Positions 1 to 53,344 of a stretch of DNA of 53,344 nucleotides are shown here, in pieces. A program made the translations under genes and the position numbers. The notes beneath the pieces are model-generated. The model saw only the letters and a program-made list of their open reading frames with translations. It ran no database searches and was not told the origin of the DNA. The first letter of the stretch is position 1, and each line of letters begins with the position of its first letter. The stretch spans positions 1-53,344 of the forward strand of contig DASSPH010000102.1 of the NCBI GenBank assembly GCA_035699745.1, given 5' to 3'. The DNA is from Vicinamibacterales bacterium (GTDB lineage: Bacteria > Acidobacteriota > Vicinamibacteria > Vicinamibacterales > 2-12-FULL-66-21).

Positions 1-1374
1 CTCGACGACGCGCTGGCGCTGGTCGAACTGGCCGGCTACCCCCACGTCCTCGCCCACGAGGCCTACGCCCTGCTCGGCCTCACCCGCGCCGCCACCGCCC
101 GCGCCCTCGTCGCCCGCGGCCCCGACGCCCTCCGCGTCGTCGCCGCCGACGGCTGGAGCGACGACGACGCGCGCCACGCCGCCGCCCAGCCGGGCGACCG
201 CCTCCACATCGGCTGCGGCACCCATCGCGACGAGAGCTGGGAAATCCTCGCCGACGTCCGCGAGGCGCTGAACGACCGCTGCACCGCCGTCGCCATCCGC
301 AAGCTGGTCGACACCGCCGTCACCCTCGATCGCTATCGCCGCGAGGAAAAGCAGCGGACCGCCCTCTGGCCCGCCGACACCCTCGAGACCGACGGCGGCC
401 TCTGGGTGTCCGAACAGATGACCGAGCTGCTGTCCATCGCCCGGCGCATCGCTCCCTCCGACGTCACGGTGCTCCTCACCGGCGAAACCGGCACCGGCAA
501 GGAAGTCCTGGCGCGCGCGATTCACCGCGCCTCGGCGCGCGCCGCCAGGCCCTTCGTGCCGTTCAACTGCACCGCGGTGCCGCGCGAGATGCTCGAGAGC
601 CAGCTGTTCGGCTACCGCAAGGGGGCCTTCACCGGCGCCAACGAGGCCTTCGACGGCGTCATCCGCGCCGCCGCCGGCGGCACGCTGTTCCTCGACGAGA
701 TCGCCGAGATCGGTCCCGACCTCCAGCCCAAGCTGCTGCGCTTCCTCGAAACCCACGAAGTGCACGGGCTCGGCGAGTCGCAGCCGGTCAGGGTGGACGT
801 GCGCGTCATCGCCGCGACCAACGCCGATCTCGAGAGCCTGGTCACCGACGGACGCTTCCGCGACGACCTCTTCTACCGCCTGAACGTCGTCCGTCTGAGA
901 CTGCCGCCGCTGCGCGAGCGGCGCGAGGAGATTCCCGCGCTGGTGGACCACTACCTGCGCAGCGCCGCCGACGAGCAGAAGAAGGGGCGCCTCACGCTGG
1001 ACGACGAGACGCTCGAGTACCTGGTGCTCTACTCGTGGCCGGGGAACGTGCGCCAGCTGGTGAACGAGGTCAGCCGCATCGTCGCCTACGCGGACCCCGA
1101 CAGTACGGTCACGCCGGCGCTGCTGTCGCCGGAGATTCAGACCTCGCGGCGCACGATCCGCGTCCACCCCGGCGACGAGCCCGAGATCAGCGTCCGCCTC
1201 GACCAGCCGCTGAACGACGCGATCGAGATGATCGAGCGGATGATGGTGCTGCGCGCGCTCGAGCGGGCACACGGCAACTACGAGAACGCCGCGCGGCTGC
1301 TCGGCATCTCGCGCAAGGGGCTGTTCCTGAAACGGCGGCGCTGGGGCATGCAGCGCGCCGCGGCGGCCAGCTAG
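1..1374 (+). CDS. Sigma-54-dependent transcriptional activator, 5' end outside window
   Basis: The reading frame is open from base 1, so the gene starts upstream and 457 codons are visible. The N-terminal ~130 residues look like a sensory (possibly GAF-like) domain, a weak assignment. An AAA+ sigma-54 interaction domain follows: Walker A GETGTGKE (visible residues 161-168), the sigma-54 contact loop GAFTGA (bases 622-639), Walker B GTLFLDEI (Asp at about residue 232) and an arginine-rich [10 protein letters not shown] segment. A Fis-type helix-turn-helix ends the protein ([17 protein letters not shown]). The family uses ATP hydrolysis to remodel RNA polymerase-sigma-54 at -24/-12 promoters. 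A GTG at 406 could be read as a start but would remove the sensory part, and the frame is coding-like well before it. PadR follows 63 bases downstream; no functional link is evident. Confidence 0.93.
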
Positions 1375-1410
1375 CCCGGGCCGCCCGCAACCTTTTCGTC
1401 CCGGCGTCCG

Positions 1411-1426
1411 TCCAAGTCTCCTTGGA
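1411..1426. promoter_or_regulatory. Inverted repeat, candidate PadR operator
   Basis: TCCAAG-TCTC-CTTGGA is a perfect 6-bp dyad with a 4-bp spacer, ending 11 bases before the padR start. It overlaps a second palindrome, GGATATCC (1424-1431), which also contains the best -10-like sequence (GGATAT). PadR proteins commonly repress their own operon from such dyads, so an autoregulatory operator covering the promoter is inferred. No binding site of this exact sequence is known to me. Confidence 0.5.
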
Positions 1427-1437
1427 TATCCCCCACA

Positions 1438-1779
1438 ATGTGGTTTAAATCGAAAACGGCCGCGCTCGGCGACTTCGAGCAGCTCGTGCTGCTCGGCGTC
1501 CTGCGGCTGGCGGACGAGGCCTACGGCGCCAGCATCCGCCAGGAAATCCACGCCCGCTCGGGCCGCGACGTGTCGATCAACGCGGTCTACACCACGCTCG
1601 ATCGCCTCGAGGGCAAGGGGCTGCTCCGCTCGTGGGTCGGCGAGCCGACCGCGCAGCGCGGCGGGCGCCGGCGGAAGTTCTACGCCGTCACCCCCGCCGG
1701 CGTGAGCGCCGTGCGGCACGCCTACCTGGCGCTGCGTTCCATGGCCGACGGCCTCGAGGATCGGCTCGGCGCGAAGTGA
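1438..1779 (+). CDS. PadR family transcriptional regulator
   Basis: 113 aa. A single winged-helix domain: the N-terminal FEQLVLLGVLRLADEAYG segment is the classical PadR start, followed by a recognition-helix region (VSINAVYTTLDRLEGKGLL) and the basic wing GGRRRKFYAVTPAG. The long C-terminal dimerisation helix of larger PadR proteins is mostly absent, as is usual for short PadRs paired with ADOP permeases. Its TGA stop overlaps the GTG start of the permease (GTGA, 4 bases), so the two are probably translationally coupled. A dyad directly upstream (1411-1426) may be its operator. It probably represses the permease in response to an unknown ligand. Confidence 0.92.
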   Translation: MWFKSKTAALGDFEQLVLLGVLRLADEAYGASIRQEIHARSGRDVSINAVYTTLDRLEGKGLLRSWVGEPTAQRGGRRRKFYAVTPAGVSAVRHAYLALRSMADGLEDRLGAK

Positions 1780-4427
1780 GCGACCGGATTCCGCCGCTCG
1801 CCGTCCGTCTGCTCTCCCGGCGGCTGCCGCCGGAGTGGCAGGACTTCATCCTCGGCGATCTCGAGGAGGAGTTCCGCGCGCGCGCCGCGTCGGCGCCGGC
1901 CGCGGCGCGCCGCTGGCTGTGGGGCCAGGTGCTTCGCTGCCTGATAACGCCGCCCGCGCCCTCGCGTCCCGCATCCCGTTCCCGTCCTGGTCCCCGCGGA
2001 GATTCATTCATGCGCACGCTTCTCTCCGATGCGCGCCACGCGCTTCGGGTGTTCACTCGCACGCCGTCGTACGCCGTCGCCGTCGTCGCCGTTCTCGCCC
2101 TCGGCATCGGCGCCAACACGGCCATCTTCAGCATCGTCAACGCGGTGCTGCTGCGGCCGCTGCCGTTCGAGGCGCCCGGCCGGCTGGTCCGCCTGTTTCA
2201 CATTCCGCCGCAGGCGACGTTTCCCGGCATGGCGACGTTCTCGCTGTCGCCGGCGAACTTCCTCGACTGGCAGCGGGAGAGCAGGTCGTTCGAGGCGATG
2301 GCGGCGTACAGCTTCCGCCAGCTGACGCTGACCGGCGCCGGCAACGCCGAAGCGCTGCGCGTCGCGGTGGTCGGACCGGAGTTCTTCAGGATCGTCCGGA
2401 CGCAGCCGGCGCTGGGGCGCACGTTCCTGCCGGAGGAGCACGAGCCGGAGCGCTCGCGCGTGCTCGTCGTGAGCGACGGCTTCTGGCGCAGCCATCTCGG
2501 CGGAGCGCGCGACGCCGTCGGCCGCACGCTGACCTTCGACGGGCAGGCCTTCACGGTGGTCGGGGTGATGCCGCCGCAGTTCTCGGTGCGCGCGTGGGGC
2601 GCGACCACGGTGCCGATGTGGCGGCCGCTGGCGTGGACCGGCAAGGAGCGCGCGGTTCGCGAGAACCACAACTACCAGGCGATCGGCCGGCTGGCAGACG
2701 GCGTGTCGCTCGGCGCGGCGAAGGCGGAGCTGGAGGTGATCTCGAAGCGCCTCGAACGGCAGTATCCGGCCGACAACGCCGGCTGGGGCGGGACGGCGAT
2801 CCCGCTGCAGGAACTGCTGGTCGGCGACGTGCGGACGTCCCTCTGGATTCTGCTCGGCGCCGTCGCGCTGGTGCTGCTCATCGCGTGCGCGAACGTCGGC
2901 AACCTGATCCTCGCCCGGTCGATGGGCCGGCAGAAGGAGCTCGCCATCCGCGCCGCGCTCGGCGCCGGGCGGCGCCGCGTCTTCCAGCACCTGATCGTGG
3001 AATCGCTGGTGCTGGCACTGGCGGGCGGCGCGCTCGGCCTGTTCCTCGCCGGCTGGGCGATCTCGACGGGACGGACGATGCTCGAGGACCAGGTGCCGCG
3101 CGCCGGCGAGGCGTCGCTCGACGTGCGCGTCCTGCTGTTCGTCGCCGGCGCCTCGCTGCTGACCGGGGTGCTCGCCGGCGCGATCCCGGCGCTCCGCGCC
3201 GGCCGCACCGATCTGAACGACACGCTGAAGGAAGGCGGGCGGAGCGACGCCTCCGGCGCCGGCTCGTTCACGCGGCGCGTCCTCATCGTCGCCGAAGTGG
3301 CGCTCTCGCTGATGCTGCTGATGGGGGCCGGCGTGATGCTGCGCAGCCTGCACAACCTGAGGAACGTCGACGCCGGCTTCAATCCGCGCGGCGTCCTCAA
3401 GGTCGAGATCACCCTGCCGGACGCGCGCTACAAGGAACCGGCGCAGATCCGCGGCTTCTTCGACGCGCTGCTCGAGCGGGTGCGCGCGCTTCCCGGCGTG
3501 GTGAGCGCCGGCATGATCGACACCCTGCCCGCCACCGGCGGCGGATCGGTGCAGCCGATCGTCGTCGAGGGACGTCCCGAGCTGAAGCCGAGCGAACAGC
3601 CGACGGTGTCGGTGCGCTTCGGCGGCGGCGGCTACATCAAGACGATGGAGATTCCGCTGCTCGCGGGGCGGGATTTCATCGCCGCCGACGCCGAAGCGAT
3701 GCTGATCAGCGCCTCGGCGGCGAAGCTGCTGTGGGGGGACGCCGATCCGCTCGGCAAGCGGGTGACGCTGCCGCTGATCTCGCGCGAGCTGAAGATCGAG
3801 GTGATCGGCATCGTCGGCGACGTGCGCGAGCAGCTCTCGGAGCAGGCGCCGCCGACGGTCTACTACTACAAGCGCGACCTGCCGTTCGGGCAGACCGCGG
3901 TCGCGATCCGCAGCGCGGGCGATCCGCTGCTGCTGGCGCGTCCGGTGATCGCGGCGGTGCGGGCGATGGATCGCGACCTGCCGGTGCAGGAGGTCCGCAC
4001 CATGGATCAGGTCATCGAGGAGACGCTCGTGGCCGAGCGGTTCCGCGCGCTGCTGCTGCAGATTTTCGCCGGCGCGGCGCTGGCGCTCGCGTCCGTCGGC
4101 ATCTACAGCGTGCTGTCGTACCTGGTGCGCGGCCGGCGGCGCGAGATCGGGATCCGCACCGCGCTCGGCGCGCGCACCGGCGACGTCGTCCGGATGGTGG
4201 TGATCGAGGGGCTCAAGCCCGCGCTGCTCGGCATCGCGCTCGGCGCCGCCGGCGCGCTGCTCGCCGCGCGGCTGCTCGAAAAGATGGTGTTCGGCGTGAC
4301 GGCAACCGATCCGCTGACGCTCACGGCGGTCGCGTTCACGCTGCTCGCGGTCTCGGTCGCGGCCAGCCTGGTCCCGGCGTGGCGGGCGTCGAAGCTCGAT
4401 CCGCTGATCGTGCTGCGCGACAGCTAG
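1776..4427 (+). CDS. ADOP-type ABC transporter permease (MacB/FtsX family)
   Basis: 883 aa from the GTG that overlaps the padR stop. Residues 1-65 form the soluble prefix found in acidobacterial duplicated orphan permeases (LPPEWQDFILGDLEEEFRAR). After a Pro/Arg-rich linker, the MacB-like core begins near residue 79 with an N-terminal membrane segment (about 96-118, GIGANTAIFSIVNAVLLRPL) and a periplasmic domain, then the first FtsX block of membrane helices (about 360-500, with LAIRAALGAGRRR). A second periplasmic domain and a second FtsX block follow (about 745-880, with IGIRTALGARTGD). No ATPase gene is nearby, typical of the family. An internal ATG at 2010 could start a prefix-less form, but the GTG keeps both the conserved prefix and the coupling to PadR. 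Substrate unknown; efflux or envelope export is inferred. Confidence 0.92.
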   Translation: MSDRIPPLAVRLLSRRLPPEWQDFILGDLEEEFRARAASAPAAARRWLWGQVLRCLITPPAPSRPASRSRPGPRGDSFMRTLLSDARHALRVFTRTPSYAVAVVAVLALGIGANTAIFSIVNAVLLRPLPFEAPGRLVRLFHIPPQATFPGMATFSLSPANFLDWQRESRSFEAMAAYSFRQLTLTGAGNAEALRVAVVGPEFFRIVRTQPALGRTFLPEEHEPERSRVLVVSDGFWRSHLGGARDAVGRTLTFDGQAFTVVGVMPPQFSVRAWGATTVPMWRPLAWTGKERAVRENHNYQAIGRLADGVSLGAAKAELEVISKRLERQYPADNAGWGGTAIPLQELLVGDVRTSLWILLGAVALVLLIACANVGNLILARSMGRQKELAIRAALGAGRRRVFQHLIVESLVLALAGGALGLFLAGWAISTGRTMLEDQVPRAGEASLDVRVLLFVAGASLLTGVLAGAIPALRAGRTDLNDTLKEGGRSDASGAGSFTRRVLIVAEVALSLMLLMGAGVMLRSLHNLRNVDAGFNPRGVLKVEITLPDARYKEPAQIRGFFDALLERVRALPGVVSAGMIDTLPATGGGSVQPIVVEGRPELKPSEQPTVSVRFGGGGYIKTMEIPLLAGRDFIAADAEAMLISASAAKLLWGDADPLGKRVTLPLISRELKIEVIGIVGDVREQLSEQAPPTVYYYKRDLPFGQTAVAIRSAGDPLLLARPVIAAVRAMDRDLPVQEVRTMDQVIEETLVAERFRALLLQIFAGAALALASVGIYSVLSYLVRGRRREIGIRTALGARTGDVVRMVVIEGLKPALLGIALGAAGALLAARLLEKMVFGVTATDPLTLTAVAFTLLAVSVAASLVPAWRASKLDPLIVLRDS

Positions 4428-4437
4428 GCCGTCGCGG

Positions 4438-4956
4438 TCACGATCCGAGCACGCGCTTCGCCTGCGCGTTGTGGCGGATGGTGTGAGCGGTCGCCCATTC
4501 GCCGAACTGCCGCAGGGTGATCGTGCCGAGCGCCGGATGCGTGATCGCGCAGGTGGCGCCGCGCGGCTCGTCGAGCGCGGCGAGCGCCGCGTCCAGTCTC
4601 GCGGCTGATTCGGCCAGCAGGTCGAGCACGGCGTCCCGGCGGACGTCGCCCGGGGGCTGCACCCGCTTGCCGGCCTCGATCTTCTGCGGCATGCCGGCGA
4701 CGACCTCGCTCCACGGCCTCTCGGCCGCGCCGTCGGCCAGCGGCTGTGCCACGGGCCGGGCGCCCGAGACGATGTCCGCGAACTGGCCGTCGACCGTCGC
4801 GACGTGCCACCCGATCTGCGCGGCCGACCAGCCGCCATCCGGCGGCTGCCGGTGCACCGCATCGTCGGCCGCCTCGCGCAGGCGCTTGACGAACCGCTCG
4901 TGCGCCTCGCGGTACGACTGCCGCGTCCGCGCGATCAACTCGTGGTGACTCTCCAC
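4438..4956 (-). CDS. DinB family protein
   Basis: 172 aa, GTG start with a strong GGGGAGGG ribosome-binding sequence upstream. The four-helix DinB/YfiT-like fold is suggested by the N-terminal helix with RTRQSYREAHERFVKRL, the conserved GGWSAAQIGWHVATVDGQF segment and the C-terminal HTIRHNAQAKRVL. His in GWHV and the two His near the C-terminus are placed like the metal triad of DinB proteins. Members are metal-dependent thiol transferases or uncharacterised stress proteins; no specific function is claimed. The gene lies 27 bases downstream of the DapB-like dehydrogenase on the same strand and is probably cotranscribed with it. Confidence 0.82.
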   Translation of the reverse strand: MESHHELIARTRQSYREAHERFVKRLREAADDAVHRQPPDGGWSAAQIGWHVATVDGQFADIVSGARPVAQPLADGAAERPWSEVVAGMPQKIEAGKRVQPPGDVRRDAVLDLLAESAARLDAALAALDEPRGATCAITHPALGTITLRQFGEWATAHTIRHNAQAKRVLGS

Positions 4957-4983
4957 GCGTGCGCCCTCCCCTTTCCCGCGGCG

Positions 4984-5997
4984 CTAGCCGCCGAAGTACG
5001 AGGGAATCGGCATGTCGCGCATGGTGTGCAGGCCGGGCGCGACCTCCAGGATCTTCGGGATCGAGTTCACGGTGATCGACGCGGTGGCGACGTCGCCGTG
5101 CACGCCCCCCGCGATCCTGCTGGTGATGCTCGGCGAACCGGCGATCTGCACCTGATCGTACGACTCCGGCGCGCCCAGATAGGCCTCCATGTGGAGGGTG
5201 ATGACCGGCTTGCCGTGGCGGTAGCCGATGCCGTCCTGCACCAGGCCGCAGACGTAGCCCTCGTCAACCGCCAGGAACTCGCTCGACACGGTCGAGGTCG
5301 CGATCTTGGGATGGATCTCGTCGGTGATCCGATCCAGCTTCCAGCCCATGGCATCGGCGATCATCGAGACCGATTCGGCGAGGCCGACGTGGCGCACGCT
5401 GGCGTCGTCCACCTTCTTCTGGAACTGCTCGCGGGTCAGGCCGGCGCCGATCTTCTGCTGGAACGGCAGCCGCCGCACGCGCGCGTCCTGGATCCGATCG
5501 ACACGGATGCTGTCGACGCGCTCGCAGACGCCGGTCAGCGTGATCGGCAGCGCGTCCATCGTGAAGCCCGGGTTCACGCCGGTGCCGAGCACGGCGACCC
5601 TGGCCTTCTTGGCCAGCGCGTGGATCTCGCGCGCGTAGCGCATGTTGCCGCCGGTCGGATAGGCCAGCTCCTCGGTGGTCGAGACGATCGGCACCTTGAG
5701 CTTCAGGATCTGTTCGATCTGCGGGAGCACCCTCTTCAGCGACGACAACGTGCAGAGCACCACGACATCCGGCTTCGCCGACTTGATGGTCTTTCGCGCG
5801 TCGTCCGACACCTTGATGCGAAGCGGACGGCCGACGCCGGCGACCTCGCCGAGATCGCGTCCCGCCTTGGCGGGATCGATGTCGACCGCGCCGACGATCT
5901 TGAAGCCGCGGCGCTCCGCGACCTGCTTGACGACCGCCGCGCCGATCGGCCCGAGCCCGTAATGGACGACGCGAATGGGTCCTTTCCGTACTGCCAT
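4984..5997 (-). CDS. DapB-fold NAD(P)-dependent dehydrogenase (2,4-diaminopentanoate dehydrogenase-like)
   Basis: 337 aa. The N-terminal Rossmann domain carries the dinucleotide motif GLGPIGAAV (about residues 15-23), an acidic end of beta-2 (GAVDIDPAK) and [10 protein letters not shown] at beta-4. The C-terminal part resembles the dihydrodipicolinate reductase-like family that includes 2,4-diaminopentanoate dehydrogenase ([40 protein letters not shown]). It lacks the short length of true DapB (about 250-270 aa), so lysine synthesis is unlikely. Substrate unproven. The ATG is preceded by CAGGAG; a TATAAT on the minus strand at 6032-6037 gives a leader of about 28 nt. Confidence 0.82.
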
Positions 5998-6031
5998 CTA
6001 CGACTCCTGTAGCGATGAATCCAAGCGGCCG

Positions 6032-6039
6032 ATTATACC
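6032..6039. promoter_or_regulatory. Bidirectional overlapping -10 element ATTATACC
   Basis: Read on the minus strand, 6037-6032 is TATAAT, a perfect -10 for the dehydrogenase at 5997. Read on the plus strand, 6034-6039 is TATACC, pointing at the membrane-protein gene. The hexamers overlap with a 2-bp offset, as at 22507, 28366, 33848 and 48747. The plus-strand gene also has TAGGAT at 6049-6054, ending 6 nt before its GTG, which may be its true -10. Confidence 0.5.
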
Positions 6040-6060
6040 TTCATGATGTAGGATTCCGCA

Positions 6061-6789
6061 GTGCACGCGATGCGGAGCGGGCTGACGCGCGTGGCGTCGG
6101 CGCCAGCCGTACTTGCCGGCGCGATTGCCGTGCTGTGGTGGCTCGAGGGTCCCTGGAATCCGCGAATCATGATCGCGGCGTTCCTGCTGTGGGCGTTTCT
6201 TTCGGGCGGCGTCATCGATCGATACGCGCGCGGCCGCCCGACGCGGGCGCGCGGCTTCTTCGCGGCCTGCGGCGCCCACGTCTCCGCGATGATCCGCCTC
6301 GGACTCGCCGTCGGGCTCGCCCATGCCGCTCTCCATGCCACCCTGGGCTCCCGGGTGGACAATCCGTACGTGATGGCGGCGGCGATCGTCCTGCTGCTCG
6401 TGATCTCGGCGGTGGGCGTCTACGGGCAGATCCGCCTCGTGGTCGAGGATCGCCGCAGCGCCCTCGGCGCGCTGCTCGCCGGAGCGCGATTTGCGCGACG
6501 CAATCCCGCGGCCCTCGCGCTGGTCGCGGTGTTCGCCGCGCTCTTGTGGGGAGCGACGGCGGCGATGGCGGCGCTCGAGCCGGCGCCGCCCGACGGCGCG
6601 GCCGCCGCGCTGCACGTGGCGGTGCGGCTCGCCGCGGTCGCCTATCTTGCGCTGGCGCTGCATGCCGCCGGCGTCGTGCTGTTCCAGTCGCGTCTCGCCC
6701 ACGCCGGCTACACCGCCGGTCCGCCGCACGAGTGGCCCGACTCCCCGGCCGCGGAAGCGATCGCCAACGCGGCCCACGTTCCGCGATGA
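6061..6789 (+). CDS. Multi-pass membrane protein of unknown function
   Basis: 242 aa, GTG start. About six hydrophobic segments are visible: near residues 12-28, 36-52, 75-95, 105-125, 148-168 and 185-210. Conserved-looking features are [19 protein letters not shown] and a basic [18 protein letters not shown] loop. No family recognised with certainty. TAGGAT at 6049-6054 ends 6 nt before the GTG, so the mRNA may be leaderless. The TGA stop overlaps the ATG of the HD-GYP regulator (ATGA, 4 bases), implying an operon and perhaps a role in the same signalling path. Confidence 0.75.
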
Positions 6790-7835
6790 CGACCCACCTC
6801 CGCACCGCCCGAATCCTCGTCGTCGACGACGAGGACGCCAACGTCGAGATCCTCCGGCGGGTGCTGCGCCGCGCCGGGTTCGCCAGCGTCGACACCACGA
6901 CCGATTCGCGGCAGGTCGCCCCGCTGTACCTGAAGCATCGCCACGATCTGATCCTGCTCGACCTGCACATGCCGCACATGGACGGCCTCGAGGTGATGGA
7001 TCAGCTCAACGAGATCGCCTCCGCGTCCTACCTGCCCATCCTGATCCTCTCGGGCGACCTGACGCCGGAGGCGCGGCGCGACGCGCTGTCGCGCGGCGCG
7101 AAGGACTTCGTCAACAAGCCGTTCCAGCAGGACGAGCTCCTGCTGCGGATCCGCACGCTGCTCGAGACCCGCCTGCTCTACGTCCGGATCCAGCGGCAGA
7201 ACCGGCAGCTCGAGGACGCGGTCCGCGAGCGCACCCGCGAGCTGGTCGAATCGCAGATCGAGATGATCGAGCGGCTGGCGATCGCCGCCGAGTACCGCGA
7301 CGACAACACCGGCCAGCACACGCAGCGCGTCGGGCAGATGTCGGCGCTCGTCGCGCGCCAGCTCGGCCTGCCCGACGCGCAGGTGTCGCTGATCGCGCGC
7401 GCCGCGCCGCTGCACGACGTCGGCAAGATCGGCGTCCCCGACACGATCCTGATGAAGATGGGGAAGCTGACCGCGGCCGAGTTCGAGATCGTCAAACAGC
7501 ACACGACGATCGGCGCGCGGATCCTGTCCGGCGGGAAGTTTCCGCTGCTGCGGCTGGCGGAGGAGATCGCGCAGTTCCACCATGAGCGCTGGGACGGCCA
7601 CGGCTACGCCGGCATGCGCGGCGCCGATGTGCCGCTCGCCGGACGCATCGTCGCGGTGGCGGACGTCTTCGACGCGCTGACGCAGCAGCGGCCGTACAAG
7701 CCGGCGTGGCCGGTCGCCGAAGCGATCGCCGAGATCGATCGTCAGCGCGAGCGGCAGTTCGACGCCGCGGTGGTCGACGCCTTCCTCCGCGTCATCCAGT
7801 CCTCCCCGGGCACGCTGCCGAAAAACTTCACCTGA
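6786..7835 (+). CDS. Response regulator with REC and HD-GYP domains
   Basis: 349 aa, ATG overlapping the upstream stop. The receiver domain (about 8-125) has the acidic pocket VVDDED, the phospho-acceptor Asp in [15 protein letters not shown] and the conserved Lys in DFVNKPF. A coiled-coil linker ([21 protein letters not shown]) leads to an HD-GYP domain: HTQRVGQMS, the HD motif [11 protein letters not shown], and [17 protein letters not shown] proteins are cyclic-di-GMP phosphodiesterases; this one has GYA in place of GYP, a small departure that many active homologues tolerate. No sensor kinase is adjacent. Expected role: phosphorylation-controlled turnover of cyclic di-GMP. Confidence 0.93.
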
Positions 7836-7841
7836 TATAGT
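7836..7841 (+). promoter_or_regulatory. TATAGT -10 for nadE, probably leaderless
   Basis: TATAGT begins immediately after the stop of the HD-GYP gene and ends 8 nt before the nadE ATG, so transcription would start about 2 nt before the start codon. No ribosome-binding sequence fits between them. Confidence 0.5.
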
Positions 7842-7849
7842 TCTGCCCC

Positions 7850-8632
7850 ATGAAGAACGGGACGGACGCCATTGTCGAATGGCTGCGGCAGCGCCTCGCG
7901 CTGTCCGCGGCGCGCGGTTTCGTGTTCGGGCTGAGCGGCGGCATCGATTCCGCGGTCGTGTCGCGCCTGTGCCAGCTCGCCTCCCCGGGCAACGTCGTCG
8001 GCGTGCTGATGCCGTGCCACAGCGACCCGCGCGACGAGAGCGACGCGCGCCTGGTCGCCGATCATTTCGAGATTCCCACCATCCGCGTCGACCTGGCGCC
8101 GGCCTACGATCACTTCACCGGCACGCTCCAGCAGGCGGTGAAGACGCTCCCCCACGAACTGATGCCGGACGCCGCGCACCAGTCCGAGGACCTGAAGGCC
8201 AGGCTGCCGCTCGCGAACGTGAAGCCGCGCCTGCGCATGACGACGCTCTACTTCGTGGCCAACACGCTGAACTACATGGTGGCGGGCACCGGCAACCGCA
8301 GCGAGCTGTCGATCGGCTACTTCACGAAGTACGGCGACGGCGGCGTCGACCTGCTGCCGATCGGCAACCTGCTGAAGAGCGAGGTCCGCGCCGCGGCGCG
8401 CGCGCTCGGCGTGCCCGAGCCGGTCATCGACAAGGCGCCGAGCGCCGGCCTCTGGCTCGGGCAGACCGACGAGGCGGAGATGGGCTTCTCCTACGCCGAG
8501 CTGGAGGACTACCTGACCAGGGGGCCGCAGACGGTGTCCCCGGCGCTGGCGATGCGAATCGATCGCCTGATGCGGAGCAGCGAGCACAAGCGCGCGCTCG
8601 CCCCCGCGCCCGGAGGCAGTGATGACCAGTAG
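7850..8632 (+). CDS. nadE: NAD+ synthase (ammonia-dependent type)
   Basis: 260 aa, the length of single-domain NadE without a glutaminase domain. The PP-loop motif FGLSGGIDSAVV (about residues 26-37) binds ATP; NRSELSIGYFTKYGDGG and KAPSAGLW are the conserved deamido-NAD and magnesium-binding stretches. The enzyme adenylates deamido-NAD+ and amidates it to NAD+, the last step of NAD synthesis. The final codons overlap the start of the M14 peptidase gene by 11 bases. A TATAGT hexamer 8 nt before the ATG suggests its own leaderless promoter. Confidence 0.95.
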   Translation: MKNGTDAIVEWLRQRLALSAARGFVFGLSGGIDSAVVSRLCQLASPGNVVGVLMPCHSDPRDESDARLVADHFEIPTIRVDLAPAYDHFTGTLQQAVKTLPHELMPDAAHQSEDLKARLPLANVKPRLRMTTLYFVANTLNYMVAGTGNRSELSIGYFTKYGDGGVDLLPIGNLLKSEVRAAARALGVPEPVIDKAPSAGLWLGQTDEAEMGFSYAELEDYLTRGPQTVSPALAMRIDRLMRSSEHKRALAPAPGGSDDQ

Positions 8633-11330
8633 CAGCGTTCGCGCGGGTTCCGCGCTCCGCCGGTTCGTCCTCCCCACGGCGCTCGCCGCGCTGTTGGTCA
8701 CGTTCGCCAGCGCGCAGCAGCAGGCCATCCAGACGCCGGAGGAGTACTTCGGCTTCCGCATGGGGACGGACAACAAGCTGGCGCGGTGGGACAGGATCGT
8801 CCAGTACTTCCAGCAGATCTCCGCCGGCTCCGACCGCGTGCGCTACCGCGAGCTGGGCAAGTCGACCAACGGCAACCCGTTCGTCGCGCTCGAGATCGCG
8901 AGCGCCGACACGCTGAAGAGCCTGGACCGCTACAAACAGCTCCAGCGCAAGCTCTATTTCCAGGGGGGCGCGCCGAGCGACGCCGAGCGGGACGAGATCT
9001 TCCAGCAGGGCAAGGCGGTCGTCGTGGTGACGACGACGATTCACGCGACCGAGATTGGCGCCTCGCAGATGGTGGTCGAGCTCGTGCACCGGCTGGCGAC
9101 GGAGAACTCGCCGGCGGTGAAGAAGATCCTCGACAACGTCATCTTCGTGCTGGTGCCCAGCCTGAACCCGGACGGCCAGATCATGGTGACCGACTGGTTC
9201 AACAAGAACCTCGACACGCCGTTCGCCAACAGCCAGATTCCGTATCTCTACCACCCCTACGTCGGCCACGACAACAACCGCGACATGTACATGTTCACGC
9301 AGAAGGAGAGCCAGCTCACGGCGAAGCTGCTGTGGCAGGACTGGTTCCCCGCGGTGTGGCTCGACGAGCACCAGCAGGGCAGCGGCGGCGCGCGGATCTT
9401 CGTGATGCCGGCGACCGACCCGATCAATCCGAACGTCCACCCGCTGATCTACCGCTGGAACGGCATCCTCGGACAGTCGCAGGCGGCGGCGCTCGAGGCG
9501 GCGGGCAAGGAAGGGATCATCTACAACTCGACGTACACGAACTTCTGGCAGGGAGCGATGGCGTGGAGCGGCTGGTGGCACAACCAGGTCGGCCTGCTCA
9601 CGGAGGTGGCGAGCGTGCGCGTGGCCGCGCCCACCGAACAGCAGCGCGCCGTGCCGGGCACTCCGGCAGGCTCGGCGCAGGGGGGCGGAGCGCCAGGCGG
9701 CCGGGGCGGCGCCGCGACGGGCTCGGGGCGAGGCGGACGCGGGGACGGCGGCGGGATGCTGCCGCCGCCCAACGACGTCAATCCCCGCACCGAGTATCCC
9801 CGCCCGTGGATGGGCGGCCGGTGGACCCTGCGCGACATCGTCGATTACGAGCTGATCGCGACGATGGGGCTGCTCGATACGCTGGCGGATCGGCGTGAAG
9901 CGCTGCTGCGCCAGATCTACGAAGTGAACCGCGTCACCGTCGAGAACGGGCGCAAGGGGGATCCGGCGGCGATCGTGATTCCGTTCGAGTCGCAGCACGA
10001 CCCGCAGGAAGCGGCCGTCCTCGTCGACAAGCTGCAGATGGCCGGCGTGGAGGTCTATCGGGCCGACGCGCCGTTCGAGGCGGACGGCCAGCAGCATCCG
10101 GCAGGCACCTTCGTGGTGCCGATGGCGCAGGTTTTCGCGCGCTACGCCAAGGACATTCTCGAACGGCAGACCTATCCCGAAGTCCGGCGCTCGCCGACCT
10201 CGCCCCCCGAACCGCCGTACGACGTCACGGCGTGGTCGCTCGGCATGCTGCTCGGCGTCGATCACGTCGTCGTCCGGCGTCCGCTGGCGGAGGGAGTGAA
10301 GCTGACCAGGCTCACGGCGGCGCCGAAGCTCGAAGGACGCGTGACCGGCACGGCGTCGGCGCGGCAGCCGTACGTGTTCGACTATCGCGGACCGCTTGCG
10401 GCACGGGCGATGAACCGTCTGCTGAAGGACGGCGCACGCCTCGCGCTCGAGCCCGCGGCGGATGCCCGTCCGGCGCGGGTGTGGGTGCTGAGCGCGAACC
10501 GCAAGTCCATCGATGCCGTCGCCGCCGATCTGGGGATGCGTATCGGCACCGCGGAGGGGAGCGCGCCGGCCGGCGCACTCCCGATCAAGGCGCCGCGCGT
10601 CGGCATGTACTCACCCTGGACCGGCGGCAACATGGACGAAGGGTGGACGCGCTGGGTCCTGGAGCAGTACGAGTTCGGCCTGACGACGCTGCACAACGCC
10701 GAGTTCCGCGCCGGCAAGCTGCGCGAGAAGTTCGATGTGATCATCCTGCCGGATCAGAGCCCCAACGGGATCGTGAACGGGGCGAACGGTCCGGCGATCC
10801 GTCCGGAGTATCGCGGCGGCATCGGCGACGAGGGGATCGCGGCGATCCGCGAGTTCATCGCCCGCGGCGGGACGCTGGTCACGCTCGGCGCGGCGTCGGA
10901 TCTGGCGATCGAACGCCTGGGCGTTCCGCTGAAGAACCTGAAGTCCGGGCTGTCGCGGGACCAGCACTTCGCGCCCGGGACCATCCTGCGCATCGAAGTC
11001 GACACGGCAAACCCGATCGGCTACGGCATGAAGGGACAGACGACCGGGTTCTACAACAACAGTCCGTTCTTCAGCCAGGTCGAAGGGTTCGCCTCGCAGC
11101 GGCTGCAGGTGGTCGCACGGTATCCGAATTCCGACGTGGTCGCGTCAGGCTGGCTGCGGGGGGAAGAGCTGATGGCCGGACGCGCCGCGGTGGTCACGGC
11201 GGACATGAATCCGGGCCGGATCGTGCTGTTCGGCCTGCGGCCGCAGCACCGCGCGCAGACCCACGCCACGTTTCCGATGCTGTTCAACGCGCTCTATCTG
11301 TCGACGGCGGACGCGCGGACCGGTTCGTGA
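8622..11330 (+). CDS. Secreted M14-family zinc carboxypeptidase-like protein
   Basis: 902 aa. The ATG at 8622 is chosen over a GTG at 8619 because GGAGG (8612-8616) is 5 nt from the ATG. A signal peptide ends near ASA-QQQ (about residue 28-32). The M14 domain has zinc ligands H141xxE144 (THATEIGAS) and H250 (LDEHQQG), an NNRD substrate-binding motif, and catalytic Glu328 (LLTEVAS). A Gly/Ala-rich low-complexity linker follows (about 345-385, many GGR/GAP units). The C-terminal half (about 620-900) resembles a class I glutamine-amidotransferase-like fold (FDVIILPD, GGIGDEGIAAIREFIARGG), as in other large acidobacterial M14 proteins. Expected to degrade peptides outside the cytoplasm; specificity unknown. 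Confidence 0.88.
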   Translation: MTSSSVRAGSALRRFVLPTALAALLVTFASAQQQAIQTPEEYFGFRMGTDNKLARWDRIVQYFQQISAGSDRVRYRELGKSTNGNPFVALEIASADTLKSLDRYKQLQRKLYFQGGAPSDAERDEIFQQGKAVVVVTTTIHATEIGASQMVVELVHRLATENSPAVKKILDNVIFVLVPSLNPDGQIMVTDWFNKNLDTPFANSQIPYLYHPYVGHDNNRDMYMFTQKESQLTAKLLWQDWFPAVWLDEHQQGSGGARIFVMPATDPINPNVHPLIYRWNGILGQSQAAALEAAGKEGIIYNSTYTNFWQGAMAWSGWWHNQVGLLTEVASVRVAAPTEQQRAVPGTPAGSAQGGGAPGGRGGAATGSGRGGRGDGGGMLPPPNDVNPRTEYPRPWMGGRWTLRDIVDYELIATMGLLDTLADRREALLRQIYEVNRVTVENGRKGDPAAIVIPFESQHDPQEAAVLVDKLQMAGVEVYRADAPFEADGQQHPAGTFVVPMAQVFARYAKDILERQTYPEVRRSPTSPPEPPYDVTAWSLGMLLGVDHVVVRRPLAEGVKLTRLTAAPKLEGRVTGTASARQPYVFDYRGPLAARAMNRLLKDGARLALEPAADARPARVWVLSANRKSIDAVAADLGMRIGTAEGSAPAGALPIKAPRVGMYSPWTGGNMDEGWTRWVLEQYEFGLTTLHNAEFRAGKLREKFDVIILPDQSPNGIVNGANGPAIRPEYRGGIGDEGIAAIREFIARGGTLVTLGAASDLAIERLGVPLKNLKSGLSRDQHFAPGTILRIEVDTANPIGYGMKGQTTGFYNNSPFFSQVEGFASQRLQVVARYPNSDVVASGWLRGEELMAGRAAVVTADMNPGRIVLFGLRPQHRAQTHATFPMLFNALYLSTADARTGS

Positions 11331-11343
11331 AGGCCGAATAATA

Positions 11344-11360
11344 CTGAAGAAATCCTGAGA
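11344..11360 (+). promoter_or_regulatory. 17-bp direct-repeat box upstream of TonB receptor
   Basis: CTGAAG-AAA-TCCTGAGA contains two CTGA-R-R half-sites starting 11 bp apart. The same box with CTG in place of AAA occurs at 14197-14213 before the haloperoxidase gene. A -10-like TAGAAT lies at 11381-11386, and GAGGAGG (11394-11400) is the ribosome-binding site for the GTG at 11405. Direct half-sites one helical turn apart are typical of OmpR/PhoB-type regulators; this is an inference. Confidence 0.45.
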
Positions 11361-11404
11361 TTGCCCCGCCGGCTCGGGCATAGAATCCGCCGCGAGGAGG
11401 GCTC

Positions 11405-14200
11405 GTGGCGCGCCGTGCTGTTTTCTACGGACTGATGCTGTCGCTGCTCGCGGTGCTGCCGGCGGCGGCGCAGGGACTCACCGGCGCCTTGATCGGCGTG
11501 GTCAAGGATCCGCACGGCGGCGTGATCCGCGGCGCCGAAGTGCGCGTGAGCTCCGATGCGCTGATCGGCGGTCCACACCGCCAGCTCACCAACGAAAAGG
11601 GACAGTTTCGCTTTCCCGCGCTGCCGCCGGGCACCTTCAGGCTCGAGGTGTCGTTCAAGGGCTTCGCGCCGCGGCGCGAGGAAGGCATCCTCGTAGCCTC
11701 GGGTGCGACCATCGAGCGCGTGAGCCTGCTCGAGCCGGCCGGCGTCGCCGAGGCGGTGGTCGTCGACGGCGGCGTCTCGCGGATCGACGCGCGCGATCCC
11801 GGCTTCGGCACGCGATTCGGCCCCGAGGATCTTCGCGCGATCCCCAGCCGCCGCGCCAGCATGTTCGACGCGCTGCGCAACACGCCCGGCATCTCGCCGA
11901 CGTCGCCATCGAGCGGAACCGCGACGACCATCTCGGCGTTCGGGTCGGGCGCCAACGAGAACCAGTTCCTCATCGACGGCACCAACACGACATGCCCGTG
12001 CAACGGCGTCGCGCGGTCCGAGCCCGGTGTCGATTTCATCCAGGAGATCCAGGTGCAGTCGGTCGGCGCCTCCGCGGAGTTCGGCAACGTGCAGGGCGCG
12101 GTCATCAACGTGATCACCCGCCAGGGCAGCGAGCGGTTCGCCTACGACGCGTCCTACTACGGGCAGCCGTCCAATCTCACCGCGCAGCCGGTCACGCTCG
12201 CCTACGACAACGGGCGGCGCCGGAGCGGATACGAACGCGCGCGGTACCGGGATCTCACGACCAATCTCGGCGGCCCCGCGATCCGCAACCGCCTGTGGTT
12301 CTTCGCCGGATACCAGTACCTCCGCGACTACGACAGCCAGCCCGCGACCGATCCGCTGACGCCGCGGAAGTACGAGCAGAACAAGGTCTTCGCCAAGCTC
12401 ACCTGGAGCTTCGGACCGGCGTGGCGCGTCGAGCAGACGTTCCACGAGGAGTTCTGGCAGAACCCGGATCAGCCGCGGGTCGATCGGCCGATCGAGACGA
12501 CGGCGCGGCAGAACGCGCGGGTCCCGGCCGCGACCTACGCCCACGTCACGCACACCGTCTCGCCGCGCACCGTCTGGGACGCGCGCGTCGGCCGGTTCGA
12601 CTATCTCGCCAGGCAGCCGCCGTACACGGGAGACACGTCGACGGCCAACCGTGTCGATGCGGTGACGAACGTCCAGAGCGGCGGGCCGGCCAGCTTCGGC
12701 GGTCTGGTCCTGATTCGCACCGTCGGCAAGGCGACGCTGAACCACTATCGCACCAGCCTCGGGCGCGCGGATCATGCCTTCAAAGTGGGCGCGCAGCTCG
12801 AGCGCGGCGAGCACCACACGGCGCAGGTCATCCCCACGGGTGTGCGCTACAGAGACAGCAACGGTCCGCTGAGCGCGACCTACGCCGAGCCCTCGAATAC
12901 GGGGGCCGCGTTCCTCACCCTCGGACTGTTCGCGACCGACGCCGTCACCGTCGGCGAGCGGCTGACGGTGAACATCGGCGTGCGCTACGACCGCAGCCGC
13001 GCCTTCAGCCAGGACCTGCCGCGCGTGGATCTCACCGGCCGTGAGACCAACGAGATCGTGGCCGGCCTCGGCACGCTGTACGTGTGGAACATCCTGTCAC
13101 CGCGCATGGGTGCGACGCTGCGCCTGGATCGCAGCGGCCGGACGATCCTGCGCGCCAGTTACGGGCGTTTCGCGCAAGGCGTGCTCACCGGCGAGCTGGG
13201 CGGCTTCCATCCGGGCTCGACCCGGACGGTGACGAAGGCGTACGTCCCGGCGGACGGCGGCTACACGAGAGAGACGCTTGTCGTCGACACGGCCAACCAG
13301 GTGCTCAATCGCGACCTTCGCGCGCCGCGCACCGACGAGTACGGCATCGGCGTCGATCGCGAGATGGCGCCGCGGCTGCAGGCGGCGGTCGCCTACATTC
13401 GCAAGTCCGGCGCGCACTACATCGGCTGGCAGGACATCGGCGGCATCTATCAGCTGCGTCCGCACAGGCTGGCGGACGGGCGGACGATCGACGTGTACGA
13501 GCGGCAGAATGGCGTCGCGGACCAGCGGTTCCTGTTGACCAATCCGCCGGGCTGGTCGATGACCTACAACGGGCTCGTCACCGCGATCGAGAAGCGGCGC
13601 GCCAACGGCTGGCAGGCGTTCGGTTCGTACACGTTTTCCCGTTCGTCGGGCCTGCAGGCCGGCTCCGGCGCAAGCGCGTCGGCGCAGCAGGTCAGCTCGA
13701 TTGCGCCGCCGCCGGCGCCCGGCGGACTGTCGTTCGGCCGCGATCCCAACGATCTCACCAACGCGCGCGGGATCCTCGCGAACGACCGGCCGCACGTCTT
13801 CCGCCTGATGGGCGCCGCCGACGTCCCGCGCACCGGACTGGTGCTCGCCGCCAACCTGCAGCACCTCACCGGCAAGCCGTGGGCGGCGTCGGCGCAGGTC
13901 TCGGCGCCGCAGAGCCCCAACCTGAGGATCCTGCTCGAACCGCGCGGCACACGGCGGCTCTCGTCACAGACCCTGCTCGACCTGCGTATGTCGCGGCGCT
14001 TCGCGCTCGGTCAGGGGCGCGGCATCGAGCTGCTCCTGGACGTGCTCAACGCGCTGAACGAGTCGGCCGAAGAGAGCATCGTGGCCGACGTGCAGACGTC
14101 CGAGACGGTGAAGCTGAATCCCACCTTCGGGCAGCCGAACGCCTTCGTGGACCCGCGCCGGGTGATGCTCGGCGTGCGCCTCAATCTGGGAAAACCCTGA
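11405..14200 (+). CDS. TonB-dependent receptor-like outer-membrane protein (CarboxypepD_reg N-terminus)
   Basis: 931 aa, GTG start with GAGGAGG upstream. Signal peptide to AAA-QG (about residue 24). Residues 28-110 form a carboxypeptidase-regulatory-like beta domain (GALIGVVKDPHGGVIRGAEV). A plug region with LIDGTNTT and VQGAVINVITRQGS follows (about 130-240), then a 22-strand-type barrel rich in alternating aromatic strands to the C-terminus. Such proteins import large ligands across the outer membrane using TonB energy, often oligosaccharides, peptides or metal complexes; the ligand cannot be told here. The 3' neighbour, a haloperoxidase-like protein, has the same 17-bp upstream box, suggesting joint control. 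Confidence 0.9.
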   Translation: MARRAVFYGLMLSLLAVLPAAAQGLTGALIGVVKDPHGGVIRGAEVRVSSDALIGGPHRQLTNEKGQFRFPALPPGTFRLEVSFKGFAPRREEGILVASGATIERVSLLEPAGVAEAVVVDGGVSRIDARDPGFGTRFGPEDLRAIPSRRASMFDALRNTPGISPTSPSSGTATTISAFGSGANENQFLIDGTNTTCPCNGVARSEPGVDFIQEIQVQSVGASAEFGNVQGAVINVITRQGSERFAYDASYYGQPSNLTAQPVTLAYDNGRRRSGYERARYRDLTTNLGGPAIRNRLWFFAGYQYLRDYDSQPATDPLTPRKYEQNKVFAKLTWSFGPAWRVEQTFHEEFWQNPDQPRVDRPIETTARQNARVPAATYAHVTHTVSPRTVWDARVGRFDYLARQPPYTGDTSTANRVDAVTNVQSGGPASFGGLVLIRTVGKATLNHYRTSLGRADHAFKVGAQLERGEHHTAQVIPTGVRYRDSNGPLSATYAEPSNTGAAFLTLGLFATDAVTVGERLTVNIGVRYDRSRAFSQDLPRVDLTGRETNEIVAGLGTLYVWNILSPRMGATLRLDRSGRTILRASYGRFAQGVLTGELGGFHPGSTRTVTKAYVPADGGYTRETLVVDTANQVLNRDLRAPRTDEYGIGVDREMAPRLQAAVAYIRKSGAHYIGWQDIGGIYQLRPHRLADGRTIDVYERQNGVADQRFLLTNPPGWSMTYNGLVTAIEKRRANGWQAFGSYTFSRSSGLQAGSGASASAQQVSSIAPPPAPGGLSFGRDPNDLTNARGILANDRPHVFRLMGAADVPRTGLVLAANLQHLTGKPWAASAQVSAPQSPNLRILLEPRGTRRLSSQTLLDLRMSRRFALGQGRGIELLLDVLNALNESAEESIVADVQTSETVKLNPTFGQPNAFVDPRRVMLGVRLNLGKP

Positions 14201-14213
14201 AGCTGTCCTGAGA
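14197..14213 (+). promoter_or_regulatory. 17-bp direct-repeat box upstream of haloperoxidase gene
   Basis: CTGAAG-CTG-TCCTGAGA matches the box at 11344-11360 at 14 of 17 positions, including both half-sites. It overlaps the last codons of the TonB receptor gene. TAAGGT (14233-14238) lies 19 bp downstream and ends 6 nt before the ATG at 14245, so transcription should begin at the start codon itself. Confidence 0.45.
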
Positions 14214-14232
14214 CTCGCGGGCACCGCATCCG

Positions 14233-14238
14233 TAAGGT
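14233..14238 (+). promoter_or_regulatory. TAAGGT -10, leaderless promoter
   Basis: TANNNT hexamer ending 6 nt before the ATG at 14245; a start 7 nt beyond the hexamer falls exactly on the A of the ATG. The direct-repeat box 14197-14213 overlaps its -35 region. Confidence 0.4.
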
Positions 14239-14244
14239 GCTGAC

Positions 14245-15489
14245 ATGAAGAATCTGCTTCGCACCGCCGCCGCGGCCGTCGCGCTGCTCGCCAGCGCGGC
14301 CGTCGCACACGCCGACACCGTCCTGAATTGGAACGCGATCGCGGTCGCCACCTCCGCGGGCAATCCGTTCAACCAGGCGCGCATCCTCGCCACCACGCAG
14401 CTGGCGGTCTTCGAGGCCGTCAATGCGATCGACAGAACCTACGAACCATACCTGGGCACCGTGGTTGCCCCGGCCGGCGCCTCGGTCGACGCCGCCGTGA
14501 TTGCCGCGGCGCACGGTGTGCTCAAGGCCTACGTGCCTTCCGCCGCCGCGTCGCTCGATGCATCGCGGGCGTCCTCCCTCGCCGCGATTCCGGACGGCCC
14601 GGCAAAGGCGGGCGGCATCGCCACGGGCGAGGCGGCCGCCGCTGCGCTGCTCGCCAACCGCCTCAACGACGGCTCGACGCCGGCGGAGTTCTATCTGCCG
14701 GCGTCGACCGATCCGTATCAGTGGCAGCTGACCGCCGGGTGCTCGGCCGCGGGCGGCGTGTCCGCCCACTGGCCAGGACTCAAGACGTTCGGCATTGCCG
14801 ACGCCGCCGACTTCCGCGCCGATCCGCCCCCGGCGTTGAACACGCCGCAGTACGCGCGGTCGTTCGACGAGGTGAAGCGAGTCGGCAGCAAGACCAGCGC
14901 CGAACGGCCGCAGGACCGCACCGACGTCGCCCGCTTCTACGCCGCGACGTCGCCGGCCTACATCTTCAACATGGCGGCGCGCCAGATTGCCGCGGCGCAG
15001 GGTCGTTCGCTGGCACACAATGCCCGCGCGCTGGCGCTGATCAACATGGCCATCAGCGACGCCGCGGTCGCATCGTTCGGCACCAAGTACCACTACACCA
15101 CCTGGCGCCCGGAGACCGCGATTCACAACGCGGAGGTCGACGACAATCCGCGGACGGAAGCGGACCCGACGTGGGAGCCGCTCATCACCGCGCCGTGCTT
15201 CCCGTCCTACACGTCGAATCACGCCAGCCTGAGCAGCGGCGGCGCGGAAGTGCTCCGCCGCCTCTACGGCGAGGGGGAGCACGCGATCGTCATCACCAAT
15301 GCGGCGTTTCCGACCCTGACCTACCAATACACGGAGTTCAAGCAGATCCTGCAGGACATCTCCGACGCGCGCGTCTACGGCGGCATCCACTTCCGCTACG
15401 ATCAGGACGCGGGGGAACAGCTCGGACGAGCCGTGGGCACGGCCGTCTTCAAGGGGAATCTGCGCCGGGTCAACGGACCGGAGTCGTAA
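14245..15489 (+). CDS. Vanadium-dependent haloperoxidase / PAP2-like secreted protein
   Basis: 414 aa. Signal peptide MKNLLRTAAAAVALLASAAV ending at AHA-D. The vanadate/phosphate-binding signature of the haloperoxidase-acid phosphatase superfamily is complete: K281 and R288 (KYHYTTWRPE), P320-S-Y-T-S-N-H326, and R376 with H382 (ARVYGGIHFRYD). Residues after GGIHF (DQDAGEQLGRAVG) match the usual terminal helix. Members oxidise halides with peroxide or hydrolyse phosphate esters; sequence alone does not decide. The gene ends 1 base from the stop of the convergent kinase gene. It shares an upstream 17-bp box with the preceding TonB receptor. Confidence 0.88.
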   Translation: MKNLLRTAAAAVALLASAAVAHADTVLNWNAIAVATSAGNPFNQARILATTQLAVFEAVNAIDRTYEPYLGTVVAPAGASVDAAVIAAAHGVLKAYVPSAAASLDASRASSLAAIPDGPAKAGGIATGEAAAAALLANRLNDGSTPAEFYLPASTDPYQWQLTAGCSAAGGVSAHWPGLKTFGIADAADFRADPPPALNTPQYARSFDEVKRVGSKTSAERPQDRTDVARFYAATSPAYIFNMAARQIAAAQGRSLAHNARALALINMAISDAAVASFGTKYHYTTWRPETAIHNAEVDDNPRTEADPTWEPLITAPCFPSYTSNHASLSSGGAEVLRRLYGEGEHAIVITNAAFPTLTYQYTEFKQILQDISDARVYGGIHFRYDQDAGEQLGRAVGTAVFKGNLRRVNGPES

Positions 15490-15490
15490 G

Positions 15491-18142
15491 TCAGCGCGAG
15501 CCGCGGCCCGCAGGTCCGGGCCGCGGCCGCTCGATCAGCACGATGTCGCCGTTCTGAACCGTACGATCGAACACGATCGACGTGCCGTCTGCGGTGATGT
15601 CGAACGTCCTGACGGCGCCCAGCATTCTCATCGCGGTGAGCGTCCTGGTCTGGCTCGTGACCAGGTCCGTCACCGCGAAGTTGAACGCCGTCAGCATCGG
15701 AAGAAACACGAGCCGGCGGCTGTCGGGGGTGAACCGGTAGGCTCCAGGGATCGCGCGGATATCCGGGAGCGGCGCCGCGGTTCCATCGGGCGTCACGGCT
15801 TTCAGCAGCGCGCGCCCCTCGACGACCTGGGTCGAATACACGATCAACTTGCCGTCCGGCGACCACACGGGGTTCTGCACGCGGCCGGTCACGAGCCGGA
15901 CCGGCGTTCCTCCATCCGCCGGAATCCTGAACAGTCCTTCTCCACCGCCGTCGTCACCGCCGACCACGATGGAACTGCCGTCCGGGGACCAGTCGGCCGC
16001 CGCCTGGCCAATCGCGCCGCGGATGTCGAGTGCGCCGCTGATCGTCCGGGGATTGGTGCCGTCGCGCCCGAGCGTCACCAGCCGCCGGCGGCCGGCGGCA
16101 TCCCGCAGGAGTATCGCCAGACGGCGTCCGTCGCGCGAGACCGACACCGGCTCGGTGAGGCCGCCGTCCATGCCGTTCCAGATCTGCGACGCCTCCCCCG
16201 CGTCCTCGACGCGCCACAAGCTGTTGGCCCCGCCGCGCTCCGTCAGGTAATAGAGCGACGATCCGGCGAAGCGCGGGGCGAACGGATTCTCCTCGCCAAT
16301 CGGGAACGGCCGGGCATCCGCCTCCGTCGCAGCCGCTTGATCGCGGATCGGGATGGACCACAGCTTCGGCTTCGGGTTCGTGACGGTTGCGACGATGCGG
16401 CGGCCGTCGCTGCTGGCCGAGACGCTCACGTAGCGCTCGAGCCCGGACACCGCGCGCCGGACCGTGCGGGTCGGCACGTCCACCGACCAGAGCCACGGAC
16501 CCGAGAGATCGGGAGCGCGGGCCGTGAACAGCAGCGTGCGATCGTCGAGCGGAGCGACGTAATTGGCGTCGGTGCCGAGCGTGGTGATCTGTTCGCGCGA
16601 GCTGCCATCGGAGCGCACGCGCCAGACGTTCATGCCGGACGACGGGTCGGCGCCGTGCGTGAAGTAGATCCACTGGCCGTCGGCAGACCAGACCGGGTTG
16701 TGGGAATGCATGCCGACCGGATCGCCGGTGATCTGCTGCGGATCGGCCCCCATCGCCCGCGAGACGAATATCGGATCGCCGTTGTTCCCGAGGTGATACG
16801 CCACTCTCCCATCGGGAGACCACGAGGGCGCGAGACCCCTGCTGAGAAATGGGCGGGGCGCCCCCCCACCAAACGGCATCAACAGCAGCTGCCGCTCGCG
16901 CTCCAGACCGGCATGGAACCAGATCTGCGTGCCGTCCGCCGAGAATCCGACCGGAGAGATCACGTGATTGGGCGCCGGCGCCGCGACGGTTCCCCGGTCG
17001 GTGAGATTGGTCACCGTGCCGCTGCCGATCTGGCTCTGCCAGATATCGAACTTCCCGCCCTTGTCGGCGAGAAAGACCACGAACTTTCCGTCCTGCGAGA
17101 TCTGCGCGGAGCCTTCCTCCCCCGGCCATCCGGTGAACCGCGAGAAGGTCGCGTTCGCCAGCGGATCGGCGACGGGCGGCGGACGGAGCAGCCATCCCGC
17201 GGAGCCGATCGCGAAACCGGCGATCACCAGGAGCGTCGCAGCGATCACCGCGCGCGGCATGCGCCGGCGCCCCAGCCGCCCGAAGACGGCGGCCGCGCTC
17301 GTCCCGCTCAGCATCTCGAGGCCGAATGCCAGGTCGCGCGCGGACTGGTAGCGGGATTCGCGAGTCTTCTCCAGACAGCGCGCGATCGCGCGCGCGATGC
17401 CGGGCGGCACGCTTCCCTGGTCCAGCTCGGGCGGTTCGGCATTGAGGATCGCCGCCATCGTGTCCGCGGCGGTGTCGCGGGAGAACGGCGCCCGTCCGGC
17501 GACCATCTCGTAGAGCACGGCGCCGAGACTGAAGATGTCGGATCGCGCGTCGACGCTCTCCCCTCGGATCTGCTCGGGAGACATGTAGCCGGCGGTCCCC
17601 ACGATCGCGCCGACCCCGGTTTCCGTCGGCCGTCCGGTTGCCCGCAGCTCGTCGCCGGGCGCGTTGAGCTTGGCAATTCCGAAGTCGAGGATCTTCACCC
17701 GCCCGTCCGCGGTGATGAAGATGTTGTCCGGCTTGATGTCGCGATGGACGATGCCCTTGTCGTGCGCCGCGGCGAGCCCCTCCGCGACGTTGCGGGCGAC
17801 GTCGATGGCCTTGCGCAGCGGCAGCGCCCCGTTGCGCAGCCGCGCGCGGAGCGACTCTCCTTCCAGCAGCTCCGACACGATGTAGGGCACGCTGTCGTCG
17901 ACCGCGACGTCGTAGACCGCGAGGATGCTCGGATGGGCGATCGCCGCCGCGGCGCGCGCCTCCTGTTCGAAACGGCGCAGGCGGGACGGATCCGCGGACG
18001 CGGCGGCGATCAGCTTGAGCGCGACCTCGCGTCCGAGGCGGGCGTCGCGTGCGCGGTAGACCTCGCCCATGCCGCCGGCGCCGATCCAGCCGACGATCTC
18101 GTAGCGGCCGAGGCGCGTGCCGGCGGCAATCCCCGGGCTCAT
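15491..18142 (-). CDS. Membrane Ser/Thr protein kinase with TolB/WD40-like sensor domain
   Basis: 883 aa from the ATG whose first bases overlap the stop of the wHTH-FHA gene (ATGA). Kinase domain about residues 10-275: glycine loop IGAGGMGEVYRA, VALKL lysine, catalytic loop VHRDIKPDN, DFGIAKL, and GTAGYMSPEQIRG. A basic segment and one transmembrane helix (about 294-316, VIAATLLVIAGFAIGSAGWL) follow. The extracytoplasmic part is a beta-propeller of TolB/WD40-like repeats (SQDGKFVVFLA, SWSPDGRVAY, VWSADGQWIYFT, VWSPDGKLIVYST). A Pkn-type sensor kinase is inferred, with the FHA protein encoded directly upstream as a likely phospho-target or partner. Confidence 0.93.
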   Translation of the reverse strand: MSPGIAAGTRLGRYEIVGWIGAGGMGEVYRARDARLGREVALKLIAAASADPSRLRRFEQEARAAAAIAHPSILAVYDVAVDDSVPYIVSELLEGESLRARLRNGALPLRKAIDVARNVAEGLAAAHDKGIVHRDIKPDNIFITADGRVKILDFGIAKLNAPGDELRATGRPTETGVGAIVGTAGYMSPEQIRGESVDARSDIFSLGAVLYEMVAGRAPFSRDTAADTMAAILNAEPPELDQGSVPPGIARAIARCLEKTRESRYQSARDLAFGLEMLSGTSAAAVFGRLGRRRMPRAVIAATLLVIAGFAIGSAGWLLRPPPVADPLANATFSRFTGWPGEEGSAQISQDGKFVVFLADKGGKFDIWQSQIGSGTVTNLTDRGTVAAPAPNHVISPVGFSADGTQIWFHAGLERERQLLLMPFGGGAPRPFLSRGLAPSWSPDGRVAYHLGNNGDPIFVSRAMGADPQQITGDPVGMHSHNPVWSADGQWIYFTHGADPSSGMNVWRVRSDGSSREQITTLGTDANYVAPLDDRTLLFTARAPDLSGPWLWSVDVPTRTVRRAVSGLERYVSVSASSDGRRIVATVTNPKPKLWSIPIRDQAAATEADARPFPIGEENPFAPRFAGSSLYYLTERGGANSLWRVEDAGEASQIWNGMDGGLTEPVSVSRDGRRLAILLRDAAGRRRLVTLGRDGTNPRTISGALDIRGAIGQAAADWSPDGSSIVVGGDDGGGEGLFRIPADGGTPVRLVTGRVQNPVWSPDGKLIVYSTQVVEGRALLKAVTPDGTAAPLPDIRAIPGAYRFTPDSRRLVFLPMLTAFNFAVTDLVTSQTRTLTAMRMLGAVRTFDITADGTSIVFDRTVQNGDIVLIERPRPGPAGRGSR

Positions 18143-18780
18143 CGCGACCAGTCCACGTGCGTCTCGGTGGAATCGGCGGCGCGGACCCGCAGCGTCAGCA
18201 GCTGCGATCCGATCCGGATGCGATCGCCGTCGGCGATCGCGACCGGGGACGTCACCCGGACGTCGCCGTGAAACGTGCCGTTCTTGCTGCCGAAGTCTTC
18301 GAGCACCACGCCGGAGCCGCCGACCACGATCCGCGCATGCCGCCGCGACACCGTCGACGCGTCGATGCGAATCGCCGCGTCCGGGTCGCGGCCGATGACG
18401 TGCTCTCCCGCGTGCAGCGGGAACCGCTGGCTGCCCCATTCGAGCCAGTAGAGCGCCGGGCCGGCGTGCTCGCGCGCCGTCTCGCCGCAGAACGCATAAC
18501 CGACGCGGTGGACGGTCCGGATGTAGAGCGGGTCGCGCGGCGAATCGCCGAGCGCGTCGCGGACTTCCCCGATCAGGTTGGACAGGTTGGCTTCGGCGAC
18601 GAAGGTGTCGGGCCAGAGCCGCTGCTGCAGCGCGTCCTTCGACACCACGTTCGGCCGCTCGCGCACCAGCGCGGCGAGCAGATCGAACGCCTTGGTCGAC
18701 AGGTGGATGCTGTCCCCGCCGCGGGTGAGCTGCCGCGCGTCGAGGTTCAACGCAAACGGGCCGAAGCAGATGGTCGTCAT
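18139..18780 (-). CDS. Winged-helix DNA-binding protein with C-terminal FHA domain
   Basis: 213 aa from the ATG at 18780; an in-frame ATG at 18795 would add five residues and neither start has a clear ribosome-binding site. Residues 5-95 form an OmpR/ToxR-type winged helix (LSTKAFDLLAALVRERPNVV, LIGEVRDALGD, IRTVHRVGYAF). Residues about 120-205 form an FHA domain with the full phosphothreonine-binding set: GRDP, STVSRRHAR and SKNGTF. No transmembrane helix is seen. FHA domains bind phosphothreonine peptides, so DNA binding could depend on phosphorylation by the kinase whose start overlaps this stop. The gene begins 20 bases after the transketolase-like gene. Confidence 0.93.
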   Translation of the reverse strand: MTTICFGPFALNLDARQLTRGGDSIHLSTKAFDLLAALVRERPNVVSKDALQQRLWPDTFVAEANLSNLIGEVRDALGDSPRDPLYIRTVHRVGYAFCGETAREHAGPALYWLEWGSQRFPLHAGEHVIGRDPDAAIRIDASTVSRRHARIVVGGSGVVLEDFGSKNGTFHGDVRVTSPVAIADGDRIRIGSQLLTLRVRAADSTETHVDWSR

Positions 18781-18800
18781 GCCCGCCCCGTCCATGGTCG

Positions 18801-21071
18801 CTAGCCGATGAGCCGCTCCGTGATCGCGTCCGCGGTCATGCCGAAGTGCGCCCACACCGCCTGGAAGGTATCCGAGGGGGCGATGCGCGGATCGACGATG
18901 CCGAAGTGGTCGAGGGTGATGCCGCGTCCGCCCAGCTTGCCGGCGGCATACGCGGCAAAGCCGCGCACCCCCGCGTCCGGCGTGCCGATGAGGCCATCTT
19001 CCAGCGTCGCCACGCGCGAGTAGCGGTCCGGCAGCGTCTCGAGGAAATCGCCGTCGATCGGAAACCCGTTCACCACGTAGACGTCGATCGCGGTGCCGCG
19101 CGCCGCCGCCTGGTCGCTCGCCTGCGCCGCGAGATAGCTCGGCGCACCGAGCGTGAGAATCGCCGCCCGGGCGCCGCTGCGCTCGCGGCACCTGGTGATT
19201 GGCGTCCAGGCGTCGCCCGCATTCCACAGCGGCGATCCGTCCTCGCGGGTGAGCACCGGCAGGTTGTCGCGCGGGACCGCGACGATGTGCCCGCCGTAAC
19301 CGGCGGCGGCGTCGCGGACGGCGAGGAACGCGGCGCGCGCATCCGCCGGCGCATAGAACCGGCGCAGGTACGGCAGGTAGCCGAGCGCCAGATTGATCCA
19401 GTCGAGGCTCCAGCCCGAGAAGTGATCGCGTCCGGTACACGCGCCGACGTGCGCGAAGTGCATGAGCACGTTCAGCCCCTCGTTCGTGCCGGTGAGGTTG
19501 CGCTGGTACCGCCACATCTCGAATCCTTCGCGCGCGATCCCCTCGAGGAACGCGCCGAACGTCGAGAACACGTTGAGCTGCGGCTCCCGGCTGCTGTAGG
19601 CGAGGCCGTCGGCGAGGAGCGTCGCCGCCTGCTCCTCGATGCTCATCTCGAAGTGATGCGCCTCGGGCAGCGACTTGACCAGCTTCTCGAGCCGCGTCGA
19701 CGGATTCAGGTCCGCCGAGACCACGAAGATCCGCTTCGCGTGCTTCTTCCCGAGCGCGACGTACGCCGCCTCCGACCCGGCGCGCGGCGACACCGGCTTC
19801 TCGGGTCCCGGCAGCGCGACCGCCGCGGCCTCGGCGTCGGTCAGCGTCAGGTTCGGCGAACCCTTGGCGGGCCGGGCCGTGGTCACCACCATGCGCGGCG
19901 GCTGCGAGCGCAGCTCCTCCAGGCGCGCCGTCTCCTCCGGCGTCATCGCCAGCAGCCGGTTCGACAGCACCGCCTGCGCGTCGCGTCCCTTCATCCCGCC
20001 GTCGTGATGCGCCTCGCCGCCCGGCAGATCGTTCACGTAGAAGAGGCACTGCAGCATCGCCTGCACGTCGCGGAAGCTCATGAGCGATCCGGGGATCCAG
20101 ATCGCGCGATCGAGCGGCACGTCGTGCTGCTGCGCGAGCGCGCGCGCCTCGTCGAGGATGCCGTAGCGGCGGCCGAACTCTTCGATCGTGGCCGGCCGAT
20201 CGTCGGCCGCGTGTCCCCAACCGGTCGGGTAGATCAACGTCGGCTCGCCGTTCTGCGCGTGGCGGAACGCCTCGCAGTACGCCGCGAACAGCTCGCGGCG
20301 ATCGTGCAGGGAGCGGATTTCCAGGATCCTGACGCCGAAGCTGGCGACGATGCGGCGGGGATCCTGGTTCATGATGTGCCGCGTCGTGCCCGACAACTGG
20401 ATGCCGTTGCGGTGCATCACGAAGGTCATCGGCGCGCGGTGGATCGCCGCGGCGTTGAGCCCGTTCAGCGCCTGGCCGGAAATCCAGCCGGCGTCGCCCG
20501 TGTGGCAGATCACGTGCGCGGCGCGGCCGTGATGCGCGCGAAGGCCGAGCGCCAGGCCGGCCCCGACCGGGAACATGACGCCGAGCCGTCCGGAGCTCAG
20601 CTCCGTGCCGCCCGGCACCCACGAGACGTGCCCGGCGATGTCGAGGCTGCGGCGGAACCCCTCGATGACGCGGCCGCGATCGAGAAACCCGAGCGCCGCC
20701 AGCGCCGAGTAGTAGCCGATGCTGGTGTGCCCGTGCTCGATGGTGTAGTGCGAGCGCCGGTAATCCGTCGCCGCGAGCGTCAGCAGCAGCGCCGGAATCA
20801 GCTCGAGGCCGCCGCCGAGGTGATCGATGTCGTTCACCTTCGCGAGCGAGACGAGCGACTCGATCGCGGTGCGCGCCGCGTCCTTCTCGAGCGCGGTCAA
20901 CGCGAGATCCGTCTCCGGACGCAGCTCGCCGCTCGACAGATCGACGGTCACCGGCAGCACGGCGGACTCGACGCGGGCGTCGGCGTACTCGGTCGCGGTC
21001 AGGAGCGACGCGTTGCGAGCGTCCTGGTCGGCGGCGCGGGCGGCGAGCGGATCGGCGGTTCTGGTCGTCAT
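18801..21071 (-). CDS. Transketolase-superfamily thiamine-diphosphate enzyme
   Basis: 756 aa. The N-terminal half resembles transketolase/PDH-E1: HGHTSIGYYSALAALG, then the ThDP motif beginning GDAGW with N 27 residues after GDA (MHRNGIQLSG). The third residue is Ala where GDG is usual. The Pyr domain (about 440-620) has the conserved acidic segment MSIEEQAATLLADG and FSTFGAFLEGI. A C-terminal transketolase-like domain follows (VYVVNGFPIDGDF, VATLEDGLIGTPD). Specific substrate unknown: transketolase (sugar-phosphate ketol transfer) and a 2-oxo acid dehydrogenase E1 are both possible, and no E2 or E3 is nearby. It lies 8 bases after the YyaL-like gene, in one operon with the FHA protein and kinase. 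Confidence 0.8.
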   Translation of the reverse strand: MTTRTADPLAARAADQDARNASLLTATEYADARVESAVLPVTVDLSSGELRPETDLALTALEKDAARTAIESLVSLAKVNDIDHLGGGLELIPALLLTLAATDYRRSHYTIEHGHTSIGYYSALAALGFLDRGRVIEGFRRSLDIAGHVSWVPGGTELSSGRLGVMFPVGAGLALGLRAHHGRAAHVICHTGDAGWISGQALNGLNAAAIHRAPMTFVMHRNGIQLSGTTRHIMNQDPRRIVASFGVRILEIRSLHDRRELFAAYCEAFRHAQNGEPTLIYPTGWGHAADDRPATIEEFGRRYGILDEARALAQQHDVPLDRAIWIPGSLMSFRDVQAMLQCLFYVNDLPGGEAHHDGGMKGRDAQAVLSNRLLAMTPEETARLEELRSQPPRMVVTTARPAKGSPNLTLTDAEAAAVALPGPEKPVSPRAGSEAAYVALGKKHAKRIFVVSADLNPSTRLEKLVKSLPEAHHFEMSIEEQAATLLADGLAYSSREPQLNVFSTFGAFLEGIAREGFEMWRYQRNLTGTNEGLNVLMHFAHVGACTGRDHFSGWSLDWINLALGYLPYLRRFYAPADARAAFLAVRDAAAGYGGHIVAVPRDNLPVLTREDGSPLWNAGDAWTPITRCRERSGARAAILTLGAPSYLAAQASDQAAARGTAIDVYVVNGFPIDGDFLETLPDRYSRVATLEDGLIGTPDAGVRGFAAYAAGKLGGRGITLDHFGIVDPRIAPSDTFQAVWAHFGMTADAITERLIG

Positions 21072-21079
21072 GAAGGGGC

Positions 21080-22498
21080 TCAGTCTATCAGGAGGCGGCG
21101 TGCCAGCGCGTAATGGGCGGCGAGCGGTCCCTGCCCGTCGAGCTGCCGCGCCGCGGCGGCCAGCGCTCCCCCGGCGTGATCGCGAAACGCGCCCGGATCG
21201 GGAAACCCCTTGCGCGGCTCCAGCCTCGACAGGCGGGCGAACGCCAGCGCGGCATCGGCGTTGCCCACGAACGGCTGCCGGCGCGCGCGCAGCAGCCCGA
21301 CGTCCTCGGGCGTCGCGGCGCGGTCGAAGAAGCCGCCGGTGCGCTCGTCGCGCATGTCGCGGACGACGAGGTGCCCGAGCTCCTCCGCCATCATCCGGTA
21401 CGGCTCGAGGCCGCTCAGGTCGTGCGCGTCGAGGAGCGCGGCGATCGCCGCGACGTGATCCGCGAGCAGACCGCGCACGCGAGCCGAGCCGTCGAAGTAG
21501 TGCGCCACCCCCAGCGCGGGCCGGTAGCACAGCAGCAGGACGCGCTCGAACGAGGCGAGCGCTTCCCGCGCGAGATCGCTGTCGTCGAGCGCGGCGGCGG
21601 CCCTCAGCAGCGCGCCGGCGGCGGCGGCATTGCTGTCGACGTAGAACACCGCTTCCGCGTCGCTCCCGTGGTATCCCCCGGCCTCCGCTCTCAGCACGGT
21701 CGTGATGAAGGTCGCGATCGCGCGGGTACGTGCGGCGTCCGCCGGATCGTTCCACTCGGCCGCTGCCTCGGCATACACGCGGAGCAGCGACGCATTCGTC
21801 TCGAGCAGCTTCTCCTGATGCGGGAGCTGCCAGTCGCGGGTGGTGGCGTATCGATAGAAGCCGCCGCGCGCGCGGTCCCACAGACCGCCCTCCGCCATGG
21901 CATCGAGCGTGCGGCGCACCACCAGACGCCAGCGCTCGTCGCCGGTCTCGTGGAACAGACCCATCGCGAGATGCAGCGGCGCGGTGTGCGGAAACTTCGG
22001 TTCGATCCCGAAGCCGCCGTGTTCCTCGTCGAAGGCCGCGAAAATGGCGTCGATGAGGTCGCCGCTTGCCGCTGCCGGGTCGCCGCCGTCCGCTGTCCGC
22101 TCGCCGCTGGCCGCTGGCCGCTCGCCTTCCGCCGGCCGCCCGCCGCTGTCCGCTACCCGCGCGACCGCCGCCGCGACCTGGGTCAGCACGCCGGTCATCC
22201 GCTCGACGGGCACGAACGTACCGCCGGTGATGAGCGCGCCGCTCGCGGTGAGGAAGGCGGTCGTCGGCCAGCCGCCGAGGTTGTACCGCTCGTTGATGTC
22301 CGGCCGGCGATCGGTGTCGACGCGAACCGGAACGAAGCGCTCGTGGATGAGCGCCGCCACGGCCGGGTCGGCGTACGTCGTCCGGTCCATCTCGTGGCAG
22401 GCGCGGCACCAGGCGGCGGTGATCGACAGGAGGACGGGCTTCCCTTCGCGCGCCGCGCGCGCGAAGGCCTCGGCGTCCCACGGCAGCCAGCGGACCAT
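21080..22498 (-). CDS. Thioredoxin-domain protein, short YyaL/SPATA20-like (DUF255)
   Basis: 472 aa from the ATG at 22498, chosen over a GTG at 22504 because TATAGT on the minus strand (22512-22507) ends 8 nt before it. The thioredoxin-like domain (about 1-130) has WCRACHEMDRTTYADPAV with a CxxC, and GGWPTTAFLTASG. The rest is an alpha/alpha-barrel-like region (FGIEPKFPH, GLWDRARGGFYRYATT, LPHQEKLLETNA). Family members are usually near 650-700 aa, so this copy is short. Residues about 113-147 are low-complexity and come from a degenerate heptamer array (22062-22156). First gene of the four-gene minus operon. Confidence 0.85.
   Translation of the reverse strand: MVRWLPWDAEAFARAAREGKPVLLSITAAWCRACHEMDRTTYADPAVAALIHERFVPVRVDTDRRPDINERYNLGGWPTTAFLTASGALITGGTFVPVERMTGVLTQVAAAVARVADSGGRPAEGERPAASGERTADGGDPAAASGDLIDAIFAAFDEEHGGFGIEPKFPHTAPLHLAMGLFHETGDERWRLVVRRTLDAMAEGGLWDRARGGFYRYATTRDWQLPHQEKLLETNASLLRVYAEAAAEWNDPADAARTRAIATFITTVLRAEAGGYHGSDAEAVFYVDSNAAAAGALLRAAAALDDSDLAREALASFERVLLLCYRPALGVAHYFDGSARVRGLLADHVAAIAALLDAHDLSGLEPYRMMAEELGHLVVRDMRDERTGGFFDRAATPEDVGLLRARRQPFVGNADAALAFARLSRLEPRKGFPDPGAFRDHAGGALAAAARQLDGQGPLAAHYALARRLLID
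22062..22156. repeat. Degenerate heptamer array (CCGCTNN) inside the YyaL-like gene
   Basis: About thirteen consecutive 7-mers can be read, e.g. CCGCTGT, CCGCTCG, CCGCTGG, CCGCTGG, CCGCTCG, with one 4-base interruption at 22139-22142. Because 7 is not a multiple of 3, the protein shows a Ser/Gly/Ala/Glu-rich stretch without an exact residue repeat. It lies between the thioredoxin-like and barrel-like parts. Confidence 0.75.
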
Positions 22499-22506
22499 GG
22501 CCACGT

Positions 22507-22514
22507 ACTATAAT
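22507..22514. promoter_or_regulatory. Bidirectional overlapping -10 element ACTATAAT
   Basis: Plus strand 22509-22514 is TATAAT, ending 7 nt before the ATG at 22522. Minus strand 22512-22507 is TATAGT, ending 8 nt before the ATG at 22498. The two start codons are only 24 bases apart, leaving no room for leaders or ribosome-binding sites. The exact reverse complement, ATTATAGT, serves the divergent pair at 48738/48765. Confidence 0.65.
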
Positions 22515-22521
22515 GATCCGG

Positions 22522-23010
22522 ATGCTCGTGCTGCGGTACGCGGCGCTGCTGGCGCTCGTCGTATGGGTGGGCGGCCTGGTGGCGCTCGGCGGAATCGCGG
22601 CCCCTTCGGTCTTCGACGTGATCGCCGAGCGGCAGCTCGCCGACGGGCGGGTGCTGTCGGGCGCGCTGTTCGGCGAGATGCTCGCGCGCTTCACCATTCT
22701 CAGCTACCTGTCGGGCGGCGCGCTGCTGCTGACGCTGATTCTCCGGCGCATTCTCGGACCGCGGCCGCATCGCTTCGCCTGGCGCGCCGGCATCACAGCG
22801 GTGATGCTCGCGGCCAGCGCCTACGGATCGATCCGGATCGCGGGACGCATCGGCCAGCTGCAGCGCGAGATCGGCGCCGCGCCGTCCTCGCTGTCCGAAG
22901 GAGACCCGCGGCGGGTGGAGTTCGGGCGGCTGCACGGCATCTCGACCGCGCTGCAGCTCGTGCCGCTGCTCGGCGGCCTCATGCTCATCTACTGGGAAAT
23001 CAAAGAGTGA
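22522..23010 (+). CDS. DUF4149-like membrane protein
   Basis: 162 aa from the ATG at 22522 (165 aa from the ATG at 22513, but that ATG lies inside the TATAAT). Four hydrophobic segments: about residues 3-25 (AALLALVVWVGGLVALGG), 55-75, 88-105 and 138-156. The layout and motifs such as GEMLARF and EFGRLHGISTALQLV match DUF4149/TMEM205-like proteins, of unknown function. Its TGA overlaps the GTG of the GAF gene (GTGA), so the two are coupled. Confidence 0.78.
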   Translation: MLVLRYAALLALVVWVGGLVALGGIAAPSVFDVIAERQLADGRVLSGALFGEMLARFTILSYLSGGALLLTLILRRILGPRPHRFAWRAGITAVMLAASAYGSIRIAGRIGQLQREIGAAPSSLSEGDPRRVEFGRLHGISTALQLVPLLGGLMLIYWEIKE

Positions 23011-23471
23011 CTGACATCGATCGATCCGATCTGCTGACGGCGATCGGCTCCGCCGTCGCGGCGGCGCCGACCGCCGATTCCGCCATGCAGCAGGTGGTCC
23101 GCCTGCTGAAGGACGCGGTCCCGCACTACACGTGGGTCGGGATCTACCTGGTCGAGGGAGACGAGCTGGTGCTGGGGCCGTTCCTCGGCAAGCCGTCGCC
23201 GCATACGCGGATCCCGCTCGGTCAAGGCATCTGCGGCGCCGCGGTGACCGAGAAATCGACCATCGTGGTCGACGACGTGAACGCCGATCCGCGGTATCTG
23301 GCGTGCAGCGTCGAAACCAGGTCGGAGATCGTGGTGCCGATCATGCGCGACGGGCAGCCGCTCGGCGAGATCGACATCGACAGCGATCGGCCGGCGGCGT
23401 TCGGCGACCGCGATCGCGCGCTGCTCGAGCCGGTCGCGGCGATGCTGGCCGACCGCTTCGACGAAGACTGA
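23007..23471 (+). CDS. GAF-domain protein, probable free methionine-(R)-sulfoxide reductase
   Basis: 154 aa from the GTG overlapping the upstream stop. A single GAF domain covers the protein: YTWVGIYLVEGDELVLGPF, LGQGICGAAVTEKSTIVVDD and YLACSVETRSEIVVPI. Cys76 (GICG) and Cys100 (LAC) sit where fRMsr enzymes have redox cysteines, 24 residues apart, and the surrounding pattern fits that family. Expected reaction: thioredoxin-dependent reduction of free methionine-(R)-sulfoxide in the cytoplasm. A purely signalling GAF protein is less likely. Confidence 0.8.
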   Translation: MTDIDRSDLLTAIGSAVAAAPTADSAMQQVVRLLKDAVPHYTWVGIYLVEGDELVLGPFLGKPSPHTRIPLGQGICGAAVTEKSTIVVDDVNADPRYLACSVETRSEIVVPIMRDGQPLGEIDIDSDRPAAFGDRDRALLEPVAAMLADRFDED

Positions 23472-23474
23472 TTC

Positions 23475-24485
23475 ATGGCACACACCATCACGCTCATCCC
23501 CGGCGACGGCATCGGGCCGGAAGTCACGCAGGCGGTGCTGCGCATCTTCACGGCCGCCGGGCTGCAGATCGACTGGGATCGCCACGACGCCGGCGTGATC
23601 GCCTACCAGCGCCACGGACAGACGCTGCCGGCGGCGCTGCTCGATTCGGTCAAACGCAACAAGGTCGCGCTGAAGGGTCCGGTGACGACGCCGATCGGCG
23701 AAGGGTTCACCAGCGTGAACGTCGGCCTGCGGAAGGCGCTGGACCTCTACGCCAACCTGCGGCCGGTCAGCAACCTGCCGGGCGTGGCGAGCCGCTTCGA
23801 GAACGTCGACCTGGTGATCGTCCGCGAGAACACCGAGGATCTCTACGCCGGGCTCGAGCACGAGATTGTGCCCGGCATCGTCGAGAGCCTGAAGATCATC
23901 ACCGAGAAGGCGTCGACGCGGATCGCGCGGTTCGCGTTCGAGCACGCGCGCCGGTCCGGGCGCACGCGGGTGACGGCGATCCACAAGGCCAACATCATGA
24001 AGCTGAGCGACGGGCTGTTCCTCGACAGCTGCCGCAGGGTGTCCCGCGAGTTCATCGACGTGGCCTACGACGAGCGGATCGTCGACGCGGCATGCATGCA
24101 CCTGGTGATGCACCCGGAGAAGCTCGACGTGCTGCTGTTGCCCAACCTGTACGGCGACATCGTGTCGGACCTGTGCGCCGGGCTGGTGGGCGGGCTGGGG
24201 GTCGTACCGGGGGCCAACGTCGGCGTCGACAGCGCGGTGTTCGAGGCGGTGCACGGGAGCGCGCCCGACATCGCCGATCAGAACCTGGCGAATCCCACGG
24301 CGCTGCTCCTCTCGGGGCTGCTGATGCTCGAGCACATCGGCGAGCGCGATCGAGCGCAGCGGATCCGCGGCGCACTCGGTCGGGTCCTTGCCGCGGGGGC
24401 CGTCCGGACGCGCGATCTCGGAGGCACGGCGTCCACCACGGAATTCACGGATGCGGTCATCCGGGAGCTCGAAAAGACGGTATAG
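23475..24485 (+). CDS. NAD-dependent isocitrate dehydrogenase
   Basis: 336 aa, ATG three bases after the GAF stop. Beta-decarboxylating dehydrogenase family: IPGDGIGPEVT at the N-terminus; the substrate loop FTSVNVGLRKALDLYANLRPV has Ser and Asn at isocitrate-binding positions; then VIVRENTEDLYAGLEH, IHKANIMKLSDGLF, YGDIVSDLCAGLVGG and FEAVHGSAPDIA. Length and loop match the short NAD-dependent IDH (IDH3-like) and not isopropylmalate dehydrogenase. It converts isocitrate to 2-oxoglutarate in the TCA cycle. Confidence 0.9.
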   Translation: MAHTITLIPGDGIGPEVTQAVLRIFTAAGLQIDWDRHDAGVIAYQRHGQTLPAALLDSVKRNKVALKGPVTTPIGEGFTSVNVGLRKALDLYANLRPVSNLPGVASRFENVDLVIVRENTEDLYAGLEHEIVPGIVESLKIITEKASTRIARFAFEHARRSGRTRVTAIHKANIMKLSDGLFLDSCRRVSREFIDVAYDERIVDAACMHLVMHPEKLDVLLLPNLYGDIVSDLCAGLVGGLGVVPGANVGVDSAVFEAVHGSAPDIADQNLANPTALLLSGLLMLEHIGERDRAQRIRGALGRVLAAGAVRTRDLGGTASTTEFTDAVIRELEKTV

Positions 24486-24486
24486 T
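24481..24486 (+). promoter_or_regulatory. TATAGT -10 for acyltransferase gene
   Basis: TATAGT contains the TAG stop of the isocitrate dehydrogenase gene and ends 8 nt before the GTG at 24495, predicting a leader of about 2 nt. Confidence 0.45.
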
Positions 24487-24494
24487 TCCGGGAC

Positions 24495-25628
24495 GTGCTT
24501 CCCGACGACATCACCCAGGCGGTTCTGGCGCGCAAGGATGTCGCGCGCTATCTCCGCGGCGGTCACGGGCAGAGCGAGCTCCAGGCGCGCGAGCGAATCC
24601 ATGCCTACCTCGACGAGCTGAAGACCACCCAGCGGTATCCGATCTACCGCGCCCTGAAGCACCCGCTCTATCCGATCCTGCGCAAGGTGGATCGCATCGA
24701 CGAGCACGTCGAGATTCCGCAGCAGGCGACGCGCGCCGGCCGCGTCATCTACGTCTCGAACCACAAGTCGCACCTCGACTACCTGGTCGAGCCGCTGGTG
24801 CTCGACGACAACGGCATCCGGCCGCCGGTCACCGCGGCCGGGATCAACCTGTTCGGCGGTCCGCTCGGACTGCTCCACCGCCACGTCACCGGGGCGATTC
24901 CGATCCGGCGCAACACCAAGGACCCGGCCTACCTGGTGACGCTGAAGGCCTACGTCGCCGAGCTGCTGCAGCGCAGCGATCTGCTGTTCTACATCGAAGG
25001 GGGGCGCAGCTACACCGGCGAGCTGAAGCCGCCCAAGACCGGGCTGCTCCACGCCACGCTGCAGGCGCAGGTCGAGCACGCGATGATCGTGCCGCTCGCG
25101 GTGTCGTACGACCTGGTGCTCGAAGACCACATCCTGCCGCACGCGGCGCTGAAGCGGCGCTCGCGCCCGTTCGGCCGTGAAGTGGCGGAGATGGTCCGCT
25201 ACGCCGTCGGCTATCAGTCGCGCGCGTTCGTCACCTTCGGCAAGCCGATCGCGCTGCACGGGTACGATCCGGAATCGCGGCGCCAGGTGATGGATCTCGC
25301 GCATCAGATCCGCGAGAACATCGGCACGCTGTACAAAGTCCTGCCGACGGCGATCGTCGCCTCGGCGATGCGCCCGTCGATCTCGCGGCGCGATCTCGAG
25401 GCCCGTGCCGATGCGCTGATCGACACGCTGCGCCACGCGCACGCCAACCTTGCCGTGCACAGCGGCCGCGAGGCGGTGGAGACCGGGACGGCGATGCTGG
25501 CCGAGCGCAACATCATTCACCTGGAACGCGGCGGGCGGTGCCGCGTCCGGGAGCGCACCGTCCTGCGCTACTACGCCCGCACGCTGCGGCATCTGCTCGA
25601 GCCGCCGCGTCCGCTGCGCACGCACTGA
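24495..25628 (+). CDS. Glycerol-3-phosphate / 1-acylglycerol-3-phosphate acyltransferase family protein
   Basis: 377 aa, GTG start. PlsB/PlsC-type blocks are all present: block I VSNHKSHLDYLV (catalytic His and Asp, about residues 92-100), block II GAIPIRRN, block III FYIEGGRSYTGELKPPK, block IV MIVPLAVSYD. The extended form EGGRSYTG and the C-terminal region (HQIRENIGTLYKVLPTAIVASAM) are closer to PlsB-type enzymes than to short PlsC. It should transfer an acyl chain to a glycerol phosphate in phospholipid synthesis. The stop overlaps the proline dehydrogenase ATG by one base (TGATG). Confidence 0.88.
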   Translation: MLPDDITQAVLARKDVARYLRGGHGQSELQARERIHAYLDELKTTQRYPIYRALKHPLYPILRKVDRIDEHVEIPQQATRAGRVIYVSNHKSHLDYLVEPLVLDDNGIRPPVTAAGINLFGGPLGLLHRHVTGAIPIRRNTKDPAYLVTLKAYVAELLQRSDLLFYIEGGRSYTGELKPPKTGLLHATLQAQVEHAMIVPLAVSYDLVLEDHILPHAALKRRSRPFGREVAEMVRYAVGYQSRAFVTFGKPIALHGYDPESRRQVMDLAHQIRENIGTLYKVLPTAIVASAMRPSISRRDLEARADALIDTLRHAHANLAVHSGREAVETGTAMLAERNIIHLERGGRCRVRERTVLRYYARTLRHLLEPPRPLRTH

Positions 25629-26563
25629 TGCTCGAGACGGTCTCCAAGGCCTTCTTCCAGATCCTCGCCGGAAGTGCCGCCCTGAAATCGCTGGCCTCCC
25701 GCTACGGCATGCGCGGCGCCGGCGGCTTCGCCCGCCGCTTCATCGCCGGCGAGCGGGTGGACGACGCGATCGCCGCGGCCCGTACGATCCAGGGAAACGG
25801 CCTGCGCGTCACATTGGATTTTCTCGGCGAGAGCGTCAGCTCGATCGCCGAAGCCGACGCGGCAACCCGCGCCTACCTCGCCGTGATCGAGCAGATCGCC
25901 GCGTCCGGCGTCGAGCGCAACATCTCGCTCAAGCTGACGCAACTGGGACTGACGATCGACCGCGCGACCTGCGTCGACAACCTGCGGCGGATCCTCGACG
26001 CGGCGAGGGCGCACGACTTCTTCGTGCGGCTCGACATGGAGAACTCTCCCTATACTGCCGTCACGCTCGACATCTTCGAGACGATGTGGCAGCAGGGCTA
26101 CCGCAACGCCGGCGTGGTGCTGCAGTCGTACCTGCGGCGCAGCGAAACGGACGCGGCGCGGATGAACGCGCTCGGCGCGCGCGTCCGGCTGGTGAAGGGG
26201 GCCTACAACGAACCGCGCGACGTCGCGCATCAGTCGAAGGGAGACGTCGACGCGGCGTTCGTCCGCATCATGCGGCTGCTGCTTGCGGGTGGGAACTACC
26301 CCGCGATCGCCACGCACGATCCCGCGATGATCGAGGCGACCCGCGCCTACGCCGCGGAGCGCGGCGTCAATCCGTCGCGTTTTGAGTTCCAGATGCTCTA
26401 CGGCATCCGCCGCGACCTCCAGAACTCGTTGCATCGTCAGGGGTACCGGCTGCGCGTCTACGTTCCATTCGGCCGTGAATGGTTCCCCTACTTCATGCGG
26501 CGCCTTGGCGAGCGCCCCGCCAATATCGGATTCGTCATCCGCGGCGTGCTCAGCGAACGTTGA
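25628..26563 (+). CDS. Proline dehydrogenase
   Basis: 311 aa, ATG at 25628 overlapping the upstream stop by one base. A monofunctional PRODH barrel: TLDFLGESV, ISLKLTQLGL, FVRLDMENS, VVLQSYLRR, VRLVKGAYNEP, AIATHDPAMIE, FEFQMLYGIRRDLQ and VYVPFGREWFPYFMRRL, which include the FAD- and proline-binding residues of the family (Lys, Asp, Tyr, and the two Arg of YFMRRL). It oxidises proline to pyrroline-5-carboxylate. No P5C dehydrogenase gene lies beside it. Confidence 0.92.
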   Translation: MLETVSKAFFQILAGSAALKSLASRYGMRGAGGFARRFIAGERVDDAIAAARTIQGNGLRVTLDFLGESVSSIAEADAATRAYLAVIEQIAASGVERNISLKLTQLGLTIDRATCVDNLRRILDAARAHDFFVRLDMENSPYTAVTLDIFETMWQQGYRNAGVVLQSYLRRSETDAARMNALGARVRLVKGAYNEPRDVAHQSKGDVDAAFVRIMRLLLAGGNYPAIATHDPAMIEATRAYAAERGVNPSRFEFQMLYGIRRDLQNSLHRQGYRLRVYVPFGREWFPYFMRRLGERPANIGFVIRGVLSER

Positions 26564-26651
26564 GTCCGTTCGTGCGCGTTCGACCTGCCGGGCCGCGGTC
26601 GGCGGATGCCGACCTGTGTAGCGGCTGACCACCGGACGGTGGCAACCCGGG

Positions 26652-26682
26652 TGTCAGCGGCCGCGCCGGCGCGCCGCTGACA
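26652..26682. repeat. Strong palindrome in the gap after proline dehydrogenase
   Basis: TGTCAGCGG and CCGCTGACA form 9-bp arms around a 12-bp self-complementary core (CGCGCCGGCGCG). It lies about 90 bases after the proline dehydrogenase stop and has no T-run, so it may be a rho-independent-like hairpin, an RNA-processing site or a protein-binding dyad. The rest of 26564-26744 shows nothing I can identify. Confidence 0.55.
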
Positions 26683-26744
26683 GATCCGTTTCGGCACCAC
26701 TCATCCTGTTGAGTCCGATGAAGTTAGGGCTCTGGCCCGCGACG

Positions 26745-26760
26745 TGGCACGCGTGTTGAT
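26745..26760 (+). promoter_or_regulatory. Sigma-54-like -24/-12 sequence
   Basis: TGGCACG-CGTG-TTGAT matches the TGGCACG-N4-TTGCW consensus except at one key base: GA at the -12 element where GC is expected. It would place transcription near 26771, about 50 nt before the small zinc-ribbon gene. A similar TGGCAC-N5-TTGA sequence precedes infA, which argues for caution. Confidence 0.35.
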
Positions 26761-26820
26761 ACCCCTGAGGTCCGATTGCCGAATCCGGGTCAGCCGGGGC
26801 GGCGTCATAGGAAGAAAAGG

Positions 26821-27123
26821 GTGATTGTCGACATGGTGACCAACTATCCCCAGCGGCTCACGGCAACGACGGAAGTGGAGGCGCAGTCGGTCGGCGGTCT
26901 CGTGCATCGCGCGATGGCGCGGGTCGGCCAGCTCCTCTGCGGCATGCGCGGCCATGACTCGGTGCTCCACTTCGAGGGCAAGCGCGTGATGATGCGGTGC
27001 ACGTCGTGCGGCCACGACACGCCCGGGTGGGACGTCGGCGGGCGTTCGCCGCGGCAGCGCTTCGAAGGTGATGCGCGCCGGCACCGCCTGACGCAGCGCC
27101 TGGTGTTGCGCAAGAGCGCGTAA
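26821..27123 (+). CDS. Small zinc-ribbon-like protein
   Basis: 100 aa from the GTG at 26821, preceded by AGGAAG 6 nt upstream; an ATG at 26833 and a TTG at 26776 are alternatives. After a polar start, residues 38-72 hold the only recognisable element: LCGMRGHDSVLHF, a basic strand GKRVMMRC, then CTSCGHDTPGW, giving Cys/His pairs that could bind one zinc ion. The C-terminus is basic (ARRHRLTQRLVLRKSA). No named family recognised; a nucleic-acid or adaptor role would be a guess. The stop codon lies inside the first 28-bp hairpin repeat. Confidence 0.65.
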   Translation: MIVDMVTNYPQRLTATTEVEAQSVGGLVHRAMARVGQLLCGMRGHDSVLHFEGKRVMMRCTSCGHDTPGWDVGGRSPRQRFEGDARRHRLTQRLVLRKSA

Positions 27124-27186
27124 GCGCTCGTCGTTCAACAAGAGCGCGTGAGCGCTCGTCGTTCAACAAGAGCGCGTAAGCGCTCA
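27111..27186. repeat. 28-bp tandem triplicate forming three hairpins between convergent genes
   Basis: Units at 27111-27138, 27139-27166 and 27167-27186 (third partial). Each has the stem GAGCGC/GCGCTC with loop GTAA, GTGA and GTAA. The plus-strand transcript would form GNRA tetraloop hairpins, and the single difference between complete units keeps the GNRA pattern. The first unit contains the stop of the zinc-ribbon gene and the third abuts the stop of the M20 peptidase gene, so it may end transcription from both sides. Confidence 0.85.
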
Positions 27187-28353
27187 GCGGCACCAGTCCC
27201 GCGCCAGCGCCGCGAGCGCGTCGCGGCAGCGCAGCACGTCCTCGATCTCCACATACTCTTCGGTGCTGTGAAGGCCCGCTCCGCCGGGCCCGAACAGCAC
27301 CGAAGGAATCCCCGCCCCCCCCAGCACCGCCGCATCCGTCCAGAAACTCATGCCGACAGGCTCGCCCGCCCGCGAGGCAGACGAGGCGGCCCCCGCGTCG
27401 CCGCGCGCGGGCAGCGTCTCGAGCGCACGCCGCAGCGCGACCGGCAGCGCGTGGCTCGCCGCGAGCTCGTAAGACGGACGCGCGAACATCGGCGTCAGCG
27501 ACGCCTCGAACTCGGGGTCTTCTTTCGTGAGCCGCGCGAGCAGCTGCTGCAGTTCGGCGCGCACCCGCTCGTCCGTCTCCCCCGTGACGGTGCGGCGTTC
27601 CAGCTTCAGCGTGCAGCGATCCGGATAGCTGCTCAACTCGCGGCCGCCTTCAATCAGCGACGCGTGCAGCGACGCGGTGCCCATCAGCGGATGCGGCGCC
27701 GCCGCCTGCAGCGACCGATCGATCCGCTCGAGCCCGTGCAGCACGCGGCCCATGCGCATGATCGCGTCGCGGCCGTCGAGCGGACGGCTGCCGTGCGCCG
27801 CCCGGCCGCGCGTTTCGATCTCGAACCAGGCGAATCCCTTGTGGCCGATCGCGATGCGCAGATCCGTGGGCTCGGTCACCACCGCGGCGTCGGCGCGCCA
27901 CCGCGTCACCAGCGCGTCGGCGCCGATGCTCGCGTACTCCTCGTCGACCACCGCCGCGACGATCAGCCGCCCCGCCGGCAGTCCGTCGCGCGCGACGACG
28001 CGCGCCGCGTCGATCATCGCCGCGACGCCGCCTTTCATGTCCTGCGCGCCGCGTCCGTAGAGCCGTCCGCTTCGCTCGACCGGATCGAACGGCGCGGCCA
28101 TCCCCTCCACGCCGACGGTGTCGAGGTGCCCGCAGAGCATCAGCGACCGGCCGCGGCCGCGGCCTTCGAGCACGCCGATCACGTTGGGCCGTCCGGGCGC
28201 CGCCTCCTGGATCTCGACGTCGAGCCCGAGGCTGCGCAGGTGGTGCGCGACCGCGTCGGCCATCGCCGCCTCGCCGCGCGCGCCCGGCACCAGCGCCGGA
28301 TTCACCGAGTCGATCGCGACGAGTTGTCTCAGCAGCCCGACAGCCGGATCCAT
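27184..28353 (-). CDS. M20 family metallopeptidase (ArgE/DapE-like deacylase)
   Basis: 389 aa from the ATG at 28353; an ATG at 28365 adds four residues, but GATACT on the minus strand (28371-28366) places transcription between them. Metal-binding features: His and Asp in MLCGHLDTVG, Asp in YGRGAQDMKGGVAA, the Glu pair in VVDEEYAS, and a late His in LHSTEEYVEIEDV. The dimerisation domain lies in the middle (GFAWFEIETRGRAAHGSRP). Likely removes an acyl group from an amino acid or cleaves a dipeptide; substrate not predictable. Terminates in the 28-bp hairpin repeat. Confidence 0.9.
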   Translation of the reverse strand: MDPAVGLLRQLVAIDSVNPALVPGARGEAAMADAVAHHLRSLGLDVEIQEAAPGRPNVIGVLEGRGRGRSLMLCGHLDTVGVEGMAAPFDPVERSGRLYGRGAQDMKGGVAAMIDAARVVARDGLPAGRLIVAAVVDEEYASIGADALVTRWRADAAVVTEPTDLRIAIGHKGFAWFEIETRGRAAHGSRPLDGRDAIMRMGRVLHGLERIDRSLQAAAPHPLMGTASLHASLIEGGRELSSYPDRCTLKLERRTVTGETDERVRAELQQLLARLTKEDPEFEASLTPMFARPSYELAASHALPVALRRALETLPARGDAGAASSASRAGEPVGMSFWTDAAVLGGAGIPSVLFGPGGAGLHSTEEYVEIEDVLRCRDALAALARDWCR

Positions 28354-28365
28354 GACAAGCCTCAT

Positions 28366-28373
28366 AGTATCGT
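28366..28373. promoter_or_regulatory. Bidirectional overlapping -10 element AGTATCGT
   Basis: Plus strand TATCGT (28368-28373) ends 6 nt before the SDR ATG at 28380, so transcription would start on the ATG. Minus strand GATACT (28371-28366) ends 12 nt before the ATG at 28353. Weaker matches to consensus than the other sites, but with the same 8-bp geometry. Confidence 0.45.
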
Positions 28374-28379
28374 TTAGGC

Positions 28380-29174
28380 ATGTCGCTGAACGGCCGCGTC
28401 GCCGCGATCACCGGAGCCTCGTCCGGCATCGGCCTCGCCACAGCGACGCACCTCGCCCGCGAAGGGGTGGCGGTCGTCCTCGGCGCGCGCCGCACGGCGA
28501 CGCTCGACGATGTCGCGGCGCGGATCACCGCCGCCGGGGGGCGCGCGACGGCGGTGACGCTCGACGTCTCGCGCGAGCAGGACCTCGACGCCCTGGTCGC
28601 GACCGCGGCGCGCGAGTTCGGCGGTCTCGACATCATGATCTGCAACGCCGGCTTCGGCTACTACGGCACCATCGAGCAGACGCCGGCAGACGTCATGCAG
28701 CGGATGATGGACGTGAACTACATGGGCACGTTCTACGGCGCGCGCGCGGCGCTGCCGATCTTCCGCGCCCAGGGACGCGGCCATCTGATCTTCGTGTCCT
28801 CGATCGTCGGGCGGCGCGGCATCGCTTACATGGGCGGATACACCGCCACCAAGGCGGCGCAGGCGGGACTCGCGGAGTCGCTGCGCACCGAGTTCGCCGG
28901 CACGGCGATTCACGTCTCGTGCGTGTATCCGATCTCGACGCGGACGGAGTTCCACGACGCGATGTCGCGCGACTACGGCCATCGCATCAGCGGTCTCGGG
29001 CCGAGGCAGTCGGTCGACGACGTCGCGCGGGCGATCGTCCAGTGCGTCAAGCGGCCGCGCCCCGAGGTGTATCCGCACCGCCTGTCGCGCGCGCTGGCGG
29101 TCATGAACCATGTCGCGCCGGCCTTCACCGATCGGTTCGTGAAGAAGTTCGGCCGCCGCCGCGATGCGGTTTGA
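28380..29174 (+). CDS. Short-chain dehydrogenase/reductase
   Basis: 264 aa. Classical SDR: cofactor motif TGASSGIGLA (about residues 13-22), ICNAGFGYYG at beta-4, catalytic Ser in FVSSIVGRRG and Tyr/Lys in YTATKAA. The acidic residue for NAD is not obvious and GARRTATL suggests NADPH. The C-terminus (VMNHVAPAFTDRFVKKFGRR) resembles SDRs acting on lipid-like substrates, but the substrate is unknown. The last 11 bases overlap the FGE-like gene. Confidence 0.9.
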   Translation: MSLNGRVAAITGASSGIGLATATHLAREGVAVVLGARRTATLDDVAARITAAGGRATAVTLDVSREQDLDALVATAAREFGGLDIMICNAGFGYYGTIEQTPADVMQRMMDVNYMGTFYGARAALPIFRAQGRGHLIFVSSIVGRRGIAYMGGYTATKAAQAGLAESLRTEFAGTAIHVSCVYPISTRTEFHDAMSRDYGHRISGLGPRQSVDDVARAIVQCVKRPRPEVYPHRLSRALAVMNHVAPAFTDRFVKKFGRRRDAV

Positions 29175-29841
29175 GCGCATCCCGGCCGGCAGTTTCCTGA
29201 TGGGCAGCGACACCGGACAGGACGACGAGCGCCCCGTGCACCGGGTCGAGGTGGACGCGTTCGAGATGGGCGTCCATCCCGTGACCCGCGGCGAGTACGC
29301 GGCGTTCCTGGCCGCGACCGGACACGAGCCGCCGCGCGACTGGCACGAGCCGGCGTTCGCCGGCGACGATCGTCCGGTCGTCGGCGTCAGCTGGCACGAC
29401 GCGACCGCCTACTGCACGTGGCGGGTCCAGCGCGGCAGCGCCGAGCGGCTGCCGACGGAAGCCGAATGGGAGCGCGCCGCCCGCGGCGGCGTCGACGGCG
29501 CCGCGTTCCCGTGGGGCGACCGGATCCCGTCATGGATTCCCGACGGCGGCCGCGGACCGCTGCCGGCGCCCTGGCCGGTGACGCTCGGCGAGCCGAACGG
29601 GTTCGGGCTCTACGGCATCGCCGCCAACGTCCACGAGTGGTGCGCCGACTGGCACGACCGGGGGTACTACGCGGTGTCTCCGGCGCGCAATCCGCGCGGA
29701 CCGGAGTCGGGCGTGCGCCGAGCCTCGCGCGGCGGATCGTGGCGGCACATGGTGACGATCAGCCGGTGCGCCGCGCGCAGCAAGATCGATCCGGGCTTCC
29801 GCTATACCGATTACGGATTCAGGACGGTGCGCAGCCTGTGA
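29164..29841 (+). CDS. Formylglycine-generating-enzyme (SUMF1) family protein
   Basis: 225 aa. FGE-sulfatase fold: FERIPAGSFLMGSD at the N-terminus, VTRGEYAAFL, VVGVSWHDATAYCTWR, RLPTEAEWERAARGG, GLYGIAANVHEWCADW and RRASRGGSWRH. Genuine FGEs use a conserved Cys pair near the C-terminal end; here RCAARSKIDPGFRYTDYGFR has only one Cys, so sulfatase activation is uncertain. Many bacterial members have other roles. Overlaps the SDR gene at the 5' end and the nucleotidyltransferase GTG at the 3' end (GTGA). Confidence 0.85.
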   Translation: MRFERIPAGSFLMGSDTGQDDERPVHRVEVDAFEMGVHPVTRGEYAAFLAATGHEPPRDWHEPAFAGDDRPVVGVSWHDATAYCTWRVQRGSAERLPTEAEWERAARGGVDGAAFPWGDRIPSWIPDGGRGPLPAPWPVTLGEPNGFGLYGIAANVHEWCADWHDRGYYAVSPARNPRGPESGVRRASRGGSWRHMVTISRCAARSKIDPGFRYTDYGFRTVRSL

Positions 29842-31211
29842 CGCCGCTCGACACCGCGATCGCGATGGCGCACGCGGCGCGGGACGCCGGCGGCCGCGCG
29901 CTCATCGTCGGCGGCTGGGTCCGCGACCGCCTGATGGGGCATCCGTCGAAGGACATCGACCTCGAGGTCTACGGCCTCGACGCCGAGCCGCTCAAGGCGC
30001 TGCTCTCGCGCTTCGGCAGCGTCAACACCGTCGGCGAGAGCTTCACCGTCTACAAGGTGGCCGGCCTGGACGTCGCGCTGCCGCGGCGCGAATCCAAGAC
30101 GGGGCGCGGCCACAAGGGGTTCGCCGTCGTCGGCGACCCGACGCTGTCGCCGGCCGAAGCGGCGCGCCGCCGCGACTTCACCATCAACGCCATCGCCTGG
30201 GATCCGCTGATCGACGCGTACATCGATCCCTTCGGCGGCCGCGACGATCTGCGCGCGCGTCTGCTGCGCGCCGTCGATCCGTCCACCTTCGGCGACGACA
30301 GCCTGCGCGTGCTGCGCGCGGTGCAGTTCGCCGCGCGCTTCGAGTTCGCGCTGCATCCGGGCACCGCCGAGCTGTGCCGCCGCATCCCGCTCGACGATCT
30401 CCCGCCCGAGCGCGTCTGGGGAGAGCTGGAGAAGCTGCTGCTGCGCGCCGTCCGGCCGTCGATCGGCTTCGCGCTCGCGCTCGAGCTCCGGGTCATCGAG
30501 CGGCTCTTTCCCGAGCTCGACGCCCTGGTCGGCTGCCCGCAGGAGCCCGAGTGGCATCCGGAAGGGGACGTCTGGGTGCACACGCTGCTCGTGATCGACG
30601 GCGCGCGCACGCGGATCGACGATCTCGAGTACCCGCAGCAGGTGGCGGTGATGCTCGGCGCCGTGTGCCACGATCTCGGCAAGCCGCCGACCACGGCGTT
30701 CATCGACGGGCGGATCCGCTCCCTCGATCACGAGGAGCAGGGGGTGCCGCCGGCGAGCGCGCTGCTCGATCGGCTCAACGTCCACTCGATGCTCGGGTAC
30801 GACGTCCGCCGGCAGGTTCTCGGCATCGTCGCCAACCACCTCAAGCCGGGGACGTTCGCCAACGCGCAGCCGCCGGTCGGCGACGGCGCGTACCGCCGGC
30901 TGGCGCAGAAGGTCGACCTCGAGCTGCTGGCGCGCGTCGCCAAGGCGGACTGCGAGGGACGGGGCGGCGGATTCGACTGCTCCGCCATGGACGTCTTTCT
31001 CGAACGCGCGCGGGCGCTCGGCGTCGAACATGCGGCGCCGGAGCCGCTCGTGAAGGGACGCCATCTCCTCGAGCTCGGCGTGCAGCCCGGCCCCGCCGTG
31101 GGCGAAGTGCTCCGCCAGGTCTACGAACGGCAGCTCGATGGCAGCGTCGCCGACTTCGCGTCGGCGATGGCGCTGGCGCGCGAGATCGCGCGCGAGCGGC
31201 GTCTATACTAA
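29838..31211 (+). CDS. CCA-adding-type tRNA nucleotidyltransferase / poly(A) polymerase family, with HD domain
   Basis: 457 aa from the GTG overlapping the upstream stop. The class II nucleotidyltransferase head has LIVGGWVRDRLMG and the metal-binding DxD in SKDIDLEVYG, then RRRDFTINAIAWDP and DDSLRVLRAVQFAARF (template motifs). The C-terminal part has an HD metal-dependent phosphohydrolase motif (VCHDLGKPPTT) and ANHLKPGTF. It should maintain tRNA 3' CCA ends, though family members divided into A-adding and CC-adding enzymes cannot be separated by eye. Confidence 0.88.
   Translation: MTPLDTAIAMAHAARDAGGRALIVGGWVRDRLMGHPSKDIDLEVYGLDAEPLKALLSRFGSVNTVGESFTVYKVAGLDVALPRRESKTGRGHKGFAVVGDPTLSPAEAARRRDFTINAIAWDPLIDAYIDPFGGRDDLRARLLRAVDPSTFGDDSLRVLRAVQFAARFEFALHPGTAELCRRIPLDDLPPERVWGELEKLLLRAVRPSIGFALALELRVIERLFPELDALVGCPQEPEWHPEGDVWVHTLLVIDGARTRIDDLEYPQQVAVMLGAVCHDLGKPPTTAFIDGRIRSLDHEEQGVPPASALLDRLNVHSMLGYDVRRQVLGIVANHLKPGTFANAQPPVGDGAYRRLAQKVDLELLARVAKADCEGRGGGFDCSAMDVFLERARALGVEHAAPEPLVKGRHLLELGVQPGPAVGEVLRQVYERQLDGSVADFASAMALAREIARERRLY
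31204..31209 (+). promoter_or_regulatory. TATACT -10 upstream of beta-barrel gene
   Basis: TATACT overlaps the stop of the nucleotidyltransferase gene. A start 7 nt beyond it (31216) would leave a leader of about 7 nt before the ATG at 31223. Confidence 0.4.
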
Positions 31212-31222
31212 GTGGCGACCCG

Positions 31223-31876
31223 ATGCGCCGATCCGCCGCTCTGCTCTTCCTGCTCGCTCTCGCCGCTCCGGCCGCCGCTCAACAGAAGGAACCGATCGGT
31301 CCGTTCGCCGTCGACGTGCGAGGTGCGTTCGCACGTCACAAGGCAGAGCCGAGCGTCGCGACGGAGCTGAAGGTGCCGGCGGCAAACCTGCCGACCCGGA
31401 CGCTCGGTCTCGCGGCGGGGGTGCACGTGTATCCGCTGCGCAGCCAGCGGATCACGCTCGGCCTCGGAGGGAATTTCGTCACGACCCGCAGCAGCAAGAC
31501 GCTGGAGGTCGAGCCGGCGGGGACCACGGGAACGCCGGCAACGGTCACCGGCGCGACGGTGCGGCGCCGGTTCACGACGTTCTCCCCGGAGATCTCGCTC
31601 AACTTCGGGCACCGCAACGGCTGGAGCTACATCAGCGGCGGGATGTTCGGCCGATCGAAGCTGTATCTGGAGCGCGCGGACGCACCGGCGGGCAGCGCGC
31701 CGTATCGCAGCACGATCAACTATGGCGGCGGCGCGCGCTGGTTCAACCAGGAGCACGTCGCCTTGTCGGTGGATTTCCGCTGGTACTCGGTCGCGGAGCA
31801 GCCCGCCTCCACCGGCCTCGTCGCGCAGCCGAGGACAACGCTGCTCGTGCTGACCGGCGGCATCGCGTTCAAGTAG
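31223..31876 (+). CDS. Small outer-membrane beta-barrel-like protein
   Basis: 217 aa from the ATG at 31223. Signal peptide MRRSAALLFLLALAAPAAAQ, cleaved at AAA-QQ. The mature part is made of alternating amphipathic strands with Gly turns (ITLGLGGNFVTTRS, FSPEISLNFGHRNGWSYISG, GGARWFNQEHVALSVDFRWYS) and ends TTLLVLTGGIAFK, typical of an 8-stranded OmpA/OmpX-like barrel. No catalytic motif seen; function unknown. Confidence 0.75.
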   Translation: MRRSAALLFLLALAAPAAAQQKEPIGPFAVDVRGAFARHKAEPSVATELKVPAANLPTRTLGLAAGVHVYPLRSQRITLGLGGNFVTTRSSKTLEVEPAGTTGTPATVTGATVRRRFTTFSPEISLNFGHRNGWSYISGGMFGRSKLYLERADAPAGSAPYRSTINYGGGARWFNQEHVALSVDFRWYSVAEQPASTGLVAQPRTTLLVLTGGIAFK

Positions 31877-31914
31877 ACGCCGGCGCAGGGGCAACTGGAG
31901 CGCGCGCTTCACGG

Positions 31915-31942
31915 CGCCTGCCGCGGATCGGCGGCGCAGGCG
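31915..31942. terminator. Possible hairpin terminator between convergent genes
   Basis: CGCCTGC (31915-31921) pairs with GCAGGCG (31936-31942) around a GC-rich loop, between the stops of the beta-barrel gene (31876) and the dienelactone hydrolase gene (31974). No T-tract follows on either strand, so efficiency is doubtful. Confidence 0.3.
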
Positions 31943-31973
31943 AGCGTGAGCCTGGCAGAGGCGCGCGTGCGCC

Positions 31974-32894
31974 TTACCTGGTGTGCTTGCGCAGGAAGTC
32001 GAGCGTCAGCTTCCAGGCCTGGTCGGTCGCGGCGCGGTTGCCGGGCGCGTTCTGGTTTCCCGCCTGCTGACGCAGAAAGCCATGGCCCGCGCCTTCGAAG
32101 ACGTGCGGCTCGTAGACCGCCTTCGCGCTCGCCATTCCGGTCTTCGCGGCGTCGATGTTGGCGTTGACGCGGGTATCGTTGCCGCCGTAGAGCCCGAGCA
32201 CGGGCACCTTCGCCGTGGCATACGCAGCCGGATCGCCGGGCATCGGGCCGTAGTACGAAACCGCGGCATTCAGCGCCGGCTGCCGCAGCGCGTACGTAAA
32301 CGTCGTCCCGCCTCCCCAGCAGAATCCCATCGCCGCGACCTTGCCGTTGCCGGCGGGAATCGACAGCGCGTAGGTGCGCACGTCGTTCAGCATGCGGACG
32401 GTGTCGTCGGGCGTGACGTTGCGGATCTCCTGAACCGAGCCCTGCGAGCCCAGCTCCTGGCTGCCCCCCTTGTTCGGCCCGCGGCCGGACAGGAAGTCCG
32501 GCGCGATGGCGATGAACCCTTCCCTTGCGAGTTGATCGGCGACGCCGCGGATCCAGTCGCTGAGACCGAAGATCTCGTGAATCACGATCACGACCGGCGC
32601 CTTGTCCTTCCGTTCCGGGTAGACCACGAACGACTTGATCGCCGTCCCGTCGCTGCCCTTGATGTCGACCCATTCGCCGTGGCGCGGCGACGACTTGAGC
32701 TGCTCGATCGCTTCCGCGCCATTGTTGTCGCCCGACGGCGGCAGGCTCGGGTTGCGCGGCAGGATCTGCGCCGCCTGCGCGGCCGGCGCCATCGCATGCC
32801 CCGCGTGCGGATCGGCAGCCGGCGTCGTGGCCGGCTGGGCGAATGCGGGAGCGGCGGCAAAAACCAGGGCGGCAGTCAGGACCAGTCGCTTCAT
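31974..32894 (-). CDS. Secreted dienelactone hydrolase family protein
   Basis: 306 aa. Signal peptide MKRLVLTAALVFAAAPAFAQ. A His-rich patch (DPHAGHAMAP) follows cleavage. Alpha/beta hydrolase core: VVIVIHEIFGLSDWIRGVAD, nucleophile Cys in MGFCWGGG, an Asp in YGGNDTRVN and His in GAGHGFLR, giving the Cys-Asp-His triad of the DLH family. Substrate unknown. An octamer array (32906-32941) sits 11 bases upstream of the ATG. No TANNNT hexamer is obvious there. Confidence 0.9.
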   Translation of the reverse strand: MKRLVLTAALVFAAAPAFAQPATTPAADPHAGHAMAPAAQAAQILPRNPSLPPSGDNNGAEAIEQLKSSPRHGEWVDIKGSDGTAIKSFVVYPERKDKAPVVIVIHEIFGLSDWIRGVADQLAREGFIAIAPDFLSGRGPNKGGSQELGSQGSVQEIRNVTPDDTVRMLNDVRTYALSIPAGNGKVAAMGFCWGGGTTFTYALRQPALNAAVSYYGPMPGDPAAYATAKVPVLGLYGGNDTRVNANIDAAKTGMASAKAVYEPHVFEGAGHGFLRQQAGNQNAPGNRAATDQAWKLTLDFLRKHTR

Positions 32895-32905
32895 GGCGTG
32901 CTCAC

Positions 32906-32941
32906 ATTTCCAAATTGCCAGATTCCCAAATTTCCAGATCC
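32906..32941 (-). repeat. Octamer array RRATYTGG, copy A, upstream of dienelactone hydrolase
   Basis: Read on the minus strand: GGATCTGG, AAATTTGG, GAATCTGG, CAATTTGG, AAAT, 36 bases. It matches copy B (39385-39420) at 32 of 36 positions and has the same orientation relative to its downstream gene. It is conspicuously A+T-rich against its surroundings. Confidence 0.75.
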
Positions 32942-32942
32942 G

Positions 32943-33839
32943 TCAGGCTGCTTTGCCGCGCTTCCATTCCTCGAACAGGCGCGCCGCGTTGCCCGCCACG
33001 GAACTGAGCGTCGGCGCCCAGCCCAGGGCGCGGGCGCGCGGGCTGCGGACGATCTGATCGAGCGCGAGCGCATCGGCGTACGGGCCGAGCTTCTTGCGGG
33101 CCTCGGCCGGCGGCACGTGCCGGATGCTCGGCTCGGTCGGCGCGTGCTCGCAGATCGCGCGGACGATCTCGTTCACCGTTTCGGCGCCGTCGTCGGTGGC
33201 GTGGAACACGCCGGAGGCCGAGGGGGTGCCGACGATCCGCGCATACAGCTCGCCGAGATCGCGTTCGTAGATCAGCGGCCAGTGGTTCTCGCCGCTGCCG
33301 ACGACGCGGACGAGGCTGTTGGCGGCGTCCTTCACGATGTCGCCGACGATGCCGCGCGAGCCGCCGTAGACGATCCCCGGACGGATGACCACGGGGCGCG
33401 CGCCTTCCCTGGCGAGCTCGAGCACGCGGTTCTCGTGCGCCGGACGCCACGCCGCGATCTCGATGGGATTCACCGGCGCGGTCTCGTCGATCGGCGCGGG
33501 CGCGGGCCCCAGCACCCAGATGCCGGACGTGTAGACGAGGAAGCGCCCCGCCTTCGGCGGCAGCCGCGTCAGCGTCTCGACCGCAATCGCGTCGAGCTGG
33601 CGGGCCTTGACGCCGCTGTCGGCGGCGGCATGAACCGATCCGTCGGCCGCGGCGGCGGCATCGCGCCACGTCGCGGGCTGCATGACGTCGCCGAGCACCG
33701 GTTGCGCGCCGCGCGCCTGCACGCGGGCCGCACCTTCGCTGTTGCGGACCAGCGCATCGACGCGGTGACCGCCGCGCACGAGCGCGTCGAGTACCGCCGC
33801 CCCCACGTAACCGGTTCCGCCCGTCAAGAACACGCGCAT
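32943..33839 (-). CDS. NAD-dependent epimerase/dehydratase family protein (atypical SDR)
   Basis: 298 aa from the ATG at 33839; a TTG at 33848 would lie in the promoter hexamer. Rossmann motif TGGTGYVGAAV (residues 7-17), GDVMQPATW and VYTSGIWVLG. The usual YxxxK pair is not evident; the corresponding region reads WRPAHENRVLELA, so it belongs to atypical extended SDRs whose members may bind NADP without the standard chemistry. VIRPGIVYGG and GVFHATDD are the substrate-domain motifs. Substrate unknown. Confidence 0.85.
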   Translation of the reverse strand: MRVFLTGGTGYVGAAVLDALVRGGHRVDALVRNSEGAARVQARGAQPVLGDVMQPATWRDAAAAADGSVHAAADSGVKARQLDAIAVETLTRLPPKAGRFLVYTSGIWVLGPAPAPIDETAPVNPIEIAAWRPAHENRVLELAREGARPVVIRPGIVYGGSRGIVGDIVKDAANSLVRVVGSGENHWPLIYERDLGELYARIVGTPSASGVFHATDDGAETVNEIVRAICEHAPTEPSIRHVPPAEARKKLGPYADALALDQIVRSPRARALGWAPTLSSVAGNAARLFEEWKRGKAA

Positions 33840-33847
33840 TGTTTTCA

Positions 33848-33855
33848 ATCATAAT
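33848..33855. promoter_or_regulatory. Bidirectional overlapping -10 element ATCATAAT
   Basis: Minus strand TATGAT (33853-33848) ends 8 nt before the ATG at 33839. Plus strand CATAAT (33850-33855) ends 9 nt before the ATG at 33865. The two start codons are 26 bases apart, so both mRNAs should be nearly leaderless. Confidence 0.6.
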
Positions 33856-33864
33856 TCAGGACCC

Positions 33865-36441
33865 ATGACGCGACGCACGCTGCTCGACTTCTTCGAGGAC
33901 GTCACCCGCGACGGGTCGAAGGACGCGCAGTTTCTCGTGTACGACGACGGCTACCGCACGTGGTCGTGGACGTACGGAGAGCTGGCCCGCGCGTCGCACG
34001 CGTTCGCCGCGCGGCTGAGGTCGAACGGCATCACGGCGGGCCAGGCCATCGCACTCTGGAGCGAGAACCGTCCGGAATGGGTCGCCGCGCTGTGGGGCGC
34101 GCTGCTCGAAGGCGTCGTCGTCGTGCCGATCGACTATCGCGCGTCGGCCGAGTTCCTGCTGAAGGTGGCGTCGATCGTCGATGCGAGGGCAGTCCTGGTC
34201 GGCGATGCGGTGGACGCCGCGGCGATCGCCGGCAGCCGGACGATGTGGAGCGTCGGGGCGATCTTCCGGCAGAAGCCGGACGCCGCGGACAGTGCAGCAG
34301 GCGGTGGAGCGGAAGGCATCAGCGCGCAGACTACCGCCGAGATCATCTTCACGTCGGGGGCGACGGCGGAACCGAAGGGCGTGGTCCTGACGCACAGGAA
34401 CATCCTCGCCAACATCGTGCCGATCGAGCGCGAGATGGCGAAGTACCGGAAGTACACGCTGCCGTTCCGCCCGATCCGGTTCCTGAACCTGCTGCCGCTC
34501 AGCCACATGTTCGGACAGGCGATGGCGACGTTCGTGCCGCCGATGCTTCCCGGCGTCGTCGTATTCACGCGCAGCTACGCGCCGGACGACATCGTGCGGC
34601 AGATCAAGCACCGCCGGATCTCGGTGCTGGTGTGCGTGCCGAAGATCCTCGAGGTCCTCAGGGACTACATCCTGCGCGTCGCGCCCGAAGCGGCGGAGCC
34701 GCCGCCCGCCGGCACGCACTGGGCGAAGCGGTGGTGGCATTACCGGCGGATCCATCGCCTGTTCGGGTTCAAGTTCTGGGCGATGGTGGTCGGCGCGGCG
34801 CCGCTCGATCCCGAGCTGGAAGCGTTCTGGGGGCGGCTCGGGTTCCTCGTCGTGCAAGGCTACGGCCTGACGGAAACGGCGCCGATCGTGACGCTCAATC
34901 ATCCGCTGCACGCGCGGCGCGGCGCGGTCGGCAAGCCCATCGCCGGCGTCGAGATCAAGATCGCCGAGGACGGCGCGATCCTCGTGCGCGGCGAGAACGT
35001 CACCACCGGCTACTTCAACGCGCCGGAGGCCACCCGGGAGGCGTTCGCCGGCGGCTGGTTCCACACCGGCGACATCGGCGAGCTCGACGCCGAAGGGCGG
35101 CTGATGATCCGCGGGCGGAAGAAGGAAATGATCGTGACGCCCGAAGGGCTGAACGTGTTTCCGGAAGACGTCGAGCGCGCGCTGCTGCAGCAGCCCGGCG
35201 TGGTCGACGCCGCCGTCGTCGGGGCGCCGGTCGCCGGCAGCACCGCGGAGCGGGTGCAGGCGATTCTCGTGCTCGCGGCGGGCACGGACACGGACGCGGT
35301 GGTGCGGGCCGCGAACGCGCAGCTCGGCGATCATCAGAAGATCCGCGCGTCTGCGATCTGGCCCGGCAGGGAGCTGCCGCGGACCGAAGGCACGCGCAAG
35401 CTGAAACGGCGGGAGTTGCGCAACTGGTTGTCGGGCCAGTCACCGGCGGGCCCGGCCGTCAGGCCGGGGGCGCGCGACGTCCGCAGCGTTCTCGAGCGGT
35501 TCGCGCCGGGCCGGACGCTCGAGCCGGCGACCACGATCGACGAGCTGGGCCTGACCTCGCTCGAACGGGTCGAGTTGATGATGGCGCTCGAGGAGACGTT
35601 TCAGGTGACGGTCGACGAGACGGCGTTCAGCGCCGCGGCGACGATCGCGGATCTGGAGCGCCTGGTCGAGCCGGCAGCCTTTACCGGCACGCCCGGCGTC
35701 GCCGGTTCGTCGACCGCAGCCGACCTCACACCCGGGCCCGGTGGTGGATCGAAAGAGATCGTCTTCCCGTCGTGGAACCGATCGCTGCCGGCGCGGATCG
35801 CGCGGCGCATCAGTCTGCCGACGTGGATCCTGCCGCTCGGCCGGATCTTCGCGCGGGTGACGGTGAGCGGGCTCGAGCACCTGCAGGGCATCGATGGTCC
35901 GGTCATCTTCGCCGCGAACCATCAGAGCCACTTCGACGGGCCGGTGATTCTCGACTCGCTGCCGCCGCAGTGGCGCTACCGCACCGCGCCGGCGATGATG
36001 AAGGAGTTCTTCAACGCGCATTTCTTCCCGGAACGGCACACGCGGCGGGAGTGGTTCACCAACAGCCTGAACTACTACCTCTCGGCGCTGTTCTTCAACG
36101 CCTTCCCGCTGACGCAGACGAGCACGGGGACGCGGCAGACGCTGCGCTATGTCGGCGAGCTGGTCGAGAACGGCTATTCGATCCTGATCTTCCCGGAAGG
36201 GCGGCGCACCGAAACGGGGGACATCGCGCGGTTTCAGCCCGGGGTCGGGATGATCGCCTCACGCATCGGGGTGCCGGTGGTTCCGGTCCGGCTCGACGGG
36301 CTGGATCAGGTGCTGCCGCGGCACGCCCGGTTCCCCGCCGTCGCGCGTGCGCGCTGCGCCTTCGGCCCGCCTATCGTGTTGACCGGCAACGACTACGCCG
36401 CGCTGGCGGCGCGCGTCGAGGCCGCCGTTCGCGCACTGTAG
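33865..36441 (+). CDS. Trifunctional acyl-AMP ligase / acyl carrier / PlsC acyltransferase fusion
   Basis: 858 aa. An adenylating domain (about 1-500): ATP loop FTSGATAEPKGVVLTH (about residues 160-175), GYGLTETAPI (about 333), FHTGDIGELD (about 399) and RKKEMIVTPEGLNVFPED. A carrier domain (about 530-615) with the phosphopantetheine Ser565 in ELGLTSLERVELM. After a Pro/Gly linker, a PlsC domain (about 655-855) with NHQSHFDG (N685) and FPEGRRTETGD (about 776). The design suggests activation of a fatty acid, loading on the carrier arm and transfer to an acceptor lipid, all inferred. It is longer than the Aas-type two-domain ligase/acyltransferase. Inner-membrane association likely. Confidence 0.9.
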   Translation: MTRRTLLDFFEDVTRDGSKDAQFLVYDDGYRTWSWTYGELARASHAFAARLRSNGITAGQAIALWSENRPEWVAALWGALLEGVVVVPIDYRASAEFLLKVASIVDARAVLVGDAVDAAAIAGSRTMWSVGAIFRQKPDAADSAAGGGAEGISAQTTAEIIFTSGATAEPKGVVLTHRNILANIVPIEREMAKYRKYTLPFRPIRFLNLLPLSHMFGQAMATFVPPMLPGVVVFTRSYAPDDIVRQIKHRRISVLVCVPKILEVLRDYILRVAPEAAEPPPAGTHWAKRWWHYRRIHRLFGFKFWAMVVGAAPLDPELEAFWGRLGFLVVQGYGLTETAPIVTLNHPLHARRGAVGKPIAGVEIKIAEDGAILVRGENVTTGYFNAPEATREAFAGGWFHTGDIGELDAEGRLMIRGRKKEMIVTPEGLNVFPEDVERALLQQPGVVDAAVVGAPVAGSTAERVQAILVLAAGTDTDAVVRAANAQLGDHQKIRASAIWPGRELPRTEGTRKLKRRELRNWLSGQSPAGPAVRPGARDVRSVLERFAPGRTLEPATTIDELGLTSLERVELMMALEETFQVTVDETAFSAAATIADLERLVEPAAFTGTPGVAGSSTAADLTPGPGGGSKEIVFPSWNRSLPARIARRISLPTWILPLGRIFARVTVSGLEHLQGIDGPVIFAANHQSHFDGPVILDSLPPQWRYRTAPAMMKEFFNAHFFPERHTRREWFTNSLNYYLSALFFNAFPLTQTSTGTRQTLRYVGELVENGYSILIFPEGRRTETGDIARFQPGVGMIASRIGVPVVPVRLDGLDQVLPRHARFPAVARARCAFGPPIVLTGNDYAALAARVEAAVRAL

Positions 36442-36444
36442 TCC

Positions 36445-36474
36445 TTTACACAGCACGGCAAAACGTGGCACAAT
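36445..36474 (+). promoter_or_regulatory. Candidate promoter of infA
   Basis: TTTACA (36445-36450), 18 bp spacer, CACAAT (36469-36474), predicting transcription near 36481 and a leader of about 18 nt that contains AAAGGA (36487-36492). Unlike most starts here, this is a leadered gene with a clear ribosome-binding site. Confidence 0.45.
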
Positions 36475-36498
36475 CTTTGAACGTAGAAAGGATAGCAT

Positions 36499-36717
36499 TT
36501 GAGCAAGGACGATCTGATTGATGTGCAAGGAACCGTCGTGGCGGTCCACAGCGGCGGGTTGTATCGCGTGCAGTGCGACCAGGGTCACGAGGTGCTTGCG
36601 CAGTTGAGCGGCCGGATGCGCCGCTTCCGGATCAAGGTAGTGCCAGGAGATCGCGTGACCGTCGGCGTGTCCCCCTACGATCCCGTCCGCGGCATCATTA
36701 CCTTCCGCGCTCGCTGA
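36499..36717 (+). CDS. infA: Translation initiation factor IF-1
   Basis: 72 aa, the normal length, from a TTG start 6 nt after AAAGGA. The S1-like OB fold is intact: DLIDVQGTVVAVHSGGLYRV, GHEVLAQLSGRMRRFRIKVV, PGDRVTVGVSPYDPVRGIIT. Compared with typical IF-1, the segment around VHSGGLYRVQC (normally LPNAMFRVEL) has diverged, and a Cys is present. It lies beside an RNA helicase gene and not in a ribosomal-protein operon, so it may be a paralogue. In the cell IF-1 binds the 30S A site. Confidence 0.92.
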   Translation: MSKDDLIDVQGTVVAVHSGGLYRVQCDQGHEVLAQLSGRMRRFRIKVVPGDRVTVGVSPYDPVRGIITFRAR

Positions 36718-36724
36718 ACCGCCA

Positions 36725-38011
36725 TTGAACTCCCACTCAACCGAACCACGAGGGCCACGTCGGCGCAGACGCGGCTCGCGCCGCCCGCCGCACGCGTCGC
36801 ACGGCCCGCACGGCGGCGGCCGCACGCAGTTCCACGCGCCCCACAAGCCGCAGTCGCCGGACCGTCCGCAGGCCGAGTACGATCCGCTGCCGGTGCCGTT
36901 CAGCACCCTCGGCCTCGAGCCTTCGCTGCTCGAAGGGGTGACGATCCGCGGCTTCGAGAAGACGACGCCGATCCAGAGCGCGGTGATTCCGATCGCGCTG
37001 CAGGGGCATGATGTGATCGGCTGCGCCGATACCGGCACCGGCAAGACCGTCGCCTTCGTGCTGCCGATTCTGCACCGCGTGCTGACCGCTCGCGCCGAGC
37101 GGCCCGACGACCGCGGGTTCACCCGCGTGCTGATCCTCGCGCCCACGCGCGAGCTGTGCGTGCAGATCGAAGACGATGTCCAGGGATTCACCTACCACAC
37201 CGATCTCACCAGCGTCGCGGTTTACGGCGGCGTCGAGATGGGGGCGCAGGAGCGCGCGCTGAAGGCCGGGGTCGACATCGTCGTCGCCACGCCCGGCCGG
37301 CTGATGGATCATCAGCGCAGCGGGGTGGTCGATTTCTCGCGGGTCGACACCTTCGTCCTCGACGAGGCGGATCGCATGATGGACATGGGCTTCTGGCCCG
37401 ACGTCAAGCGGATTGCCGCGACGCTGCCGCCCGTCGACAAGCGCCAGACGCTGCTCTTCTCGGCGACCATGCCGGACGAAGTGATGAAGCTGCTGGACGA
37501 AGTGGTGCGCGATCCGCAGTACGTGCAGATCGGATCGGCCGGCGGCCCGGCGCGATCGATCACGCACGAGATCGAGAACGTGCCGGCGGCGGAGAAGACG
37601 GAGTGGCTGGCGAAGTTCCTGCGCCGGACGCAAGGACCGATTCTCGTCTTCATGCGGACCAAGTCCGGCGCCGAGCGGCTCGCGCGGAAGCTGCAGGGCT
37701 TCGGCATTCGCGCCGCGGCGCTGCACGCGGATCGGACGCAGCAGCAGCGGACCGCGGCGGTCGAGGGCTTCCGCGGCGGCCAGTATCACGTGCTGGTCGC
37801 GACCGATGTCGCGGCGCGCGGGCTCGACATCGACGGCATTACCCACGTGGTCAATTACGAAGTGCCGACCTCCCGCGAGACCTACGTGCACCGCGTGGGG
37901 CGCACCGGCCGCGCCGCCGCGACCGGCACCGCGCTGACGCTGGTGGCTCCCGAAGAGCTGCGCGCGCTTCAGGCGCTGCAGCGCTCATTTGGTTCGGAAC
38001 TCCAGGGATGA
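36725..38011 (+). CDS. DEAD-box RNA helicase (RhlE-like)
   Basis: 428 aa from a TTG start, the only plausible start before the Q motif. A basic, His-rich tail (RRRRRGSRRPPHASHGPHGG) precedes the core. Motifs in order: Q motif (GFEKTTPIQSAVIP), motif I ADTGTGKTVAF, Ia APTRELCVQ, II VLDEADRMMDMGF, III FSATMP, IV ILVFMRTKSG, V ATDVAARGLDI and VI YVHRVGRTGRA. It should unwind structured RNA, for example in ribosome assembly or cold adaptation. It follows infA by 7 bases, and its stop overlaps the ATG of the Cys-rich protein (ATGA). Confidence 0.92.
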   Translation: MNSHSTEPRGPRRRRRGSRRPPHASHGPHGGGRTQFHAPHKPQSPDRPQAEYDPLPVPFSTLGLEPSLLEGVTIRGFEKTTPIQSAVIPIALQGHDVIGCADTGTGKTVAFVLPILHRVLTARAERPDDRGFTRVLILAPTRELCVQIEDDVQGFTYHTDLTSVAVYGGVEMGAQERALKAGVDIVVATPGRLMDHQRSGVVDFSRVDTFVLDEADRMMDMGFWPDVKRIAATLPPVDKRQTLLFSATMPDEVMKLLDEVVRDPQYVQIGSAGGPARSITHEIENVPAAEKTEWLAKFLRRTQGPILVFMRTKSGAERLARKLQGFGIRAAALHADRTQQQRTAAVEGFRGGQYHVLVATDVAARGLDIDGITHVVNYEVPTSRETYVHRVGRTGRAAATGTALTLVAPEELRALQALQRSFGSELQG

Positions 38012-38316
38012 GAGACGATATGAATCCGTTTGCCCCCTCGCCCGGCCCTGCGCCGGCAGAACCCTCGCCTGCCGGCGGCGAGACGCCGGCCGCTCCGGCC
38101 GCGGACGCGCCGCTGGTCGCGCCGGCCGTCATGAAGTTCAAGTCGTGCCGCTGGCGCTGCGCGCCGGAGGACGGCGAGTTCTGCACGCACCGCGACGTGC
38201 TGCCCTTCGCGGGAAAGAACGACTTCAAGGCCGACTCGTGGTGCCCGGAGTGCGCGTTCTACAAGCTGCGCCGCACGCCGAAGAAGCGGGAGTGGGTGGA
38301 TAGGAACGCCTACTAA
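38008..38316 (+). CDS. Small Cys-rich protein of unknown function
   Basis: 102 aa from the ATG overlapping the helicase stop; an in-frame ATG at 38020 (98 aa) is also possible. Residues 5-45 are Pro/Ala-rich and probably disordered. The C-terminal half has five Cys: KSCRWRC, GEFCTHRDVLPFAG and SWCPECAFYKLRRTP, a layout that could bind zinc, ending in a basic tail. No family recognised. Coupling to the helicase and IF-1 suggests a link to RNA or ribosomes, by context only. Confidence 0.7.
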   Translation: MRDDMNPFAPSPGPAPAEPSPAGGETPAAPAADAPLVAPAVMKFKSCRWRCAPEDGEFCTHRDVLPFAGKNDFKADSWCPECAFYKLRRTPKKREWVDRNAY

Positions 38317-38317
38317 T

Positions 38318-38480
38318 GGCGATTGACGATTGCAGATTGGCGATCGACAAGTGATGATTGGCGATTGGCGATCGACGGATCGCCGATTGCCGATTGAATT
38401 GTCGATCGTCAATCCGTCGATCGCCAATCCCGCAATCGCCAATTGTCGATCGCCACTCTGCAATCGGCGATCGCCAATTG
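38318..38480. repeat. Heptamer array forming a large imperfect inverted repeat
   Basis: The left half (38318-38400) is a run of 7-mers such as GGCGATT, GACGATT, GGCGATC, GCCGATT. The right half (38401-38480) holds their reverse complements, such as GTCGATC, GCCAATC, GCCAATT. 38363-38380 is an exact 18-bp inverted match to 38412-38429, and 38328-38350 matches 38443-38465 at 22 of 23 positions. It fills the space between convergent genes (stops at 38316 and 38483) and is much more A+T-rich than the region. May act as a bidirectional transcription barrier. Confidence 0.88.
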
Positions 38481-38482
38481 CG

Positions 38483-39343
38483 TCAGTCACTGAACTCGCG
38501 CGCTAACTCGATCCACTCCCCTTCGGGCGCCAGTTCCTGGTAAGCCCGCCAGTGGGGCTTCGCTTCCGGCGAATGCCCCGTCTTCTCCAGCGTCACCGCC
38601 AGATAGAAGTGCGCGTCGGCGTAGCTGCCGTTCAGCGCCACCGCGTCGCGGTAGCAGACCAGCGCGTCCTCGTAGCGGCCGAGGTCGTGGTGGATGTTGC
38701 CCAGGTTGAAATGCGCCTCGAAGCAGTCGGGGTCGAGGCCGATGGCGCGCTCGTAGAGCGCCTGCGCCTCGATCAGCTCGTCGCGCGCGTAATGGATGTT
38801 GGCGAGGTTGACGATCGCCGGAACCAGATCGGGGTCGATCACCAGCGCCTTCCGGTACGCCGCCGCCGCCGATTCGAGCGTGTCCTCGTTGCCGTCGTCC
38901 AGGCGCGAGCCTTCGATGAAGTACTTGGCGGCGAGCGCGGCCTGCGGATCCGAGAACGGAAAGGCGTTGCCGGTGGGAATCGACGCGGACGGGCGTTCCG
39001 GCGGCTTGCGCGGCGACCGCCCCTGCAGCGCGACGACTTTCGCGGGCGACGTGCCCGAGGCGTGGAAATCGAGCTGCAGCTGCCCCTGGTGCTCGGCCAT
39101 GAGCGTCCGCAGCGCGGTCTTCAGCGGGACCTGGCGGTCGAGCTCGGCGGCGAGCTGCCTGATCGTGGAGACATCGGTGAAGCTGTAGAGGCGCTCGTTC
39201 GACGACTGCGCCGCGGGACGAATCAGCCCCCATTTCTCCAGGTATCGCAGGTGGTTCTCGCTGACCCGGGGATACAGACTGCGCACGTCGCGCGCGCCGT
39301 ACAACTGCCGGCGCCGCGCGTCATCGTCGGGGGCCGATGGCAT
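38483..39343 (-). CDS. MerR-type regulator fused to TPR repeats
   Basis: 286 aa. Residues 10-80 form a MerR-like helix-turn-helix (YGARDVRSLYPRVSENHLRYL, EKWGLIRPAAQ, ERLYSFTDVSTIRQLAAEL). After a Pro/Ser linker (about 105-135), TPR units cover about 150-275: AAAAYRKALVIDPDLVPAIVN, LANIHYARDELIEAQALYERA, FEAHFNLGNIHHDLGRYEDA and ADAHFYLAVTLEKTG. No ligand-binding Cys set is seen. The TPRs probably mediate protein contacts that control DNA binding; target genes unknown. Divergent from glucokinase, with the octamer array copy B between them. Confidence 0.88.
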   Translation of the reverse strand: MPSAPDDDARRRQLYGARDVRSLYPRVSENHLRYLEKWGLIRPAAQSSNERLYSFTDVSTIRQLAAELDRQVPLKTALRTLMAEHQGQLQLDFHASGTSPAKVVALQGRSPRKPPERPSASIPTGNAFPFSDPQAALAAKYFIEGSRLDDGNEDTLESAAAAYRKALVIDPDLVPAIVNLANIHYARDELIEAQALYERAIGLDPDCFEAHFNLGNIHHDLGRYEDALVCYRDAVALNGSYADAHFYLAVTLEKTGHSPEAKPHWRAYQELAPEGEWIELAREFSD

Positions 39344-39384
39344 CCGACGGTCAAGATGAGACAGGCGAGTGGGAAAGTCAATGG

Positions 39385-39420
39385 GGATCTGGAAATCTGG
39401 AAATTTGGGAATTTGGAAAT
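39385..39420 (+). repeat. Octamer array RRATYTGG, copy B, upstream of glucokinase
   Basis: GGATCTGG, AAATCTGG, AAATTTGG, GAATTTGG, AAAT, 36 bases, matching copy A (32906-32941) at 32 of 36 positions. Ends 2 bases before the GATAAT hexamer of the glucokinase gene. Confidence 0.75.
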
Positions 39421-39422
39421 CG

Positions 39423-39428
39423 GATAAT
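39423..39428 (+). promoter_or_regulatory. GATAAT -10 for glucokinase, leaderless
   Basis: GATAAT ends 8 nt before the GTG at 39437, predicting a leader of about 2 nt. The octamer array occupies the spacer region just upstream. Confidence 0.5.
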
Positions 39429-39436
39429 CTTGGCGC

Positions 39437-40459
39437 GTGCTGCTGGCTGCTGATGTCGGAGGAACCAAGACGCTGCTCGGCCTCTTCGCCGAAGCGCCGG
39501 AACGGCCGGCGCGGATCGACGTCGGCGAGTTCACGACCCTCGACTACGACGGCGTCGTGCCGATGATTCGCGAGTTCCTCAAGGCGAGCGGCGTCGACGC
39601 GCGCGCGGTGAAGGCGACGACGTTCGGGGTGGCCGGCGCGGTGACCGACCAGGTGGCGCGGCTGACCAACGTGCCGTGGGTGGTCGACGCGGCGGAGATC
39701 GCCGGGGCCGCGGCGCTGGCCAGGGTCCACATCCTCAACGATCTCGAGGCGATGGCCTACTCGGTCGCGGTGCTCGAGCCGAACGAGCTGAAGGTCCTGC
39801 AGCAGGGCGTGGCGCAGCCCGGCGGCAACGCGGCGGTGATCGCCGCGGGCACCGGCCTCGGCGAGTCGCTGCTGCTGAACGTCGACGGGCGCTTCATGCC
39901 GGGCGAGACCGAGGCGGGGCACGCCGACTGGGGCGCACGGACGCCGCGCGAGATCGAACTGCTGACGGCCGTGTCGCGCGTCTACGGCCGGTGCAGCAAC
40001 GAGCACATCATCTCGGGTCCCGGCCTGGTCAACATCTATCAGTTCACGCACGACGCGTTCGGCAGCCGCACCTACATCTCGCCGGCCGCGTTCGTGCCCG
40101 AGCGCACCTGCGCCGGAGTCGGTGCGGTCGACGACCCGGCGGATCTGCCGGCGGCGATCAGCGCCTCCGCCATGCAGCGCCGCTGCGGGAAATGCGTCGA
40201 GACGCTCGATCTGTTCGTCGCCGCCTACGGCGCGGAAGCCGGCAACCTCGCGCTGCGCACGGTGGCGACCGCCGGCGTCTACGTCGGCGGCGGCATCGCG
40301 CCGAAGATCCTCCCGGTGTTCGAGAAGGGGCTGTTCCTGGACGCGTTCCGCGCCAAGGAGCCGCTGGCCGCGTTCGTCTCGACCATCCCGGTCGCCGTCA
40401 TTCTCAATTCCGAAGCCGGTCTGCTCGGCGCCGCCGTCCACGCCAACTCCGCTGCGTGA
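39437..40459 (+). CDS. glk: Glucokinase
   Basis: 340 aa, GTG start. Hexokinase-fold Glk: phosphate-1 motif LLAADVGGTKTLLGLF at the N-terminus, FGVAGAVTD, catalytic Asp in HILNDLEAMAYS (about residue 100), AAGTGLGESLLL, ETEAGHADWGA and GGGIAPKILP near the C-terminus. The GHADW segment lacks the CxCGxxGC zinc motif of ROK kinases, which supports the Glk family. It phosphorylates glucose at C6. Transcribed away from the MerR-TPR gene. Confidence 0.92.
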   Translation: MLLAADVGGTKTLLGLFAEAPERPARIDVGEFTTLDYDGVVPMIREFLKASGVDARAVKATTFGVAGAVTDQVARLTNVPWVVDAAEIAGAAALARVHILNDLEAMAYSVAVLEPNELKVLQQGVAQPGGNAAVIAAGTGLGESLLLNVDGRFMPGETEAGHADWGARTPREIELLTAVSRVYGRCSNEHIISGPGLVNIYQFTHDAFGSRTYISPAAFVPERTCAGVGAVDDPADLPAAISASAMQRRCGKCVETLDLFVAAYGAEAGNLALRTVATAGVYVGGGIAPKILPVFEKGLFLDAFRAKEPLAAFVSTIPVAVILNSEAGLLGAAVHANSAA

Positions 40460-40495
40460 TAGGATCGCGCGTTCGCGGCTTCATTGGAGGATTGA

Positions 40496-43438
40496 ATGCT
40501 GCCTGCGCGTGCACTGGTTCGTACTTTTTCCTGCCTGATACTCGTCTTCGCCTCGATTCCGGCCGTCGCTCAGCAGACCGGCTCGATCCAGGGGAAGGTC
40601 ACCGACACGCAGGGCGCGGTGCTGCCCGGCGTGACGGTCGAGGCGCGGTCCAACGTCCTGCCCGGGCCGCGCGTCACGGTCACGAGCGGCGACGGCACGT
40701 ATCAGCTGCCGGCGCTGCCCCCCGGCGAATACACGCTGACGTTCACGCTCGACGGCATGCAGACGCAGACCCGCAAGGCGCAGGTGCAGCTGTCGGAGAT
40801 CACCACGGCCGACACGTCGCTCGGCGTCCGCGGCGTCACCGAAGCGGTCACCGTCACCGCCGAGTCTCCGCTGATCGACAAGACGTCGGCGGCGATCACC
40901 AGCGGCATCTCGAGCGCGCAGATCACGAGCGTGCCGGTCGGGCAGGAATATCGCGACCTGATCAAGCTGATTCCCGGCGTGCAGTACACGCAGGACACGA
41001 CCCGCGGCCCGAGCGCCGGCAGCAACGGCCAGGACAACGTGTATGCGTTCGACGGCGTCAACGTCACGCTGCCGCTGTTCGGCACGCTGTCGGCCGAGCC
41101 GGCGGCGCACGACATCGCGCAGATGACGGTCGTCAAGGGTGGGGCCAAGGCAGTGGACTTCCACCGCGCCGGCGGATTCGCGGTGGATTCGGTCAGCCGC
41201 TCGGGCACCAACCGCTTCGCGGGGATGATCAGCTGGCAGTTCCAGAATCCCGGCATGGCCGCCGGCCTGAACAGCGGCAGCGCCTCGCGCTACGAGCAGA
41301 CGCGGATGTGGACGGACGTCAACGCCGGCGGCCCGATCCTGCCGGACCGCCTGTTCTTCTACGGCTCGTACTACCGGCCGCAGAACTCCCGCGACAACCG
41401 GTCGAACCTGTACGGTGAACTGCCGGACTACAAGAGCGTGCGCAACGAAGGGTTCGGCAAGCTGACCGTGACGCCGACCCGATCGACGCTGCTCAACGTC
41501 AGCCTCCGCGAGGAACACCGTCTCGACCGCAGCAACCTGTTCGGCTCGGCGCAGACGCCGAGCAGCGGCAGCGGCAACGAAGCGTCCCTCCGGATCGGCA
41601 CCGCCGACGGCTCGTGGATCATCAACGCGATGAGCTACGCGACCTTCAAGTGGACACACTTCGCCAACAAGACGCAGAGCCGTCCGGACAACGCCGCGGG
41701 CGTCTCGCCGTCCACGGCGATCGGCACGCGGCTGGACGTGGCCAACCTCGACAAGCAGGGGCTCTTCACCGTCCCCTCGATCATCGCCGGGCAGGACGCC
41801 TACAACGCGTTCATCGCGCCGCTGATCGATCGCTACGGCTACACCCAGGACGGCACGAAGCGCGGCGGCGGACTGGTCGGCTACGGCAGCCTGTTCGACA
41901 AGGACGACTTCTTCCGCGACAGCGCGCAGATTGGCTACAACCTGACGTTCGCCGCCCTCGGCATGCGTCACAGCCTGCACGGCGGCTATCAGAACTACAA
42001 GGACGCCGAGCACCTGCTGCGCAGCTCCAACGGCTGGGGCTCGATCACCGTCCCGGGCGGCCGCACCAGCTTCCAGGGGACGCCGATCTACTACCTCGCC
42101 GCCTTCCAGCAGCAGGGATTCGGCACCGCGCCGCCGCTGATCAACTCCGAGTACCGCTCGCAGAGCATCGAGGCCAACGACACCATCAACTGGCGGGATT
42201 TCACCTTCAATGTCGGCGTGCTCGCGAGCAACGACAAGTTGTACGGGCAGGGGCTCAACAACGATCCGTCGACGCTTTCCGGATTCGTGCGGGTGACGTC
42301 GACCGACGTGAAGTCGCGCCGCTACCTGATGCACGAGATCCCGTTCCGCAAGACGATCCAGCCGCGCCTCAGCACGACCTGGGCCTACAACGGCACCGAT
42401 ACCGTCTATGCGAGCTTCGCCAGGTACAACCCCGTCGTCGGCTCGCTGCCGCGCGCGGCGTCCTGGGATCGGAACCTGGCCACGACCATCCAGGCGTACT
42501 TCGACGCCAGCGGCGTGCTCTTCGCCACCGATCCGAACATCTCGTCGACCGGCAAGCTCTTCGACGCCGACCTGACGCCGCCGACGCACAACGAATACCT
42601 GATCGGCACCTCGCGGCAGCTGACGTCGCGCCTCGCCGGACGCGCCTACTTCCGCTACCGGAAGGGGGAGCATTTCTGGGAGGACACGAACAACAACGCG
42701 CGCCTGCTGTTCGCCCCGCCTGCCGGATACCCGCAGGAGCTGTACATCCCCGACCTCGCGGCGCGGCTCGGACAGATCGGCACCGGCGGCTCGGCCGGCA
42801 GCTACGTCATCGCCGAGCTCGACGGCGCGTTCACGCGCTACAAGGAGCTGACGCTCGAGGCCGACTGGACCCACCCCAAGGGATTCGTGAAGGGCTCGTA
42901 TACGTGGAGCGACTACTACGGGAACTTCGACCAGGACAACTCGACCGTCGGCAACGACGCCAACATCTTCATCGGATCGTCGAACATCGCCGACGGCGCC
43001 GGCCGCCAGATGTGGGACAACCGGCTCGGCACGCTGCGCGGCGATCGTCCCCACTCCCTCAAGGTGTACGGCTCGTACCTGCTCCCCTGGCGCGCCAACG
43101 CCGGCTTCTACGTCATCGCGCAGTCGGGACATCCCTGGGAGATGTGGAGCTACGAACCGTACCGGACGCTGACGACGTCGACGAGCGACACGAACCGGTT
43201 TGCCGAACCGGCGGGATCCCGCCGGACGTCGCCGCACGCGCAACTGGACCTGAAGTACACCCAGAACGTCCCGTTTCGCGCGCGGCTGAACGGACAGCTC
43301 GACATCGACCTGTTCAACGTGTTCAACCGCCAGACCGGCTACAACCCGCAGCCCAGCGTGCACCTCGCGACCTTCGGCCAGTCGCGCAACTTCTACGATC
43401 CACGCCGGGTGCAGGTCGCGTTCAGACTGCAGTTCTGA
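40496..43438 (+). CDS. TonB-dependent receptor (CarboxypepD_reg N-terminus)
   Basis: 980 aa, ATG 5 nt after GGAGG (40486-40490); TAGGAT (40460-40465) is a possible -10 with a 24-nt leader. Signal peptide to AVA-QQ (about residue 26). A regulatory-like beta domain (TGSIQGKVTDTQGAVLPGVT) spans about 28-115, then a plug region (DNVYAFDGVNV, FAVDSVSRSGTNRF) and a long barrel ending RRVQVAFRLQF with the C-terminal aromatic residue expected for BAM-assembled proteins. Like the receptor at 11405, it belongs to the large acidobacterial family; the ligand is unknown. Confidence 0.9.
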   Translation: MLPARALVRTFSCLILVFASIPAVAQQTGSIQGKVTDTQGAVLPGVTVEARSNVLPGPRVTVTSGDGTYQLPALPPGEYTLTFTLDGMQTQTRKAQVQLSEITTADTSLGVRGVTEAVTVTAESPLIDKTSAAITSGISSAQITSVPVGQEYRDLIKLIPGVQYTQDTTRGPSAGSNGQDNVYAFDGVNVTLPLFGTLSAEPAAHDIAQMTVVKGGAKAVDFHRAGGFAVDSVSRSGTNRFAGMISWQFQNPGMAAGLNSGSASRYEQTRMWTDVNAGGPILPDRLFFYGSYYRPQNSRDNRSNLYGELPDYKSVRNEGFGKLTVTPTRSTLLNVSLREEHRLDRSNLFGSAQTPSSGSGNEASLRIGTADGSWIINAMSYATFKWTHFANKTQSRPDNAAGVSPSTAIGTRLDVANLDKQGLFTVPSIIAGQDAYNAFIAPLIDRYGYTQDGTKRGGGLVGYGSLFDKDDFFRDSAQIGYNLTFAALGMRHSLHGGYQNYKDAEHLLRSSNGWGSITVPGGRTSFQGTPIYYLAAFQQQGFGTAPPLINSEYRSQSIEANDTINWRDFTFNVGVLASNDKLYGQGLNNDPSTLSGFVRVTSTDVKSRRYLMHEIPFRKTIQPRLSTTWAYNGTDTVYASFARYNPVVGSLPRAASWDRNLATTIQAYFDASGVLFATDPNISSTGKLFDADLTPPTHNEYLIGTSRQLTSRLAGRAYFRYRKGEHFWEDTNNNARLLFAPPAGYPQELYIPDLAARLGQIGTGGSAGSYVIAELDGAFTRYKELTLEADWTHPKGFVKGSYTWSDYYGNFDQDNSTVGNDANIFIGSSNIADGAGRQMWDNRLGTLRGDRPHSLKVYGSYLLPWRANAGFYVIAQSGHPWEMWSYEPYRTLTTSTSDTNRFAEPAGSRRTSPHAQLDLKYTQNVPFRARLNGQLDIDLFNVFNRQTGYNPQPSVHLATFGQSRNFYDPRRVQVAFRLQF

Positions 43439-43466
43439 AGAAACAGCTTCAGCTGATCGCTGATGC

Positions 43467-45398
43467 CTATCTCTGAAACAGCCGCTCCCTCTCGATCAAC
43501 ACCCTCGTCGTCGCGTCCGCCTTCTGGCGGGCGCGATCGATGCGGGCGCGCGCGTCCGGCTCGTTCAAGAGCACGCTGACCTGGGCGCGCTTGAACAGCG
43601 CCATGGGATCGTCGGGCCGCGACGCGAGCGCCCGATCGAGGGCGGCTCGCGCCTCCGTGACGCGGCGCGACGCGAGATACAGCACGCCCAGCTCGAGATC
43701 CTTCGTGAACCCGGCCGGGTTCAGCGTCCGCGCCCGCTCGAAGTCCGCGAGCGCCTCCGCCGTCCGCCCCTGGTCCATCGCCGCCTGACCGCGCCGGGCG
43801 TGCAGGGTGGCGAGCGCCTCGACGGCGGTCAGGCGATCGGGGCTCTCCGCGACGACCTGTTCGAGCAGCGGAATCGCGCGGGGCCAGTCGGCCGTGCGGG
43901 CGTAGTGCAGCGCGAGGTACGTGCGGACGTCCTGCGACTTCGGCGCGATCGATCCGGCGTTCTCGAACGCCGCGGCCGCCTCCTTCTCCTCCCCGAGGGT
44001 CGAGTGCGCGGTCGCCAGGCGCAGCGCCGCGTCGAGGTTGTACGGATCCGCGGCCAGGATCTTCCGCAGCGGGACGATGGCGCGGCGGAAGTCGCCGGCC
44101 GCGAACAGCGCCGCCGCCTCCTCCATCACCGGAAACAGCGCCGTCATGTCCGCCGGCCGCGGCGCGCCGCGGCGGACCACCGGCGCGCTGGTGGCGCCGA
44201 CGTAGCCGAGGGCCGCGAGCCGGCGCCTGGCCTCGGCGTCCAGGTTCCCGGGCGGGCGCGCCGCATCCGGCGACGGCGCCGGATAGTCGTCGAGCGATCG
44301 CCGCAGCCCGGCAGGCGCCGCGCTCGATCCGAGGTCGTGCCGCTCTCCGGGATCCGCCGCAAGGTCGTAGGTCTCGAGCCGCCCGGCCAGGATCGTCTTG
44401 AAGCGTCCCGCGACCGCCATCACCTGCGGCTGCCAGCCGTATTCGAGGAACGGCTTCATCGCCTCGCCGAGCACGACTTCCTCGTGGCGGCCGCGCAGGC
44501 TCTGGTCGGCGCCGAGCCCGGCCCAGTCGAGGATCGTGTGGAACACGCGCCGCGTGCTGACCGGTTCGTCGATCACGGCGGGCTCGACGCCCGGTCCCGC
44601 AATCGCCAGCGGCACCTGCATCGTGGACTGATAGAGAAGCTGGCCGTGCTGCGGCTCGCCGTGATCGCCGAGCCCTTCACCGTGATCCGCCACGACGACG
44701 ACCGCGACCGGACCGCGCGCCTGCCGTTCGAACGCCTGCGTGAGCCGGCCCATCTGCTCGTCCATCGCCGCGACTTCCCCCTGGTATGGATTCGCCGCGA
44801 AGCGCGACCGGAACGGCTCGGGCGGCGCGTACGGCGTATGCGGATCGTAGTAGTGGACCCAGAGGAACAGCGGCTGGCCCGAATCGATCGACAACGCGCG
44901 CAGCGCCGCCTCGGTCGTCTCGCGCGCCGCGCGCTCAGGCCCTCCCGCCGGCTGCCCGTCGTCATACGCGTCGAATCCGCGGGCGAGCCCGAATCGCGCC
45001 GCCAGCGCGAACGACGACACGAATGCCGCCGTCCGATAGCCGGCCGCGCGCAGCTTCTCGGCGAGCAGCGCCGCCGAGGCCGGCACGTAGCGGGCGTTCT
45101 GGTGAACGCCGTGGCCGGCGGGGTACAGTCCGGTCATCATCGATGCGTGCGACGGCAGCGTCTCCGGCACTGTCGCATACGCCTGACGGAACCGCCGTCC
45201 GCGCGCCGCCACCGCGTTGAAGGCGGATGTCTCGATGCCCCGCGCCTCCGGTCCGATCGCATCGGCGCGGGTCGTGTCGAGCGTGATCAGCAGGATCGAC
45301 GGCTTGACGGCCGCCGGCGCCGGCGGGTCGCTCCGCCGGGTGCATGCGGCGTTGGCGGCGAGGACGGCGAGGAGCGCGACAACGCAGCCGCGGATCAT
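43467..45398 (-). CDS. Sulfatase-like hydrolase (alkaline phosphatase superfamily) with TPR tail
   Basis: 643 aa from the ATG overlapping the upstream stop (ATGA). N-terminus MIRGCVVALLAVLAANAAC is a probable lipoprotein signal, though the lipobox NAAC is weak. The catalytic domain (about 35-420) has LLITLDTTRADAIG (metal Asp), ETLPSHASMMTGLYP, HYYDPHTPY and VVVVADHGEGLGDHGE. The nucleophile position has Thr where sulfatases have Cys or Ser for formylglycine, so it is more likely a phospho- or transfer-type enzyme than a sulfatase. TPR units cover about 465-620 (FRRAIVPLRKILAADPYNLD). Its partner upstream also ends in TPRs. Confidence 0.87.
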   Translation of the reverse strand: MIRGCVVALLAVLAANAACTRRSDPPAPAAVKPSILLITLDTTRADAIGPEARGIETSAFNAVAARGRRFRQAYATVPETLPSHASMMTGLYPAGHGVHQNARYVPASAALLAEKLRAAGYRTAAFVSSFALAARFGLARGFDAYDDGQPAGGPERAARETTEAALRALSIDSGQPLFLWVHYYDPHTPYAPPEPFRSRFAANPYQGEVAAMDEQMGRLTQAFERQARGPVAVVVVADHGEGLGDHGEPQHGQLLYQSTMQVPLAIAGPGVEPAVIDEPVSTRRVFHTILDWAGLGADQSLRGRHEEVVLGEAMKPFLEYGWQPQVMAVAGRFKTILAGRLETYDLAADPGERHDLGSSAAPAGLRRSLDDYPAPSPDAARPPGNLDAEARRRLAALGYVGATSAPVVRRGAPRPADMTALFPVMEEAAALFAAGDFRRAIVPLRKILAADPYNLDAALRLATAHSTLGEEKEAAAAFENAGSIAPKSQDVRTYLALHYARTADWPRAIPLLEQVVAESPDRLTAVEALATLHARRGQAAMDQGRTAEALADFERARTLNPAGFTKDLELGVLYLASRRVTEARAALDRALASRPDDPMALFKRAQVSVLLNEPDARARIDRARQKADATTRVLIERERLFQR

Positions 45399-47272
45399 CT
45401 GACCCGCCTGAGGTATTGCCGAAGGCGCGTCAGGTATTGCTGCGTCACCGTATCGGCAGGGTCGAGCGCCGCCGCCTGCTCCAGCGGCACGACCGCATCC
45501 TGGTGGCGTCCCATCAGGATCAACGCCACGCCGAGATCGCGATGCGCCCGCGCGAATCGCGGCGCGGCGGCAATCGCCGCATTGAAGAAGACCGCGGCGA
45601 GCGACGGCGATTCGAGCTGGAGCGCGAGCGTGCCGAGCGCATACCAGTGGTCGCGGTCGGACGGCGCGCCGGGCGCCGCCTTCGCGGCGTCCCCGGCGGC
45701 CGGCACGCCCAGCGCCTGCAGCGTCTGAAGGGCGCCCGCACGATCGCCGACGGCGGCGAGCGCGCGCGCCAGATCGTAGGCGGCGAACGTTTCGCCGACG
45801 CCGCCTTTCAGCGCCGCGCGCAGGTGCGGAACCGCGTCCCGGGCGCGCTTCGCCTGCAGGAGCGCCTGCCCCATCGCGTAATGCGCCTCTGCCGAGCCCG
45901 GATCCAGCGTCAGGGCGCGATCCAGATGCGGCAGCGCCGCTTCCGGCCGGCTGTGCACCGCGAGCCGGCGCCCGACGCGCAGGTGGACGTCTGCCGGACG
46001 GGGGTGCATCTCGAGCGCTTTCGCCGTCCACTCTTCCGCGAGATCGATCCGATCGCGAACGATCATCGCTTCCGCCATCCGCGCGCGTTCTTCACCGCGC
46101 CCGTCGCCGCGCGGGATCGGCACGTTGGTGAGCACCGCGAACGCGCACAGCACCGCGAACGCGCCGGCGATGTACGCCGGTCGACGGACGCCGCGCCGCA
46201 GCGTAGCGGGGCGCCTCGCACGCGAGACGAAGAAGTCCGCGGCGGCGCCGGCGCCGGCGCACAGCGGCACGAGGAGGGGCAGGCGATCGCGCTCGGTGAC
46301 GACGAACACGGCGATGGCAACGGCGTAGATGGGGACGAACGCCGCCCAGATCACGTAGTCGCTTCGCCGCTCGTGGAACAGGCCGATCGTCAGCCCGGTG
46401 AGGCCGAGCGGCAGGAGCAGCCACGGCCCGACGAACAGCCAGCCGAGCAGCGTGCCGGCGTCACGGGCGTAAAAGGGAAAGCTGTAGCTCGCCGCCACGT
46501 GCCCCGAGTTGAAGACCAGCGCCAGCTTGCGCGCGAAATGCGCGGCGGCGTCCGCCGGGTGCAGGCTGATCCAGCTGCGCCCGAGGTCCAGGAAGTACGC
46601 CGTCACGCCGCGGCCGGTCAGCTTGCGTCCCGCGGATGCTTCGGCGATCGCCCGTGCGTCCTCACGCTGCTGCCGCGGATCCTCGGCCGCGATGCCGGCG
46701 ACCGGCCGGTAGGTGCCGTCGGAAGCGGCATTGTTGCCGATGTAGAAGTACAGGCCGGGGTTCAGGAACATCGGCCGGTTCAGCAGCAGCATCAGGACCG
46801 CGGCAGCGGCGGCGGCGAGCCAGGTTCGCCGGCCGATTAACGCGGTGGCGATCGCGGCGAGCGCCGCGGCGGTCAGGAACGGGTCCAGCGCCGACGGCAG
46901 GATCGTCGCTTCATAAAAGGTGAACAGGCCGGTCAGGGAGGCGAGCAGCGCCGCGACCCAGGCCGCCCGCTCCCCGAACCAGATGCGCGTCGCGGAGAAG
47001 AGGCACGCGACCGCCGCGGTTCCCAGCAGGATCTGCGCGATCCTCACCGACGCCATCGTCCCGCCGGCCGCCAGGATCAGCGCCACGAAGTTGGCGTAGA
47101 GCGGCAGCACCAGCTCTCCCGCCTGGGCCCGCGCGGCAAGTGCGGCGTAGGCAGTGGATTCGACGCCCGGCAGATCGGCCTGCAGCAGCGGATGCTGCCG
47201 CAACTGCAGGACGACCACGAGCTTCGCGGCGAAGACCGCGGCGAGAAACACCAGGAAACGGTGGCGGCGCAC
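45395..47272 (-). CDS. GT-C/PMT-like polytopic membrane protein with TPR tail
   Basis: 625 aa, GTG start. About ten hydrophobic segments lie between residues 8 and 375 (FLVFLAAVFAAKLVVVL, LLFVGPWLLLPLGLTGL-like segments, IYAVAIAVFVV). The first periplasmic loop QADLPGVESTAYAAL has an Asp and a Glu where GT-C glycosyltransferases keep catalytic acidic residues. The C-terminal 220 residues are TPR-like (ALPHLDRALTLDPGSAEAHYA, DHWYALGTLALQLESP). It probably transfers a lipid-linked sugar or scaffolds envelope assembly; neither is proven. Coupled to the sulfatase-like gene by a 4-base overlap. Confidence 0.75.
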   Translation of the reverse strand: MRRHRFLVFLAAVFAAKLVVVLQLRQHPLLQADLPGVESTAYAALAARAQAGELVLPLYANFVALILAAGGTMASVRIAQILLGTAAVACLFSATRIWFGERAAWVAALLASLTGLFTFYEATILPSALDPFLTAAALAAIATALIGRRTWLAAAAAAVLMLLLNRPMFLNPGLYFYIGNNAASDGTYRPVAGIAAEDPRQQREDARAIAEASAGRKLTGRGVTAYFLDLGRSWISLHPADAAAHFARKLALVFNSGHVAASYSFPFYARDAGTLLGWLFVGPWLLLPLGLTGLTIGLFHERRSDYVIWAAFVPIYAVAIAVFVVTERDRLPLLVPLCAGAGAAADFFVSRARRPATLRRGVRRPAYIAGAFAVLCAFAVLTNVPIPRGDGRGEERARMAEAMIVRDRIDLAEEWTAKALEMHPRPADVHLRVGRRLAVHSRPEAALPHLDRALTLDPGSAEAHYAMGQALLQAKRARDAVPHLRAALKGGVGETFAAYDLARALAAVGDRAGALQTLQALGVPAAGDAAKAAPGAPSDRDHWYALGTLALQLESPSLAAVFFNAAIAAAPRFARAHRDLGVALILMGRHQDAVVPLEQAAALDPADTVTQQYLTRLRQYLRRVR

Positions 47273-47292
47273 GGCGGAGCATCGCCGCCGAA

Positions 47293-48738
47293 TCAGCGCG
47301 ACGCGGTGGACGACGGCTTGCGCATGAACTGCGCGATTCCCGGCTCGGCCATCAGCTTCTCGACGGCGTCGATCTCCGACGGCACGAACGCGGACATGTT
47401 CTCGTAGCCGCTCTCCGTGATCACGATCATGTCTTCGAGACGGATGTAGACGCGATCGTCCGGAATGGTCAGCGCCGGTTCGATGGTGAACACCATGCCC
47501 GGCCGATAGCCGGAAAAGTTCTTCGAGACGTCATGGACTTCCATGCCCACCATGTGGCCGAGGGTCGCGTTCGGCCGCGGCGACGCCAGCCGCGCCCGGT
47601 AGCTCTCGACGAAGCGCACCGCCGCATCCCGGTTCTTCTGGCTGCGGAACCCGTGCGACGCCATCGCGTCGTCCATCTTCCGGACGACGTCCTTCAGGAT
47701 GTCGCCGGTGGCGCCCGGGCGGATGGACGTCATGATCGCCTGATACAGCTTCACGTAGATGCCGTACAGCTCGCGCTGATCGGGCGTGAACTTGCCGTTC
47801 GCCGGGAACATGCGCGTCACGTCGGAGGTGTAGTACTGGTAGTCGGGGGCGTAGTCGAAGAGCACGAGGTCGCCGGATTTCAGCTGCGCCTGCGCGGCGT
47901 GGTAGTGCGGCCAGGCGGCGTTGGTGCCGGTGGCGACCAGCCCGTAATAAGCCGGGCCCTGCGCGTTGTGCTTCTTGAAGATGTAGTCGCCGATCGCCTC
48001 GATCTCGTACTCGTACATTCCCGGCTCCGCCGAGCGCATCCCTTCCATCAGCGCCAGGCCGGCGATTCTGGTCGACTCGCGCAGCAGGGCGATCTCGCGC
48101 GCGCTCTTCACCATCCGCAGCTCGTCGAGCACGTCGTCGAGATTCTCGAACCGGGCGCCCGGCGCCTTCTCCGCCAGGCGTGACTTGAAGAACTCCTCGC
48201 GCGAGCCCGGCAGGTCCCACGGATCGGCGGCCCTGGCGCGGGCGTGCGCCGCGGCGCGATCGGGCGTGCCCATCAGCGTCGTCTCGCCGCGGACGGCCGT
48301 GTAGATCGTCCGCCCGGCGAGACTCGCGGCAAAGGCGTCGAACTCCTCGCGCGGCCGCACCCGCTCGATGCCCGACAGTTGCTCCGCCGCGGGCCCGGGC
48401 CCGAGCAGCGGCCCTTCCGAGCGCTCCATCTGCGGGTTGTTCGGCGGCAGGTACAGCGTCGACGTCTTCGTCCGCCCGTCGATCGCGAGGATCGCGCGCG
48501 GCGTGATGACGCCGGTCAGATAGTAGAACTGATTGCCTTGACGGAACTTCTCGTACGCAGAGGTCTCGGTGGCGCCCTGCAGCACGGCGACTCCGTCGCC
48601 GATCGTCTGCAGCACCTTGGCCCGCCGCGCGGCGAACTCCTCTTTCGGGAGCGAGGTCGAGAACAGCGGCGGCTGCGCCGAGACGGTTGCGAACACACCG
48701 CCGGCCACACAAGCCAGGACGAGCAGATGGCGCTTCAT
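47293..48738 (-). CDS. Secreted M24 metallopeptidase (Xaa-Pro aminopeptidase family)
   Basis: 481 aa. Signal peptide [21 protein letters not shown]. The N-terminal creatinase-like domain has [18 protein letters not shown]. The pita-bread domain has metal ligands in [21 protein letters not shown] (two Asp), His in [11 protein letters not shown] and Glu in [11 protein letters not shown], with a final Glu in [10 protein letters not shown]. It removes N-terminal residues preceding proline from peptides. The TATAAT on the minus strand (48752-48747) ends 8 nt before the ATG. It diverges from prolyl oligopeptidase, another proline-directed peptidase. Confidence 0.93.
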
Positions 48739-48746
48739 GACCAGCG

Positions 48747-48754
48747 ATTATAGT
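48747..48754. promoter_or_regulatory. Bidirectional overlapping -10 element ATTATAGT
   Basis: Minus strand TATAAT (48752-48747) ends 8 nt before the M24 ATG at 48738. Plus strand TATAGT (48749-48754) ends 10 nt before the GTG at 48765. It is the exact reverse complement of the element at 22507-22514. Both genes handle proline-containing peptides, so a shared promoter would co-express them. Confidence 0.65.
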
Positions 48755-48764
48755 GGGAGACACG

Positions 48765-50831
48765 GTGCCCGTCCGCTATCCGCCTGCCCGCGTCGATCCC
48801 CTCGTCGAAGTGCTCCACGGTGTCGCGGTCGCGGACCCCTATCGCTGGCTGGAGGACGACGGCAGTCCCGAGACGCGCGCCTGGGTCGACGCACAGAACG
48901 CGCTCACGCGATCGATGCTCGACGGCCCGGCGCGCGACGCGCTCGTCGAGGAGCTGACGCGGCGCTTCGATTATCCGCGCACCGTCGCCGCGTATCGCCG
49001 CCGCGACGTCTACTTCTTCAGCCACAACCCGGGACTGCTCAACCAGCCCGTGCTCTACGTGCGGCGCGGCTGGAGCGGCGCGCCCCGCGTGCTCCTCGAT
49101 CCCAACCGCCTGAGCGGCGACGGGACGACGGCGCTGACGGCGATCGCGGCCTCGCCCGACGGATCGCTGATCGCGTACGCGATATCCGAACACGGCAGCG
49201 ATCGGCAGACGATCCGCGTCCGCCGCGTCGAGGATGGGGCCGATCTGGACGATCGGCTCGCGTGGGTGAAATTCGCGAGCATCGCATGGACGGCCGACAA
49301 CACCGGGTTCTACTACCTCCGCTTCCCGGAGCCGGGCAGCGTTCCGCCCGAGGACGAACAGTATTTCGGGCGCATCTTCTTCCACCGCTGCGGCGACGCG
49401 CAGGCGGCGGACGCGCTCGTCTTCGAGAAGCCGGAGGAAAAGGAGATCGTGCCGCTCGTCCACGTATCCGACGACGACCGCTACGCGGTCATCGTCGCGC
49501 AGCGCGGCGCCAGCGACGACAGCGAGGTGTATCTGATCGATCGCCGCGTGGACGCCGCCCCGCGCGCGTTGTTCCGGGGCTTCGACGCCGCCTATGACTT
49601 CATCGAGTCGGCGGGCGGCCTGCTCTACTTCCGCACGACTCGGGACGCGCCGATGGGGCGCGTCGTGTCCGTCGATCCGTCGCATCCGGCTCCGCTGCTG
49701 CGCGAGGTGGTGCCCGAAGGTCCGCATCGGCTGTCGAGCGTGGCGATGGCGGCCGGCTCGCTGGTCGCGGTGTTCCTCGAGAACGCCAGCGATCGGATCG
49801 TGCGATTCGCGCTGGACGGGTCGCGGCTGGGGGCGATCGAGCTTCCGGAGATTGGCACCGTCGTCACGCTTGACGCACATACGGATCGCGACGAGATCGT
49901 CGTGACCTTTGCCTCATTTACGACCCCGCCGTGTGCATTCAGATCGGCAGGCAGCTCCGGCCTCGAGGCCGCAGATCCACTGCCGCGAGACGTTCCGCCG
50001 AAGGGCGGGAGCGATCTACGGCTCCCTTCGCAGGCGTATCGCACCACCCAGGTCTGGTACGAGAGCAAGGACGGGACGCCGGTGTCGATGTTCCTCGTGC
50101 ACCGCGCCGGCCTCCCGCGCGACGGCGAGCGCCCGGTTCTGCTGAGCGGCTATGGCGGGTTCAACATCAATCGCACGCCCGCGTACGACCCGGGGAATTT
50201 CCCGCTGCTCGATCGCGGCGGGATCTTCGCCCTCGCGAACCTTCGCGGCGGCGGCGAGTACGGCGAGGCGTGGCACCGCGCCGGCATGCTCGAGTGCAAG
50301 CAGAACGTGTTCGACGATTTCATCGCCGCGGCGGAGTACCTGATCGGCGAGCGCTACACGCGCCCCGACCTGCTCGCAATCGAAGGCGGGAGCAACGGCG
50401 GCCTGCTCGTCGGCGCGGTGATGACCCAGCGTCCCGAGCTGTTCGGCGCCGTCCTCTGCCGCGTGCCGGTGGCGGACATGCTGCGCTATCACCGGTTCAC
50501 GGTCGGGCGGTTCTGGATTCCCGAGTACGGCTGCGCCGACGATCCGGACCAGTTCCCGTACCTGCTCCGCTACTCGCCGTACCACAACGTGCGCGAAGGC
50601 GTGGCCTATCCGCGGACGATGATCATGACCGCCGATACCGACGACCGCGTCGCCCCCGGGATGGCGAAGAAGTTCGCGGCGCGCCTGCAGGCCGCCGGCG
50701 GGGGCGGGCCGGTTCTGCTGCGGGTGGAGACCCGCGCGGGGCACGGCGCCGGCAAGCCGATCGCGAAGGTCATCGAGGAGGAAGCCGACATGCTGGCCTT
50801 TCTCGGCGTCGGCGCACTGCGAATGCCCTGA
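48765..50831 (+). CDS. Prolyl oligopeptidase (S9A)
   Basis: 688 aa from the GTG at 48765; a GTG at 48753 lies inside the -10 hexamer. N-terminus [28 protein letters not shown] is diagnostic. A beta-propeller spans about 70-400, then the alpha/beta hydrolase domain with catalytic Ser in [11 protein letters not shown], Asp in [11 protein letters not shown] and His in [10 protein letters not shown]. It cleaves short peptides after proline. Between propeller and hydrolase, the segment coded by about 49931-50036 (rich in Ser, Gly, Pro and Asp) contains three palindromes and looks inserted. No signal peptide, so cytoplasmic. Confidence 0.95.
49958..50026 (+). repeat. Palindrome cluster inside the prolyl oligopeptidase gene
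   Basis: CGGCCTCGAGGCCG (49958-49971) is a perfect 14-bp palindrome. CCGCC-GAAG-GGCGG (49995-50008) and GGGAGC-GATCTACG-GCTCCC (50007-50026) are two further hairpins that share bases, so they are alternative structures. The segment is in frame and encodes a linker-like peptide. It may be a small palindromic element inserted in the gene; no second copy was seen in this window. Confidence 0.6.
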
Positions 50832-50833
50832 CA

Positions 50834-50839
50834 TAAGAT
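50834..50839 (+). promoter_or_regulatory. TAAGAT -10 for FGGY kinase, leaderless
   Basis: TAAGAT ends 6 nt before the GTG at 50846, so transcription would start on the G of the start codon. Confidence 0.4.
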
Positions 50840-50845
50840 GCCGGG

Positions 50846-52306
50846 GTGGCGCGGGTGCTCGCCCTCGACATCGGCACGTCGTCGATCCGGGCGGCGGTGT
50901 ACGGCCGCGGTCTGCATCCGCTCCGGCCGGGGGCGCGGATCCCATATCGCTGGCGCGCCGGCAGCGACGGCAGCGTCGAGGCATCGGCCGCCACCATGGA
51001 GCGCGCCGTCGCGAGCGCCATCGACGGCGCGCTCTCGGGCATGCGGTCCGGCGTGGATGCCGTCGCGGTCGCCGCCTTCTGGCACAGCCTGGTCGGCGTC
51101 GGCGACGATGGACGCGCGCTGACGGCCGTCATTCCCTGGAGCGACACCCGCAGCGCGCCGCAGGTGGAGGCGTTGCGCGCGCGCCTCGACGAGCGCGCGA
51201 GTCACGCCCGCACCGGCTGCCGCATTCACACGACCTACTGGCCGGCGCGTCTGCGCTGGTTCTCGCAGCGCGATCCGAAAACGTTCCGGCGGGTCCGCCG
51301 CTGGATGACGTTCCCCGCGTACCTGGAGCGGCGCTGGGTCGGGCGCAGAGCCGAGAGCCGGTCGCAGGCCTCGGCCACGGGACTGTTCGCGCACGCCTCC
51401 GGCACCTGGGACGCGGAGCTGTGCGCCGCCGCCGGCATCTCGTCCGCCCAGCTCGAGCCGATTGTCGATCTGGACGACACCGGGGCGCAGCTCTCCGCCG
51501 CGCTCGCGCGCCGCTGGCCGCAGCTGCGCGGCGCGCGCTGGATCCCGTGCGCCGGCGACGGCGCGCTGAACAACGTCGGCGCGAACTGCACCGCTCGCGG
51601 GCGCGCGGCGCTGATGATCGGCACCTCCGGAGCGCTTCGCCAGATCCTGCCGGCCGATCGCGTCCACACCGTGCCGTTCGAGCTGTGGCGTTACTGCCTG
51701 GATCGGCGGCGCGACGTCGTTGGCGGGGCGTTGAGCAACGGCGGCAACTTTGCGGGGTGGATGCGCCGGACGCTCGGGCTGGAGGACGGCGGCAAGGCCG
51801 CGGCCCGCGTCGACGCCGCAATCGCCCGCCTGCCTCCGGACGCGCACGGCCTGACCGTGCTGCCGTTCCTCGCCGGCCAGCGAACCCCCGACTATCCGGC
51901 GGACGCGTCCGGCGCCATCGCCGGCCTGCGGCTCACGACCACGCGCGACGAAATCGTCCGCGCGGGACTCGAGGCGGTCGCCTGTCGCTTCCTGGACGTC
52001 ATGCAGGAGCTGGTGCGCGTCGCCCCCGTCTCGCACCTGCTGGCGACGGGGACGGCGTTGACCGCCTCGCGCGTCTGGCCGCAGATCGTCGCCGACACCC
52101 TCGGCTGTCCGCTCAGCGTCCCGCGCGACGGGGAGCTGACCAGCCGCGGCGCGGCGATTCTCGGGTTCGAGCAGCTCGGCGTGCCGGTTCGCGGACTCGA
52201 GCCGCGCATCGCGCGCGTCTTTCATCCGGACGCGGCCGCGCACGCCGCGTATCGCGCGGCGGCGGCGCGCCAGCAGCGGCTGCGGCGGGCGCTTGTGGTA
52301 CCGTAA
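50846..52306 (+). CDS. FGGY-family carbohydrate kinase (gluconokinase-like)
   Basis: 486 aa, GTG start. ATPase fold: VLALDIGTSSIRAAVYG (phosphate-1), FWHSLVGVG, AVIPWSDTRSA (acidic/Arg substrate loop), IPCAGDGALNNVGANC, LMIGTSGALRQI and the adenosine motif LLATGTALTASRVWPQI. GDGALNN and IGTSGA are the patterns of gluconate/xylulose-type FGGY kinases, and overall order matches gluconokinase. With the KDG-kinase-like gene 7 bases downstream, a role in gluconate or sugar-acid breakdown is inferred. Confidence 0.85.
   Translation: MARVLALDIGTSSIRAAVYGRGLHPLRPGARIPYRWRAGSDGSVEASAATMERAVASAIDGALSGMRSGVDAVAVAAFWHSLVGVGDDGRALTAVIPWSDTRSAPQVEALRARLDERASHARTGCRIHTTYWPARLRWFSQRDPKTFRRVRRWMTFPAYLERRWVGRRAESRSQASATGLFAHASGTWDAELCAAAGISSAQLEPIVDLDDTGAQLSAALARRWPQLRGARWIPCAGDGALNNVGANCTARGRAALMIGTSGALRQILPADRVHTVPFELWRYCLDRRRDVVGGALSNGGNFAGWMRRTLGLEDGGKAAARVDAAIARLPPDAHGLTVLPFLAGQRTPDYPADASGAIAGLRLTTTRDEIVRAGLEAVACRFLDVMQELVRVAPVSHLLATGTALTASRVWPQIVADTLGCPLSVPRDGELTSRGAAILGFEQLGVPVRGLEPRIARVFHPDAAAHAAYRAAAARQQRLRRALVVP
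52299..52304 (+). promoter_or_regulatory. TACCGT -10-like hexamer for PfkB kinase
   Basis: TANNNT hexamer within the last codons of the FGGY kinase, ending 9 nt before the ATG at 52314. Weaker than the others; the gene may instead be read through from the upstream kinase. Confidence 0.3.
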
Positions 52307-52313
52307 CTCGCCA

Positions 52314-53344
52314 ATGTCGACTCCGCTGAAGATCAAGCCGGACGGCGCGCTCGACTTCCTGTCGCTGGGCGCGCTCATTCATCGTCTCGATCCCGGGATC
52401 GTGCCGTTCCGCAAGGCGACGGCGTGCTCCGTGCACGTCAGCGGCGGCGAGTTCAATTGCGCCGCGAACCTGGCCGATTGTTTCGGGCTCCGCACCGGCA
52501 TTGCCACCGCCCTCGTCGACTATCCGATCGGCGAGCTGATCGCCGGACAGGTCAGGGCGATGGGCGTGACGCCGTTCTACAAGCGCTTCGCGCACGACGG
52601 GGTGCGCGGACCGAACATGGCGGCGGTCTACAGCGATCGCGGGTTCGGCGTCCGCGGACCGGTCGTCTTCTACAACCGCGCCAACGAGGCGGCCGCGCTG
52701 CTCAAGCCCGGCGACTTCGACTGGAAGGACATCTTCGCCGCCGGCGTGCGGTGGTTTCACAGCGGGGGCATCTTCGCCTCGCTGTCGGAAACGACCGCCG
52801 AGTTGATCGTCGAAGGCATGGACGCGGCGAGAAAGCACGGCGCGGTCGTATCGTTCGATCTCAACTATCGCGAGAAGCTGTGGACCGCCGCCGGCGGTGC
52901 GCAGCGCGCCGTCTCGGTGCTCGGCCGCATCGTCGAGCACGTCGACGTGCTCGTGGGCAACGAGGAGGATCTGCAGAAAGGGCTCGGCATCGCCGGGCCG
53001 AAGGTCGCCGCGACGTCCCGGCTCGATCCCTCGACGTTCGTCGACATGATGGCGCGCGTCGTCGATCGCTTCCCGAACGTGAAAGCGGTGGCGACCACGC
53101 TGCGCGAAGTGCATTCGACGAGCCGGCACGCCTGGGCCGCGGTGGCGTGGATCGGCGGCGAGACGCATCTCTCGCCCACCTGCGAGCTGGACGTCTACGA
53201 TCGCGTCGGCGGCGGGGACGGCTTCGCCTCCGGCTTCTTCTACGGATTGATGAGCGGCGAACCCGCGGAGCAGGCGGTGCGTCTGGGATGGGCGCACGGC
53301 GCGCTGCTCACCACGTTCCCCGGGGACACGACCATGGCGACGCT
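52314..53344 (+). CDS. PfkB-family sugar kinase (2-keto-3-deoxygluconate kinase-like), 3' end outside window
   Basis: 343 codons visible, running off the right edge. Ribokinase fold: FLSLGALIHRLDPG, the substrate-binding Gly-Gly in VSGGEFNCAANLADCFG, VSFDLNYREKLW (PfkB beta-strand with DxNxR), VDVLVGNEEDLQ, and the C-terminal anion hole/catalytic base in YDRVGGGDGFASGFFYG (Asp of GGDGF). DLNYREKLW and NEEDLQ favour a KDG-type kinase over ribokinase or fructokinase. The tail after LGWAHGALLTTFPGDT should be nearly complete. Next to a gluconokinase-like gene, consistent with sugar-acid catabolism. Confidence 0.85.
   Translation, partial: MSTPLKIKPDGALDFLSLGALIHRLDPGIVPFRKATACSVHVSGGEFNCAANLADCFGLRTGIATALVDYPIGELIAGQVRAMGVTPFYKRFAHDGVRGPNMAAVYSDRGFGVRGPVVFYNRANEAAALLKPGDFDWKDIFAAGVRWFHSGGIFASLSETTAELIVEGMDAARKHGAVVSFDLNYREKLWTAAGGAQRAVSVLGRIVEHVDVLVGNEEDLQKGLGIAGPKVAATSRLDPSTFVDMMARVVDRFPNVKAVATTLREVHSTSRHAWAAVAWIGGETHLSPTCELDVYDRVGGGDGFASGFFYGLMSGEPAEQAVRLGWAHGALLTTFPGDTTMAT

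Follow-up and report, generated by a model that had tools for sequence, protein, structure and literature searches.

The intergenic region around position 22507 raises the question of whether one −10 core can serve two divergent genes whose start codons lie only 24 bp apart, with practically no 5′ leader on either side. The analysis described here makes it likely that a number of short divergent gene pairs, in this bacterium as well as in many relatives from its order, use two-way core promoters with two leaderless genes. The answer concerns a part of such pairs, and it involves two geometries.

Sequence data and definitions

The window, i.e. the whole stretch of 53,344 nucleotides analysed, corresponds to contig C102 in genome G000 (6.30 Mb, 110 contigs, GC content about 70%), which belongs to a bacterium of the Vicinamibacterales. 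Named relatives recognised by way of the conserved gene at 23475–24485 comprise Acidobacteria bins labelled gp6 and a bin of Luteitalea sp., a genus of the Vicinamibacterales. For tests within this genome 1.61 Mb of G000 was sampled, and the relatives G008 and G014 were sampled in stretches. Gene calling relied on codon log-odds and took no account of promoter information. The sampled 1.61 Mb of G000 contains 179 divergent pairs, of which 28 with a gap ≤45 were testable. For the held-out test the window was excluded, the sampled stretches of G000, G008 and G014 were pooled, and one gene per divergent pair was used.

Two arrangements of TANNNT hexamers on opposite strands are distinguished throughout. 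The 8-bp form ANTATANT has offset 2 and predicted start sites 21 bp apart, while the 10-bp form ANNNTANNNT has offset 4 and predicted start sites 23 bp apart. By the same geometry, a separation of 18 bp corresponds to offset −1, i.e. TANNNTA.

Candidate sites in the window

According to the earlier note, the same 8-bp geometry occurs at five sites of the window, here named S1 to S5. Their features are as follows:

22507–22514, both strands: S1, shared −10 octamer ACTATAAT; TATAAT on the plus strand (22509–22514) and TATAGT on the minus strand (22512–22507), offset 2
22522–23010, plus strand: S1 plus gene, DUF4149 protein (PF13664); ATG at 22522, predicted leader 1 nt
21080–22498, minus strand: S1 minus gene, thioredoxin-like DsbH/DUF255 domain (PF03190); ATG at 22498, predicted leader 2 nt
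28364–28373, both strands: S2, shared −10 decamer ATAGTATCGT; TACTAT on the minus strand (28369–28364) and TATCGT on the plus strand (28368–28373), offset 4; starts at 28353 and 28380
28380–29174, plus strand: S2 plus gene, short-chain dehydrogenase (PF00106); predicted leader 0 nt
27184–28353, minus strand: S2 minus gene, M20 peptidase (PF01546); predicted leader 4 nt
33848–33855, both strands: S3, ATCATAAT; TATGAT on the minus strand, imperfect CATAAT on the plus strand; starts at 33839 and 33865
32943–33839, minus strand: S3 minus gene, NAD-dependent epimerase family (PF01370)
33865–36441, plus strand: S3 plus gene, AMP-binding / PP-binding / acyltransferase protein
48747–48754, both strands: S4, shared −10 octamer ATTATAGT, offset 2; starts at 48738 (ATG) and 48765 (GTG)
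48765–50831, plus strand: S4 plus gene, prolyl oligopeptidase (PF02897, PF00326); GTG start, predicted leader 4 nt
47293–48738, minus strand: S4 minus gene, aminopeptidase P, M24 (PF00557, PF05195); predicted leader 2 nt
6049–6054, plus strand: S5, −10 hexamer TAGGAT, 12 nt before the GTG at 6061
6037–6032, minus strand: S5, TATAAT as a separate element; the minus leader would be 28 nt

For S1, the two hexamers, their offset and both start codons are confirmed, and the start-to-start distances of 24, 27, 26 and 27 reported for the first four pairs are likewise correct. The recurrence of one 8-bp geometry is found at 22507 and 48747, and breaks down elsewhere. The plus hexamer at 33848 is weak, lacking the T at −12, and S3 does not pass the strict TANNNT pair test; its octamer ATCATAAT is also found in L146. 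The octamer AGTATCGT at 28366–28373 was rejected as the core of S2, as the minus strand would read GATACT, which is no TANNNT; the true pair is the 10-bp decamer at 28364. S5 (6032–6039) was also rejected as a shared leaderless promoter, since the plus strand has no T at −7 and a −10 of its own, TAGGAT, precedes the plus gene. Overlapping −10s on opposite strands, by which bidirectional promoters are defined, are thus present at 22507, 28364 and 48747. A TANNNT placed some 12 nt ahead of the start codon, the hallmark of leaderless genes, is found at S1, S2 and S4 as well as genome-wide.

The exact ANTATANT occurs twice in the window against 0.17 expected, and this number was reached in 3 of 100 shuffles. 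The wider motif ATNATANT occurs four times against 1.2 expected, which was reached in 6 of 100 shuffles. At S4, a GGGAG (48755–48759) is located 5 nt before the GTG at 48765, inside the predicted promoter. It could be a Shine-Dalgarno site, should transcription begin farther upstream.

The leaderless −10 signature of the genome

Among 326 first or divergent genes, TANNNT starts at −15, −14, −13 and −12 in 3.7, 2.8, 2.5 and 5.2% of cases, respectively. Elsewhere upstream the values are mostly 0.3–1.5%, apart from 2.5% for hexamers beginning at −4, whose final T belongs to the start codon itself. EM seeded with TATAAT detected a TANAAT-like element within −30 to −6 in 21% of 1170 genes. About two thirds of these elements lie at −16 to −12, which puts approximately 14% of the 1170 genes at leaderless distance. 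In the main text of Zheng 2011 (PMC3160421), leaderless genes are given for three of three Acidobacteria genomes, with a mean of 13.3%. A clean −10 was recovered by EM from the full gene set of G000 and from that of G008, and largely so from the close-divergent genes of G000, while most subsets, and G014, yielded no clean −10.

The leaderless −10s of G000 also show an extended form, with G at −14 in 0.51 of the 137 that belong to tandem genes (gap ≥20) or divergent genes (gap >45); A occupies this position in 0.17 of the same 137. In close-divergent pairs G(−14) drops to 0.23 of 31 leaderless −10s (p 0.003), in a comparison that includes the window and counts both genes of each pair. No clear −35 element was found in leaderless promoters, neither in the tandem and far-divergent set (0.17 vs 0.12 ± 0.03 shuffled) nor in the close-divergent set (0.06 vs 0.13 ± 0.06 shuffled). 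SD-like 4-mers precede 0.28 of first or divergent genes and 0.27 of internal genes.

Shared −10 elements in close divergent pairs

A comparison of close divergent pairs with shuffled sequence revealed an enrichment in G000. Here, 7 of the 28 pairs with a gap ≤45 carry dual-leaderless overlapping −10s, against a mean of 0.64 and a maximum of 3 in 200 base shuffles. Seven other letter patterns gave 0–2 hits each in the same 28 pairs. No local excess was seen in the sampled stretches of G008 (0 of 14 close pairs) and G014 (1 of 14, shuffle mean 1.03). Three of the seven dual pairs have offset 2, three have offset 4 and one has offset −1, the last having TTG and GTG starts and being doubtful. Three of the seven are the discovery sites inside the window. 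The 1.61 Mb contain 15 ANTATANT octamers, of which three lie between coding-verified starts at 6–10 nt (two in the window, one outside); for the control TNATATNA there are eight octamers, none of them between two coding-verified starts. The corresponding figures for the 10-bp form are 3 of 168 against 1 of 714 for its control, and offset −1 is found nine times in this genome against zero for its control. One dual-leaderless pair is located at G000:C22:23688-23716 (in L217) and has the core AAGTGTATACTT. This core or its reverse complement also occurs between CAT and ATG in G001, G005, G009 and G011, members of the same family.

The most serious alternative is that these are one-way leaderless promoters. 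The near-palindromic TANNNT would then only look symmetrical, and the divergent gene would use a leadered promoter inside its neighbour. Tandem genes of G000 lend this explanation some weight, as their leaderless −10s also overlap an antisense −10 in 12 of 62 cases at gaps ≥20 and in 11 of 36 at gaps <20. However, in the held-out test such overlaps are commonest in close divergent pairs. They accompany 13 of 20 leaderless −10s at gaps ≤45, 15 of 46 at the intermediate gaps of 46–120, and 35 of 159 in the comparison set of tandem genes and divergent genes with gaps >120 (p 1.6e-4 for close pairs against the comparison set). Ten of the 13 overlaps have offset 4, two have offset 2 and one has offset −1. 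An A at −16, the sole extra base that offset 4 needs, is present in 10 of 20 close-divergent −10s against 19 of 159 (p 1.7e-4). Leaderless genes themselves make up 27 of 72 close-divergent genes in the held-out set, against 80 of 643 tandem genes with gaps ≥20.

These counts also bear on how general the arrangement is. The 8-bp core had been proposed as the standard solution for divergent genes, which is too strong for 7 of 28 tested close pairs among 179 divergent pairs. Nor is there a single 8-bp geometry, as the 10-bp form is equally frequent in G000 (3 vs 3) and leads in the held-out set (10/20 vs 2/20). A two-way leaderless core would accordingly be a minority solution with two geometries, a reading well supported by the sequence comparisons.

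Conservation at individual sites

In the whole-order survey, the S1 gene is present in 96 of 162 genomes. All 13 regions that contain both genes, the window's own included, carry A[CT]TATAAT, and 11 of them the perfect palindrome ATTATAAT. The extrapolated start-to-start distance across these 13 regions varies from 20 to 162. The plus leader measures 0–2 nt in 12 of the 13; in L009 no in-frame start was found. On the minus side, an in-frame start (ATG, TTG or GTG) within ≤6 nt is present in 8 of 13 regions, and 7 of 13 have both starts at this distance. The octamer is also kept in the five regions that have no near minus start, so its conservation is no proof of minus-strand use. The start at 22522 is favoured over the in-frame ATG at 22513, because in L005 and other orthologues the ATG contained in TATAATG does not share the reading frame of the gene.

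At position −14 of S1, an A is found in 13 of 13 regions against 0.17 in the 137 other leaderless −10s, although the plus −10 hexamer does not itself require that A, which argues against a promoter working in one direction. L014 and L030 speak for the one-way explanation, since they retain ATTATAAT, with A at −14, despite extrapolated minus starts 162 and 128 nt away, respectively. Two loci with weaker, partial thioredoxin-protein matches (L277 and L286) also carry ATTATAAT. S1 loci were further compared according to whether a divergent gene is near (27 loci, all but 12 of which were classified by the caller), with results that point both ways: L287 and L280, whose divergent starts were called at distances of 133 and 159 nt, carry C at −14, but L014 and L030 keep the A.

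S2 is less well conserved. Its decamer ATAGTATCGT recurs in two of ten relatives (L095 and L100), with the minus start >6 nt away in both. The other eight have no overlapping pair, as the one-way explanation would have it; in seven of these eight a one-way TANNNT stands just before the plus start, and six of the eight have a one-way TATTAT. At S4, both relatives found with both genes retain ATTATAG, and two close starts are present only in L157.

Distribution in the order and phylum

The 162 genomes of the order were searched with the pattern CATN{6,10}ANTATANTN{6,10}ATG. The dual-leaderless 8-bp arrangement was matched at 173 sites in 93 genomes, in a count that includes orthologous sites more than once. 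The reversed control gave 19 sites and a wrong-spacing control (N{16,20} on both sides) gave 17. The offset-2 site is absent from 69 of the 162 genomes, G008 and G014 among them. A one-sided control, with CAT at 16–20 and ATG at 6–10, was matched 69 times forward and 66 times in reverse, 135 in total, and therefore only part of the 173 sites can be truly dual. If all CATs of the one-sided matches were there by chance, about 118 of the 173 would also be chance, leaving about 55. Among the first 30 loci listed (families f1 and f6), both matched ATGs open coding-like frames in 19 and fail to do so in 11, and scaling this rate to 173 gives about 110. The number of truly dual 8-bp sites in the order is thus estimated at roughly 55 to 110.

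In several of the one-sided matches a CCTCC stands next to the CAT, which therefore looks like a real leadered start with a Shine-Dalgarno site; such a pair would combine a leaderless with a leadered gene. Such pairs, and the frequency of one-sided matches in general, are what the one-way explanation predicts. On the other hand, given one leaderless start, a partner at 6–10 nt is about 2.5 times commoner than one at 16–20 (173 vs 69 and 66). Weighed together with the held-out overlaps and the A at −14, this makes the one-way explanation unlikely, though it retains a real share of the probability.

The other two explanations fare worse. A regulator that binds palindromes could use the octamer as its operator, in which case it would not be the promoter of both genes; the perfect palindrome ATTATAAT and its strong conservation at S1 are in line with this. 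Yet the genes flanking the sites in the window are unrelated, the sites hold the −10 spacing to the starts while positions 2 and 7 vary, and the 8-bp and 10-bp forms have only the −10 bases in common, which makes an operator very improbable. Chance is the least probable of all, for although the five sites were a small sample picked from one window, which as the discovery set holds three of the seven dual sites of the 1.61 Mb, and although the wider motif is only modestly in excess there, the held-out and order-wide tests stay significant.

Offset 4 is also in excess across the order, with 1271 matches against 494 for the control (2.6 times). For offset −1 (TANNNTA) no excess was found in the 162 genomes (704 vs 702), where the reversed control has a core without TA and its count may be inflated. 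Phylum-wide, the pattern was matched in 209 of 396 genomes. Two families show no excess over the control, namely f24 (43 genomes, 18 vs 24) and f38 (38 genomes, 11 vs 7). Family f21, with five genomes of about 1.9 Mb, has 27 matches against 0, the strongest excess of the three families tallied. The trait thus looks clade-specific.

Proposed mechanism and implications

The notion of a shared two-way −10 with leaderless mRNAs, put forward in the earlier note, is supported both in the bacterium's own genome and across the order, at the level of sequence. Placement, overlap, enrichment and conservation of the −10 elements are properties of the DNA itself. In the mechanism proposed, a single −10 core of 8 bp (ANTATANT) or 10 bp (ANNNTANNNT) would be read by RNA polymerase from either strand, so that both strands would be transcribed, from start sites 21 or 23 bp apart. 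Counted from the first T of the −10, the start codon would follow about 12 nt downstream, and the mRNAs would be translated without a leader. As the 5′ end of each transcript would then coincide with the start codon of its gene or lie only a few nucleotides from it, about 23–27 bp could serve both genes. In close pairs, the G at −14 would be replaced by an A at −14 or −16, which, read on the other strand, is the T at −7. The core would have room for only one polymerase at a time; polymerases would exclude each other, and the pair is probably balanced by their competition.

A broader interpretation is more tentative and somewhat less likely to be right than wrong. It combines a shared −10 in the 21- or 23-bp geometry, no clear −35 and no leaders, upstream contacts within the first codons of the partner gene, and expression of the two genes tied by polymerase competition, into one clade-specific form of organisation.

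If the mechanism holds, 23–27 bp would contain the core promoters and the translation starts of two genes. To our knowledge, this would be among the most compact two-gene arrangements. It would join two features that have been studied separately, yields predictions of start sites that can be tested, and could provide a natural system in which to examine how polymerases compete when 5′ untranslated regions are absent. It also carries a warning, as start-codon annotation and promoter searches restricted to non-coding DNA can miss such pairs.

Comparison with known systems

Warman, Grainger and colleagues (PMC12825309, PMC10268837) have described bidirectional promoters in E. coli and Salmonella in which, as at the sites presented here, the −10s overlap on opposite strands. 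In E. coli, the polymerases at such promoters exclude each other (PMC12825309). The defining range of 7–25 bp between start sites includes the 21 and 23 bp predicted here. A separation of 23 bp, that of the predicted 10-bp form, is common in the E. coli/Salmonella set, whereas the available portions of these two papers do not name the 21 bp of ANTATANT as a distance. The commonest separation in that set is 18 bp, which shows no order-wide excess here (704 vs 702). The main texts of both papers make no mention of leaderless genes.

Conversely, the leaderless genes described by Zheng 2011 (PMC3160421) and Zhong 2025 (PMC12340547) have their −10 about 12 nt before the start codon, as do those analysed here, and the main texts of both papers make no mention of divergent or bidirectional use. 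Within the open-licence literature, including PMC3848588, no leaderless two-way promoter in bacteria was found in the available portions of the papers. The closest arrangement comes from Mycobacterium tuberculosis, for which Cortes 2013 (PMC3898074) reports that closely juxtaposed divergent promoters are common; one figure legend of that paper presents a divergent pair with leaderless mRNAs on both sides. In contrast to the present case, the available portions of that paper do not describe an overlapping −10 shared by two promoters. Two-way promoters and leaderless genes are thus each known, and it is their fusion in one core that, judged from this literature, appears to be new.
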